DNA of 39,206 nucleotides from a virus. How positions within the stretch are numbered: the stretch's first letter is position 1; every line of letters begins with the position of its first letter. The DNA is taken from positions 1 to 39,206 of IMG/VR virus record IMGVR_UViG_3300027784_000010; one strand, 5' to 3'. The notes beneath the pieces were generated by a model. The model had not been told where the DNA came from. It did no database searches and was given only the letters and a program-made list of their open reading frames with translations. Both the position numbers and the translations under genes were made by a program. This document shows, one piece after another, positions 1 through 39,206 of the stretch.

Positions 1-9
1 GCAATTTTT

Positions 10-675
10 TTATTCATAGTCTTTATTTTTAAAAAAATATTTACATTGATTTATGATTTCTCCTTCTTCCACTGAATCAACAAATTCTTTAAACTCAACT
101 TTTCTTTTATCTTCAATATACTGTTTGAATTTGTGAATAAAATTTCCAAGTTCTTTACCTTTCAAACCAGTTATTTCCATAACAATGTTTCCATTAAATT
201 TTTCGGAAATTCTTTTGTTTCTATCATCTTCCTTTTTAAGTTCATCAAGTATTTCTAAAAAATTTGATTCTGGAAAATATTCATTGATTATTCTATGATA
301 TGAGGATTTGTCTTTATTGAACTTAAAACCCGAATCTTTATCAAAATTTTTCAAATTGATATAATCAAGAAATCCTTTATAAGTAGAACGTTTTTTACTT
401 CTTTTACGATCTACACTATTAAGATTTTCCATTAAAAAATTGTTAGGATTAAAATATTTTGAATTAATTATAAATTCAAAAATTTCTTCAAGATTATCAA
501 ATCCTTTAAGATATTTGTCATAATCAAGATCAAAAAATTTAAAGATTTTTCTATTATCTTTTGAAATTACAATATCAGCAAGTTTTCTTGAATTGTCTAT
601 TGAATATACAGATGCAATTAAACCGGCAGATCCATATTTTAATACTCCTTTAATTGTTGGTTTTCTTTTTTCCAT
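10..675 (-). CDS. C-terminal half of a split phage nucleotidyltransferase
   Basis: This 221-residue protein looks like the distal half of a T4-like-phage nucleotidyltransferase whose N-terminal half lies at 1525-1923. Near its end, about residues 165-190, it has METGLKG-like residues followed by GNFIHKFKQYIE, which resembles the tail of tRNA nucleotidyltransferase-type enzymes. The middle, with YLKGFDNLEEIFEFI and NPNNFLMENLN, resembles the helical region of the same phage family. The first 11 residues (MEKRKPTIKGV) precede an LKYGSAGL segment; a near copy, LKYGFGG, also follows the stop codons of the N-terminal half. The first residues may therefore be newly recruited sequence. A GIY-YIG endonuclease gene separates the two halves. 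The two polypeptides may associate; no intein or intron is visible to join them. Assignment to a nucleotidyltransferase is from recalled family similarity and is moderately sure. Confidence 0.6.
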   Translation of the reverse strand: MEKRKPTIKGVLKYGSAGLIASVYSIDNSRKLADIVISKDNRKIFKFFDLDYDKYLKGFDNLEEIFEFIINSKYFNPNNFLMENLNSVDRKRSKKRSTYKGFLDYINLKNFDKDSGFKFNKDKSSYHRIINEYFPESNFLEILDELKKEDDRNKRISEKFNGNIVMEITGLKGKELGNFIHKFKQYIEDKRKVEFKEFVDSVEEGEIINQCKYFFKNKDYE

Positions 676-722
676 TTTTTATTATTTAATTGAAATATAC
701 AACTATTTTTTCATATTTGCAA

Positions 723-1481
723 CTATATCAGTAACTTTTTTCCAAAAATATATCCAAGTTCTATATATTTATTTACATCTTCTTTCTTAATATAAATAAC
801 TTTTTTTCCATTATTCATCCATTTTCTTCCATATGCAGGGTTATTATGGCCTTTAGTTCTTTCGGAAATGTCTGGACGTGATTTACCTTTGTGGGACTCG
901 GATTTCTTTTTATTTGTATCTTCTTCAAGTTCTTTTGCTTTGTCGTATCCGTATTTTTCAACCCATACACTAAATACAGATTTTCCTGACATTGGATTGT
1001 TTTCATTTGAAAAATCTGCATGATTGAGTTTCATTTTCTCGCGAGTTTCCTTGGTATGTTTAGTTTTATATCTTGGATGATTTGTTTTGTTTTTGTATCG
1101 TTCTTTTGCTTTTAATCTGATAATTTCTTTAGTTTCCTCGGTATGCGGAATTGATATACCCATGTGAGATTCAGATAATTTCTTTCGAGTTTCCCCAGTA
1201 TGCGTTCCGTTTTGTCCACCACCAGTCATTAAATTATATCCAACACTTTTATTTGTTGAATTAAAATATGATATCCAAAATTGTTCACGTTCATTAAGTT
1301 CAATTTGTGATTCGTACTTTTCAATTATTTCTTTAATAAAATTACAAGATCCATGTTTCTTTATAGCATTACACAAATACACACCAGAACCTAAATACCA
1401 CTTAGAGTTTTCAACAGATTTTGTGGATTGTCCTATATAAATTTTCCCGTTCTTTTTATTTATGACTTTATAAATATACAT
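723..1481 (-). CDS. GIY-YIG homing endonuclease with NUMOD3 repeats
   Basis: A 252-residue free-standing homing endonuclease. The N-terminal 90 residues form a GIY-YIG nuclease domain: YIYKVINKKNGKIYIGQ, the downstream Arg/Glu region, and GYNLMTGGG. The rest is a string of NUMOD3-type DNA-binding repeats, including TGETRKKLSESHMG, HTEETKEI, HTKETREKMK, NNPMSGKS and a second SESHKGKSR with NNPAYGRKW. It lies between the two halves of a nucleotidyltransferase gene, with 43 nt and 47 nt of flanking non-coding DNA. That is too little for a group I intron core, so this looks like a direct gene-splitting insertion. A late-promoter-like TGAATATATAAA sits 8-19 nt upstream of the ATG. The nuclease domain appears intact. 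Homing specificity cannot be read from sequence. Confidence 0.93.
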   Translation of the reverse strand: MYIYKVINKKNGKIYIGQSTKSVENSKWYLGSGVYLCNAIKKHGSCNFIKEIIEKYESQIELNEREQFWISYFNSTNKSVGYNLMTGGGQNGTHTGETRKKLSESHMGISIPHTEETKEIIRLKAKERYKNKTNHPRYKTKHTKETREKMKLNHADFSNENNPMSGKSVFSVWVEKYGYDKAKELEEDTNKKKSESHKGKSRPDISERTKGHNNPAYGRKWMNNGKKVIYIKKEDVNKYIELGYIFGKKLLI

Positions 1482-1488
1482 GTTTTAA

Positions 1489-1500
1489 TTTATATATTCA
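1489..1500 (-). promoter_or_regulatory. Late-type promoter motif for the GIY-YIG gene
   Basis: The minus strand reads TGAATATATAAA, ending 8 nt before the endonuclease ATG. The identical 12-mer lies at 10325-10336, upstream of a virion-like gene. The core resembles the T4 late promoter TATAAATA, and a gp55-like sigma factor is encoded at 5878-6252. Assignment is inference from recurrence and position. Confidence 0.45.
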
Positions 1501-1524
1501 TCCTCCAAACCCATATTTTAATCA

Positions 1525-1923
1525 TTAGAACTCAAATTTGAATTTTTTTGCGATTTTTCCCATAAGATTCCCGGAAGGGTCCCAATCGAAGAAAACCTTT
1601 GCAGTCTCCCAGTTTTTAGCTGGTTGTGGAATAATATCAATTTGATATTTATCATAAACAAAAGAATATACATTTCCGTTAGTATGAACAATACCAAATT
1701 TTTCTTCAAGTTTTTTAGAAATGTTTCCAAGATTACCATGATTAAGAATAAGCAAATCACAATCACCGTGGGTTTCTTTGTTTCTGTAAAACTCAACAAT
1801 TTTTACTTCAGTATTGAACATATTAGAAATAATAGGAATAAGTTCCTTTTCAATTCTTTTATGTTCTTGAGTTGATTTTCTTTCAGTTTCAACTCCATAT
1901 TTTTTCATTACTTTTCCACCCAT
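1525..1923 (-). CDS. N-terminal half of a split phage nucleotidyltransferase
   Basis: A 132-residue protein with the layout of a nucleotidyltransferase catalytic domain. HGDCDLLIL (about residues 52-60) supplies the G..D.D metal-binding pair, and YQIDIIP (about 94-100) the third acidic strand. It ends ...GNLMGKIAKKFKFEF, then two in-frame stops (TAA TGA), and the same frame continues as LKYGFGG before a third stop. The distal half at 10-675 carries a matching LKYGSAGL, so the gene was once continuous and was split there by the GIY-YIG gene. A host-type promoter lies at 1948-1979. Family: a nucleotidyltransferase of T4-like phages related to CCA-adding or poly(A) polymerase folds. The physiological substrate is unknown. 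Confidence 0.65.
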   Translation of the reverse strand: MGGKVMKKYGVETERKSTQEHKRIEKELIPIISNMFNTEVKIVEFYRNKETHGDCDLLILNHGNLGNISKKLEEKFGIVHTNGNVYSFVYDKYQIDIIPQPAKNWETAKVFFDWDPSGNLMGKIAKKFKFEF

Positions 1924-1947
1924 TCCTATTTATTTTTTAATTATATA

Positions 1948-1979
1948 CAAATATACAAAAAATTTACGAGAAAAGCAAA
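1948..1979 (-). promoter_or_regulatory. Bacteroidota-type promoter upstream of the nucleotidyltransferase
   Basis: On the minus strand TTTG, a 20-nt spacer and TATATTTG match the Bacteroides/Flavobacterium housekeeping promoter consensus (TTTG-N17-23-TAnnTTTG). The -7 box ends about 25 nt before the ATG. A near-identical copy of the whole element precedes the ligase gene at 31377-31408, which argues that it is functional. Confidence 0.65.
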
Positions 1980-1983
1980 TTTT

Positions 1984-2079
1984 TTATGAATTATTTAACT
2001 TTTCTATATACTCATTTGTTAATTCATTAATATAACTTTTTACTGATTTTGTTTTTAACTCACTTAAATCACCAGCCAT
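1984..2079 (-). CDS. Small hypothetical protein (31 residues)
   Basis: A short frame beginning MAGDLSELKTKSVKSYI and ending EKLNNS. It overlaps the end of the preceding small gene by about 11 nt, which would allow translational coupling. It is lysine- and glutamate-rich with no recognisable domain. It is part of a cassette-like region and may simply be the reading frame left after erosion. Low confidence that it is a real gene. Confidence 0.25.
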   Translation of the reverse strand: MAGDLSELKTKSVKSYINELTNEYIEKLNNS

Positions 2080-2212
2080 CCCACCATTTTTTTCCATCCC
2101 AATAAACAATACACCATTTATCTTCAATCTTGTTGTTGGCTTCAATTATATAGCTATAAGTCTCGCTACTTTTCCAAGGTTCTTTTTCAGAGTTGTCGGT
2201 AAAGCTAACCAC
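2069..2212 (-). CDS. Small hypothetical protein, fragment of a repeated cassette gene
   Basis: About 47 residues from a GTG start 4 nt after the stop of the upstream gene; an ATG at 2257 is possible but would overlap that gene by 41 nt. The protein begins VVSFTDNSEKEPWKSS and ends KWCIVYWDGKKWWDGW. Its last 19 codons have a diverged copy at 2789-2838 (EDKWGIIY, stop, DGK), so this family occurs twice around the palindrome at 2541-2630. No function is recognised. Its richness in tryptophan and less AT-biased codons differ from the surrounding phage genes and suggest a host or mobile-cassette origin. Confidence 0.4.
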   Translation of the reverse strand: MVSFTDNSEKEPWKSSETYSYIIEANNKIEDKWCIVYWDGKKWWDGW

Positions 2213-2216
2213 CGCA

Positions 2217-2525
2217 CTAATAATGCAAGTCAATAAACAGTACATCATCTTCATCATTATATTTTACACAACACCAAGCTGGGTGGTATTGCTCTAAACT
2301 ATCCTTTACAATATTCCCTTTATTGTCTTTAAATGTATGTTCACCTTCTTTTAAATAAACACTCCAGTTATGTTTTTCATAGTATACATCTTCTATTCTT
2401 TGAATTACTACTTTTGCACTATCTGGTAAATTGTGTTTATTTAAAAACTTTTTCAAACCACCTACCGTTAAAAAGTGGTTGTACCCATTAGTCAATTCTT
2501 CTTTTGTAATCTCTTTTAAAGCCAT
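2217..2525 (-). CDS. Conserved hypothetical protein, host-like cassette gene
   Basis: A 102-residue soluble protein with no transmembrane segment. It begins MALKEITKEELTNGYNHF and carries VGGLKKFLNKHNLPDSAKVV, then a stretch with YYEKHNWSVYLKEGEHTF. The style resembles small proteins found beside intergenic palindromes in Bacteroidota chromosomes; that resemblance is recalled, not tested. It starts 15 nt below an attC-like inverted repeat and is followed almost directly by another small gene. No catalytic motif is visible and no function can be assigned. The intact frame and canonical ATG make it a real gene. Confidence 0.65.
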   Translation of the reverse strand: MALKEITKEELTNGYNHFLTVGGLKKFLNKHNLPDSAKVVIQRIEDVYYEKHNWSVYLKEGEHTFKDNKGNIVKDSLEQYHPAWCCVKYNDEDDVLFIDLHY

Positions 2526-2540
2526 TGCTAAAAACGTTTT

Positions 2541-2630
2541 ATAACAAAGGCTATAAGCAATTGCCTATCAGCGTTTGTTGGTTAATTGAACAGTATTTAC
2601 AAGGCAACTGCTCATAGCCTTGACCATTAT
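2541..2630. repeat. Imperfect palindrome resembling an integron attC site
   Basis: Arms at 2547-2565 and 2603-2621 (aaggctataagcaattgcc and ggcaactgctcatagcctt) match at 17 of 19 positions around a 37-nt loop. Outer bases ATAA (2541-2544) and TTAT (2627-2630) extend the pairing with unpaired bases between, as in folded attC sites. It lies directly upstream of a small gene and is GC-richer than the phage around it. It does not fit the strict GTTRRRY core, so 'attC-like' is the safest name. Confidence 0.4.
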
Positions 2631-2704
2631 GTGCCATTTTTATGTATCTTGTTTTTTCAGTTTTCTAAAGTATTCCACTTTATTTCACCTGGGGTGATTA
2701 TTTC

Positions 2705-2850
2705 TTAGTTTTTGTTGGGTAAATTATACCATTCTTTAATCCATTCTTCTTTAATTCCAAATGATAATTGTCCATCTTGATTAGGGTTATCCCACCATTT
2801 TTCCATCTCAATAAATAATACCCCATTTATCTTCAATACTTTTTGTTAAG
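2705..2850 (-). pseudogene. Degenerate copy of the cassette gene at 2069-2212
   Basis: One frame reads TKSIEDKWGIIY, then TGA where the intact copy has Trp, then DGK. After a one-base shift a second frame reads EKWWDNPNQDGQLSFGIKE and ends ...WYNLPNKN at a stop at 2705. Together they look like one longer gene broken by a nonsense change and a frameshift. A residual start (ATG at 2806) could give a 33-residue peptide. The rest of the 470-nt gap between 2526 and 2996 holds the attC-like repeat and a terminator. Confidence 0.45.
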
Positions 2851-2943
2851 TAATAATTTTTTATTTCCGGATTTTTCATAATAAGTAGTTTAATAGATTT
2901 AATTAATTTATTTTTATATACATAAAGTTTATTTAGTTTTAAC

Positions 2944-2976
2944 AAAAAAACCTTACTAAATTTTAGCAAGGTTTTA
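2944..2976 (-). terminator. Rho-independent terminator after the portal gene
   Basis: The minus strand forms CCTTGCTAAA / TTTAGTAAGG with almost no loop beyond AT pairs and one G-U pair, followed by TTTTTTTG. It lies 20 nt after the portal stop codon and separates the virion genes from the cassette-like region. Confidence 0.75.
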
Positions 2977-2996
2977 ATTTTGAATTTATGTTTTTT

Positions 2997-4670
2997 TTAA
3001 AAATCTAAATCAATATCATCTGGTTTCTTATCCGATTTCTCATCATCCGATTTCTCATCATCCGATTTCTCATCATCCGATTTCTTTAAGGGTTTTCCAG
3101 TTGAAGGATCTAAACCTTGCTTTCGTCTGTTTATATATTTTTGATTTGTTTCAAGATCTGATGGTGCCATTTTTAAATATTTCTCAGATAAAAATAAAGC
3201 ATCAAAAAACGGAACATTATCAATCATACCTTCCTCATCACGCTCCGGAACTTCAAGACCTAACATATTTGTTACAAAATCCACACGTTTTTCCATTATC
3301 TCCATTTCCTTTGCTTCTTTAAACATGTTCTCTTCTTCATATTCAATACCGATTGACGATTTGAATAAAGAATCATCTTTAAGTTCAGGATATTTAATAC
3401 AAATTTGAAGTATAAGAGGTTTAACCATAATCTCTTGAAATATTGAACGTAATCTTGTTATGAATTTTGAAAATCTAATTTCATCTCTACTCATACCACT
3501 TGCATCCATTTCCCATGAACCTCCACCACCTTCTCTATCAAATCTTTCAAAAGGTACTTTTGAATCTTGAATTAATTTATCAAAGAAATAGCGTAAAACT
3601 TCAATTTCTGATAAATCAGGACCATCACCACCTATTGCTTCAATGTCAGGTTCTTCACCACCCTTACTTGGGAATAGATAGTTTTTATAAAACTGTAATG
3701 ATGGTCTTCCATTTACTGTTAATTCACCAGAATTGTTATCAAGTTGAATATCTTCTTTATAAATTGACATCATTTCAGCAAGTGATTCTTTTGCCTTTTG
3801 TGGAGATTTAGTACCAATTGGAACAACCATTTTCATTCTGAACGAAGAATTCATTATGTTCCAAATTATTCTAGAGTTTTCAAGAATTCTTAATAAATTA
3901 AAGGAACGAATTAATCTTTCAACATATGAAGTTCTTGTGGTAAAATTTGCTTTTGCGTATGAAATATAAATAACTTGAGAATCGTATAATTCTCTTTTCA
4001 TTGCAGGAATATCTTCATACTGAACCCATATTTTTTGAAGCTTCCCGGTTTTTTGATCTTTTATAATACCTGGACGTAATGAAAGCGCATCCAATTCTTT
4101 AAATCCTATAACATTTTTAGAACCCTCATCCCAAATAATTTCAAAAGCAAGAAAGCCATCTATTAAAAATTGTTTAAAATAACTCCATGCATCTTGACCT
4201 TCTACAAACCTGTGTGCATAATATATTTTATTAAAAGTATCTCTTGTATATTTTACAACTTCTTCCTCAACATCTTCCTTTAAAATTCTTCTTAGATTCC
4301 CAACACTTGGTTTGCAAAAATAATTTCTATCATCATATACAATAGCTTCATCTGCTATAGTTTCTATAATAAATTCAATTTCGCCGTTCATTGCAAATTC
4401 TCGAAGATAGTTTCTCCTTTGTTCTAATTGCCTATCAAAATAGCCAATAAATTTCTTTTGACCAATATCAGCAAGTGCTAAAGAATATAAAAAATCTTTA
4501 GGCATAAAACCTTGATTTCCCATCTCAGCCTCAGTTGCACCAACAGCTTTAGATTGTTTAATGATCATATCATCATAATCCATTCCAAGATTTGCTAATT
4601 TTTGAAGTGCACGAGAAACTGGATTTCTTCTATAAACCTGATCATCATCTCTATCTATAAATCCTGCCAT
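2997..4670 (-). CDS. Portal vertex protein (T4 gp20-like)
   Basis: 557 residues, close to T4 gp20 (524). It forms the dodecameric ring at the head vertex through which DNA is packaged and to which the neck attaches. The core resembles gp20 in several blocks: an N-terminal helical part, YFKQFLIDGFLAFEIIWD (about 165-182), the stem region near SYVERLIRSFNLLRILEN, and RFDREGGGGSWEMDASGMSRD followed by FSKFITRLRSIF, the conserved C-terminal block of this family. The extreme C-terminus is an acidic low-complexity tail with four SDDEK/SDKK units encoded by a 15-bp tandem repeat at about 3028-3087. It is followed by a strong terminator and preceded by an AT-rich late-promoter-like stretch. Confidence 0.92.
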   Translation of the reverse strand: MAGFIDRDDDQVYRRNPVSRALQKLANLGMDYDDMIIKQSKAVGATEAEMGNQGFMPKDFLYSLALADIGQKKFIGYFDRQLEQRRNYLREFAMNGEIEFIIETIADEAIVYDDRNYFCKPSVGNLRRILKEDVEEEVVKYTRDTFNKIYYAHRFVEGQDAWSYFKQFLIDGFLAFEIIWDEGSKNVIGFKELDALSLRPGIIKDQKTGKLQKIWVQYEDIPAMKRELYDSQVIYISYAKANFTTRTSYVERLIRSFNLLRILENSRIIWNIMNSSFRMKMVVPIGTKSPQKAKESLAEMMSIYKEDIQLDNNSGELTVNGRPSLQFYKNYLFPSKGGEEPDIEAIGGDGPDLSEIEVLRYFFDKLIQDSKVPFERFDREGGGGSWEMDASGMSRDEIRFSKFITRLRSIFQEIMVKPLILQICIKYPELKDDSLFKSSIGIEYEEENMFKEAKEMEIMEKRVDFVTNMLGLEVPERDEEGMIDNVPFFDALFLSEKYLKMAPSDLETNQKYINRRKQGLDPSTGKPLKKSDDEKSDDEKSDDEKSDKKPDDIDLDF

Positions 4671-4692
4671 AATATAATATTTTTTTATATAT

Positions 4693-5373
4693 TTATTTTT
4701 TTAATTTTTTCTTTTTTAATTCTCTTTGTAAATATAAATCATATTCTCTATAAATATCTGGTAAACTTTTTCCAATAATTTCTTTACTGTGTAAAAATGG
4801 AATTATTTCCCAATCATCATATTCAACAAGCACAGGATTTAACATTCTTGTTATTATATATTGCCTATATGCAAAACCGTAATTTAAATTTTTCGAATTA
4901 AAAACCCTTAATTGTAATAACCAATCTTTAAGAAAACTTATAATTCTTGATGATGTTAAAAATAATCTATTGTTCCAATATTCTTTTTCTGAGCGTTCGA
5001 TTTCTTTTTTAAATTGTTCATAATAATATTGAAGAACCGTAACCTTGATTTTTTCTGGTAGGAAATTTAAATTAATACCGACAAGTAAATTGTTTTTTGT
5101 GTTCGGGTGTTTATAAATACTATGAACAATCACAACAGGTCGTTTATCATAATAACTTAAAACATCTTTATATAAAGGATCATATTGATATGTATAAATT
5201 CTACCTGGGATAAAAAGGGCTTTTGAACTTTCAAGTAATTTACCTTCATTTAATTTCAAAAAATATTTATTTTCATCTTTATCAATATATTTTTCTTTAA
5301 AATATGAAAATGAATTTTTTATTCTATTATGATCTTTTTTTATTCTTTTATATGAATTTTTAGGACTTTCCAT
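4693..5373 (-). CDS. Conserved T4-like phage hypothetical protein
   Basis: 226 residues between the portal and head-completion genes; its start overlaps the end of the gp4-like gene by 14 nt, indicating co-translation. The N-terminus is highly basic. The centre, PGRIYTYQYDPLYKDVLSYYD, RPVVIVHSIY and GINLNFLPEKIKV, matches a pattern (a 'PG-I--Y-Y' strand, a 'P-V-V' strand, then 'G-NL-YLP') recurrent in T4-like phage structural-module proteins of unknown role. The C-terminus is a lysine-rich helix. No enzymatic motif is seen. Position suggests a virion or assembly role. Confidence 0.6.
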   Translation of the reverse strand: MESPKNSYKRIKKDHNRIKNSFSYFKEKYIDKDENKYFLKLNEGKLLESSKALFIPGRIYTYQYDPLYKDVLSYYDKRPVVIVHSIYKHPNTKNNLLVGINLNFLPEKIKVTVLQYYYEQFKKEIERSEKEYWNNRLFLTSSRIISFLKDWLLQLRVFNSKNLNYGFAYRQYIITRMLNPVLVEYDDWEIIPFLHSKEIIGKSLPDIYREYDLYLQRELKKKKLKK

Positions 5374-5866
5374 GTTGGCGATATAAGAAATCTTCTGTTA
5401 CAATAATAAATTTATAACCTATTTTTCTTGCGTATGCACGTGCAGCTGCAAACTTTGCATTTAATGTAATATATTCTTTAATACTATCGTTATATTTTGT
5501 CAATTTTTTAAGTGTTTGTTTTGAAGGTGCTTCGGGTTTCATTAATTTACTTTTAGGTTTAACTTCAATAATAAAATCACCTATTATTCCACTATCTTGA
5601 ATAAATTTCATATAAAAGTCTATATTATATTCATGGGTTTGTTTATCAACTGGATTATAATATTTTATAGGAAATGGCTCAGATGCCCATTTTAATACTT
5701 TTTCTGAATTGTCACAAAAAACACAAAATTTACGTTCATATGAAGATCTATATATAATTTTTGTAACATCTCCAATATATTTTCCAGGATTTATAATTTT
5801 ATAATATCCTTGTACATAAGGTTCTTTTGAAGATGGTTTTAAATTTTTAATATTTGAATTTTTCAT
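5360..5866 (-). CDS. Head completion protein (T4 gp4-like)
   Basis: 168 residues, near the 150 of T4 gp4. Conserved gp4-family blocks are IIYRSSYERKFCVFCD (about 38-53), EKVLKWASEPFPIKYYNP, YNIDFYMKF with DFIIEVKPKSKL, and a final AARAYARKIGYKFIIVTED. The D..(I)EVK pattern is that of a PD-(D/E)xK-like nuclease fold seen across this family. gp4 acts late in head maturation, after packaging and before tail joining. It overlaps the next gene and follows the gp55-like gene by 11 nt, in a compact assembly cluster. Confidence 0.87.
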   Translation of the reverse strand: MKNSNIKNLKPSSKEPYVQGYYKIINPGKYIGDVTKIIYRSSYERKFCVFCDNSEKVLKWASEPFPIKYYNPVDKQTHEYNIDFYMKFIQDSGIIGDFIIEVKPKSKLMKPEAPSKQTLKKLTKYNDSIKEYITLNAKFAAARAYARKIGYKFIIVTEDFLYRQHGKS

Positions 5867-5877
5867 GTTTTAAAAAA

Positions 5878-6252
5878 TTAAAAATTGTATAAATTTTCGT
5901 GTGATAAAGAAACTTTATTAATACTTTTAATTTTATACAATTTATTCCAACCTTTCTTTAATCCATTCCATATCATTCTTGTAAAATATGCAAATGCATT
6001 ATCTGATTTTTCTTCGTCATAACCTTTCCAATATCTTAAAATATCTTCAATTGCCGATGAAACACAATCTTCCCTGTCTTGGTGATATTTATATGTAAAG
6101 TTTTTTGCAATTTCATCACTCATTAAAATTAACATATCTAATGAACGAGGTGTTAGTTCACCATTTTTCTTTGATTTTATTATTTCATTTCGTAATTCAT
6201 CAGGATCTACATAATAATTTGAATTTTTTGATATTTTTCTTTTTTTCTTCAT
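5878..6252 (-). CDS. Late-transcription sigma factor (T4 gp55-like)
   Basis: 124 residues, shorter than T4 gp55 (185). gp55 is a minimal sigma-70-family factor that directs host RNA polymerase to late promoters, helped in T4 by the gp45 clamp. Visible conserved elements are VDPDELRNEIIKSK, LMSDEIAKNFTYKYHQDRED, a CVSSAIEDILRYWKGYDEE region equivalent to sigma region 2, and NAFAYFTRMIWNGLKKGW, which in this family contributes to core binding and -10 recognition. There is no region 4. It sits among the virion genes it would control. The clamp is encoded at 22429-23175, consistent with a T4-like late-transcription system. Confidence 0.85.
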   Translation of the reverse strand: MKKKRKISKNSNYYVDPDELRNEIIKSKKNGELTPRSLDMLILMSDEIAKNFTYKYHQDREDCVSSAIEDILRYWKGYDEEKSDNAFAYFTRMIWNGLKKGWNKLYKIKSINKVSLSHENLYNF

Positions 6253-6277
6253 ATTTATATTAAATGTATTTAAAAGT

Positions 6278-6316
6278 AATTAAGTCTTATATATCAATTA
6301 TATACAAGACTCAATT
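6278..6316 (-). terminator. Hairpin between the 823-residue gene and gp55
   Basis: Arms aattaagtctt (6278-6288) and aagactcaatt (6306-6316) pair over 11 positions with one G-U. The loop contains a late-promoter-like TGATATATAAGAC on the minus strand. The following T-run is weak (ACTTTTAAA), so this may be a partial terminator overlapping a promoter for the gp55 gene. Confidence 0.4.
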
Positions 6317-6340
6317 AAAGTTTTAAACTATTTTATTATT

Positions 6341-8812
6341 TTACATATCTACTTTAATATTTTCTTTCTTGACTTTAAGTTCCTTACCCTTTTCATCTTT
6401 CACTTTAATAAAATCATCAGGTCCACCTTCTGTATAATCAAGAGCATATACTAAAATATCTTTTCCTTTATTGGGTCCTTTTACTACATAACCATCAATC
6501 CATTCATCACTTTTACCTTCAATAACTTTTATTCCTTCACCCCCATCTTCTACTTTTACCTCAGGTTCTTCTTCCTTCGATTTTTTAGAAAGTATCTCAA
6601 GTTCTGAAGTTTTATCTTTAGGAACTGAAACTGTAGCACCATCTTCCATTTTTACAATTATACTTTTATCAGGTTCATTGATTGCAATTACACTACCTTT
6701 TTTGTCATTTTTCATTTTAATTTCATCACCTACACCTAATTCATTTTCAGCACTTGGTGGATCTTCAGATTTTTCTTTCTTTGAAAATTTTTCATTTCCA
6801 TCAGGATCTTCAGTTTCTTTTGCTTCTTTTATTATTTCAACATCAGAAATTTTAACGGCATAATGAATTGATCCATCATCAAATTCAACCTCAAGAGTTT
6901 TTTTATCAATTACTTTTTTAACAGTTCCTTTCTCTATATTATCAGCAGCAAATTCAACACACACACGATCTCCAATTTTTATATTTTTATTTTTCTTCTC
7001 TTCTATGAAACTTTCATCCGCCTCATGAACAACATCACCCGTTTCAATATAAAAACCTTTTTTATCTTCTTTGCTTAATCTTTTTGCCATTGCAACAGCA
7101 GCATCTTTATTCAAATCGGTACCTTCAACTTCCCATCTAAAATCATCTTTAAATTGTTCAAATGTTTGAGAACCAACCAACCAGGTTCTTTTTTTATCGT
7201 GATCTGTTTGTGCAAAATATAATGTTTTATCTTTATTTGCCGGTTTTGACCAGAATTCATCAATTTCTGCAGTTTCTTTAACATATTCATCAGGAGAAAA
7301 TCCCATTTCTATTGTTTCATAATTTTTTAATGCATTTTTCAAAACAAGCTGTTTTTCTTTTAATTTTTGAATTTCTTCATCAACTGCTTCAATTACATCA
7401 CTGATTCTTTTATCACTTCTGAGTATTGCATCCTCATTCATTTTATTTTGAATTTCAATTTTTTTTGAGTTTAGATAATCAACCGATTCGTTAATATCAG
7501 AAATTTCTTTATTATAAAAATCTACTTTTTTCTGTTCTTCTGGAAGTAAATCTTTAAATGATTTACTCATATCATAACCTATATGTTCAAAAACCAAATT
7601 ACGTGTTTGAAGAGCATTTAAATCTTTATAAAATTCTAATTTTTTATTTGCACCATCATTTTTTATAACATAAACTTTCTCATCAATTTTAAATACATCT
7701 ACCCATTGGGTTTCATATACTTTTGATTTAATTTTTTTACCATAATCAATTTCGTATATATTATCAAAATTCTCATATAAATTTACAATATTGTTTAAAA
7801 TATTATTATCATTTTGTCTAAATATACCTTCATTCATAAAAAATTTAGTGAATGCTGCAAATTCAATCGGCTTATCATTCAACAAAAGTTCAAGTTTTTC
7901 ATTTGTTTTTGTAATATTTACTTTTTTGTTTGATGTGTAAATAGTAACTTTATTTTCTTCTAATTTTACACCAGGACTGTTTAAGAAAAATGCAAGAGAT
8001 TTAAAACTATCGGATAATTCTAAAACTTCACTTTCCTTTAATGTTTCAAGTCCATTTTCAGATTTTTTAATAAATTTACCGGATGAGAAAAATATTTCTA
8101 CATTTTCCTTAATAAGTACAGGTGAATGAATATTTTTAACATCTGCAACAGAATTATCAGCAGCTTGTAAACCATCCATTGTTGAAATTAAATATTCATT
8201 TAGTGTTTTTAACATCGGTTCATGTAAATATGATTTAATTTTTTCTACTAAATGTTTTTTTGATAATTCATCACGTTTTGTAAAATATTCATCAAATTCA
8301 TTAATAAAAGATTTTACTAAATACTCACCTGAAGATTTTGAAAATTCTCCAATAAATGTACATAAATTAATATCATCTGAATATTTATTGAAATTGTCTT
8401 TTATTTGTTCAACACCTTCTTTTACATCTTTATGCCAACTTATATTATTAACTTTTTCCAAAAACCTATTGATTAATAAATATTCGGGATTGTGATTTAA
8501 AAGTGGCTTAAATGATTCAATAAAATATTTTATTGTTTGATTTTGCATTAATTCACTTTCAGATATTTTTTCAACAAGTTCTTTTATACCAAGTTTATTT
8601 ATTGCAATTAATCTTTCTTCTCTTAATATAAAACTTTTAACTGAATCATCATCTGAATATTTTTCAAGATCTTTTAATAATGTTTCAGATATTAGAGTAT
8701 TTAATGGTTCAGATTTTTTACATGCTTCATTTGCTATATTTAAAATATCTACAACATCTGAATTTTTTGTTGTGTTTTTTAAATCTTGTATTCTATTTTT
8801 TAATGTTAACAT
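6341..8812 (-). CDS. Large virion-module protein with C-terminal SH3-like repeats
   Basis: 823 residues, not recognised as a T4 counterpart. Residues 1-220 are mainly helical and acidic. Residues about 230-430 look like a mixed alpha/beta domain. A coiled-coil-like stretch follows (about 450-530). The last 250 residues contain three short beta-rich units: KIGDRVCVEFAADNIEKGTV, GVGDEIKMKNDKKGSVIAIN and DGYVVKGPNKGKDILVYA. Each has the G-D-x-V ... KGxV ... V(E)FDDG pattern of KOW/SH3-type barrels, separated by charged linkers. The neighbours are portal, gp4 and gp55 on one side and a tail-like protein on the other, so a structural or scaffold role is likely. No signal peptide or membrane segment is seen. 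Confidence 0.6.
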   Translation of the reverse strand: MLTLKNRIQDLKNTTKNSDVVDILNIANEACKKSEPLNTLISETLLKDLEKYSDDDSVKSFILREERLIAINKLGIKELVEKISESELMQNQTIKYFIESFKPLLNHNPEYLLINRFLEKVNNISWHKDVKEGVEQIKDNFNKYSDDINLCTFIGEFSKSSGEYLVKSFINEFDEYFTKRDELSKKHLVEKIKSYLHEPMLKTLNEYLISTMDGLQAADNSVADVKNIHSPVLIKENVEIFFSSGKFIKKSENGLETLKESEVLELSDSFKSLAFFLNSPGVKLEENKVTIYTSNKKVNITKTNEKLELLLNDKPIEFAAFTKFFMNEGIFRQNDNNILNNIVNLYENFDNIYEIDYGKKIKSKVYETQWVDVFKIDEKVYVIKNDGANKKLEFYKDLNALQTRNLVFEHIGYDMSKSFKDLLPEEQKKVDFYNKEISDINESVDYLNSKKIEIQNKMNEDAILRSDKRISDVIEAVDEEIQKLKEKQLVLKNALKNYETIEMGFSPDEYVKETAEIDEFWSKPANKDKTLYFAQTDHDKKRTWLVGSQTFEQFKDDFRWEVEGTDLNKDAAVAMAKRLSKEDKKGFYIETGDVVHEADESFIEEKKNKNIKIGDRVCVEFAADNIEKGTVKKVIDKKTLEVEFDDGSIHYAVKISDVEIIKEAKETEDPDGNEKFSKKEKSEDPPSAENELGVGDEIKMKNDKKGSVIAINEPDKSIIVKMEDGATVSVPKDKTSELEILSKKSKEEEPEVKVEDGGEGIKVIEGKSDEWIDGYVVKGPNKGKDILVYALDYTEGGPDDFIKVKDEKGKELKVKKENIKVDM

Positions 8813-8866
8813 CTTAAATAATTTTTTTGTTTTTTTTTATATATATTTATTTTATAATCATAATTT

Positions 8867-10309
8867 TTACACAATTGTGATTACACCAACATTTTCATTT
8901 TGATCCTTTAAAATATCATATAAAGAATTATCTGATGATGATTGAATTTTTAATGATATTTCAATTTGTTTTGTTGGTTTATAATTTGATCCTCCTGAAT
9001 GTATTACTAAACTTTTTATAAAAGAATCATCAATTTCTAATGTTATTTCAGCACCATCACCTTCTTTTGATTCTATTTCAATATATGCAGTTTCATCATA
9101 TCCTTTTCCAGGATTTACAATAATATAATCATATATACTTCCATTGATATCTGCCAATAATTTTATTTCAGCATGCTCAATTGGTTTTTTATTGCTAATA
9201 ATATTTGTATCAATTGGTTTTGAAAAATTAGGAATATTCCACAAATATTTTTTATTATATGTATTTATATATTTATTTATTAAAATCCAAGAATTTCCGT
9301 AATCTTCAGAATAATATAAATTGATTTTATCAATCCAACCTTTAAATTCCCAGCTAATTTCAATTATTTCTAAAGATTTAAATTTATTATCATATACTGG
9401 ATTTGTGATTTTAATTTCTTTTATATCTTTTTCGTCAAGTACAGTTTTTGTATCTATAATATTTTCCATAATATTACTTTTGTGTCTAATTGATGCTGTT
9501 TTACCTGACATATTATCTCGCATTATACTTGTCTGGTCATCATCAAATTCTTTCATTCCACGTTTTCTTTTTAATAAAGAATCAAATTGAGCACTTGTTA
9601 ATTTTGTTCTTGTAATATTACCGTCTCCGTCTGCAATATCTCTTCCTGCTTGAGAACCCAAATTAGGTTCATCCACAACGGGATAATATGTTTCTATGTC
9701 TAAAGAAAAGTTTATAATATAATTATCCCTAGAATCTGATGGATATGTAAATTCAATTGATTTTTCAAGAGGCATATCTTCAGGAAAACTTACTTGACAT
9801 GGAACCATAAAACCTTTAAATGCAATATTATAAATTCTTACTTTATAAAATGTTTCTAAAAAAGCCTGAATTATTTTATAACTCTCAATTGTATTATTAC
9901 AATGTATTTCTACAGAAAAAGATAAATCAAGCGGTAGTGAATTAATATATGCACTAAATGTTTCAATTCTACCACCTATATTTTTTGTAAATTCACCACG
10001 AACCCATCTTTGTGTTAAACCTGATGTATCAATAGTTATATCTTCAATATTTACATGACCTCTTGGTGTAACATCAATATTTCCATCTACGGTTTTTGGA
10101 AAACCACAATCATCCCATAACATAAAATAATCTTGTAAAAATCGCTCTTCTCCGGGTATTGGTGGAAAAAATGGAACTTCTACAATATCATATTTTTCAT
10201 CACTAACAACATTTTCAAAAAAGATCTGATTGTTTAATAAATTTAACAACCCGACTAATACTGATCTTATATGTATATCATCAGTATTTGAACGTTGGTT
10301 AAAAGCCAT
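8867..10309 (-). CDS. Putative tail or baseplate protein
   Basis: 480 residues. The N-terminal 230 residues form a compact block with RWVRGEFTKNIGG and a FYKVRIYNIAFKGFMVPCQ segment, reminiscent of tail-tube or tail-terminator neighbours, but not assignable. About residues 300-375 hold an Ig/fibronectin-like strand pattern: ISWEFKGWIDKINLYYSED, then GNSWILI and YLWNIPN. This is the 'W...V.i.YS.D.G..W..I...YxWxIP' signature of surface and tail proteins. The C-terminus has two copies of the phage 'GxGY..p..I.i...GxGA' hairpin motif: GKGYDETAYIEIESKEGDGA and, less complete, GGSNYKPTKQIEISLK. A TGAATATATAAA motif lies 16 nt upstream of the ATG, just past the gp46 stop. Confidence 0.6.
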   Translation of the reverse strand: MAFNQRSNTDDIHIRSVLVGLLNLLNNQIFFENVVSDEKYDIVEVPFFPPIPGEERFLQDYFMLWDDCGFPKTVDGNIDVTPRGHVNIEDITIDTSGLTQRWVRGEFTKNIGGRIETFSAYINSLPLDLSFSVEIHCNNTIESYKIIQAFLETFYKVRIYNIAFKGFMVPCQVSFPEDMPLEKSIEFTYPSDSRDNYIINFSLDIETYYPVVDEPNLGSQAGRDIADGDGNITRTKLTSAQFDSLLKRKRGMKEFDDDQTSIMRDNMSGKTASIRHKSNIMENIIDTKTVLDEKDIKEIKITNPVYDNKFKSLEIIEISWEFKGWIDKINLYYSEDYGNSWILINKYINTYNKKYLWNIPNFSKPIDTNIISNKKPIEHAEIKLLADINGSIYDYIIVNPGKGYDETAYIEIESKEGDGAEITLEIDDSFIKSLVIHSGGSNYKPTKQIEISLKIQSSSDNSLYDILKDQNENVGVITIV

Positions 10310-10324
10310 AGATTATTTGTTTAT

Positions 10325-10336
10325 TTTATATATTCA
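10325..10336 (-). promoter_or_regulatory. Late-type promoter motif for the tail-like gene
   Basis: The minus strand reads TGAATATATAAA, identical to the motif at 1489-1500, 16 nt before the ATG at 10309. It marks the switch from the replication/recombination block to the virion block, where a late promoter is expected. Inference from repetition and position. Confidence 0.5.
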
Positions 10337-12010
10337 TTAAGAAATTTTTACCATCTCAAGTGATGAAAAATTATCAGGCTTGTTCATTGTGATTTTATAA
10401 TCAAAAATTTCTTCAGGTAGTGGTGCATGATTGACAACAAAAATATTTAAACCTATTTCCTTTGTTGTGTCTGATAATATTTTTAATATGTGATGAATTG
10501 AATCTGCATCAAGAGAACTAAAAATTTCATCAAGAAATATTATATTCATAGAAGGAAATTTAATTTTCATTAGTCTTATCAATGCAATTAAAACAGAAAA
10601 ATCAATTTTCTTTCGCTCACCGGTACTTAATTGTGGAATTGAAACATCATATCCAAGTTGAGAAATTTCAGGTTCAAAATTATAATTAAATACTACTTTA
10701 TAATTCATTCGCAATTCAGCAATAACTTTACGGATTTCTGAATTTAAACTTGGTAAAATTTTTGTAATGGCAAGTTGTTTAATTCCTTTATCACCATAAA
10801 TATCTTCAAGAATTTTATAAAAATTATTTTTATTATTTTTAATATCTTTCTTTTTTATAACTTTTATCTTTCTTTCACCAGATTCTTTTATTATTCTTTC
10901 AATTGAATTTGTTTGGAATGATAAATTTGTTTTATCATCAAGATTTTTTAACTGTTCATTATAATTTGATATTATCGTATTAAATTCTGCTTTTTTTGTT
11001 CGGAATAATATAATATTATCATTAATTTTAATTTTTAATTTATTTATATTTTTAATCGATTCGGTTGTATTTTCTATATTTTCTTTTAGTGGCAATTCTT
11101 TTTTAAGACATTCATTTAATATATTTTTATGAAATTCTGTTTCAAGATCAGATTCACACTCGGGACATTTTTCATTTTCATATAATTCTTTTTTTCTTTT
11201 AACCTCATGATAGTTTTGTTTATCTTTATTTAATTGTTCTGTTAAATCTTTAAGTTTAATATTTGCTTTATCATTTTTCTCAACAATTCCATCAATTTTA
11301 TTTTTTATTTCTTCAAGTTTATCATTATATTTTTTAATATTGTTCAATATTATATTTCTTGTTTCTGTTGTGTTAGTTTCAATTTCTTTTTTCAAATTTT
11401 CTAATTCATTTTTTGAATTTGAAATTGTTATATCAATAGCCTCAGATTCTTTTAATAATGATAAACTTTCATCTTTTATCTTTTTTATTTCTTCACGAAT
11501 TAACCATCGTATTGTATTAAATATTTCTAATCCAAATATTTTATCAATAATCATCCTTTTATCATGAGGACTCATTGAAAGAAAGGATTTAAAATCATTT
11601 ACAGATAATGAAATTATATTATTAAAAACATAAAACGGAATTCCTAAAACTTCTTCCTCAATATATTCTTCTGCGTTCTTTTTTCCTGCCTGATCATAAA
11701 AAACACCATCAACCTCAAGTTCTAAAAAATTTGGAGAAAGTCCTCTTTTTATAATTATATTTTCGTTCCTTGATGACAATTCAATTTTAGTTCTTGTATT
11801 TCCATTAAACCTATTAGGAATATCTTTTAATCTTTTATTTCCTACTTTTCCATATGCCCCAAATTTCATAACATCTGAAAGGCTGGATTTTCCGGCACCA
11901 TTAGACCCAACAACTAAATAAAAATTACCTTCTTTTTCAGGAAATTCCAATCTTTGTATTTTATTTCCAAAAGAAACAAAATTTTTAAATTCTATAGATT
12001 TTATTTTCAT
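10337..12010 (-). CDS. Recombination nuclease ATPase subunit (T4 gp46, SbcC/Rad50-like)
   Basis: 557 residues against 560 in T4 gp46. It forms the SMC-like ATPase that, with gp47, processes DNA ends for recombination-dependent replication and degrades host DNA. Walker A is GSNGAGKS (35-42). A long coiled coil (about 180-400) is broken by a zinc hook CPEC (282-285). The ABC signature LSTGERKKIDFS (about 465) and Walker B IIFLDEIFSSLD (about 495) follow, then VVNHAPLPEE with the switch His. The start ATG overlaps the gp47 stop by one base (TAATG-type junction), so the two subunits are translationally coupled. Confidence 0.95.
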   Translation of the reverse strand: MKIKSIEFKNFVSFGNKIQRLEFPEKEGNFYLVVGSNGAGKSSLSDVMKFGAYGKVGNKRLKDIPNRFNGNTRTKIELSSRNENIIIKRGLSPNFLELEVDGVFYDQAGKKNAEEYIEEEVLGIPFYVFNNIISLSVNDFKSFLSMSPHDKRMIIDKIFGLEIFNTIRWLIREEIKKIKDESLSLLKESEAIDITISNSKNELENLKKEIETNTTETRNIILNNIKKYNDKLEEIKNKIDGIVEKNDKANIKLKDLTEQLNKDKQNYHEVKRKKELYENEKCPECESDLETEFHKNILNECLKKELPLKENIENTTESIKNINKLKIKINDNIILFRTKKAEFNTIISNYNEQLKNLDDKTNLSFQTNSIERIIKESGERKIKVIKKKDIKNNKNNFYKILEDIYGDKGIKQLAITKILPSLNSEIRKVIAELRMNYKVVFNYNFEPEISQLGYDVSIPQLSTGERKKIDFSVLIALIRLMKIKFPSMNIIFLDEIFSSLDADSIHHILKILSDTTKEIGLNIFVVNHAPLPEEIFDYKITMNKPDNFSSLEMVKIS

Positions 12011-13095
12011 TAATCTGATAATGTTTTTTCTTGTAAATATCTGATTGCTTTGTCGTATAATTTTCCTGAGACATCAAGTAATTTTTCAGTCAAAGTATTA
12101 CTATAATTTAATGATTTTATATAATGTTCAGTTAAATTATCTAAATTTATATTATCAATATCTATATCATCATCTTCATATTCTTTTTGTAGTGATGATA
12201 AGATATAATTTATTTTATTATAACCGGATAGTGAATCTATTAATTGTGCATATGGAAACTTAGAAACCCAATTATTTTCCACAATAATATCTACAAAATT
12301 GTTTTTTATTTTTTCTTCAAATTCTTTATGTGAAATATTTAAAATATCATCAATTTTAAATTTTTTGAACTGTGGTGAATAATCATTTATATATATTATC
12401 TCCTCACCAGTATCTGGATCTAAAATTAAAATTCTTTTTTTATTATCAATATCACTTCTTGTCAATTGCATAATACTTCCTATCATTTCAACATTTTGTC
12501 TTCTTTGTGAATAATGAATATGACCAGAATATACTTTTTTAAATTTCTTCACTTTATCAAAATCTATTCCCTCATCTATTATTACTTTTCTATTATAATT
12601 TAAACCACCAAAATGAGTATGACAAAATAAATAGTCTGCATCATTATTTTGAACAATAATTTCTTCTTTTTCTAAACTTTCCTCCCAAGGCATTATTAAT
12701 AATCGCTTTCCACTTTTTGTTAAAATAACATCAGGTTTTTCAAAAACTTTAATATTTTCTAATAATTTTAAAATAACTGGAGAGTTAATATTTGTTGTTG
12801 TTTTTCTATAACAATCATGGTTTCCTATAACAATATAAATTGGAATAATTTTTGCAATTTCTTTAAAAATTCTAAGTGCTTCATTTAAAACTAAAATATT
12901 AATTGATTGTCTTGATTCAAATATATCACCCAATATAAACAAAACATCATTATTCTCTTTTTTTTCTTTAAGTAATGGTATAAAAAACTTATTAAAATAT
13001 GTCTTATGAATCTCAAGCCATTCCATAGAGTTTGAACGAATTCCAAAATGTATATCAGAAATCATCCAAATTTTGTTAATATCTATTTCCTTCAT
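12010..13095 (-). CDS. Recombination nuclease subunit (T4 gp47, SbcD/Mre11-like)
   Basis: 361 residues, similar to T4 gp47 (339). Calcineurin-like metallophosphoesterase motifs are in order: ISDIHFG (D and H ligands, about 13-19), ILGDIFE (about 54-60), IGNHDCYRK (about 95), HTHFGG (about 158) and SGHIHYSQRR (about 193), the full di-metal set of Mre11-type nucleases. The C-terminal 120 residues are the acidic, helical region expected to bind gp46. It lies between a small unknown gene and gp46, in the same order as T4 (47 then 46). Confidence 0.95.
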   Translation of the reverse strand: MKEIDINKIWMISDIHFGIRSNSMEWLEIHKTYFNKFFIPLLKEKKENNDVLFILGDIFESRQSINILVLNEALRIFKEIAKIIPIYIVIGNHDCYRKTTTNINSPVILKLLENIKVFEKPDVILTKSGKRLLIMPWEESLEKEEIIVQNNDADYLFCHTHFGGLNYNRKVIIDEGIDFDKVKKFKKVYSGHIHYSQRRQNVEMIGSIMQLTRSDIDNKKRILILDPDTGEEIIYINDYSPQFKKFKIDDILNISHKEFEEKIKNNFVDIIVENNWVSKFPYAQLIDSLSGYNKINYILSSLQKEYEDDDIDIDNINLDNLTEHYIKSLNYSNTLTEKLLDVSGKLYDKAIRYLQEKTLSD

Positions 13096-13098
13096 TAA

Positions 13099-13617
13099 TT
13101 AAAATAATTTATTTACTTTTCTATTTGAAAAAATTTTATATTTTTGATTCATTTCACTAATAAGTCTTTGTTTATAAATCATTGGTAATTCTTTATATAA
13201 AATATCAAAATTAATATTCATAAAATTTGCAATTTCTAAAAATTTTTCTGTAAGTGTATATCTTTCACCTTCAGGTATATTATCATAAAAATGTAAAAAT
13301 ATATCCAAAACATCTTGTTTTTGAACTTTTCTAAGATTTTTATATTTTTCATAAAAAAATGATTTAGTAAAAGTATCATATAAATCTTCTCTTAAAACTT
13401 TTATTTCATAACTTTCATGTGTTTCTCTGAAATCATCATATTTATTTAACCAAGAACTGTCAACTTCAAATTTTCTAAAGCTTTCATAATTCGTATCATC
13501 AACCTCATCATTATTTATCATTTTACTAAATTCCTCAAATTTATCTTTTTCTGTATTTTTATTATCTTCATTATCTTCATTTATATTTTCTGAAAATAAT
13601 TTTTTTGAATTCTTCAT
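13099..13617 (-). CDS. Unknown acidic protein between gp41 and gp47
   Basis: 172 residues, not recognised. The first 60 residues are strongly acidic and probably disordered (NINEDNEDNKNTEKDKFEEF). The remainder is helical with aromatic clusters (SFFYEKYKNLRKV, LDIFLHFYDNIPEGERYTL). It ends with a basic tail. There is no catalytic motif. It sits 3 nt before gp47 and just after the helicase fragment, so a replication or recombination accessory role is possible, but nothing in the sequence proves it. Confidence 0.55.
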   Translation of the reverse strand: MKNSKKLFSENINEDNEDNKNTEKDKFEEFSKMINNDEVDDTNYESFRKFEVDSSWLNKYDDFRETHESYEIKVLREDLYDTFTKSFFYEKYKNLRKVQKQDVLDIFLHFYDNIPEGERYTLTEKFLEIANFMNINFDILYKELPMIYKQRLISEMNQKYKIFSNRKVNKLF

Positions 13618-13630
13618 ATTTTATTTATTT

Positions 13631-14737
13631 TTAAAAATTGTCTAATATTATTTGAGAAGCTGAATCTTCTAAAATCCTCATATAATTATAATCTATACTA
13701 AACTTCTTTCTTGAGTTTTTATATCCTTCGTTTCTATTTAACATTGTTTGTAACAAATATTCTTTATTTGCGTGCATAATTTCATCTTGAATTATACCTC
13801 CCAACCAATCCACAGTATGACCTAAACCTGAAGATTCTGCGACATTTGTTAAAGATAATGAACTTGATGCACCACTTCCACTACGATTTACTTGTGTTAA
13901 TGTAACAACTGCCCAATTATTTCTTGTTCCCATTGCCCTCAAATCTTCAGCAATTTGTTTAATTTTTAAATACATATTTTCTGAATTTGGATTTCTCCAA
14001 TTAGACAAAATATTAATATAATCAATAAATATAGTTTTAAATTTTATATTTTTCATTTGTTCCATTTTTAACAAATATCTTTCAACTTCTCTAACGGTTA
14101 CGGCAGATGTAGGATATTCTTTAATCCATAATTTACCGGGTGTTTTTAAATCATCCATTCCGATTGTTGAAATTCTTTTACGAATCAGATCTTGATCCTC
14201 GGCAATTTTTGCATATTCTGACATTGTAATACCTAATAAATTTGCACCAAGTCTTTTAACCACGTGCCTATCTCTCATTTCCATTGAAACCAATGCAGAA
14301 TTATAACCTAAACGAATAGCATTAGCTGCAAGATTTGCAAGCCAAATTGAATTATGACTGAGTATTCCATTTGTGTAATATCTATGATTTTTTGAATTTA
14401 CTTCAATATCATACATTTCTTCATATTCATCATTTGTATATACAGAAATTACTTCTTCAGGACCATATTCAGTCATAACTAAATCGTCTTCTTTCAGATC
14501 TTTGACATATGTTTCATTAAAATATTCATCAAATACAATATGATCATCTGCACATTCTAATTCAAAATTTCTTGTTTTTAAATACCATTTTTTATATTCA
14601 ATAGTTTTACCAATAGCTGAAATATCTTCCCAACCTGTATCTGTTTCAATTTCCCATTCAGACACATCAAGAGTTTCAGTAAATTTTCTTTCTATTTTTT
14701 CTGATTTCATTTTTAATTGTTTAAAAATTCTATACAT
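13631..14737 (-). CDS. Split-intein C-part fused to the C-terminal half of replicative helicase (gp41, DnaB-like)
   Basis: 368 residues. Residues 1-129 are an unusually long C-intein. It carries block B-like ELECADDHIVF (His66-containing) and the end YDIEVNSKNHRYY...NGILSHN, with Asn129 and +1 Ser130. Residues 130-368 are the C-extein: SIWLANLAANAIRLG follows the P-loop Lys supplied by the other half. Then come VSMEM, IFIDYINIL (Walker B), VVTLTQVNRSG and the DnaB-type C-terminal core. With the 196-residue N-extein at 15135-15821 the spliced product would be about 435 residues, near T4 gp41 (475). The helicase would be inactive without trans-splicing because the P-loop is divided. Confidence 0.92.
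   Translation of the reverse strand: MYRIFKQLKMKSEKIERKFTETLDVSEWEIETDTGWEDISAIGKTIEYKKWYLKTRNFELECADDHIVFDEYFNETYVKDLKEDDLVMTEYGPEEVISVYTNDEYEEMYDIEVNSKNHRYYTNGILSHNSIWLANLAANAIRLGYNSALVSMEMRDRHVVKRLGANLLGITMSEYAKIAEDQDLIRKRISTIGMDDLKTPGKLWIKEYPTSAVTVREVERYLLKMEQMKNIKFKTIFIDYINILSNWRNPNSENMYLKIKQIAEDLRAMGTRNNWAVVTLTQVNRSGSGASSSLSLTNVAESSGLGHTVDWLGGIIQDEIMHANKEYLLQTMLNRNEGYKNSRKKFSIDYNYMRILEDSASQIILDNF
14351..14737 (-). other. C-intein of the atypically split gp41 intein
   Basis: 129 residues containing most of the Hint fold, including block B (ECADDHIVF) and blocks F/G ending SHN before Ser+1. A usual split-intein C-part has only about 36-45 residues. The matching N-intein at 15138-15233 has 32 residues, so the break lies just after block A. 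Confidence 0.88.
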
Positions 14738-14751
14738 CTGTTAATGTAGTT

Positions 14752-14967
14752 TCAGGACCTCTCGGGATCTTCTTCTTTTATTTTCATATATGAATTTCTT
14801 CTTCTTTCATATGCATCTTTAACTTTTTTCTTTGCTTCTTCCTCACTTAAACCAAAGCGTTTCATATGCCATTTTGGATCTGCTACTAAATGACCGGTTG
14901 TGGTTTTTTTCTTTAAATTTGTTATTTTTTCTTTTGTTTCTTCCTCATTTAAATTATATCGTTTCAT
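14752..14967 (-). pseudogene. Eroded homing-nuclease remnant, DNA-binding repeats only
   Basis: 71 residues with two copies of a short helical unit: MKRYNLNEEETKEKITNLKK, and WHMKRFGLSEEEAKKKVKDA after ADPK. This '(W)xxKRxGLSEEEAxxKV' unit is common in Vsr-like (EDxHD) phage homing endonucleases. No PD-(D/E)xK, HNH or GIY nuclease core is present. It lies in the gap between the two gp41 fragments, where intact systems have a nuclease gene. A third unit sits in an overlapping frame at 14954-15097. Best read as the remains of an endonuclease; it could still be a small expressed DNA-binding protein. Confidence 0.5.
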
Positions 14968-15097
14968 TACTCAATTGAATAAGGATTTGATTTTTTCTTT
15001 TTAGTTCCTCAACTTTTTTCTCTGCTTCTTCCTTACTTAAATTATACCGTTTCATTTGCCATTCTACAGAATATACATTTCTTTTTAATTTTTTCAT
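14954..15097 (-). pseudogene. First repeat unit of the eroded nuclease, in another frame
   Basis: 47 residues from an ATG at 15097: MKKLKRNVYSVEWQMKRYNL, then SKEEAEKKVEELKRKN. The KRYNLSKEEAEKKV unit matches those in the following frame (14752-14967), and the two frames overlap by 14 nt. A frameshift therefore probably broke one gene with three tandem units. A T4-late-like TATAAATA lies at 15103-15110, directly upstream. Confidence 0.45.
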
Positions 15098-15102
15098 CTT
15101 TT

Positions 15103-15113
15103 TATTTATATTC
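15103..15113 (-). promoter_or_regulatory. T4-late-like promoter (GAATATAAATA)
   Basis: The minus strand reads GAATATAAATA, containing the exact T4 late core TATAAATA, 6 nt before the ATG of the eroded nuclease frame. It shares GAATATA with the motifs at 1489, 10325, 18546 and 23206. Confidence 0.45.
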
Positions 15114-15134
15114 GTAGGAGAGAATAAAATTGGG

Positions 15135-15821
15135 CTATTTTTTATTTAATGTATGGAATTCCTCCATTGTCATTTCACGAATTTCTCCGGTTTTTTTGTT
15201 TCTTATTTTTATTTTAGTATTTTTAGAAGCACATTTACCAATTTTCGTTTCGCCTACTAAAACGTACAATGCTTTTGTACTCCATCCACCACCTAAAACT
15301 GTATCTAAATAAGGAAATCCTGTTGAAAAAGTATCTAAAGTAGGTTGCTTGTGTGATTCTGGATTAAAAAAATCTAAACCTTCGTCAAATTTAAAATCAA
15401 TATTTGCACCTTCAACTATGATATCTTTTGCTGTTTCTACTACATTTTTTACATTTTCGGTAGATATTTTTGTTGTTTTTAAATAAGTTAAAAGTCCCTC
15501 AACCGATGTATCTAATTTTTTAAATTCTATCCAAGCTTCTATTGATTCTTCAATCCAATCTGGATCATATTGATCACCATCATAATCATACAATGCATCA
15601 AAAAATTCATTAGTTATATTTGAAATATTTTTTAATTTAGTAAGCTCAATTAATTGCTGCTTTGTTGGGGTTTTATTATATTTATTAACAAAAGCCGCAC
15701 CAAGCTTAAATAAAATACCATAATTTGGAGTTTCAAAAAAGTTTGATTTTACAATATTAATATAATCTTTATTTTCCAGAATCGTATGAAATGCAATTTT
15801 TTCTAAATGTGTAGGTAACAT
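15135..15821 (-). CDS. N-terminal half of replicative helicase (gp41) fused to a 32-residue N-intein
   Basis: 228 residues. Residues 1-196 are the N-extein: a helical N-terminal domain, then GFPYLDTVLGGGWSTKALYV and the start of the P-loop, GETKIGK. Residues 197-228 (CASKNTKIKIRNKK... to the stop) are an N-intein consisting of little more than block A, starting with the expected Cys. The partner at 13631-14737 supplies the remaining intein and Ser+1, restoring GETKIGKS. Its start is 2 nt from the stop of the upstream small gene. The very short N-intein resembles the atypically split class (e.g. AceL-TerL, N-part about 25 residues) rather than gp41-1 (about 88). Confidence 0.92.
   Translation of the reverse strand: MLPTHLEKIAFHTILENKDYINIVKSNFFETPNYGILFKLGAAFVNKYNKTPTKQQLIELTKLKNISNITNEFFDALYDYDGDQYDPDWIEESIEAWIEFKKLDTSVEGLLTYLKTTKISTENVKNVVETAKDIIVEGANIDFKFDEGLDFFNPESHKQPTLDTFSTGFPYLDTVLGGGWSTKALYVLVGETKIGKCASKNTKIKIRNKKTGEIREMTMEEFHTLNKK
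15138..15233 (-). other. N-intein (32 residues) of the gp41 split intein
   Basis: Begins Cys-Ala-Ser at the P-loop Lys and contains only block A and a following turn (TKIKIRNKKTGEIREMTMEE). No block B is present here; it is on the C-part. The stop is followed within 40 nt by the eroded nuclease region. Confidence 0.87.
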
Positions 15822-15822
15822 A

Positions 15823-16152
15823 TTAATTATCTTTTAACCATGGGTGTGTTTTTAATTTAAATTTAACTGTTCTTATACCACCTTCTTCAACTTTTTTTAA
15901 ATAACCATCCTTTTCAAATTTTTCTAACATTTTCAAATGATCAATGTGTGTGTTGTCTTTTTTTCCTATTGTATAATACAATTTTCTGCGACAAAACACT
16001 ACACCAAAAGGCTCATGAAGCATTTCATTAATTTCAAGTTCATTAATAAGTTCAAACAAATAATCTTCAGTGGTTGGAAAATCTTCACATTCTTTATGAA
16101 TAAATAAAAAATGTTTAATTTTTAATTTAGATTTATCTATAGAAAGATTCAT
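15823..16152 (-). CDS. Unknown 109-residue protein, possible winged-helix
   Basis: Not recognised by family. It has a helix-rich first half (TTEDYLFELINELEINEML) and a second half, HIDHLKMLEKFEKDGYLKKV followed by the beta strands GGIRTVKFKLK. That pattern would suit a winged-helix DNA-binding fold, but this is inference. It lies between the uvsX and gp41 fragments, in tight series with both (about 1-5 nt gaps), so it is expressed with the replication genes. Confidence 0.5.
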   Translation of the reverse strand: MNLSIDKSKLKIKHFLFIHKECEDFPTTEDYLFELINELEINEMLHEPFGVVFCRRKLYYTIGKKDNTHIDHLKMLEKFEKDGYLKKVEEGGIRTVKFKLKTHPWLKDN

Positions 16153-16157
16153 AAAAA

Positions 16158-16340
16158 TTATTTAGTTTCTGAAATTTCTTTTTTCATTTCATTTTTAGCA
16201 ATTTCAATTTCTTCTTTACTTTCTTTTTTCCATAACATATATTTTTCTTTAGTCATTATCTCCGGTAAATAAAATGAAAATTGACCATCTTCAGAATATG
16301 TTATTTTAATATAGTTTACTGTTCTTGATGTTGTTTTCAT
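16158..16340 (-). CDS. Small unknown protein (60 residues)
   Basis: Begins MKTTSRTVNYIKITYSEDGQ and ends in a charged helix (ESKEEIEIAKNEMKKEISE). A beta hairpin followed by a helix is likely. No motif is recognised. Tight spacing to its neighbours and a clean ATG support it as a real gene of the replication cluster. Confidence 0.45.
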   Translation of the reverse strand: MKTTSRTVNYIKITYSEDGQFSFYLPEIMTKEKYMLWKKESKEEIEIAKNEMKKEISETK

Positions 16341-16375
16341 ATTTTATAAATTAATTTTTTAAATTATTTGTTTAT

Positions 16376-17113
16376 TTATTGATCTTCATCTTCTTTTTTA
16401 TCTTCAAAAATTTCACTTGCAAATTCTTCAACATCATATATGTCGTCAACATCAGGTAATTGAAATGTTGGTTTGATAACTTTTTCATCAAGTTCTTGTA
16501 TTACTTCATCTGTAATAATTTCTGGTGTAAATAATCTACCAGGCTCAACTGTTTTACATAAATGTCTTACAACAAATTTTCTGGCTGTAGATTTTGGCCA
16601 AAAACATTTCTGTACACCTTCATATTCAAATAACCAATTATTCTTTTTTGCTTCTTCAAGTTCCTCTGGTTTTAATTTTGAGATTGCCTTTTCCTCAAGA
16701 ATATGACCTCTCTCAATTCCACAAGTATTCCAGTTTATAAATTCTTCTAAACCTACATAAGGATTCATTCCTTTGTAAAATGATATATGAAATCTTATTT
16801 GAATTGGTCGTGCAAATCTATTTTTCTTTGGTTTTGATCTTACAACAATACCAGATTGTTTCATATCAACATCACGCTCACCTTTCGGTTTTTCTTCCTT
16901 TAATTGAGATTTATACAAAAATGTTATAACTGATGCATTATATAAAGGACCACCACCACCTGACATAACATCATCAGGTATGAAGCCCCCAATAGAATTA
17001 TGAGAAAGAATCCCATTTCTCAATATATAATGATGTGCATCTTTAACCTCAATATCATGAACTTCAATATTGTCATTTTTGTATGTTTTTCTTATAATTT
17101 TTAATTTCTTCAT
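16376..17113 (-). CDS. C-intein fused to the C-terminal half of UvsX recombinase
   Basis: 245 residues. Residues 1-39 are a canonical C-intein: IEVHDIEVKDAHHYI...NGILSHN with Asn39, then +1 Ser40. Residues 40-245 are the UvsX C-extein: SIGGFIPDDVMSGGGGPLYN covers the L2 DNA-binding loop, followed by SVITFLYKSQ and a C-terminal domain ending in an acidic tail (FEDKKEDED), like the T4 UvsX tail that binds partners. With the 212-residue N-extein the product is about 418 residues against 391 in T4. It starts inside the remnant nuclease frame (41-nt overlap). Splicing is needed to join the ATPase core to L2. Confidence 0.93.
   Translation of the reverse strand: MKKLKIIRKTYKNDNIEVHDIEVKDAHHYILRNGILSHNSIGGFIPDDVMSGGGGPLYNASVITFLYKSQLKEEKPKGERDVDMKQSGIVVRSKPKKNRFARPIQIRFHISFYKGMNPYVGLEEFINWNTCGIERGHILEEKAISKLKPEELEEAKKNNWLFEYEGVQKCFWPKSTARKFVVRHLCKTVEPGRLFTPEIITDEVIQELDEKVIKPTFQLPDVDDIYDVEEFASEIFEDKKEDEDQ
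16997..17113 (-). other. C-intein of the uvsX split intein
   Basis: 39 residues with blocks F and G (VHDIEV, HHYI, GILSHN) and the penultimate His-Asn pair, immediately before Ser+1 of the L2 segment. This is the standard split position, unlike the gp41 intein. Confidence 0.92.
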
Positions 17114-17270
17114 ATGTTATTTTTTTAAATGTTTTTCCGTTTGGTGAATAATACAAAATAAAATTATAACCTGCATTTATTACTGATTTTGCTTTATCCA
17201 ATATTACACCAATTTCTTTTTCTAAAAAATATTTTGATTTTACTTCAATTATAATACAAAAATCTATAAA
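17073..17270 (-). pseudogene. C-terminal remnant of an EDxHD/PD-(D/E)xK homing endonuclease
   Basis: An open frame of 65 codons without a start, beginning right after TAA at 17271. It reads FIDFCIIIEVKSKYFLEKEI, then a helix and INAGYNFILYYSPNGKTFKK. The D...IEVKS core and the following 'K-A ... G-NF' spacing match the C-terminus of the intact EDxHD endonuclease at 21323-22357 (PDIYL...IIEVKS...KKQACLDNNLNFEL). Its N-terminal part is missing. The TnpB-family gene ends 16 nt upstream, so TnpB appears to have replaced or interrupted this endonuclease. The remnant overlaps the C-intein start in another frame. Confidence 0.7.
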
Positions 17271-17285
17271 TTAAATAATAACTAA

Positions 17286-18530
17286 TTATAAAATTTGTAA
17301 ATTTTTGTTCATTTGATTGATATGACACCAATCAAATCTTTCTGAAACAACAAGAGTTTCAAATGGCGGATTATAATCGCCCATAAATTGTTTATAAATG
17401 TTTATTGCACCATTTATATCTCGATTTAAATCATTTCCACAATCACATACATATTGCCTATGACTTAAATTTAGATCACTTTTAACAGATCCACATTTAG
17501 AGCATGTTTTTGAAGTCCATGCTTCATTAACTTTTATAACTTGATTACCCATTAACTTACATTTATATTCTAATAGGTGTATAAAAGTTTGTAAATTCCA
17601 ATTATTTTGCATTTGTCTATTTAAAGAACGAAAATTAGATTTTATATTTTTCTTAAGGTTTGTTAATTCACCTATAAGTATTGTTTTGTTTTGATTAGAT
17701 AAATCTTTAGTTACCTTTTGAAGCGTTAAGTTTGTTTGTGTTTTCTTTTTAGAACAAACACTCTTTAATTTTTTGTTTATCTGTTTTAATTTTCTGCTCT
17801 TTTTCTTTTTTGTATCTCTTAAGGATTTTAATTCATCAATTCTTTTATCTAAAAATTTTTGATTCTTATTTAAATATTTTGAACTATAAACTATACCCCT
17901 GTTTTTTTCAACATCATAAAGTGCAAGTAAATTTTTCTTACCCAAATCAATACTTAAAATTTTATTTGGGTTAACGGGTTTTAATCCACTTTCTTTCTTT
18001 TCATATGATATAGATGCAAAATAGTCATTATCGTTCTTAAATATCTTAAGTTGTTTAATATCAGATTCTTTTGTTTTATTCCTTAAGCAAATTAGATCTT
18101 TAATAGGTTCAATATAATCAAGATGAATTTCAATTTTTCTATAATTTGAATATGATATTTTTAAAATATTTTCTTTGATAATAAAATCCTGTGTAAAAGA
18201 CAATGTAAAGAAATAATCCTTCCCCCTAAATTTGGGTGGTTTTGAGTTTAAATCTTTATTTTGTTTAATCAGTTTAAAAAATGAAGAATAATTATTATGT
18301 AAAGAACGTAATATTTCTTTCTTTATATCAAATGTTAGGTGCTCTGATTTATAATTTTTTAATTCACTTTGTTGTTTATAGTAAGAAATGAATGTTTTAT
18401 CTTTTTCATACTGCTCATTCAAATTACTTAAAAAATGATTATATAACATTCTACCATCATTAGACATATTGTCAATGATAGATTGTTGTTCCTCAGTAAG
18501 ATTAAGTTTTATTTTAAAAGTTAATAACAT
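17286..18530 (-). CDS. tnpB: TnpB-family RNA-guided nuclease between the uvsX split-intein halves
   Basis: 414 residues, the usual TnpB length. The N-terminal half is the WED/REC-type region. The RuvC core is complete: SIDLGKKN with Asp195, LIGELTNL with Glu288, and NRDINGAINI with Asp371. A zinc finger CSKCG...CDCG (Cys343, 346, 362, 364) lies between the last two. No tnpA is present. Left of it, 46 nt separate it from the uvsX N-part stop; right of it, 15 nt lead to the endonuclease remnant. The gene has phage-like AT-rich codons and a GAATATATATAA promoter motif, suggesting long residence. A guide (omega) RNA would be expected to overlap the 3' end of the gene, but I cannot define it by eye. 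Confidence 0.92.
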   Translation of the reverse strand: MLLTFKIKLNLTEEQQSIIDNMSNDGRMLYNHFLSNLNEQYEKDKTFISYYKQQSELKNYKSEHLTFDIKKEILRSLHNNYSSFFKLIKQNKDLNSKPPKFRGKDYFFTLSFTQDFIIKENILKISYSNYRKIEIHLDYIEPIKDLICLRNKTKESDIKQLKIFKNDNDYFASISYEKKESGLKPVNPNKILSIDLGKKNLLALYDVEKNRGIVYSSKYLNKNQKFLDKRIDELKSLRDTKKKKSRKLKQINKKLKSVCSKKKTQTNLTLQKVTKDLSNQNKTILIGELTNLKKNIKSNFRSLNRQMQNNWNLQTFIHLLEYKCKLMGNQVIKVNEAWTSKTCSKCGSVKSDLNLSHRQYVCDCGNDLNRDINGAINIYKQFMGDYNPPFETLVVSERFDWCHINQMNKNLQIL

Positions 18531-18545
18531 TAAATTTCTTTTTTA

Positions 18546-18558
18546 TTATATATATTCA
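18546..18558 (-). promoter_or_regulatory. Late-type promoter motif upstream of tnpB
   Basis: The minus strand reads TGAATATATATAA, 15 nt before the tnpB ATG and inside the 46-nt gap after the uvsX N-part. It matches the motif at 1489 and 10325 over TGAATATATA. Confidence 0.42.
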
Positions 18559-18576
18559 TACATACGCAGGATATTT

Positions 18577-19488
18577 TTAAATTAATAAAATTTCTGCACC
18601 CTCGGGAATCTCGTCAGCTCTCACCCAAACAATACTACCATTTTGTTCAATTGCCAGTTTATGATCATGTGTACATTTTAATATATACCCATCATCAAAT
18701 TCAAACTCTATATAGTTATCAATATCATATTTAAACTTATTTGTTACTTCTTTATCACCATCCAAAGTCAATACACTATCTGATATATCAATATCTTTTA
18801 TTTTTTTATAATTTCCATCTGACATTAATATTTCGTTATCACCATGAATACATGCATATGTGTGTGCTGTCATTATAAAAGGGATTTTTGCTTCGGCCAA
18901 ATCCATTGTAATTATTCTGAATAATGATCTAAGTTCTTGTTGTTTTGTCATATCCTTTTTCTCGGATTTTGCAAGTGCATCTCCACGTTCTTTAGTTGTT
19001 GCTAAATTACCTAATGAATCTAAAACAATCATAATTTTTGGTATCTTTTTTCCACTTTCTTTAGCATCTTTAATTTCTTTTAATAAATTAGCAATAAAAT
19101 ATTTAAATTCAAGTGGTGTATTTATAGGTTGATATCTTACTTTATCAGGATCCATACCAAATTTTTTAAATTGAATTTCATCAACTGCTGCTTCTGAATC
19201 ACAATAAATTATATAATAACCTTTCTTTTGTGCTTGTCTACAACAATTTAAAGCCAAGAATGTTTTACCAGTTCCTGTAGAACCCGCAAATGCAACAGTT
19301 CTACTGTTAGGAATACCACCATAAAGAGAACCGCTTATTTGTGCATTGAATAATAAATTGCCCGTATCTATAAAATCATCAACCTTTGAAAATGCATTTT
19401 TAGAACTTATAGAACCTCGTGAATCTAATTTTGATAAAGAATTATCTAAATCTATAAATGTTAATTCTTTTGAATCTTTTTTTGCCAT
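18577..19488 (-). CDS. N-terminal half of UvsX recombinase fused to an N-intein
   Basis: 303 residues. Residues 1-212 form the RecA/UvsX ATPase core: Walker A GSTGTGKT (69-76), YYIIYCDSEAAVDE, Walker B IMIVLDSLGNL, and IPFIMTAHTYA just before L2. Residues 213-303 (CIHGDNEILMSDG to the stop) are a 91-residue N-intein with block A and block B (KCTHDHKLAI). Joined to the C-part at 16376-17113, the sequence reads HTYA/SIGGF. UvsX catalyses strand exchange for recombination-dependent replication. The gene begins 31 nt after the polymerase C-half. Confidence 0.95.
   Translation of the reverse strand: MAKKDSKELTFIDLDNSLSKLDSRGSISSKNAFSKVDDFIDTGNLLFNAQISGSLYGGIPNSRTVAFAGSTGTGKTFLALNCCRQAQKKGYYIIYCDSEAAVDEIQFKKFGMDPDKVRYQPINTPLEFKYFIANLLKEIKDAKESGKKIPKIMIVLDSLGNLATTKERGDALAKSEKKDMTKQQELRSLFRIITMDLAEAKIPFIMTAHTYACIHGDNEILMSDGNYKKIKDIDISDSVLTLDGDKEVTNKFKYDIDNYIEFEFDDGYILKCTHDHKLAIEQNGSIVWVRADEIPEGAEILLI
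18580..18852 (-). other. N-intein of the uvsX split intein
   Basis: 91 residues starting with Cys, with block A (CIHGDNEILMSDG) and block B (CTHDHKL), ending at the stop codon. Its length is typical of canonical phage split inteins such as gp41-1. Confidence 0.92.
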
Positions 19489-19519
19489 ATTTTTATTTTA
19501 TTTTAATTTTGTTATTTTT

Positions 19520-21211
19520 CTAAAATAATGATTTACTTATAATTAAATTACTTGAAAGTGTTTGAAATCCTAGTGCATCTATAAATCTATTTAAAGGTTC
19601 AATAAATGCTTTTTCGAATTGCTTTTCATAATCAACAGAAGGTGCACATTCATATGGAAAGTTACCAGGTAAATAAGAGAAGACATTACATTCACCCATA
19701 TCTGATAATGCATGGTAGTATTTAATTTTATCACCAGTTTTAATTAAAGAATATTTTTTTCGTAATTTTTTATCATTATTGATTATAAAATTATGATTAC
19801 CTGCACCTCTTACATGCATTGGACAATGTGGTAATATTTCAAGTTTTTCTTTATCGTTTGCAATTCCTTTTTCATAATCACCAATACTTGAACCAAAAGA
19901 AATATCTGATATTTCTGAAGTTAAAAATTCTTGTTTTAATTTTTTCAATTCATTAACAAAATCTCTCAAATTTAAATCTTTTTTATACTTAAATATTATT
20001 TTTAATATATCAACTAAATATTTTCTTGAGAATAATGGTGTTGATGATTGAACAATTTCTACACCACTTGCTTTAATTTTTTCTTGTGGTTTAAATTCAA
20101 TATCAGGTAATTGCCATGCCATATCCTGAACATATTTCTTTTTTGCTAGTAATATTGCACTTCTTGCAATACTCTCAAGCTCAAAGTCTTGTATGTTCTT
20201 AGTATTCCATTTTTTTGCATATTGTTCAAATGCATTATTTAAAAATTCTTTTAATCTAAATTTATTTATATCATATATTAATTTATTTGAATTACCATCA
20301 TAATTACAACCATTAACAACTTCTTCAAATGAACAATACACGGAATTATGAACAAGTATATCATTACCAATAAATGTATGTGTTTCATCATCCATTTCTA
20401 TATCATATACATATTCATTATCAAAATTACCAACGGGTTCACATGTTTCTATTTCATCGAATTTATATTCTATTTGTAATTTTTCAATGTCTATTATTTT
20501 TGTGATAATAAGTACTTTATCACTTTGTTTTGTTTTATATGGTTTAATTTTAATTTTTTTACCATTTCTAAAAACAATTAATGAATGATCATTTGTTACA
20601 AAAATTTCCTTTCCTGTTTTTGTTTTTAATTGCCATTTTTCTTTACTTACTTTATGACGTATTAATTTTTTTACCTTTGAGAAAACAATTTTATTATTTT
20701 TTGAATAGTTTAAGACATTTATATCTTTTGGTATTATTACTTCATGCCCAAACGGTGAAATTTCAACATTGCTTATATTTTTTACTTCATTTTCATATAA
20801 TTTTTCTATTGAAATTGAACCTTTGTCTGTTCTTAATATTGAATCTTTATCTATTGTGTCAGTATCACCATAAACCGAGACATCAAGTTCAACTTTCTCA
20901 ACATGTGTAAGCCCAAGTTTTTCATGTAACTTTTTATCCTTGTGCCAAATTTCTTTAAAATACTTATTTAAAACTAAAGCTGAAAATTTGATAATATCTT
21001 GTCCTTGTAACGTAATAGCTTCTGCTAAATCAGGATTATAACAAACAAAGTACACAGATGCACAAGCCCCATAAATAGAGTTCAGAAATATTTTTATACC
21101 CATCTGCTCATTATTATAAGCATTTGCTAGATGTTGTAATCTTTTTATTTCTTTATCTATTTCTTCTATAGTGGGTTCTTCGGTAAGTTTCGCGTATTTA
21201 AATTCCTTCAT
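19520..21211 (-). CDS. C-terminal half of family B DNA polymerase (gp43-like) with a mini-intein
   Basis: From the ATG at 21211 (an in-frame GTG at 21250 would add 13 residues). Numbered from the GTG: motif B is KIFLNSIYGA (about 53-62). Motif C, YGDTD/S, is split by a 171-residue intein at 132-302. SVYCSF follows, then palm and thumb with IKASGVEIVQSSTP and HVRGAGNHNF, typical of T4-like polymerases. Exonuclease and motif A are absent; they are encoded 14 kb away at 35008-36414. Together, without the intein, the two parts give about 860 residues against 898 in T4. The split falls in the fingers, with no obvious loss of sequence. A plus-strand homing endonuclease gene lies immediately upstream. 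Confidence 0.93.
   Translation of the reverse strand: MKEFKYAKLTEEPTIEEIDKEIKRLQHLANAYNNEQMGIKIFLNSIYGACASVYFVCYNPDLAEAITLQGQDIIKFSALVLNKYFKEIWHKDKKLHEKLGLTHVEKVELDVSVYGDTDTIDKDSILRTDKGSISIEKLYENEVKNISNVEISPFGHEVIIPKDINVLNYSKNNKIVFSKVKKLIRHKVSKEKWQLKTKTGKEIFVTNDHSLIVFRNGKKIKIKPYKTKQSDKVLIITKIIDIEKLQIEYKFDEIETCEPVGNFDNEYVYDIEMDDETHTFIGNDILVHNSVYCSFEEVVNGCNYDGNSNKLIYDINKFRLKEFLNNAFEQYAKKWNTKNIQDFELESIARSAILLAKKKYVQDMAWQLPDIEFKPQEKIKASGVEIVQSSTPLFSRKYLVDILKIIFKYKKDLNLRDFVNELKKLKQEFLTSEISDISFGSSIGDYEKGIANDKEKLEILPHCPMHVRGAGNHNFIINNDKKLRKKYSLIKTGDKIKYYHALSDMGECNVFSYLPGNFPYECAPSVDYEKQFEKAFIEPLNRFIDALGFQTLSSNLIISKSLF
20345..20857 (-). other. Mini-intein in polymerase motif C, with Thr as first residue
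   Basis: 171 residues between YGDTD and SVY. Block A-like IDKDSILRTDKG, block B FVTNDHSL, and blocks F/G VYDIEMDDETHTF...DILVHN before Ser+1. No LAGLIDADG domain. The residue after YGDTD is Thr (ACA), where a Cys or Ser nucleophile is normal. Confidence 0.85.
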
Positions 21212-21322
21212 ATTATATTTTCTACAGTTGAATTTATTATTATTATTCACTAGTATAAATTAGTTTCATATTTGACAAAAATCTTGATTGTGATTTTGAT
21301 ATATATTAAAAATACTATTTAT

Positions 21323-22357
21323 ATGAAATTAAAAAATTACATAAATCGTCACATTAATAAATTTGGTTCTTTAAAAGGTTTCAAATCAAAAAAGAATAAA
21401 AAATATCTTGATGAATTAAATTTTCTATATCCTAATAAATCAATATCAGAACAAATTTATTTATTTTTAAACAGTATGTTAGAATCACCATTATGTTGTG
21501 ATTGTAATATTAATCATGTTAGACTTATAACTTTTAATCAAGGTTATCATAAACGTTGTCAATCATGTGGTTTAAAATATTCATCTAAAATTAACAAAAG
21601 GAACAAAACGAAACAATTTTTAGAAATTAAACTTATATGCAAAAATTGTAATAAAGAATTTATTCGTAAAACAAAAAATGAAAAAGAATTATCAAAACCT
21701 AAAGTTAAATTTTGCTCAAAATCTTGTGCCACAAAATATAATCAATTAAATATGCCACCCAAGATTCGAAAATTAAAAATTGAAAAAACAAAGAAAACTT
21801 GTTTGGAAAAATATGGTGATGAATATGTAATAAATTCTGAATATTCAAGACAAAAAACAAAAGACAAGACTGGTTTTAAATATGCATTTGAAAATAAAAT
21901 AGTTCAAGATAATATTCAAAATTATTTTAAAAACACGTATAACATAAATAGTCCCATTCTTGTACCAGGTGCAATAGATAAAATGAAAACCACAAAACTT
22001 AAAAAATATGGAGATTTTCTTCCACAATACAGATATAAAGAATTTAAGTTTCCTTCAGGTAGAATTGCTAAAGTACAAGGATATGAAGATCGTGTTATAA
22101 ATATGTTATTAAAGAAATATAAAGAAAATGATATTGTTGTTGGTCGCAAAGAGATTGAAAAACATACAGGTAAGATATTTTATAATGGTAAAGATAATAG
22201 AGAACATATTTACTATCCAGATATTTATCTCATTTCAAAGAACAGAATAATAGAAGTCAAATCTACATATACATATAACATACACAAAGAAAATGTTTTT
22301 CTTAAAAAACAGGCATGTTTAGATAACAATTTAAATTTTGAGTTAATTATTTTGTAA
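21323..22357 (+). CDS. EDxHD (Vsr-like) homing endonuclease
   Basis: The only plus-strand gene. The start is taken at MKLKNYINRHINKFG; an upstream ATG at 21272 would add 17 unlikely residues. Two Cys pairs (CCDCN...CQSCG; CKNCNKEF...FCSKSCA) form zinc-finger-like modules. TKKTCLEKYGDEYVIN and KMKTTKLKKYGDF follow as DNA-binding repeats. The nuclease domain is C-terminal: QGYEDRVINMLL, then YYPDIYLISKNRIIEVKS, the E-D...PD...EVK signature of the family that includes I-Bth0305I. It is divergent from the polymerase C-half and convergent with the clamp, and shares a bidirectional terminator at 22378-22404. It probably homes into the polymerase break. Confidence 0.88.
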   Translation: MKLKNYINRHINKFGSLKGFKSKKNKKYLDELNFLYPNKSISEQIYLFLNSMLESPLCCDCNINHVRLITFNQGYHKRCQSCGLKYSSKINKRNKTKQFLEIKLICKNCNKEFIRKTKNEKELSKPKVKFCSKSCATKYNQLNMPPKIRKLKIEKTKKTCLEKYGDEYVINSEYSRQKTKDKTGFKYAFENKIVQDNIQNYFKNTYNINSPILVPGAIDKMKTTKLKKYGDFLPQYRYKEFKFPSGRIAKVQGYEDRVINMLLKKYKENDIVVGRKEIEKHTGKIFYNGKDNREHIYYPDIYLISKNRIIEVKSTYTYNIHKENVFLKKQACLDNNLNFELIIL

Positions 22358-22371
22358 AATTTATGATAAAT

Positions 22372-22409
22372 AAAAAAGCCTGTTAATTTTAAAAACCAAC
22401 AGGCATTTT
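22372..22409. terminator. Bidirectional terminator between the endonuclease and the clamp
   Basis: GCCTGTT (22378-22384) pairs with AACAGGC (22398-22404) around a 13-nt loop, flanked by AAAAAA on the left and ATTTT on the right. It can therefore stop both the plus-strand endonuclease and the minus-strand clamp transcripts. Confidence 0.8.
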
Positions 22410-22428
22410 CAATTTTATAAATTGTTAA

Positions 22429-23175
22429 TTATTCCGCTTCTCCTATAATCATTCTTGTATCAGATTCATTTGATAAAAGTATCAATTTCTCATCAGCAAT
22501 ATATACCTGAGAATCTTCGCGATCAAGAAATACATAATGATGTTTAAAAACAGAAAGATCACAATCTTTACCGTCTTTAAGACCATCTTCCTCGAGTAAT
22601 AATAAATTAAATGTTTTACCTTTTGCATAAATACCTTTACCTTTTTTGACAAATGATATTTTTGAATAATCTGAATCAATTCCAAACAAAGAGGAAAGTT
22701 TTGATTGTTCATCTTTAAGCAGTTCAAATTCTACAAATGCATTATCTGTATCTGTTATTTTAGTTAAAAGATCATCTGTAATATAAGTAAACAGTTTAGG
22801 TTGTGCACAAATAAATTCAATTTCAAGTGATGAATTTTTTAGAATTAAATTTGAACCTACATGTTCATCACCCGATTTATTATATTCAACAATTAATTCA
22901 AATTCACTTTCACCAAAAAATTTACACGAAGATGCGAATTTGTCTACATTATAAATACCGATTTTGATGGGATCTTTGATTTCAGAATATTCTGAAAAAA
23001 TTTCATCAAGTGGCATAGAAGAATATTTAACAACACTTTTTTCCGGTGTGTGAGTTTTTGCTTTAATAGAAGTTTCATCCATCTCTAAAAGGAGAGTACT
23101 TTCAATTCCCGAAAATCTTTTTAGGAAATTTATTAATTTTATTGGTTGATTAATTTTAAGTTTTAATGATGACAT
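22429..23175 (-). CDS. Sliding clamp (T4 gp45-like)
   Basis: 248 residues, near T4 gp45 (228). The trimeric clamp encircles DNA, tethers the polymerase, and in T4 also activates gp55-dependent late transcription. The fold is visible as two similar alpha/beta halves: KLINFLKRFSGIESTLLLEM with IKAKTHTPEKSVVKYSSM at the start, and FELLKDEQSKLSSLFGIDSD with ISFVKKGKGIYAKGKTFNLL later. It ends DTRMIIGEAE. A TGAATATAAAAATTA promoter-like motif lies at 23206-23215. Assignment rests on layout, length and context with polymerase and UvsX genes. Confidence 0.82.
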   Translation of the reverse strand: MSSLKLKINQPIKLINFLKRFSGIESTLLLEMDETSIKAKTHTPEKSVVKYSSMPLDEIFSEYSEIKDPIKIGIYNVDKFASSCKFFGESEFELIVEYNKSGDEHVGSNLILKNSSLEIEFICAQPKLFTYITDDLLTKITDTDNAFVEFELLKDEQSKLSSLFGIDSDYSKISFVKKGKGIYAKGKTFNLLLLEEDGLKDGKDCDLSVFKHHYVFLDREDSQVYIADEKLILLSNESDTRMIIGEAE

Positions 23176-23205
23176 GTTTTAATTTTTTGATTAGTAATTT
23201 TAATT

Positions 23206-23215
23206 TTTATATTCA
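23206..23215 (-). promoter_or_regulatory. Promoter-like motif upstream of the clamp gene
   Basis: The minus strand reads TGAATATAAAAATTA around these positions, about 30 nt before the ATG. It is a shortened form of the TGAATATATAAA motif seen elsewhere in the window. Confidence 0.35.
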
Positions 23216-23236
23216 TAATTAAATTTTAGTTTCATA

Positions 23237-23815
23237 TTAAATAATTATTTGATCCACAAGACCTAATTTAAGACATTTTTTTGCATCAAAATAAAGATCT
23301 CGTTTTAATATTTCTTTCAATTCTGCTTGTGGAATTTTTGTATACTTTTTGTATAATCTTTGTATATGTTTCATAAATTGTTCAGAATTTGAAAAATCAT
23401 CCTTCATTTCTTCATATTTACCCCAGTTTGCACCGGATAATTGATGTAACAACATATATGAATGTTCCCTAATTACTCTTTTTGTACCTACTATTGATAA
23501 GAACGTCCCTGCACTTGCAGCCAAACCCTCAACAATTGTAATAATTGGAACTATATTTGAAATTCTATTTATTGTATCTACCATTGACATTGCTGATGTT
23601 ATTATACCACCTGGTGAATTGATATGTAACCATATTGGATTGGGTGCTACAGGTTCAAACATTCCATTTACAGAATTTTGCGCGTGTTGTGTTCCTAATT
23701 CTGTTAATATTTTATTAAAATTTAATGCACTTACATCATTAATTTCATCATAAAACCAAAGATGATCGTTATGTACTTTGATATTGCTTCCTGGATTGTT
23801 ATTTTCTTTTGTCAT
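23237..23815 (-). CDS. ClpP-like serine protease
   Basis: 192 residues, the size of ClpP. The first block is WLHINSPGGIITSAMSMVDT (the oxyanion-hole GG). The catalytic Ser is Ser101 in GLAASAGTFLSIVG, the catalytic His is His124 in MLLHQLSG, and the distal acidic residue lies near DLYFDAKKCLKLGLVD. All three catalytic positions are present. Phages use ClpP-like (S14) proteases as prohead proteases or to degrade host factors. Here it lies between clamp and topoisomerase genes, not head genes, so its substrate is uncertain. No Clp ATPase gene is in the window. Confidence 0.9.
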   Translation of the reverse strand: MTKENNNPGSNIKVHNDHLWFYDEINDVSALNFNKILTELGTQHAQNSVNGMFEPVAPNPIWLHINSPGGIITSAMSMVDTINRISNIVPIITIVEGLAASAGTFLSIVGTKRVIREHSYMLLHQLSGANWGKYEEMKDDFSNSEQFMKHIQRLYKKYTKIPQAELKEILKRDLYFDAKKCLKLGLVDQIII

Positions 23816-23840
23816 ATTTTAGATTTAAAAATTAATAAAT

Positions 23841-24236
23841 TTATTTTTCCTCTGATGTTTCTTTTTCAATTTTCAATTCTTCCTTCACAAATTTATCTAC
23901 AATATATTCAATATCTACATAAGATAAGTATGATTTTATTGTTTCAGACCTGTTAAAATTTTGTTTTTTATCTGATTTAAAAATAGATATACACTCACTT
24001 CCACCATATATTTGATGTTGTAATGCAATAAAATAATGATTACTATCATTTAATCTAAAAAGCCACCCGTGATTTCTGGTGTCCGTTTTTATAGGTTCAA
24101 CAAATTCATAAGGTTTTGTTTTGTTATCAAATGTTGGGTTTTCATTTTTTTCGCGAATCTCATCCCATATTCGTGGTGGAACATTTCCACTATCAAATTG
24201 TCTTGCTGTTACAATTTTTTCTGCTTTTGTTTCCAT
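23841..24236 (-). CDS. Unknown 131-residue protein
   Basis: Not recognised. Features: KIVTARQFDSGNVPPRIWDE, then the beta-rich HGWLFRLNDSNHYFIALQHQ and YGGSECISIFKSD, and a charged C-terminal helix ending EKETSEEK. It is soluble, with no membrane segment or Cys cluster. It lies 25 nt before the protease gene and 28 nt after the topoisomerase fragment, in a continuous minus-strand run. Confidence 0.5.
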   Translation of the reverse strand: METKAEKIVTARQFDSGNVPPRIWDEIREKNENPTFDNKTKPYEFVEPIKTDTRNHGWLFRLNDSNHYFIALQHQIYGGSECISIFKSDKKQNFNRSETIKSYLSYVDIEYIVDKFVKEELKIEKETSEEK

Positions 24237-24264
24237 ATCAAAAATTTAGTTTATATTTAATTAT

Positions 24265-25569
24265 TTAGTTTTCTATTTCTTCTTCCTCATCTTCAAAATC
24301 TGGTATATCAATATTTTCACCTTTAAAAAATTCTATCCCATCAATATCATCAATATCATCAAGCAAATCCTTTGATGCTTTATTTTTGATACCTTTACCA
24401 GATGTAGTATCTTTTGTTGATTCAAATATCTTTTTAAAATTGTTTAAAGTTTTATTTTTTTCTTTTTTCTCTTTCTCAAGTTCCTTTATTTTTTCTGCTA
24501 CTCGTTTCAATTCATCTTCATTAAGAAATCTTAATAATAAATTATTTAATTTTGTTGCAATTTTTTTTTCATATTTCTCAAGAAAAGAATCAATGTCTTT
24601 TTCCGTTCTTTTCTTTAATAACATAAATTCTAAATATTTCTTTTTTGCTTTATTATAATCCAATTCAAAACAAATTTCATTATAAAAATATTCAGCTCTT
24701 TTAAAATCAATCTGAGCAACTCTATATTTAAAATCTAAAATATAATCTTCTATCTTATCATATTGAATTACAACACCGTCCTTAATAAAAACAGGTGTTT
24801 CGGTTACCAACATTTTTGTGGCTTTGTATAAAATATTTTTAAAGTGCTCCCATTCTTTATCTTGTCCTTTAAAATTTATTTTTATATCAATTTCAAATGA
24901 TGAATTGTTTTTAATTTTAAAATTACCTTCATGATCTTCAATTATTTTATTTAATTTTTTAAGAAATTTTTCATATTTCATCATAGGTGGTAAATCAGTA
25001 ATATGTACAAATTTTAATTTGTCGTCATATTCAAATTTACCTTCGATTAGCCAAGTCTTGTCGAAATTTTGATATTTTTTTATTTTTCCTTTGAAATTTT
25101 TAAAATAAGGTTTAATATTTTTTATTTTTCCATTTAAAAATTTTTCTACATCTTTAATATTTCTGGGTAATATAAATGATTTATACCCAACACCAATTCC
25201 GGTGATAAGTGTTGTTAATCCAATAGGTAAATTTATATATAAAGGTTGCCAATTACCTTCTTCATTTTTTGAATTTAAAAAAGAATTTTCTTTAATGATT
25301 TTTGAATAATCAGGATTTATTTTAATAGATGTATATCTTGGTGCAGCAGCAGTTTCTTTAACAACCGAGCCAAAAAAACCATCGCCTTCAAGTAAAGAAT
25401 CAGCACAATTGACAGGTTTTGCTAATTTATTTATTGCACCCTTTAAAGAAGAGTTATGAGACAATATTTTACTCTTACCTACAAAAAAACATGATGTTTT
25501 ATCAACAGTTATATCATATAATTTTACAGGTTCTTTTAATTTTTTATTTTTTATTGATTTTATTTTCAT
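24265..25569 (-). CDS. C-intein fused to the C-terminal part of topoisomerase II cleavage subunit (gp52/GyrA-like)
   Basis: The start is taken at the ATG MKIKSIKNKK (25569); the longer frame to 25605 begins with TTG. Residues 1-39 are a C-intein, LYDITVDKTSCFFVG...KILSHN, before +1 Ser. The C-extein begins SSLKGAINKLAKPVNCADSL, includes the catalytic-Tyr motif AAAPRYTSIKI, and continues through tower and coiled-coil regions to an acidic tail (DFEDEEEEIEN). With the 75-residue N-extein the product is about 470 residues against 442 for T4 gp52. Its 5' end overlaps the HNH gene by 26 nt. Confidence 0.9.
   Translation of the reverse strand: MKIKSIKNKKLKEPVKLYDITVDKTSCFFVGKSKILSHNSSLKGAINKLAKPVNCADSLLEGDGFFGSVVKETAAAPRYTSIKINPDYSKIIKENSFLNSKNEEGNWQPLYINLPIGLTTLITGIGVGYKSFILPRNIKDVEKFLNGKIKNIKPYFKNFKGKIKKYQNFDKTWLIEGKFEYDDKLKFVHITDLPPMMKYEKFLKKLNKIIEDHEGNFKIKNNSSFEIDIKINFKGQDKEWEHFKNILYKATKMLVTETPVFIKDGVVIQYDKIEDYILDFKYRVAQIDFKRAEYFYNEICFELDYNKAKKKYLEFMLLKKRTEKDIDSFLEKYEKKIATKLNNLLLRFLNEDELKRVAEKIKELEKEKKEKNKTLNNFKKIFESTKDTTSGKGIKNKASKDLLDDIDDIDGIEFFKGENIDIPDFEDEEEEIEN
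25453..25569 (-). other. C-intein of the topoisomerase split intein
   Basis: 39 residues from ATG, ending KILSHN before Ser-Ser-Leu-Lys. The matching N-part at 26408-26704 ends the frame after HHGD, so splicing restores HHGDSSLKG, the conserved DNA-gate motif. Confidence 0.88.
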
Positions 25570-26365
25570 TATATTGTTTATTATATAGTTTAAATAATTC
25601 TTCAATATCTATTGAACATTTTGAATTTTTTGCAGAATTTTCAGATGTTGTTAAAAGTTCTATATTATAAATACTACCTATAATTTTAGGATCTATATTA
25701 TTTAAGAAACCATTTATTGTAGAATATTTATGATCAATTGATAATTTTTCTTTATATGGTACAGTTTTATTATATTTTTTAATTTCATCAAATGTCATTC
25801 CTAAATATTTTTCTCCATATAATCTTATACTATTCATTGTAAAACCCCAAACATTAAATCTATATGCATTTATTTTTGAATTATTGTTAAAATTTTTATC
25901 ACACCATCGATCATAACCGTATTTTATTATAAAATTAAAATGATGTCTTGTTCTCCAATAATAAGATTGACTTATATTTGTATATTCTATATTATCATCT
26001 AATAAACGAGATTTGAATTTTTTTTTAATAGTTTCAATTATTTTTGCTTTCACATTATCACGTTGAAAAACATTTATTATTCCTTCTTCTTTTAACAATC
26101 GATCTTCCCAATCTTTACGTGAACGTGATTCTTTTGAAAAATTATGTTCTGTACCACATGATTTTAACCAAGATTGTTTTTTCAATTGGGTTGCACATTC
26201 TTTCGAACATGTAGATCCTTGATTATAGTGTCTTTTTCCACATCTTAGACAATCCTTTTCTTGTTTTCTACATACTGAACATAATGTAACATAACGTTCT
26301 TTATTTTCATTTTTCTTATATGGTCTAAAATTTCTATTGCATATTTTACATTTGTACTTTCCCAT
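25544..26365 (-). CDS. HNH homing endonuclease in the topoisomerase break
   Basis: The start is taken at MGKYKCKICNRNF; an upstream TTG would add 8 residues. The N-terminus has three zinc-binding clusters (CKICN; CSVCRKQEKDCLRCGKRH; CSKECA). The middle is basic and helical. The C-terminal nuclease domain is SIDHKYSTINGFLNNIDPKI, then a NIELLTTSENSAKNSK block: the DH...N...N/K pattern of phage HNH homing enzymes. It sits exactly between the N- and C-intein genes of the topoisomerase and overlaps the C-part by 26 nt. TGATATATAAAATA, a late-promoter-like motif, precedes it. It probably spreads the fractured allele. Confidence 0.82.
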   Translation of the reverse strand: MGKYKCKICNRNFRPYKKNENKERYVTLCSVCRKQEKDCLRCGKRHYNQGSTCSKECATQLKKQSWLKSCGTEHNFSKESRSRKDWEDRLLKEEGIINVFQRDNVKAKIIETIKKKFKSRLLDDNIEYTNISQSYYWRTRHHFNFIIKYGYDRWCDKNFNNNSKINAYRFNVWGFTMNSIRLYGEKYLGMTFDEIKKYNKTVPYKEKLSIDHKYSTINGFLNNIDPKIIGSIYNIELLTTSENSAKNSKCSIDIEELFKLYNKQYNENKINKK

Positions 26366-26404
26366 GATAATAACTATTTTATATATCAAAAATAAAATAA
26401 TTAT

Positions 26405-26929
26405 TTAGATATTTAAAATATCATCAGTTTCTAAAAGTTCTTCAGCTTTCACCCAACCACGTTGTGTATACCATGGATGATTTTTTGAACATCTTAGAAT
26501 TTCACCATTTTCCATTTCAATTTCTATTATCTCGTCAGTTGTTTGTCCAATTCTTGGAGAATGACCTATTGCATTTATTTGTTGTTTGTTATTTATATCA
26601 TATGATGATAATGATAATTTCGCATTTTTATAATTTTTATACCATTCTCCAATTGTTATTTTTGATCCATCTGCAAGATTGATGAGTGAATTTTCTTCAA
26701 GACAATCGCCGTGGTGGTACCCATCCTTTATACATTCACCCATTAATGATAATGTTTTATCAAATGTTGATTTTGAGTTTAGCATTATCAATCTTTGCAC
26801 ATTAGTTAAACTGTCATACCAATTTGGAATTCCTCTATTTTCTAAAACATATAAAGCATAATTTCTAAAATTAACATCAATATGTCTTGATATTGGTAAT
26901 CTTATTATTTTTGTTCTTTTTCTTTTCAT
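26405..26929 (-). CDS. N-terminal part of topoisomerase II cleavage subunit (gp52/GyrA-like) fused to an N-intein
   Basis: 174 residues. Residues 1-75 are the N-extein: ISRHIDVNFRNYALYVLENR, RGIPNWYDSLTNVQRLIM (the 'RAIP...DGL.PVQR' equivalent of GyrA) and CIKDGYHHGD. Residues 76-174 are a 99-residue N-intein: CLEENSLINLADGSK (block A) and ILRCSKNHPWYT (block B). The partner is at 24265-25569. Only 34 nt separate it from the ATPase subunit gene, so both subunits are co-transcribed. The two-subunit topoisomerase is used in T4 for replication initiation and fork relief. Confidence 0.92.
   Translation of the reverse strand: MKRKRTKIIRLPISRHIDVNFRNYALYVLENRGIPNWYDSLTNVQRLIMLNSKSTFDKTLSLMGECIKDGYHHGDCLEENSLINLADGSKITIGEWYKNYKNAKLSLSSYDINNKQQINAIGHSPRIGQTTDEIIEIEMENGEILRCSKNHPWYTQRGWVKAEELLETDDILNI
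26408..26704 (-). other. N-intein of the topoisomerase split intein
   Basis: 99 residues starting with Cys76, carrying blocks A and B (His in SKNHPW). Canonical split size. Confidence 0.9.
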
Positions 26930-26963
26930 AATTTAATAAAATATTATAAATTTGATTATCATT

Positions 26964-28790
26964 TTATATAGTTCCTTCTAACCATTTTTTACGATATAAT
27001 GATACACCATCAAAACTCATCCATAAAAACTTTTTAGCTGATCTATCTGCATAAATTCTATAACAATCTCTTTTTTTCATTATAAAATCCCAATCTCTAA
27101 TTGCTAGTGATCCTAATCCTTTTAAGTAACGAACATTTGAATATTTATCAGTTGTTGAATTTGTGTATTCTGAAAATTCTTTTGATGAATAAAAATATTT
27201 ACGATCTTTATTAACATCAACACTAACAAGAGGTGTAATTAAAATAAATAATTTATCATGGTCAATTATAAATTTAAACCATTTATAAAATAAATTAATT
27301 AATAAAGATGCAATATGACCAATTCCATCAGGATCCCAGTCGGTTGCAATTATTATTTTATCATAGTCACATTTTGTTGATTTTTTCAAATCAAGACCCA
27401 GTATATTAATTAAATCAACAATTTCTGAGTTTTTTGATAAATCTCCAATTGTTTTAGCATTTTTGATTTTACCTTTCAAACGATATATACCATCACTTTC
27501 AGTATTTCTTTTTTGCATCAACCCTCCCATAGCAGAATCACCTTCGACTATAAAAAACGTTCCTTTTCTTTCAGAAGGTGGCACATATTTGTCTGAAATA
27601 ATTTTTTTAGATGTTGATCTCACTGCCTTTTTAAGACTTTGTATTTCCTCACTCTTAACACGTTCTTTAATTTTCTGAGACAGTCTTTTAAAAAGATCAG
27701 TTTTTTTGAAGTTTCTTTTGATTTGTTTTAAAAAATATTTTTCTAAAATTGGTTCTATTTCCCATCTACCAACTGCTAATCTTATTTTACTTTGATCACC
27801 AAATCTCACATATTTGGGTGAGATGTTAATAACTAAAAATACACTATAATATATATGAGAATGTTTATAATCAAAAAGCTCGTTTAAACTATCCTGAATT
27901 ATTGTTTGATGTATTCCCGAACAAAGTGCAGTATTAATAAAACTTGTATGTTTTGTATCACTATTTTTTCTTTCCCAAACAACCAATGTTCCAATTTTTG
28001 AATCTAATAAAAAACAATCATCTGGAATAAATTGTTTATTTAAATTCAATTTAATGTCGTCAAAATAAACTTCAAAATTTACTTTGGATAAAATGGGATC
28101 ATTTTTTCTAATAAATTCCTTAAAAATCATTAATGCTTCAATATATTCAAAATCCCATTTACATTTTTTAAATTTATCTTTACGTGGTATAAAAGAAATC
28201 TTCGTTCCTGTTTTTTCTTTTGCTTTTCTCTTTTCTTCAATTTTTTCAACGGTTTTAAATTGATGCCATTTTTGTTTATAGTTATGAGTTTTATTTACAG
28301 TATGAATTTCAAATTCATCAGAAAGCATATTAACAACCGATGCACCTATACCATGTGTTCCCAATACACTATTTTCAATTTCATTATTTTTAAAGTTTGA
28401 ACCTGCACGTAATATTGATAATGCAGTTTCAATATTATTCTTTTTTGTTTTTTTATTTTTTTCTGTTCCCTTTAAAAAACCCTCACCGGAATCTGATACT
28501 GTTACTTTATTTGTTTTACTATCAAAACAAATCTTTATTTCTGACATTTTACCATTTAATCTTTTTGCTTCATCGAATGAATTGTCAAGAATTTCATTCA
28601 TTAATTTATAAAAGCCTAATGATATAGGCTTGGTTTTTGTTTCTATTGTTCCGTTTTTTATTACTCTAGTAACTTCATCAGATTCCTCTACTGGCCCGAC
28701 ATATAAATCGGGTCTTAAAAGTACATGCTCAAAATCTGACAAAGCCATTATTTCTTTACTCGGTAAAGTTGCAATTGCTTTTTTCCCCAT
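26964..28790 (-). CDS. Topoisomerase II ATPase subunit (T4 gp39/60-like, GyrB-like)
   Basis: 608 residues. The GHKL ATPase domain shows MNEILDNSFDEAKR (the E..DN motif, about 65-78), VSDSGEGFLKG and GTHGIGASVVNMLSD. The transducer has KYVRFGDQSKIRLAVG. The TOPRIM part has FIVEGDSAMGGLMQKRN and IIIATDWDPDGIGHIASLL with the metal-binding DxD. In T4 this subunit is encoded in two genes (39 and 60); here it is one. It is directly followed by the split cleavage subunit. A 55-nt gap precedes it with no clear terminator. Confidence 0.94.
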   Translation of the reverse strand: MGKKAIATLPSKEIMALSDFEHVLLRPDLYVGPVEESDEVTRVIKNGTIETKTKPISLGFYKLMNEILDNSFDEAKRLNGKMSEIKICFDSKTNKVTVSDSGEGFLKGTEKNKKTKKNNIETALSILRAGSNFKNNEIENSVLGTHGIGASVVNMLSDEFEIHTVNKTHNYKQKWHQFKTVEKIEEKRKAKEKTGTKISFIPRKDKFKKCKWDFEYIEALMIFKEFIRKNDPILSKVNFEVYFDDIKLNLNKQFIPDDCFLLDSKIGTLVVWERKNSDTKHTSFINTALCSGIHQTIIQDSLNELFDYKHSHIYYSVFLVINISPKYVRFGDQSKIRLAVGRWEIEPILEKYFLKQIKRNFKKTDLFKRLSQKIKERVKSEEIQSLKKAVRSTSKKIISDKYVPPSERKGTFFIVEGDSAMGGLMQKRNTESDGIYRLKGKIKNAKTIGDLSKNSEIVDLINILGLDLKKSTKCDYDKIIIATDWDPDGIGHIASLLINLFYKWFKFIIDHDKLFILITPLVSVDVNKDRKYFYSSKEFSEYTNSTTDKYSNVRYLKGLGSLAIRDWDFIMKKRDCYRIYADRSAKKFLWMSFDGVSLYRKKWLEGTI

Positions 28791-28845
28791 GAATTAAATT
28801 TGATTTTAATATTTTATACAAGAAAATGATATAGTTTTGTTTTAA

Positions 28846-29259
28846 TCAATCATTAGATGACTCTATCAATTCTTTTGTTACTTGTATATATAATTTTATT
28901 ATTTGTGGATTTATCCATTCTACAAAGTCTTTATTTTTTTGCATTTTATATATATAATCTAAACATTCTTTATTTCCCACCTGAAGATCAGTTTTTCTTA
29001 TTTCAATTGAAGGCCCTGTTGAATCCAAAATTCTTCTAGCATCTTGTCTTGCTTGAAAATGAGCTACATAAGGATGTTTAACATTTTCATAACTATATGT
29101 ATCTTTGGTCATTAAAACATTCATAGCATCTCTAGTATAATTATCAATAAATTCTTCTTCTTCTTTTTGTGACAATTGTTTTTGTTTATTTTTCCATTTA
29201 AAATGTACCCAACCCATTGCACCAGGTATCATTGCATAAAAAGAATCTTGTTGTTTCAT
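28846..29259 (-). CDS. Unknown 137-residue protein
   Basis: Not recognised. Begins MKQQDSFYAMIPGAMGWVHF, then a basic region, FIDNYTRDAMNVLMTKDTY, HFQARQDARRILDSTGPSI and a C-terminal helix ending ELIESSND. It is probably soluble and helical. It is preceded by an AT-rich TATATAAATTT promoter-like stretch and lies between the ligase and topoisomerase genes. Confidence 0.5.
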   Translation of the reverse strand: MKQQDSFYAMIPGAMGWVHFKWKNKQKQLSQKEEEEFIDNYTRDAMNVLMTKDTYSYENVKHPYVAHFQARQDARRILDSTGPSIEIRKTDLQVGNKECLDYIYKMQKNKDFVEWINPQIIKLYIQVTKELIESSND

Positions 29260-29408
29260 ATTGTAGTTTTCTGTTTTTAAATAAATTTATATAAATTTCA
29301 TCATTTTTATTTTTTGATGTATTATATTGATGATACATAAACCTGTTTGTCTTTCTTATTTAATATTTTTAAAAGTGCCTTAAATTCATCATCATTTTCG
29401 TTAACATT

Positions 29409-31346
29409 TTAAAATAAACCTTTTGTTGAATTTACTGTATCTGTGATTTCAATATCAGCATTTTTTGTTTTATTTAACATTGTGATAAAATCAGAATATG
29501 TAATTATTTCAATTCCTTTTTGTTCAGCACTTTTCATTTTTCCTGATGTTGAATTATAATTATCAGTAATAAGATATTGTGCTTGTGATAATTTACCATG
29601 CTCAAATTCAAAAGGTCTAATTGTATCTAAAAACTCGTCCTTGGTATTAAAACCTGCAGATTTTGGTGAACCTGTTAATTCAATATATTTAATATTCTTT
29701 TTTGATTTTGGGTATTTTATAACAATATATTTTGACAATTCATTAATAGTTTTTTCAACAAATTTTCTTTTTGTATCTCCCCTTTCAAAACCGGAAATAA
29801 TTTTTTTCTCTAAACCAAGAGTAGAATATTCATTACCAGCAATTTTATTTGCAATAACCTCAGATGTAGTATTTCCCATACCTTTAAAACCTAACATCAA
29901 AATTATTTTTGATAATTCAATTTCATTGATTTTTTCTATTTCAAAAAACAAATTATCAAGTTTTTTTCCTTCTTTGATAATTTCTTTTGAAACAATTTCT
30001 TTTTTATTAAATTTTTCAGGATTCAATAAATCAGTTCCAATTCTATAACCTGATTCCCAAAGTGCTTCAATCATTGATGAACCTATTCCAAATAAACCAA
30101 GTTGATTTATTGCTTGTTGAAAATATTTTTTCTTGATTCCTATACAATTGTCATTAACACAAGAAAGGTGAGTTTCATTAACAATACTTAATGTTGAATT
30201 GCAATATGGGCATTTGTTTGGAAATTTATATTGTCCTGTACCGGGTTTAATTACTTTTACAACTTGTGGGATAATATCACCAGATTTTACAATAACAACT
30301 TCTGCACCAGGATAAACTTTATTTTCTATGATATATTTATAATTATATAATGAAGCTTTTGTTACTGTTGCTCCATCAAGATCAATTGGTTCAAGAATTG
30401 CAATAGGAACATAATTTCCAGTTTTTCCAAAATTCCATTTAATATCTTTAACAATTGTTGAAGTATCTTTAGGTTGGAATTTAATTGCAACTGCCCATTC
30501 TGGGTGATGTTCATTTTCACCAAAAATATTGCGATATTTTTCAGATACTTTTATAACAAAACCGTCAAGTAAAAATGGAGATTTTGTTTCACGATATTTT
30601 TTCATTGAATTGAATGCCTTTTCAAATTCAGTATAATGATAATAATAAAAAGGCAATTCATATTTTTTATTAAAACCCCATTCTTTAAGTTTCTTAACAG
30701 GAATATATTCTGAATAATTGTTTTTTGTTTTTTTAATCTCAAGTCCCACAAAAACAAGATCATTAATTTCTGCTTTTGAAGCTTTAATTTTATTTAAAAT
30801 ACCTGCAACACAATTACGTTCATTTCTTGAATATTTTAAATAGTTTTTCTTGAAATCATCACGTGATATATTAACTTCACCACGAACCTCAACAAAACCG
30901 TCTTTTATAGGAATTGTTTTAGGAACATGCATCTTAAGTTTTGATGTATAATCTCTTCCGTGTGTTTTGTTCCCGCGTGATAAAATTTGTTTAAGTTTAC
31001 CATCTTTATATATTGCGTTTGCCGCATTACCGTCAAATTTCGGAGAATATTCAAAATATTCATATCCGCTTTTTATTGCTTTCTTTTTCATCCACTGAAT
31101 TGCATCCACTGTAGGTGGTGCTCCAGTATTTTTATCTGTTTGATATTTTGTTAAACTCAACATTGGAGTAATATGAGGAAATTTGGCGTTCCTATCAGGA
31201 GCACCAACAATTTTAACAACATCAGAATTTAATATTTTCAATTCATCTTCTAGGTTGTCAAATTCTGGATCCGTCATAATGGGTTTACCATTATAATATT
31301 CCTCTTTTGCTTTAAGATATAATTTTTCTTTTGTTTTTAAATTCAT
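29409..31346 (-). CDS. ligA: NAD-dependent DNA ligase (LigA-like)
   Basis: 645 residues, near E. coli LigA (671). The adenylation domain has ITPMLSLTKYQ and SPKFDGNAANAIYKDG, with Lys103 as the AMP acceptor in KFDG (KxDG motif), plus GFVEVRGEVNISRDDF and FLLDGFVIKV. An OB region with PIAILEPIDLDGATVTKASL follows. A zinc finger has CPYCNSTL...CVNDNCIG, then helix-hairpin-helix repeats (MLGFKGMGNT). The final 75 residues are a BRCT-type domain (IELTGSPKSAGFNTKDEFLD). T4 itself uses an ATP-dependent ligase. A host-type promoter lies at 31377-31408. The same frame stays open for 28 codons past the TAA. Confidence 0.94.
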   Translation of the reverse strand: MNLKTKEKLYLKAKEEYYNGKPIMTDPEFDNLEDELKILNSDVVKIVGAPDRNAKFPHITPMLSLTKYQTDKNTGAPPTVDAIQWMKKKAIKSGYEYFEYSPKFDGNAANAIYKDGKLKQILSRGNKTHGRDYTSKLKMHVPKTIPIKDGFVEVRGEVNISRDDFKKNYLKYSRNERNCVAGILNKIKASKAEINDLVFVGLEIKKTKNNYSEYIPVKKLKEWGFNKKYELPFYYYHYTEFEKAFNSMKKYRETKSPFLLDGFVIKVSEKYRNIFGENEHHPEWAVAIKFQPKDTSTIVKDIKWNFGKTGNYVPIAILEPIDLDGATVTKASLYNYKYIIENKVYPGAEVVIVKSGDIIPQVVKVIKPGTGQYKFPNKCPYCNSTLSIVNETHLSCVNDNCIGIKKKYFQQAINQLGLFGIGSSMIEALWESGYRIGTDLLNPEKFNKKEIVSKEIIKEGKKLDNLFFEIEKINEIELSKIILMLGFKGMGNTTSEVIANKIAGNEYSTLGLEKKIISGFERGDTKRKFVEKTINELSKYIVIKYPKSKKNIKYIELTGSPKSAGFNTKDEFLDTIRPFEFEHGKLSQAQYLITDNYNSTSGKMKSAEQKGIEIITYSDFITMLNKTKNADIEITDTVNSTKGLF

Positions 31347-31376
31347 TTTATTTATTTTTAATTATCAATTTATATA

Positions 31377-31408
31377 CAAATATACAAAAAAAATTTGAGA
31401 AAAGCAAA
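31377..31408 (-). promoter_or_regulatory. Bacteroidota-type promoter upstream of DNA ligase
   Basis: On the minus strand TTTG, a 20-nt spacer and TATATTTG, about 31 nt before the ATG. It is nearly identical across about 40 nt to the element at 1948-1979, including TTTGCTTTTCTC at the -33 side and TATATTTGTATATAA at the -7 side. Confidence 0.67.
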
Positions 31409-31485
31409 TTATTTATGATCTTTTTTTGATGATTTTTCAATTCTTTTATTATTTATAAATCATAAATCATTTTTCATAACTTAAA

Positions 31486-31836
31486 TTATTTTACTTGTTC
31501 GTCTATTAAATCTAATAAAATTTCACCATGACACAAATATTCAGATATATTATTTTTTCTTTTCCAATTTTTTTCAACACACCAACATCCTAATGTTTTA
31601 CCCTTTAATTTATGGAGGTTGTTTAACAAATTTTTATCATTTAATATATGTTGTTTATACATCTTGAGACAATTTTTTAATGAAGAACTTTTAAATTTTG
31701 TGGATGTATGTTTTTTGCTTGAAAATGGATTTCCCCAAATACTAGGTCTACCTATATAAATATCATAATTATAACCGTGTTTAATATTAACTACGGTTGT
31801 TTTATTCTTATCAAAAAATAATTTTTTTGAATTCAT
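31486..31836 (-). CDS. DUF4326-like protein
   Basis: 116 residues. It matches the small DUF4326 family seen in phages: a strand VVNIKHGYNYDIYIGRPS, then IWGNPFSS, a helix with LKMYKQHIL and LHKLKGKTLGCWCVEKN, and the terminal CHGEILLDLI. The conserved Cys and His residues (GCWC, CHGE) suggest metal or nucleotide binding, but no activity is established. It lies 2 nt from the stop of the upstream gene. It is followed by about 140 nt of non-coding DNA holding the ligase promoter. Confidence 0.75.
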   Translation of the reverse strand: MNSKKLFFDKNKTTVVNIKHGYNYDIYIGRPSIWGNPFSSKKHTSTKFKSSSLKNCLKMYKQHILNDKNLLNNLHKLKGKTLGCWCVEKNWKRKNNISEYLCHGEILLDLIDEQVK

Positions 31837-31838
31837 TT

Positions 31839-32546
31839 TTAGGCAAGTTTATCATTATCTTTAGAATGTTTTAATGTTTTTTCAAGTATTGAACATTTTT
31901 CATATTCTTCTTGTTCTATAAAATAATCAATCATATTTTTAAATATCTTTTCAATTTTTTTATTATTAGGTGGAAATTTTACAACTAAATCATGATCTTC
32001 TAATAATATTAAATCAGCAAGTTTTAAATCACTGGATTTTTTTCTTTTATAATCTTCAATAGTTTTATATGCAGAATTAAAAAATTCTGTAGTAAATTCA
32101 ATTTCTTCTTCATTCTCCTCCTCAACAGTCTTATCTGGATCATAATAATAAATCGATTTTGGAAAATTGCTGTCATCTATTTCTTTATCATCCATTACCA
32201 TTTGGTATATTGCAATAGTATCTTTTATTGATTTGATTATTCCCGCCTCTGTTTCCGTTACTTCATATTTAGTATTTTCTTTAGTTATATATTTTTTCTC
32301 TCCAATTTCATTTCCAGAAACTAATAAAACATCACCACCAACGGGAAATCTAAAAAATATAGTGGCAACAGAATTAATTTCTTTTTGTAAATTATCCGTG
32401 ATAAGAACAAAAGGTCCCATATCTGCTATATTCAAATTTTCTATTTCTGTTTGTAACTCAATAGCAAGTTCATTAAGATCATATTTATCAGATGATAAAG
32501 GTTTCTTAAGATTCATTACACCATTGAGATGTATTTTTACTGCCAT
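31839..32546 (-). CDS. Unknown protein with a C-terminal UVR-like helix pair
   Basis: 235 residues. Begins MAVKIHLNGVMNLKKPLSSD. The N-terminal half is beta-rich (FFRFPVGGDVLLVSGNEIGE), an acidic stretch follows (TVEEENEEEIEF), and the C-terminus IDYFIEQEEYEKCSILEKTL resembles the UVR motif of UvrB/UvrC-interacting proteins. That similarity is short and not decisive. A TGTATATAAAAATAAAA motif lies just upstream of the ATG. No enzymatic motif is recognised. Confidence 0.5.
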   Translation of the reverse strand: MAVKIHLNGVMNLKKPLSSDKYDLNELAIELQTEIENLNIADMGPFVLITDNLQKEINSVATIFFRFPVGGDVLLVSGNEIGEKKYITKENTKYEVTETEAGIIKSIKDTIAIYQMVMDDKEIDDSNFPKSIYYYDPDKTVEEENEEEIEFTTEFFNSAYKTIEDYKRKKSSDLKLADLILLEDHDLVVKFPPNNKKIEKIFKNMIDYFIEQEEYEKCSILEKTLKHSKDNDKLA

Positions 32547-32592
32547 ATTTAATAACTTATTTTATTTTTATATACATATAATGAATAAAGTT

Positions 32593-32994
32593 TTATTTTT
32601 TATTCAAAAGTTTTAATAAATTCATTTCATATTCTTCAATTTTATTTTCGGGTATTTTAATAATTTTTTCAGGATCTATTTCATTTTTTGAATTTAAACA
32701 TTGAAGGGGTACACAAATATCAACCCCGGTATTATCAATGTGTTCCAATGCAGTATATATTGAAGATATATGTTTATGTTTTTCAAAAAAATAATCATTC
32801 ATTACGATTATAGAACTTTCATTAAAAACAGCATCATTATGTTTTTCAAATATTGTTTTATAATCTTCAAACTTATTATTTATTATTATAATTATCTTAT
32901 TATAATGATATGATTTTAAAATGTTTTTAGCTAATTTAAATACTTGATTATTTTTTAAATATTCTTGTATTAAAATAATTGAATTGTTTTTCAT
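32593..32994 (-). CDS. Unknown 133-residue protein
   Basis: Not recognised. It has alternating strands and helices (SIILIQEYLKNNQVFKLAKN, KIIIIINNKFEDYKTIFEKH, SSIIVMNDYFFEKHKHIS) that suggest a small alpha/beta fold, and a C-terminal lysine-rich helix. It lies 18 nt after the ribonucleotide reductase gene, so it is probably co-transcribed, but there is no evidence for a shared function. Confidence 0.5.
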   Translation of the reverse strand: MKNNSIILIQEYLKNNQVFKLAKNILKSYHYNKIIIIINNKFEDYKTIFEKHNDAVFNESSIIVMNDYFFEKHKHISSIYTALEHIDNTGVDICVPLQCLNSKNEIDPEKIIKIPENKIEEYEMNLLKLLNKK

Positions 32995-33012
32995 ATTTTT
33001 GTTTTGGTTTTT

Positions 33013-34878
33013 TTATAATGATGTTATTTCACAATTTCCTGATGAGCATGCAAGTTCTTCAGCAAATCCTTCACTTTCATTTTCTTTTATTTTTGAAATA
33101 TTAATATTTTTTAATGTTTTTGATTTGTCAATAAATTCTTCTTCGGTTATACTTTCAAAAGGTGCTTGTGTATATGTACCACCATCATAAGGTAAAACTG
33201 AAATTCCATTATAATATTTTTTATTTTCCCATAACCATTCACCAATAGATTCCCATTGATTGTTTTTAATATTAACGGTCGCAGATACATTATTAAAATT
33301 TTCACCTTTTCTGTGACCATCATGAATCCACTTAGTATTTAATCTTTTTATTCTATTAAGAAAACTAAAAACTGATTCCGATCTTGTAATCGCATCATCG
33401 GGTGCTTTTTGTGGTATTTCTATTACAGCAGTATCATGAGGTCTAAAAAATTCATCAACCACTAAATTGGGATTTGTTTTGTATAAATATCTATACAATG
33501 CTTCGTTTTTACCAATTCTCATTCTTCTTATATAATATTTATCAAACCAAGGATGTATTCCTGAAGATGTGCCCAAAACACATGCACTCGTGCCTGATGG
33601 TTTAATTGTAGTTGTTCTAGAAGCTTTGTTTATTCCTATAAGATCTGCAACTCTTTCATTTTCCTCTTTTACAATTCCAGCGGCTTCTTCCTCATTAAGT
33701 TTTAGAAAACCTTTAAAAGCTATACCCGTTAAGCTTACACCAATTAAAGCATCTTTCTCAGTATTTCTTTTCCAAATCGGTCTAAGGTAGTGAAAATCTG
33801 TATGGCTTGCTTGTAATGTAGCAACAAAAGCAGCTGCTTTAACACGTTCATTTAAATCTTCCTGTTTTTCTACATCTGAAACATTTACTTCAACCAAATT
33901 ACAGAATTGACAACTTTTGAGACTAATTTCACCACATGGGTTACAACCCACATCTTTATCATTTGAAAAAACGAACCCGGGTTCACCTGATCCTGACAGT
34001 TCAATTTTTTTCCATAAATCTAAGAAAAAATCCTTTGTTATTTTGTGTCTTAATAAAACTGCAGAATTATTTGATCTACCTCTTTGTGGGTTAAGTTCCC
34101 ACCAATTTCCATATTTACAAGATAACATTTCTTCATCATCTGCAGAAAATAAAGATATTAATGCAGCTCTTCTAATACCACCCGCAAGAACTGCATCTGC
34201 AATATAGCAAACAATATCATGTACCTCTAAATTTGTTAATTGATCACCATTTTCTTTTTCATCTAAAATACCTTTTATTTTTATTAAACATTCTTTAAGT
34301 GGTTGAGGTCCTGGTGCTTTACCCCCAGATGTAATAAGAGGTTCTCCTTTTGATCTAATATCTCTAAAATCAAATTCAACTGAAGAACCTCCATAAAAAT
34401 ATGATTTCATTAAAACCTTTATTGAATCTGCCCAACCTTCTATACTATCACCAATCAAATATCTTCTTGATCTGTTTTTATTAGGTTTTGTTATTAAAGG
34501 TAGTTTTTCAGTATGATGGTTTTGTACAGAAATTCCTATTCCCGTACCTCCCAAAAGTAAAAACATGACTTCACTGAAAGCTCGCCAATCATCTATTGCA
34601 ACATATGCACAATTATAAATTCTATTTGGTGATATTTCTATGGGTTTACCTGCAAATTGCATACTTCGCATTGATGGTAATATCTTTTTTTTCTCTACAA
34701 ATTTATAAACATTATTTATTTCTTTTTTTAAATCTGGAAATTTTTTAATATGCATTTCCTTGTTTCTTGTAACCAATTCTTCCCATGTTTCTCTTCTTTT
34801 CTTTTTTGGTAAAAATTTTGAATATTTAGTGAATATTGTAATATCACTAAGAATTTTTATTGATAAATCTCTATCCAT
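33013..34878 (-). CDS. nrdJ: Class II (adenosylcobalamin-dependent) ribonucleotide reductase
   Basis: 621 residues, monomeric type (the Lactobacillus enzyme has 739). It reduces ribonucleotides to deoxyribonucleotides for phage DNA. Active-site elements: NCAYVAIDDW with Cys90, FLLLGGTGIGISVQ, the radical-bearing NPCGEISL with Cys315, LRPIWKRNTEKDALIGVSLTG (shown here in part), and TTIKPSGTSACVLG in the phosphate-binding part. The C-terminal redox pair is ACSSGNC (Cys611 and Cys616). No intein is present, unlike several neighbouring replication genes. A transcription terminator (34918-34950) separates it from the polymerase N-half. Confidence 0.9.
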   Translation of the reverse strand: MDRDLSIKILSDITIFTKYSKFLPKKKRRETWEELVTRNKEMHIKKFPDLKKEINNVYKFVEKKKILPSMRSMQFAGKPIEISPNRIYNCAYVAIDDWRAFSEVMFLLLGGTGIGISVQNHHTEKLPLITKPNKNRSRRYLIGDSIEGWADSIKVLMKSYFYGGSSVEFDFRDIRSKGEPLITSGGKAPGPQPLKECLIKIKGILDEKENGDQLTNLEVHDIVCYIADAVLAGGIRRAALISLFSADDEEMLSCKYGNWWELNPQRGRSNNSAVLLRHKITKDFFLDLWKKIELSGSGEPGFVFSNDKDVGCNPCGEISLKSCQFCNLVEVNVSDVEKQEDLNERVKAAAFVATLQASHTDFHYLRPIWKRNTEKDALIGVSLTGIAFKGFLKLNEEEAAGIVKEENERVADLIGINKASRTTTIKPSGTSACVLGTSSGIHPWFDKYYIRRMRIGKNEALYRYLYKTNPNLVVDEFFRPHDTAVIEIPQKAPDDAITRSESVFSFLNRIKRLNTKWIHDGHRKGENFNNVSATVNIKNNQWESIGEWLWENKKYYNGISVLPYDGGTYTQAPFESITEEEFIDKSKTLKNINISKIKENESEGFAEELACSSGNCEITSL

Positions 34879-34917
34879 ATTATTTTTATTATTTTATTTA
34901 TTTTTTTTTAATGAAAA

Positions 34918-34950
34918 AAGACATACTCAATATTCAAAAAAGTATGTCTT
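34918..34950 (-). terminator. Terminator after the polymerase N-half
   Basis: AAGACATACT (34918-34927) pairs perfectly with AGTATGTCTT (34941-34950). On the minus strand the hairpin is followed by TTTTTTCATT. It lies 58 nt after the polymerase N-half stop and 40 nt before the reductase start. Confidence 0.82.
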
Positions 34951-35007
34951 ATAATGTTTGAAATTTTATTTTCTATAACTAATTTTTAATTATATATTGA
35001 ATTTACT

Positions 35008-36414
35008 TTACGAAACGGGACTTTTTTCTAATTTATTTTTCATTTTTTTCAATTCATCAATCTCATGTTCAACATCTTCTTTTTTATTCTTTGCATCCTT
35101 ACGTTTTCCATAATATTTACTTAACATTACACGAAAAACTGAATCTTCTTTATTATCAAAAATACCACCAGATGAACTATATGTATATGCATCTTCATAT
35201 TCATTTCGTTTTTTCTTTTCTTTTTTAATAAAACTTTCTGGTGACATATTCCACTGTCTCATAATAGTAGGATATAGGGATGCAAAGTCAAATGAGGCAA
35301 CCCATTCGTATATTCCTTTTTTTGGGGTAAAAACATATGCACCTTCATAATGTCCTCTGGATGGTTTTGCTTTACCCGATACAGGAAATACTTTTCCTCT
35401 TTTATAAAATTCTTCCGTCATCACAGTTTCAGTTAATGCAATTGGTGAAAATACTTTAGACAATTCACATTTTGTAACCTTACCCAAATTTAAAAATGTT
35501 TCCATTGTCTCAATATTATCATGTATTAATTTAACAAGTAATGAGTCTATTGCGTTATAATAAACATATTTCATAAAATCAGATTCATATAAATCACTTA
35601 ATGTACCGTTAAATTTTATTTTCTCTAAACCAGTTGCCTGTGTTGCGACATAATCTAATGTATTATTTTCTTTGAATATTATTCTATCCCATTTTTTATA
35701 AATTTCAAGATAATCAACAACTACTCGATGAAGTGGTAATTCATCTCTACCTACCAATTTATTTGATGGTGATGCAACTGTAGGATCTATTGCAAGTTTT
35801 CTACATCTATTAATTAAATATTGCCAATCAAACTGAACAAAATTCCAACCCGTCATTAATGGCATTTTTTGAATCCATTTATTAAAAAATGTATATAACA
35901 TATCATATTCCGATTTGTAATATACATAACTAAATCTTATTGGTTCATAATTTTTTGTGGCAAGATATTCATTGATCATTCCTTCAATAGTTTTTATTTG
36001 ATCTGGTGATAAAGGTTTTGTTCCAACAACCGCAAGTAAATCTTTATGTGCAAATGATATTGCCGTAATCTCATGTCTTGCTACTGTAGGTTTTGGCCAC
36101 TCACCATCATTTTTAACCTCAATATCTATAAAAAATTTTTTGGGATCATTATATGCATAAATTCTATCTTTTATATTTTGATGTTGATTAATTAAAATTT
36201 CATTAACTCTAAATTTAGATAAATATTTAGTATTTGTTTTTACAACGGGTTTATTATCCCATGATTTAAAATGAGAATCTGTCTTTGATGTTTTTGAATA
36301 AGCCCATTCAAACAAATCTTTATGTTGAACAGGAATATTACTGAATGCTATATCACCCTTTTCATCAAAATGTGAAATTTTAATTTGTTGGTATTGTTGT
36401 TCTATATTTATCAT
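35008..36414 (-). CDS. N-terminal half of family B DNA polymerase (gp43-like)
   Basis: 468 residues. The 3'-5' exonuclease motifs are complete: Exo I FFIDIEV (Asp97, Glu99), Exo II NFVQFDWQYL (Asp196) and Exo III YVYYNAID (Asp290). Polymerase motif A is FDFASLYPTIMRQ (Asp376). The frame continues through FRVMLSKYYGKRKDAKNKK, the first part of the fingers, and stops after LKKMKNKLEKSPVS. Motifs B and C are missing; they are encoded at 19520-21211. No intein half is visible at this end, so the two halves presumably assemble non-covalently. A terminator follows, confirming this as a true gene end. Confidence 0.94.
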   Translation of the reverse strand: MINIEQQYQQIKISHFDEKGDIAFSNIPVQHKDLFEWAYSKTSKTDSHFKSWDNKPVVKTNTKYLSKFRVNEILINQHQNIKDRIYAYNDPKKFFIDIEVKNDGEWPKPTVARHEITAISFAHKDLLAVVGTKPLSPDQIKTIEGMINEYLATKNYEPIRFSYVYYKSEYDMLYTFFNKWIQKMPLMTGWNFVQFDWQYLINRCRKLAIDPTVASPSNKLVGRDELPLHRVVVDYLEIYKKWDRIIFKENNTLDYVATQATGLEKIKFNGTLSDLYESDFMKYVYYNAIDSLLVKLIHDNIETMETFLNLGKVTKCELSKVFSPIALTETVMTEEFYKRGKVFPVSGKAKPSRGHYEGAYVFTPKKGIYEWVASFDFASLYPTIMRQWNMSPESFIKKEKKKRNEYEDAYTYSSSGGIFDNKEDSVFRVMLSKYYGKRKDAKNKKEDVEHEIDELKKMKNKLEKSPVS

Positions 36415-36417
36415 AAT

Positions 36418-36642
36418 TTATTTTTTTCTTAATTCTGGTGGTAATAATTCGTCCATAATTGTGTTACAACTTTCACATTTTAAAACGGATATTGGCATTA
36501 CTTTATCTTCATCCATTGTTAATATCTTGGAAAATTTTTTCAACATCACTACTTCGTTAAAATATTGATGTTTGCAATTAGGACATATTACATCTGTTGC
36601 TTGTGACCAATTTATATTTGGTTGTTGCATTTCTTGTTGCAT
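36418..36642 (-). CDS. Small zinc-finger protein
   Basis: 74 residues with two Cys pairs, ICPNCKHQY and LKCESCNTI, spaced 34 residues apart as in a zinc ribbon. The N-terminus is Gln-rich. It lies 3 nt before the polymerase N-half and is translated with it. It may bind nucleic acid or RNA polymerase; no specific family is recognised. Confidence 0.65.
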   Translation of the reverse strand: MQQEMQQPNINWSQATDVICPNCKHQYFNEVVMLKKFSKILTMDEDKVMPISVLKCESCNTIMDELLPPELRKK

Positions 36643-36668
36643 AATAAAATTTATTTTTTAGTTAATAC

Positions 36669-37211
36669 TTATTTTTTATCTGTGTGTCCAAATCCACCAT
36701 CTTTTCTTTCTGATGTTGAATTGTTAAATAATTCATTGGAATTTAATTTTTTGAGCTCAGATAAACCAACTCCAATTTCTAGCCATTGAATAATTTTTTC
36801 ATCTTCACAAATTTCAACAATATAGTTTGATGTATTTACAATATTAATATGAATTTCACCTTCATAATCTTCATCAACAACTTCGGCTAATCTATCTAAA
36901 CCTTTTTTTGAACCGATACCTGATTTATTGTGAGCAACAAATGCAGTGTTTTCATGGCCTTTTAATTTAATTCCACATGGAATCAATATTCTTTCACCGG
37001 GTGCAAGTAATATTTTATCATCTAAAATATAATAAGAATAGCTTCCTGGTCTTAATTCTGAAATATTTGGATTTTTTGTTTTTAGATCTTTTAAAAATTC
37101 TATTGTAAATTTTGGAATAAAAAAATCAATACCTGCTGATTTGCTTGTACCTCGTACTGGATCTTTTACTTCTCTCTCTTTTGAATAATAATAAATTTGC
37201 TTTGCTTCCAT
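36669..37211 (-). CDS. dut: dUTPase-like trimeric pyrophosphatase
   Basis: 180 residues, slightly longer than usual (about 150) because of an insert after the first motif. The five dUTPase motifs are visible: SAGIDFFIP (1), HNKSGIGSKKG (2), EVVDEDYEGEIHINIVN (3, including the catalytic Asp), EKIIQWLEI (4) and ERKDGGFGHTDKK (5, the C-terminal arm). It hydrolyses dUTP to dUMP, limiting uracil in DNA and feeding dTMP synthesis. It lies upstream of the polymerase N-half in one run. Confidence 0.9.
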   Translation of the reverse strand: MEAKQIYYYSKEREVKDPVRGTSKSAGIDFFIPKFTIEFLKDLKTKNPNISELRPGSYSYYILDDKILLAPGERILIPCGIKLKGHENTAFVAHNKSGIGSKKGLDRLAEVVDEDYEGEIHINIVNTSNYIVEICEDEKIIQWLEIGVGLSELKKLNSNELFNNSTSERKDGGFGHTDKK

Positions 37212-37284
37212 GTTTTAATTTAATTATTTTGTAATTTATAATTATTATTACATAACCGTCTTTAGTTTCATTTTAAAATAAAAA

Positions 37285-37346
37285 AAAATGGTAATACTTG
37301 GGATTATTACCATTTTGTGAACTATCCACACTAAAAAGATGTGTGG
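37285..37346 (-). terminator. Double hairpin terminator after the 253-residue gene
   Basis: The first hairpin on the minus strand is CCACAC/GTGTGG (37326-37346). The second is AAAATGGTAATA/TATTACCATTTT (37285-37316), followed by a run of T (TTTTTTTTTATTTT). The second is a strong intrinsic terminator. Confidence 0.82.
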
Positions 37347-37383
37347 GTTTTATGCTTCGTTTTATAAAAATTTTATTTTTTAA

Positions 37384-38145
37384 TTATAATCTTTCACCAC
37401 AATTCCAACAAAAATTTGCTTTTGATTTTGAAATTTTTGATCCACAATTGTCACAATATCTTCTAGTTTTCCAAATATCTTGAGACTCATGTTTCTTTTG
37501 AGTAACAGGAAGAATATGATAAGATATACGATGAAATGTAAATGTTTCAAAATCTTTATTTACACGTTCAAATAATTGTTCCGATTTTTCCCCTCTTTCA
37601 ACCTTTCCGGTTTCAAGATCATTTAATTCGGGAGAAGAACAATAAGACAATTTTGATATATTTATATTATTTGAATCGTAGACATTTGAATCAAACATAT
37701 CTGTTTGAGAAATATTAAAATCATAATTAGTATAAATGCCTCTTGTATTTATATCCCATGAATGTCTTTCAACTTCTCTATAAAATTCTACTGAAATAAA
37801 ACCGTTATTTTGAATTGCATGTTCAATTTCTGATTTTTCTCCTGATACTGAGTATGTATTAAAAACAAATTTATTATTTGTTGATATATAGCGATCTAAA
37901 AACACACGCTCAGCAGGGCGAAGTACAATTCCACCACCTTCAAGTTTTTTATTATTAATGTATATTACAGCAAGAATATCAGCCGATGCTGGATTATAAA
38001 GTTCAATTTGAAAATTTTGTTTGTCATTAAGATAAACTTTATTATCTCTGTAAACTTTTAATCTGTTTTTATTTATTGCCAGAAATGCATCTGGTGATGG
38101 GTCAGAAACAGAATAAGACCCATGTGTAGTTGTAAAATGTACCAT
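37384..38145 (-). CDS. Unknown phage protein with a C-terminal zinc ribbon
   Basis: 253 residues. The N-terminal 130 residues are beta-rich: NFQIELYNPASADILAVIYI, GGGIVLRPAERVFLDRYIS and GFISVEFYREVER. This is a pattern I associate with a conserved but unassigned phage or giant-virus family. The last 25 residues are a zinc ribbon, RYCDNCGSKISKSKANFCWN with a final CGERL. It has its own host-type promoter (38173-38204) and a double terminator, so it is a single-gene transcription unit. Function unknown; the zinc ribbon suggests nucleic-acid or protein binding. Confidence 0.6.
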   Translation of the reverse strand: MVHFTTTHGSYSVSDPSPDAFLAINKNRLKVYRDNKVYLNDKQNFQIELYNPASADILAVIYINNKKLEGGGIVLRPAERVFLDRYISTNNKFVFNTYSVSGEKSEIEHAIQNNGFISVEFYREVERHSWDINTRGIYTNYDFNISQTDMFDSNVYDSNNINISKLSYCSSPELNDLETGKVERGEKSEQLFERVNKDFETFTFHRISYHILPVTQKKHESQDIWKTRRYCDNCGSKISKSKANFCWNCGERL

Positions 38146-38172
38146 AACTTTAAATTATTTTTATTATTTTTG

Positions 38173-38204
38173 CAAATTTATTTGTTACCTAAGAATAACT
38201 CAAA
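38173..38204 (-). promoter_or_regulatory. Bacteroidota-type promoter upstream of the 253-residue gene
   Basis: On the minus strand TTTG, a 20-nt spacer and TAAATTTG, with the -7 box 27 nt from the ATG. It matches the TTTG-N17-23-TAnnTTTG consensus exactly in both boxes. Confidence 0.6.
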
Positions 38205-38230
38205 TGCCTTTATTGGACACTAAACTCACA

Positions 38231-38254
38231 AAAACAGGTTTTGTTTAAACTTGT
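38231..38254 (-). terminator. Weak terminator after the 181-residue gene
   Basis: ACAAGTTT and AAACCTGT pair on the minus strand with one mismatch around AAACA, then TTTTTG follows. It lies about 40 nt after the stop at 38296 and just before the promoter at 38173-38204. Confidence 0.45.
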
Positions 38255-38295
38255 CAAATCTGTGCTTATCTTAAAAGATTTCTCATTTTTTATTA

Positions 38296-38841
38296 TTATT
38301 CAAGTTCCTTAAAAAGTTTCATTATTTTATCTAAAATTTCAAGATTTTCATCAATATAATCTTCAATTACTTTTTTAATATCTTTTTTAGATTTAATAAT
38401 TTCACGAAAAGAATTATATAGAAATTCTCTTGTTTGAATAATAGTTTTATATATAAACACTGGCAGAGATTGACCTTCAATTCGTGGATTAGTGTCTTCT
38501 TCAAAATATTGTTGAAAAAAAGAACCGGGTTCTATATGAATACTTTGAGATTGACTTATAAAACCAAGAATTGTTCTTTTTATTTTAAGCTCATAAGATT
38601 CTTCTGCTCTCCATGTTTCTCTATTTGTTTTTGTTGTTATTTTCAATTCATATCCTTGATTGAAAGGATTAACTTTCGTTTTATATGATTCTATTATTTC
38701 GTGCTCAACTGCTTTTTGTAGAAATTTTTCAATAGGTTTTTGAAGCTTAAACATTGCTACTTTACATTGCTCTTGTGCTTTGATAATTTCATTACTTTCA
38801 TTTATAAAATTATCTAATGTTGTTATTTTTATTTCTTTCAT
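38296..38841 (-). CDS. Unknown 181-residue protein
   Basis: Not recognised. It is helical at the ends (LDNFINESNEIIKAQEQCKV; KVIEDYIDENLEILDKIMKL), with a beta-rich middle (YELKITTKTNRETWRAEESY, ELKIKRTILGFISQ, QSIHIEPGSFFQQYFEED). No catalytic or metal-binding motif is seen. The upstream 40 nt are a run of TTTTA/TAAAA units that may act as an AT-rich leader. Confidence 0.5.
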   Translation of the reverse strand: MKEIKITTLDNFINESNEIIKAQEQCKVAMFKLQKPIEKFLQKAVEHEIIESYKTKVNPFNQGYELKITTKTNRETWRAEESYELKIKRTILGFISQSQSIHIEPGSFFQQYFEEDTNPRIEGQSLPVFIYKTIIQTREFLYNSFREIIKSKKDIKKVIEDYIDENLEILDKIMKLFKELE

Positions 38842-38882
38842 ATTTTATTTTATTTTATTTTATTTTATATTTTATTTATTTT

Positions 38883-39206
38883 TTATTCTTCTTCATAACT
38901 AACATCCATTTTTTGTAATGCTGTATTATAATCTAACCCAAGATCTATAATATTATCGTTAATTTTTTCCATTTGTTTGACATGTTCTTTTTTAATTTTT
39001 TCTTTTTTAACGGGATCCGTTTCTTCTTTAAAATTTTTAACAAATTCAGACATTACTTTTTCTTTATTTACTAATGCCTCTTTATAATTACTTATTTTTT
39101 CTCCTTTTTCTGAAACATTTCCAAGAAATTCATCCACGCTTTTTAACTTTTTAAATTTATATTTTTCATCTTCATCCTCATCTTCATCCTCATCTTCATC
39201 CTCATC
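38883..39206 (-). CDS. Acidic protein, 5' end beyond the window
   Basis: The frame is open to the window edge and the true start lies outside. An internal GTG at 39137 is not a convincing start because in-frame coding continues above it as DEDEDEDEDEDE then KYKFKKLKSVDEF. The acidic run is encoded by a 12-bp tandem repeat (CATCCTCATCTT on the plus strand). The remainder is helical and charged (NYKEALVNKEKVMSEFVKNF). It could be a scaffold-like or linker protein. Function unknown. Confidence 0.55.
   Translation of the reverse strand, partial: DEDEDEDEDEDEDEKYKFKKLKSVDEFLGNVSEKGEKISNYKEALVNKEKVMSEFVKNFKEETDPVKKEKIKKEHVKQMEKINDNIIDLGLDYNTALQKMDVSYEEE

What the first reader, a model, noticed from the sequence alone, without database searches (positions are those of the whole stretch)
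16376..19488. A TnpB-family gene sits between the two halves of a split-intein uvsX gene
The uvsX N-part ends in a Cys-initiated N-intein, the C-part begins with a C-intein ending SHN/S, and the two exteins join at HTYA/SIGGF. The gap holds a full-length TnpB with an intact RuvC triad (Asp195, Glu288, Asp371). Fractured genes with split inteins are known to carry free-standing homing endonucleases of the EDxHD family; TnpB is an RNA-guided nuclease. If it cuts intact uvsX alleles under an RNA guide, it would be an RNA-guided homing system propagating a split-intein allele. No tnpA is present, and the gene has phage-like base composition and a phage-type promoter, suggesting domestication rather than a recent insertion.
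Basis: partly seen in the sequence, partly recalled or inferred. Interest (0 to 1): 0.92.

Follow-up and report, generated by a model that had tools for sequence, protein, structure and literature searches.

The report
RNA-guided nuclease inside split-intein recombinase gene
In a T4-like phage, a TnpB RNA-guided DNA cutter with a conserved guide-RNA scaffold sits in the gap of a recombinase gene split by an intein, where a homing endonuclease gene used to be, and its predicted guide is copied from that endonuclease's own conserved motif, which suggests an RNA-guided cutter has taken over a homing endonuclease's niche.

Summary
In detail: uvsX-N + N-intein (18577-19488), full-length TnpB (17286-18530, RuvC D195/E288/D371), C-intein + uvsX-C (16376-17113). 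(1) 17255-17076 is the surviving C-terminus of a DUF7487 homing endonuclease; relatives occupy the same uvsX gap in related phages (L224, L007). (2) The tnpB 3' end encodes an omega-RNA-like scaffold whose hairpins and pseudoknot are kept by compensatory changes across relatives. Its end, fixed by comparing four copies, puts the predicted guide at 17249-17230 (ATTGAAGTAAAATCAAAATA), the endonuclease's I-E-V-K-S-K codons. It does not match uvsX. TnpB is under purifying selection (dN/dS 0.115), no tnpA was found, and relatives lie at unrelated sites in other phages. Best reading: an IS200/IS605-type TnpB unit that displaced the resident homing endonuclease and would act as an RNA-guided drive against alleles of this gap still carrying endonuclease sequence, not against intein-less uvsX. 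The anatomy is well supported; transcription, cleavage, TAM and homing are inferred. One instance only; no exact target allele was found.

The parts
18577..19488 (-). uvsX N-extein (212 aa) + N-intein (91 aa, 18580-18852, starts Cys)
18549..18557 (-). late-promoter-like GAATATATA upstream of tnpB; DNA shared with the L026 copy starts at about 18553
17286..18530 (-). tnpB, 414 aa, RuvC D195/E288/D371 and CCCC zinc ribbon
17250..17382 (-). predicted omega-RNA scaffold core: stem 1 17382-17364, hairpin 1 17360-17344, hairpin 2 17337-17311, hairpin 3 17308-17256, pseudoknot 3' strand 17255-17250
17230..17249 (-). predicted guide ATTGAAGTAAAATCAAAATA, codons I-E-V-K-S-K of the endonuclease remnant
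17076..17255 (-). C-terminal remnant of a DUF7487 homing endonuclease; overlaps the C-part start by 38 nt
16376..17113 (-). C-intein (39 aa, ends SHN) + uvsX C-extein (206 aa)

Best explanation
A tnpA-less IS200/IS605-type TnpB/omega-RNA unit has taken the place of most of the homing endonuclease gene in a split-intein uvsX gap. Shown in sequence: a full-length nuclease with its catalytic residues, a conserved RNA scaffold, a unit end inside the endonuclease's IIEVKS codons, and the same unit at other sites with other flanks. Inferred: tnpB is transcribed from a phage late promoter, and TnpB uses the RNA from the 3' end of its message. The last 16-20 nt of that RNA (ATTGAAGTAAAATCAAAATA) would direct cutting of co-infecting genomes whose uvsX gap still carries this endonuclease sequence without TnpB. 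Phage recombination, which uses the spliced UvsX itself, would then copy the TnpB-bearing gap, and the linked split intein, into the cut genome. It would not convert intein-less uvsX alleles, because the guide does not match uvsX.
For: TnpB full length and catalytic, dN/dS 0.115 against the 80% relative. Scaffold: 98.5% of pair cells paired, 7 of 27 pairs with changes on both sides, 0 of 500 shuffles reach the covariation score, pairing below 50% when partners are slid; folds of natural sequence agree. Unit end fixed by four copies that share the scaffold and then differ. Endonuclease remnant: coding bias, profile of residues outside the search motif E 5.7e-5, 0 of 1000 shuffles. DUF7487 endonucleases in the same uvsX gap: L224, L007. 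Guide copies the flank and TnpB drives IS-plus over IS-minus DNA in known systems (PMC8612924; PMC11870625).
Against: One instance. No allele with an exact target was found (metagenomes not searchable here). The TAM is unresolved; if it were TATA, as some flanks hint, the unit's own TTATA/guide junction would be a self-target. The left flank of the unit is not endonuclease sequence, so a deletion or an insertion into an already truncated endonuclease must be assumed. Every anatomical feature is shared with a passenger insertion.
Confidence: 0.5

Rival explanations
1. Ordinary passenger: a TnpB element landed in a decaying endonuclease remnant because the split-intein gap is neutral DNA. Its nuclease serves only its own retention, as in any IS605-type element, with no lasting relation to the split intein.
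For: The same unit lies at unrelated sites in L002/L026 and, as an RNA-only remnant, in L004/L005. Endonucleases decay in such gaps: L054 and the window's own dnaB gap.
Against: Protein and RNA are both under selection, but that is equally true of an active passenger element.
Confidence: 0.32
2. Competitor exclusion: TnpB cuts genomes of co-infecting phages that carry DUF7487 endonucleases at many loci, through the conserved IEVKS codons, harming rivals rather than copying itself.
For: The guide lies on the most conserved codons of a widespread endonuclease family.
Against: Metagenomic family members have 2-5 mismatches in 20 nt at the equivalent site, some near the 5' (seed) end; the phage's own DUF7487 gene has 4.
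Confidence: 0.1
3. One reading: the guide matches intact uvsX, so TnpB spreads the split intein into intein-less alleles.
For: Position in the gap only.
Against: Predicted guide is from the endonuclease; no uvsX match with 4 or fewer mismatches.
Confidence: 0.03
4. TldR-like regulator: RNA-guided binding without cutting.
For: Phage-encoded RNA-guided TldR transcription factors are described (PMC13418256, listed).
Against: D195, E288 and D371 are all present; L026 keeps all three, L003 has Asp in place of Glu288.
Confidence: 0.03

Closest known systems
ISDra2 TnpB-reRNA of IS200/IS605 (PMC8612924, PMC10097598)
   Same: Homologous nuclease over its full length; RNA from the tnpB 3' end with a pseudoknot near the guide; guide read from the flank.
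   Different: No tnpA found; sits in a split-intein gap of a phage gene in place of a homing endonuclease; TAM and activity unknown.
Fractured genes with split inteins and gap endonucleases (Dassa et al. 2009, known to me by memory; cited in PMC10448857)
   Same: Essential phage gene split by a split intein with a nuclease gene in the gap; the endonuclease 3' end overlaps the C-part.
   Different: The gap nuclease is RNA-guided; the endonuclease is a C-terminal remnant.
TnpB gene drive in plasmids (PMC11870625)
   Same: Guide records the insertion site and TnpB removes insertion-free copies.
   Different: Here a phage allele at a split-intein site; drive not shown.
IStrons (PMC4227781)
   Same: IS-type element whose insertion is made harmless by a self-splicing element.
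   Different: Splicing here is at the protein level, in trans, and TnpB lies outside the spliced proteins.

Membership tests
TnpB (IS200/IS605 OrfB) RNA-guided nuclease | OrfB_IS605 / TNB domains and RuvC D-E-D triad | tested here: met
TnpB (IS200/IS605 OrfB) RNA-guided nuclease | omega-RNA at the tnpB 3' end with conserved structure | tested here: met
   in silico only:
TnpB (IS200/IS605 OrfB) RNA-guided nuclease | guide equals the right flank and changes with the site | tested here: met
   four copies share the scaffold and differ right after it
TnpB (IS200/IS605 OrfB) RNA-guided nuclease | TAM at the left flank | tested here: inconclusive
   shared left edge ATATATAATAAAA; empty sites NTATA before the target, but self-target problem
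TnpB (IS200/IS605 OrfB) RNA-guided nuclease | RNA-guided cleavage | not testable with these tools
   needs biochemistry
Autonomous IS200/IS605 element | Y1 transposase tnpA | tested here: not met
   no PF01797 match in the window or the relatives' records; the window record is a 39-kb fragment
Fractured gene with split intein | separate N-intein and C-intein genes joining conserved exteins | tested here: met
Fractured gene with split intein | trans-splicing activity | not testable with these tools
   splicing residues present
DUF7487 homing endonuclease | C-terminal IIEVKS region | tested here: met
DUF7487 homing endonuclease | full-length gene in the uvsX gap | tested here: not met
   only about 60 codons remain
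EDxHD homing endonuclease | EDxHD catalytic motif | not tested
   the remnant is filed with Pfam DUF7487 through its relatives
TldR (nuclease-dead TnpB regulator) | lost RuvC catalytic residues | tested here: not met

The most novel reading that the evidence does not exclude
An RNA-guided nuclease has replaced the protein homing endonuclease of a split-intein gene and drives the gap, with the linked split intein, through phage populations, using a guide taken from the endonuclease it displaced.
Probability: 0.35. Interest if true: 0.85.

Novelty: new variant of a known kind. Interest (0 to 1): 0.62.

Why it matters
Inteins and introns are known to be driven by protein homing endonucleases. A TnpB in that seat would link RNA-guided nucleases directly to intein biology and show that the drive nuclease of a self-splicing gene can be swapped for a programmable one. 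It makes testable whether RNA-guided homing occurs during phage co-infection. Literature searches in an open-licence library found no report of it; that library lacks most subscription papers.

Tried and rejected
Rfam showed no known RNA family at the locus. tblastn of the remnant in phage records and a peptide-pattern scan found nothing; a DNA pattern for its core motif then found the family. TAM = TATA was considered from the shared left edge and the L004 empty sites, and held back because the unit's own TTATA/guide junction would then be a target. A guide match to uvsX was sought and not found. No close TnpB relative in the bacterial and archaeal genome collection and no exact guide match there. 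Relatives of the gene next to the L026 copy gave no empty site. AlphaFold on three sequences gave a poor model (mean pLDDT 41) and was not used.

Full report
Observation. The region reads, on the minus strand, uvsX-N with an N-intein (18577-19488), tnpB (17286-18530) and a C-intein with uvsX-C (16376-17113). The N-part matches UvsX and Hint/intein models. Splicing HTYA to SIGGF gives a 418-aa protein that aligns end to end with intact UvsX proteins of related phages (57%), whose sequence across the junction is HTYASIGSF. TnpB aligns over residues 5-381 with ISDra2 TnpB of known structure and keeps D195, E288 and D371. The surrounding genes (late sigma factor, portal, topoisomerase II, ligase, family B polymerase, ribonucleotide reductase) are those of a T4-like phage.

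What the gap held before. Directly after tnpB a frame reads IIIEVKSKYFLEKEIGVILDKAKSVINAGYNFILYYSPNGKTFKKITYEEIKNYKKNIQK and overlaps the start of the C-part by 38 nt. Its codon usage is that of the phage's genes (+20.9 bits; the other two minus-strand frames are below -50). A DNA pattern for its core motif recovered about two dozen phage genes. The seven tested all match Pfam DUF7487, and six of the seven match PHROG endonuclease families, mostly homing endonucleases. To avoid circularity a profile was built only from residues downstream of the searched motif. It picks the remnant out of all window frames (E 5.7e-5), second only to the window's own complete DUF7487 gene at 21272-22357, and no shuffle out of 1000 scores as high. 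One recovered locus, L224, is a uvsX split at the equivalent site, with a DUF7487 endonuclease (IIEVKSTY) between the intein halves, its frame running on into the C-intein. L007 has a gene with DUF7487 similarity in its gap, L054 a truncated one and L040 an empty 38-bp gap. Most relatives have intact uvsX. The window's gap therefore once held such an endonuclease, and TnpB stands in place of all but its last 60 or so codons.

The TnpB unit. The closest copy (80% protein identity; L002 and L026 are identical, from a 429-462 kb phage) shares DNA with the window from 18553 to 17304 but lies between other genes; that phage's uvsX is intact. dN/dS between the two copies is 0.115, so the protein is under purifying selection. 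L004/L005 keep only the last 50 or so codons and the 3' end, 88-89% identical in DNA to the window, upstream of a primase gene; related phages lack this insert. A 58% relative, L003, is cut by its contig end at the 5' side. No Y1 transposase is present in these records.

The RNA. The tnpB 3' end and the bases after it fold into a short stem 1 (GGCG/CGCC) and two hairpins, with a third hairpin in the window and L004. Across five sequences 98.5% of pair cells pair, 7 of 27 pairs carry changes on both sides, none of 500 shuffles reaches the covariation score, and sliding the partners by 1-3 columns drops pairing below 50%. Hairpin 2 has a different sequence in L003 and still pairs; in L026 its compensatory change alters two amino acids (D to Y, Q to K) while keeping the pair. 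The stem-1 loop can pair with the last bases of the unit (ATTATA; in L026, loop TTATAGT with ACTATAA), as in the ISDra2 pseudoknot (PMC10097598). The helix arms were put in register by hand before counting, which favours the named structure, and L004 and L005 are near-duplicates; the fold predictions on natural sequence are independent of that.

Guide. Four copies share the scaffold up to this pseudoknot strand and then differ, so the guide is taken to start at 17249: ATTGAAGTAAAATCAAAATA. It encodes I-E-V-K-S-K; the IEVKS part is invariant in the endonuclease alignment, though the set was gathered with that motif. No site in the two uvsX parts matches within 4 mismatches. Among 23 endonuclease loci the equivalent site has 2-5 mismatches in 20 nt, counted in a frame offset by a few nt from the final guide start. 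No exact target was found in bacterial genomes, and no metagenome scan was available.

Mechanism. In IS200/IS605 the guide records the flank, so TnpB cuts the insertion-free allele. Here that allele would be a uvsX gap carrying this endonuclease sequence without TnpB. Repair from the TnpB-bearing genome would copy TnpB and linked DNA. This is the logic by which a homing endonuclease keeps a split-intein gap, but RNA-guided and aimed at the endonuclease's own motif. The step from anatomy to drive is inference. The main alternative, a passenger insertion in a neutral gap, shares every anatomical feature and cannot be excluded from one instance. The TAM is not settled: the shared left edge (ATATATAATAAAA) and the empty sites of L004 relatives (NTATA before the target) suggest TATA, but the unit's own junction is TTATA followed by the guide, which would then be a self-target. 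The left flank of the unit is not endonuclease sequence, so either the 5' part of the endonuclease was deleted with or after insertion, or the unit entered an already truncated gene.

Verdict. The finding is real and more specific than first described: a TnpB unit on an endonuclease's conserved codons inside a split-intein gap. It is a new arrangement of known parts, with one instance, a plausible drive mechanism and clear tests.

Noticed in passing
window 14752-14967 (-): A 71-aa ORF in the dnaB split-intein gap looks like a truncated form of the 362-aa endonuclease that fills the same gap in L040 (7726-8814).
   Followed up: partly
window 21272-22357 (+): A complete DUF7487 endonuclease gene on the opposite strand next to the polymerase gene; 4 mismatches to a 20-nt guide at its IEVKS codons.
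   Followed up: partly
L004 and L005, about 6004-6200: A TnpB-less stretch keeping an intact omega-RNA-like scaffold with a different guide, upstream of a primase gene; possibly a guide RNA that could be used by a TnpB in trans, or a decayed element.
   Followed up: partly
window 19520-21250 and 35008-36414 (-): Family B DNA polymerase is in two genes about 14 kb apart; the 3' one carries a contiguous intein.
   Followed up: no
window 25544-26389 (-) and 723-1481 (-): Further endonuclease-like genes: one between topoisomerase II genes, one with GIY-YIG homing endonuclease matches.
   Followed up: no
L007 2525-6696: uvsX in this phage appears split by two inteins, each gap with an endonuclease-like gene; the endonuclease at 4938 is preceded by an inverted repeat (TGTGAAGTTTCAT/ATGAAACTTCACA) over its start codon with a late-promoter-like sequence in the loop, also seen in L054.
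   Followed up: no
L031 and L032 (LR756500.1 about 221741-222883 and 348527-349666): Two nearly identical copies of another TnpB subfamily in the same huge phage, beside structural-type genes and not near inteins.
   Followed up: no
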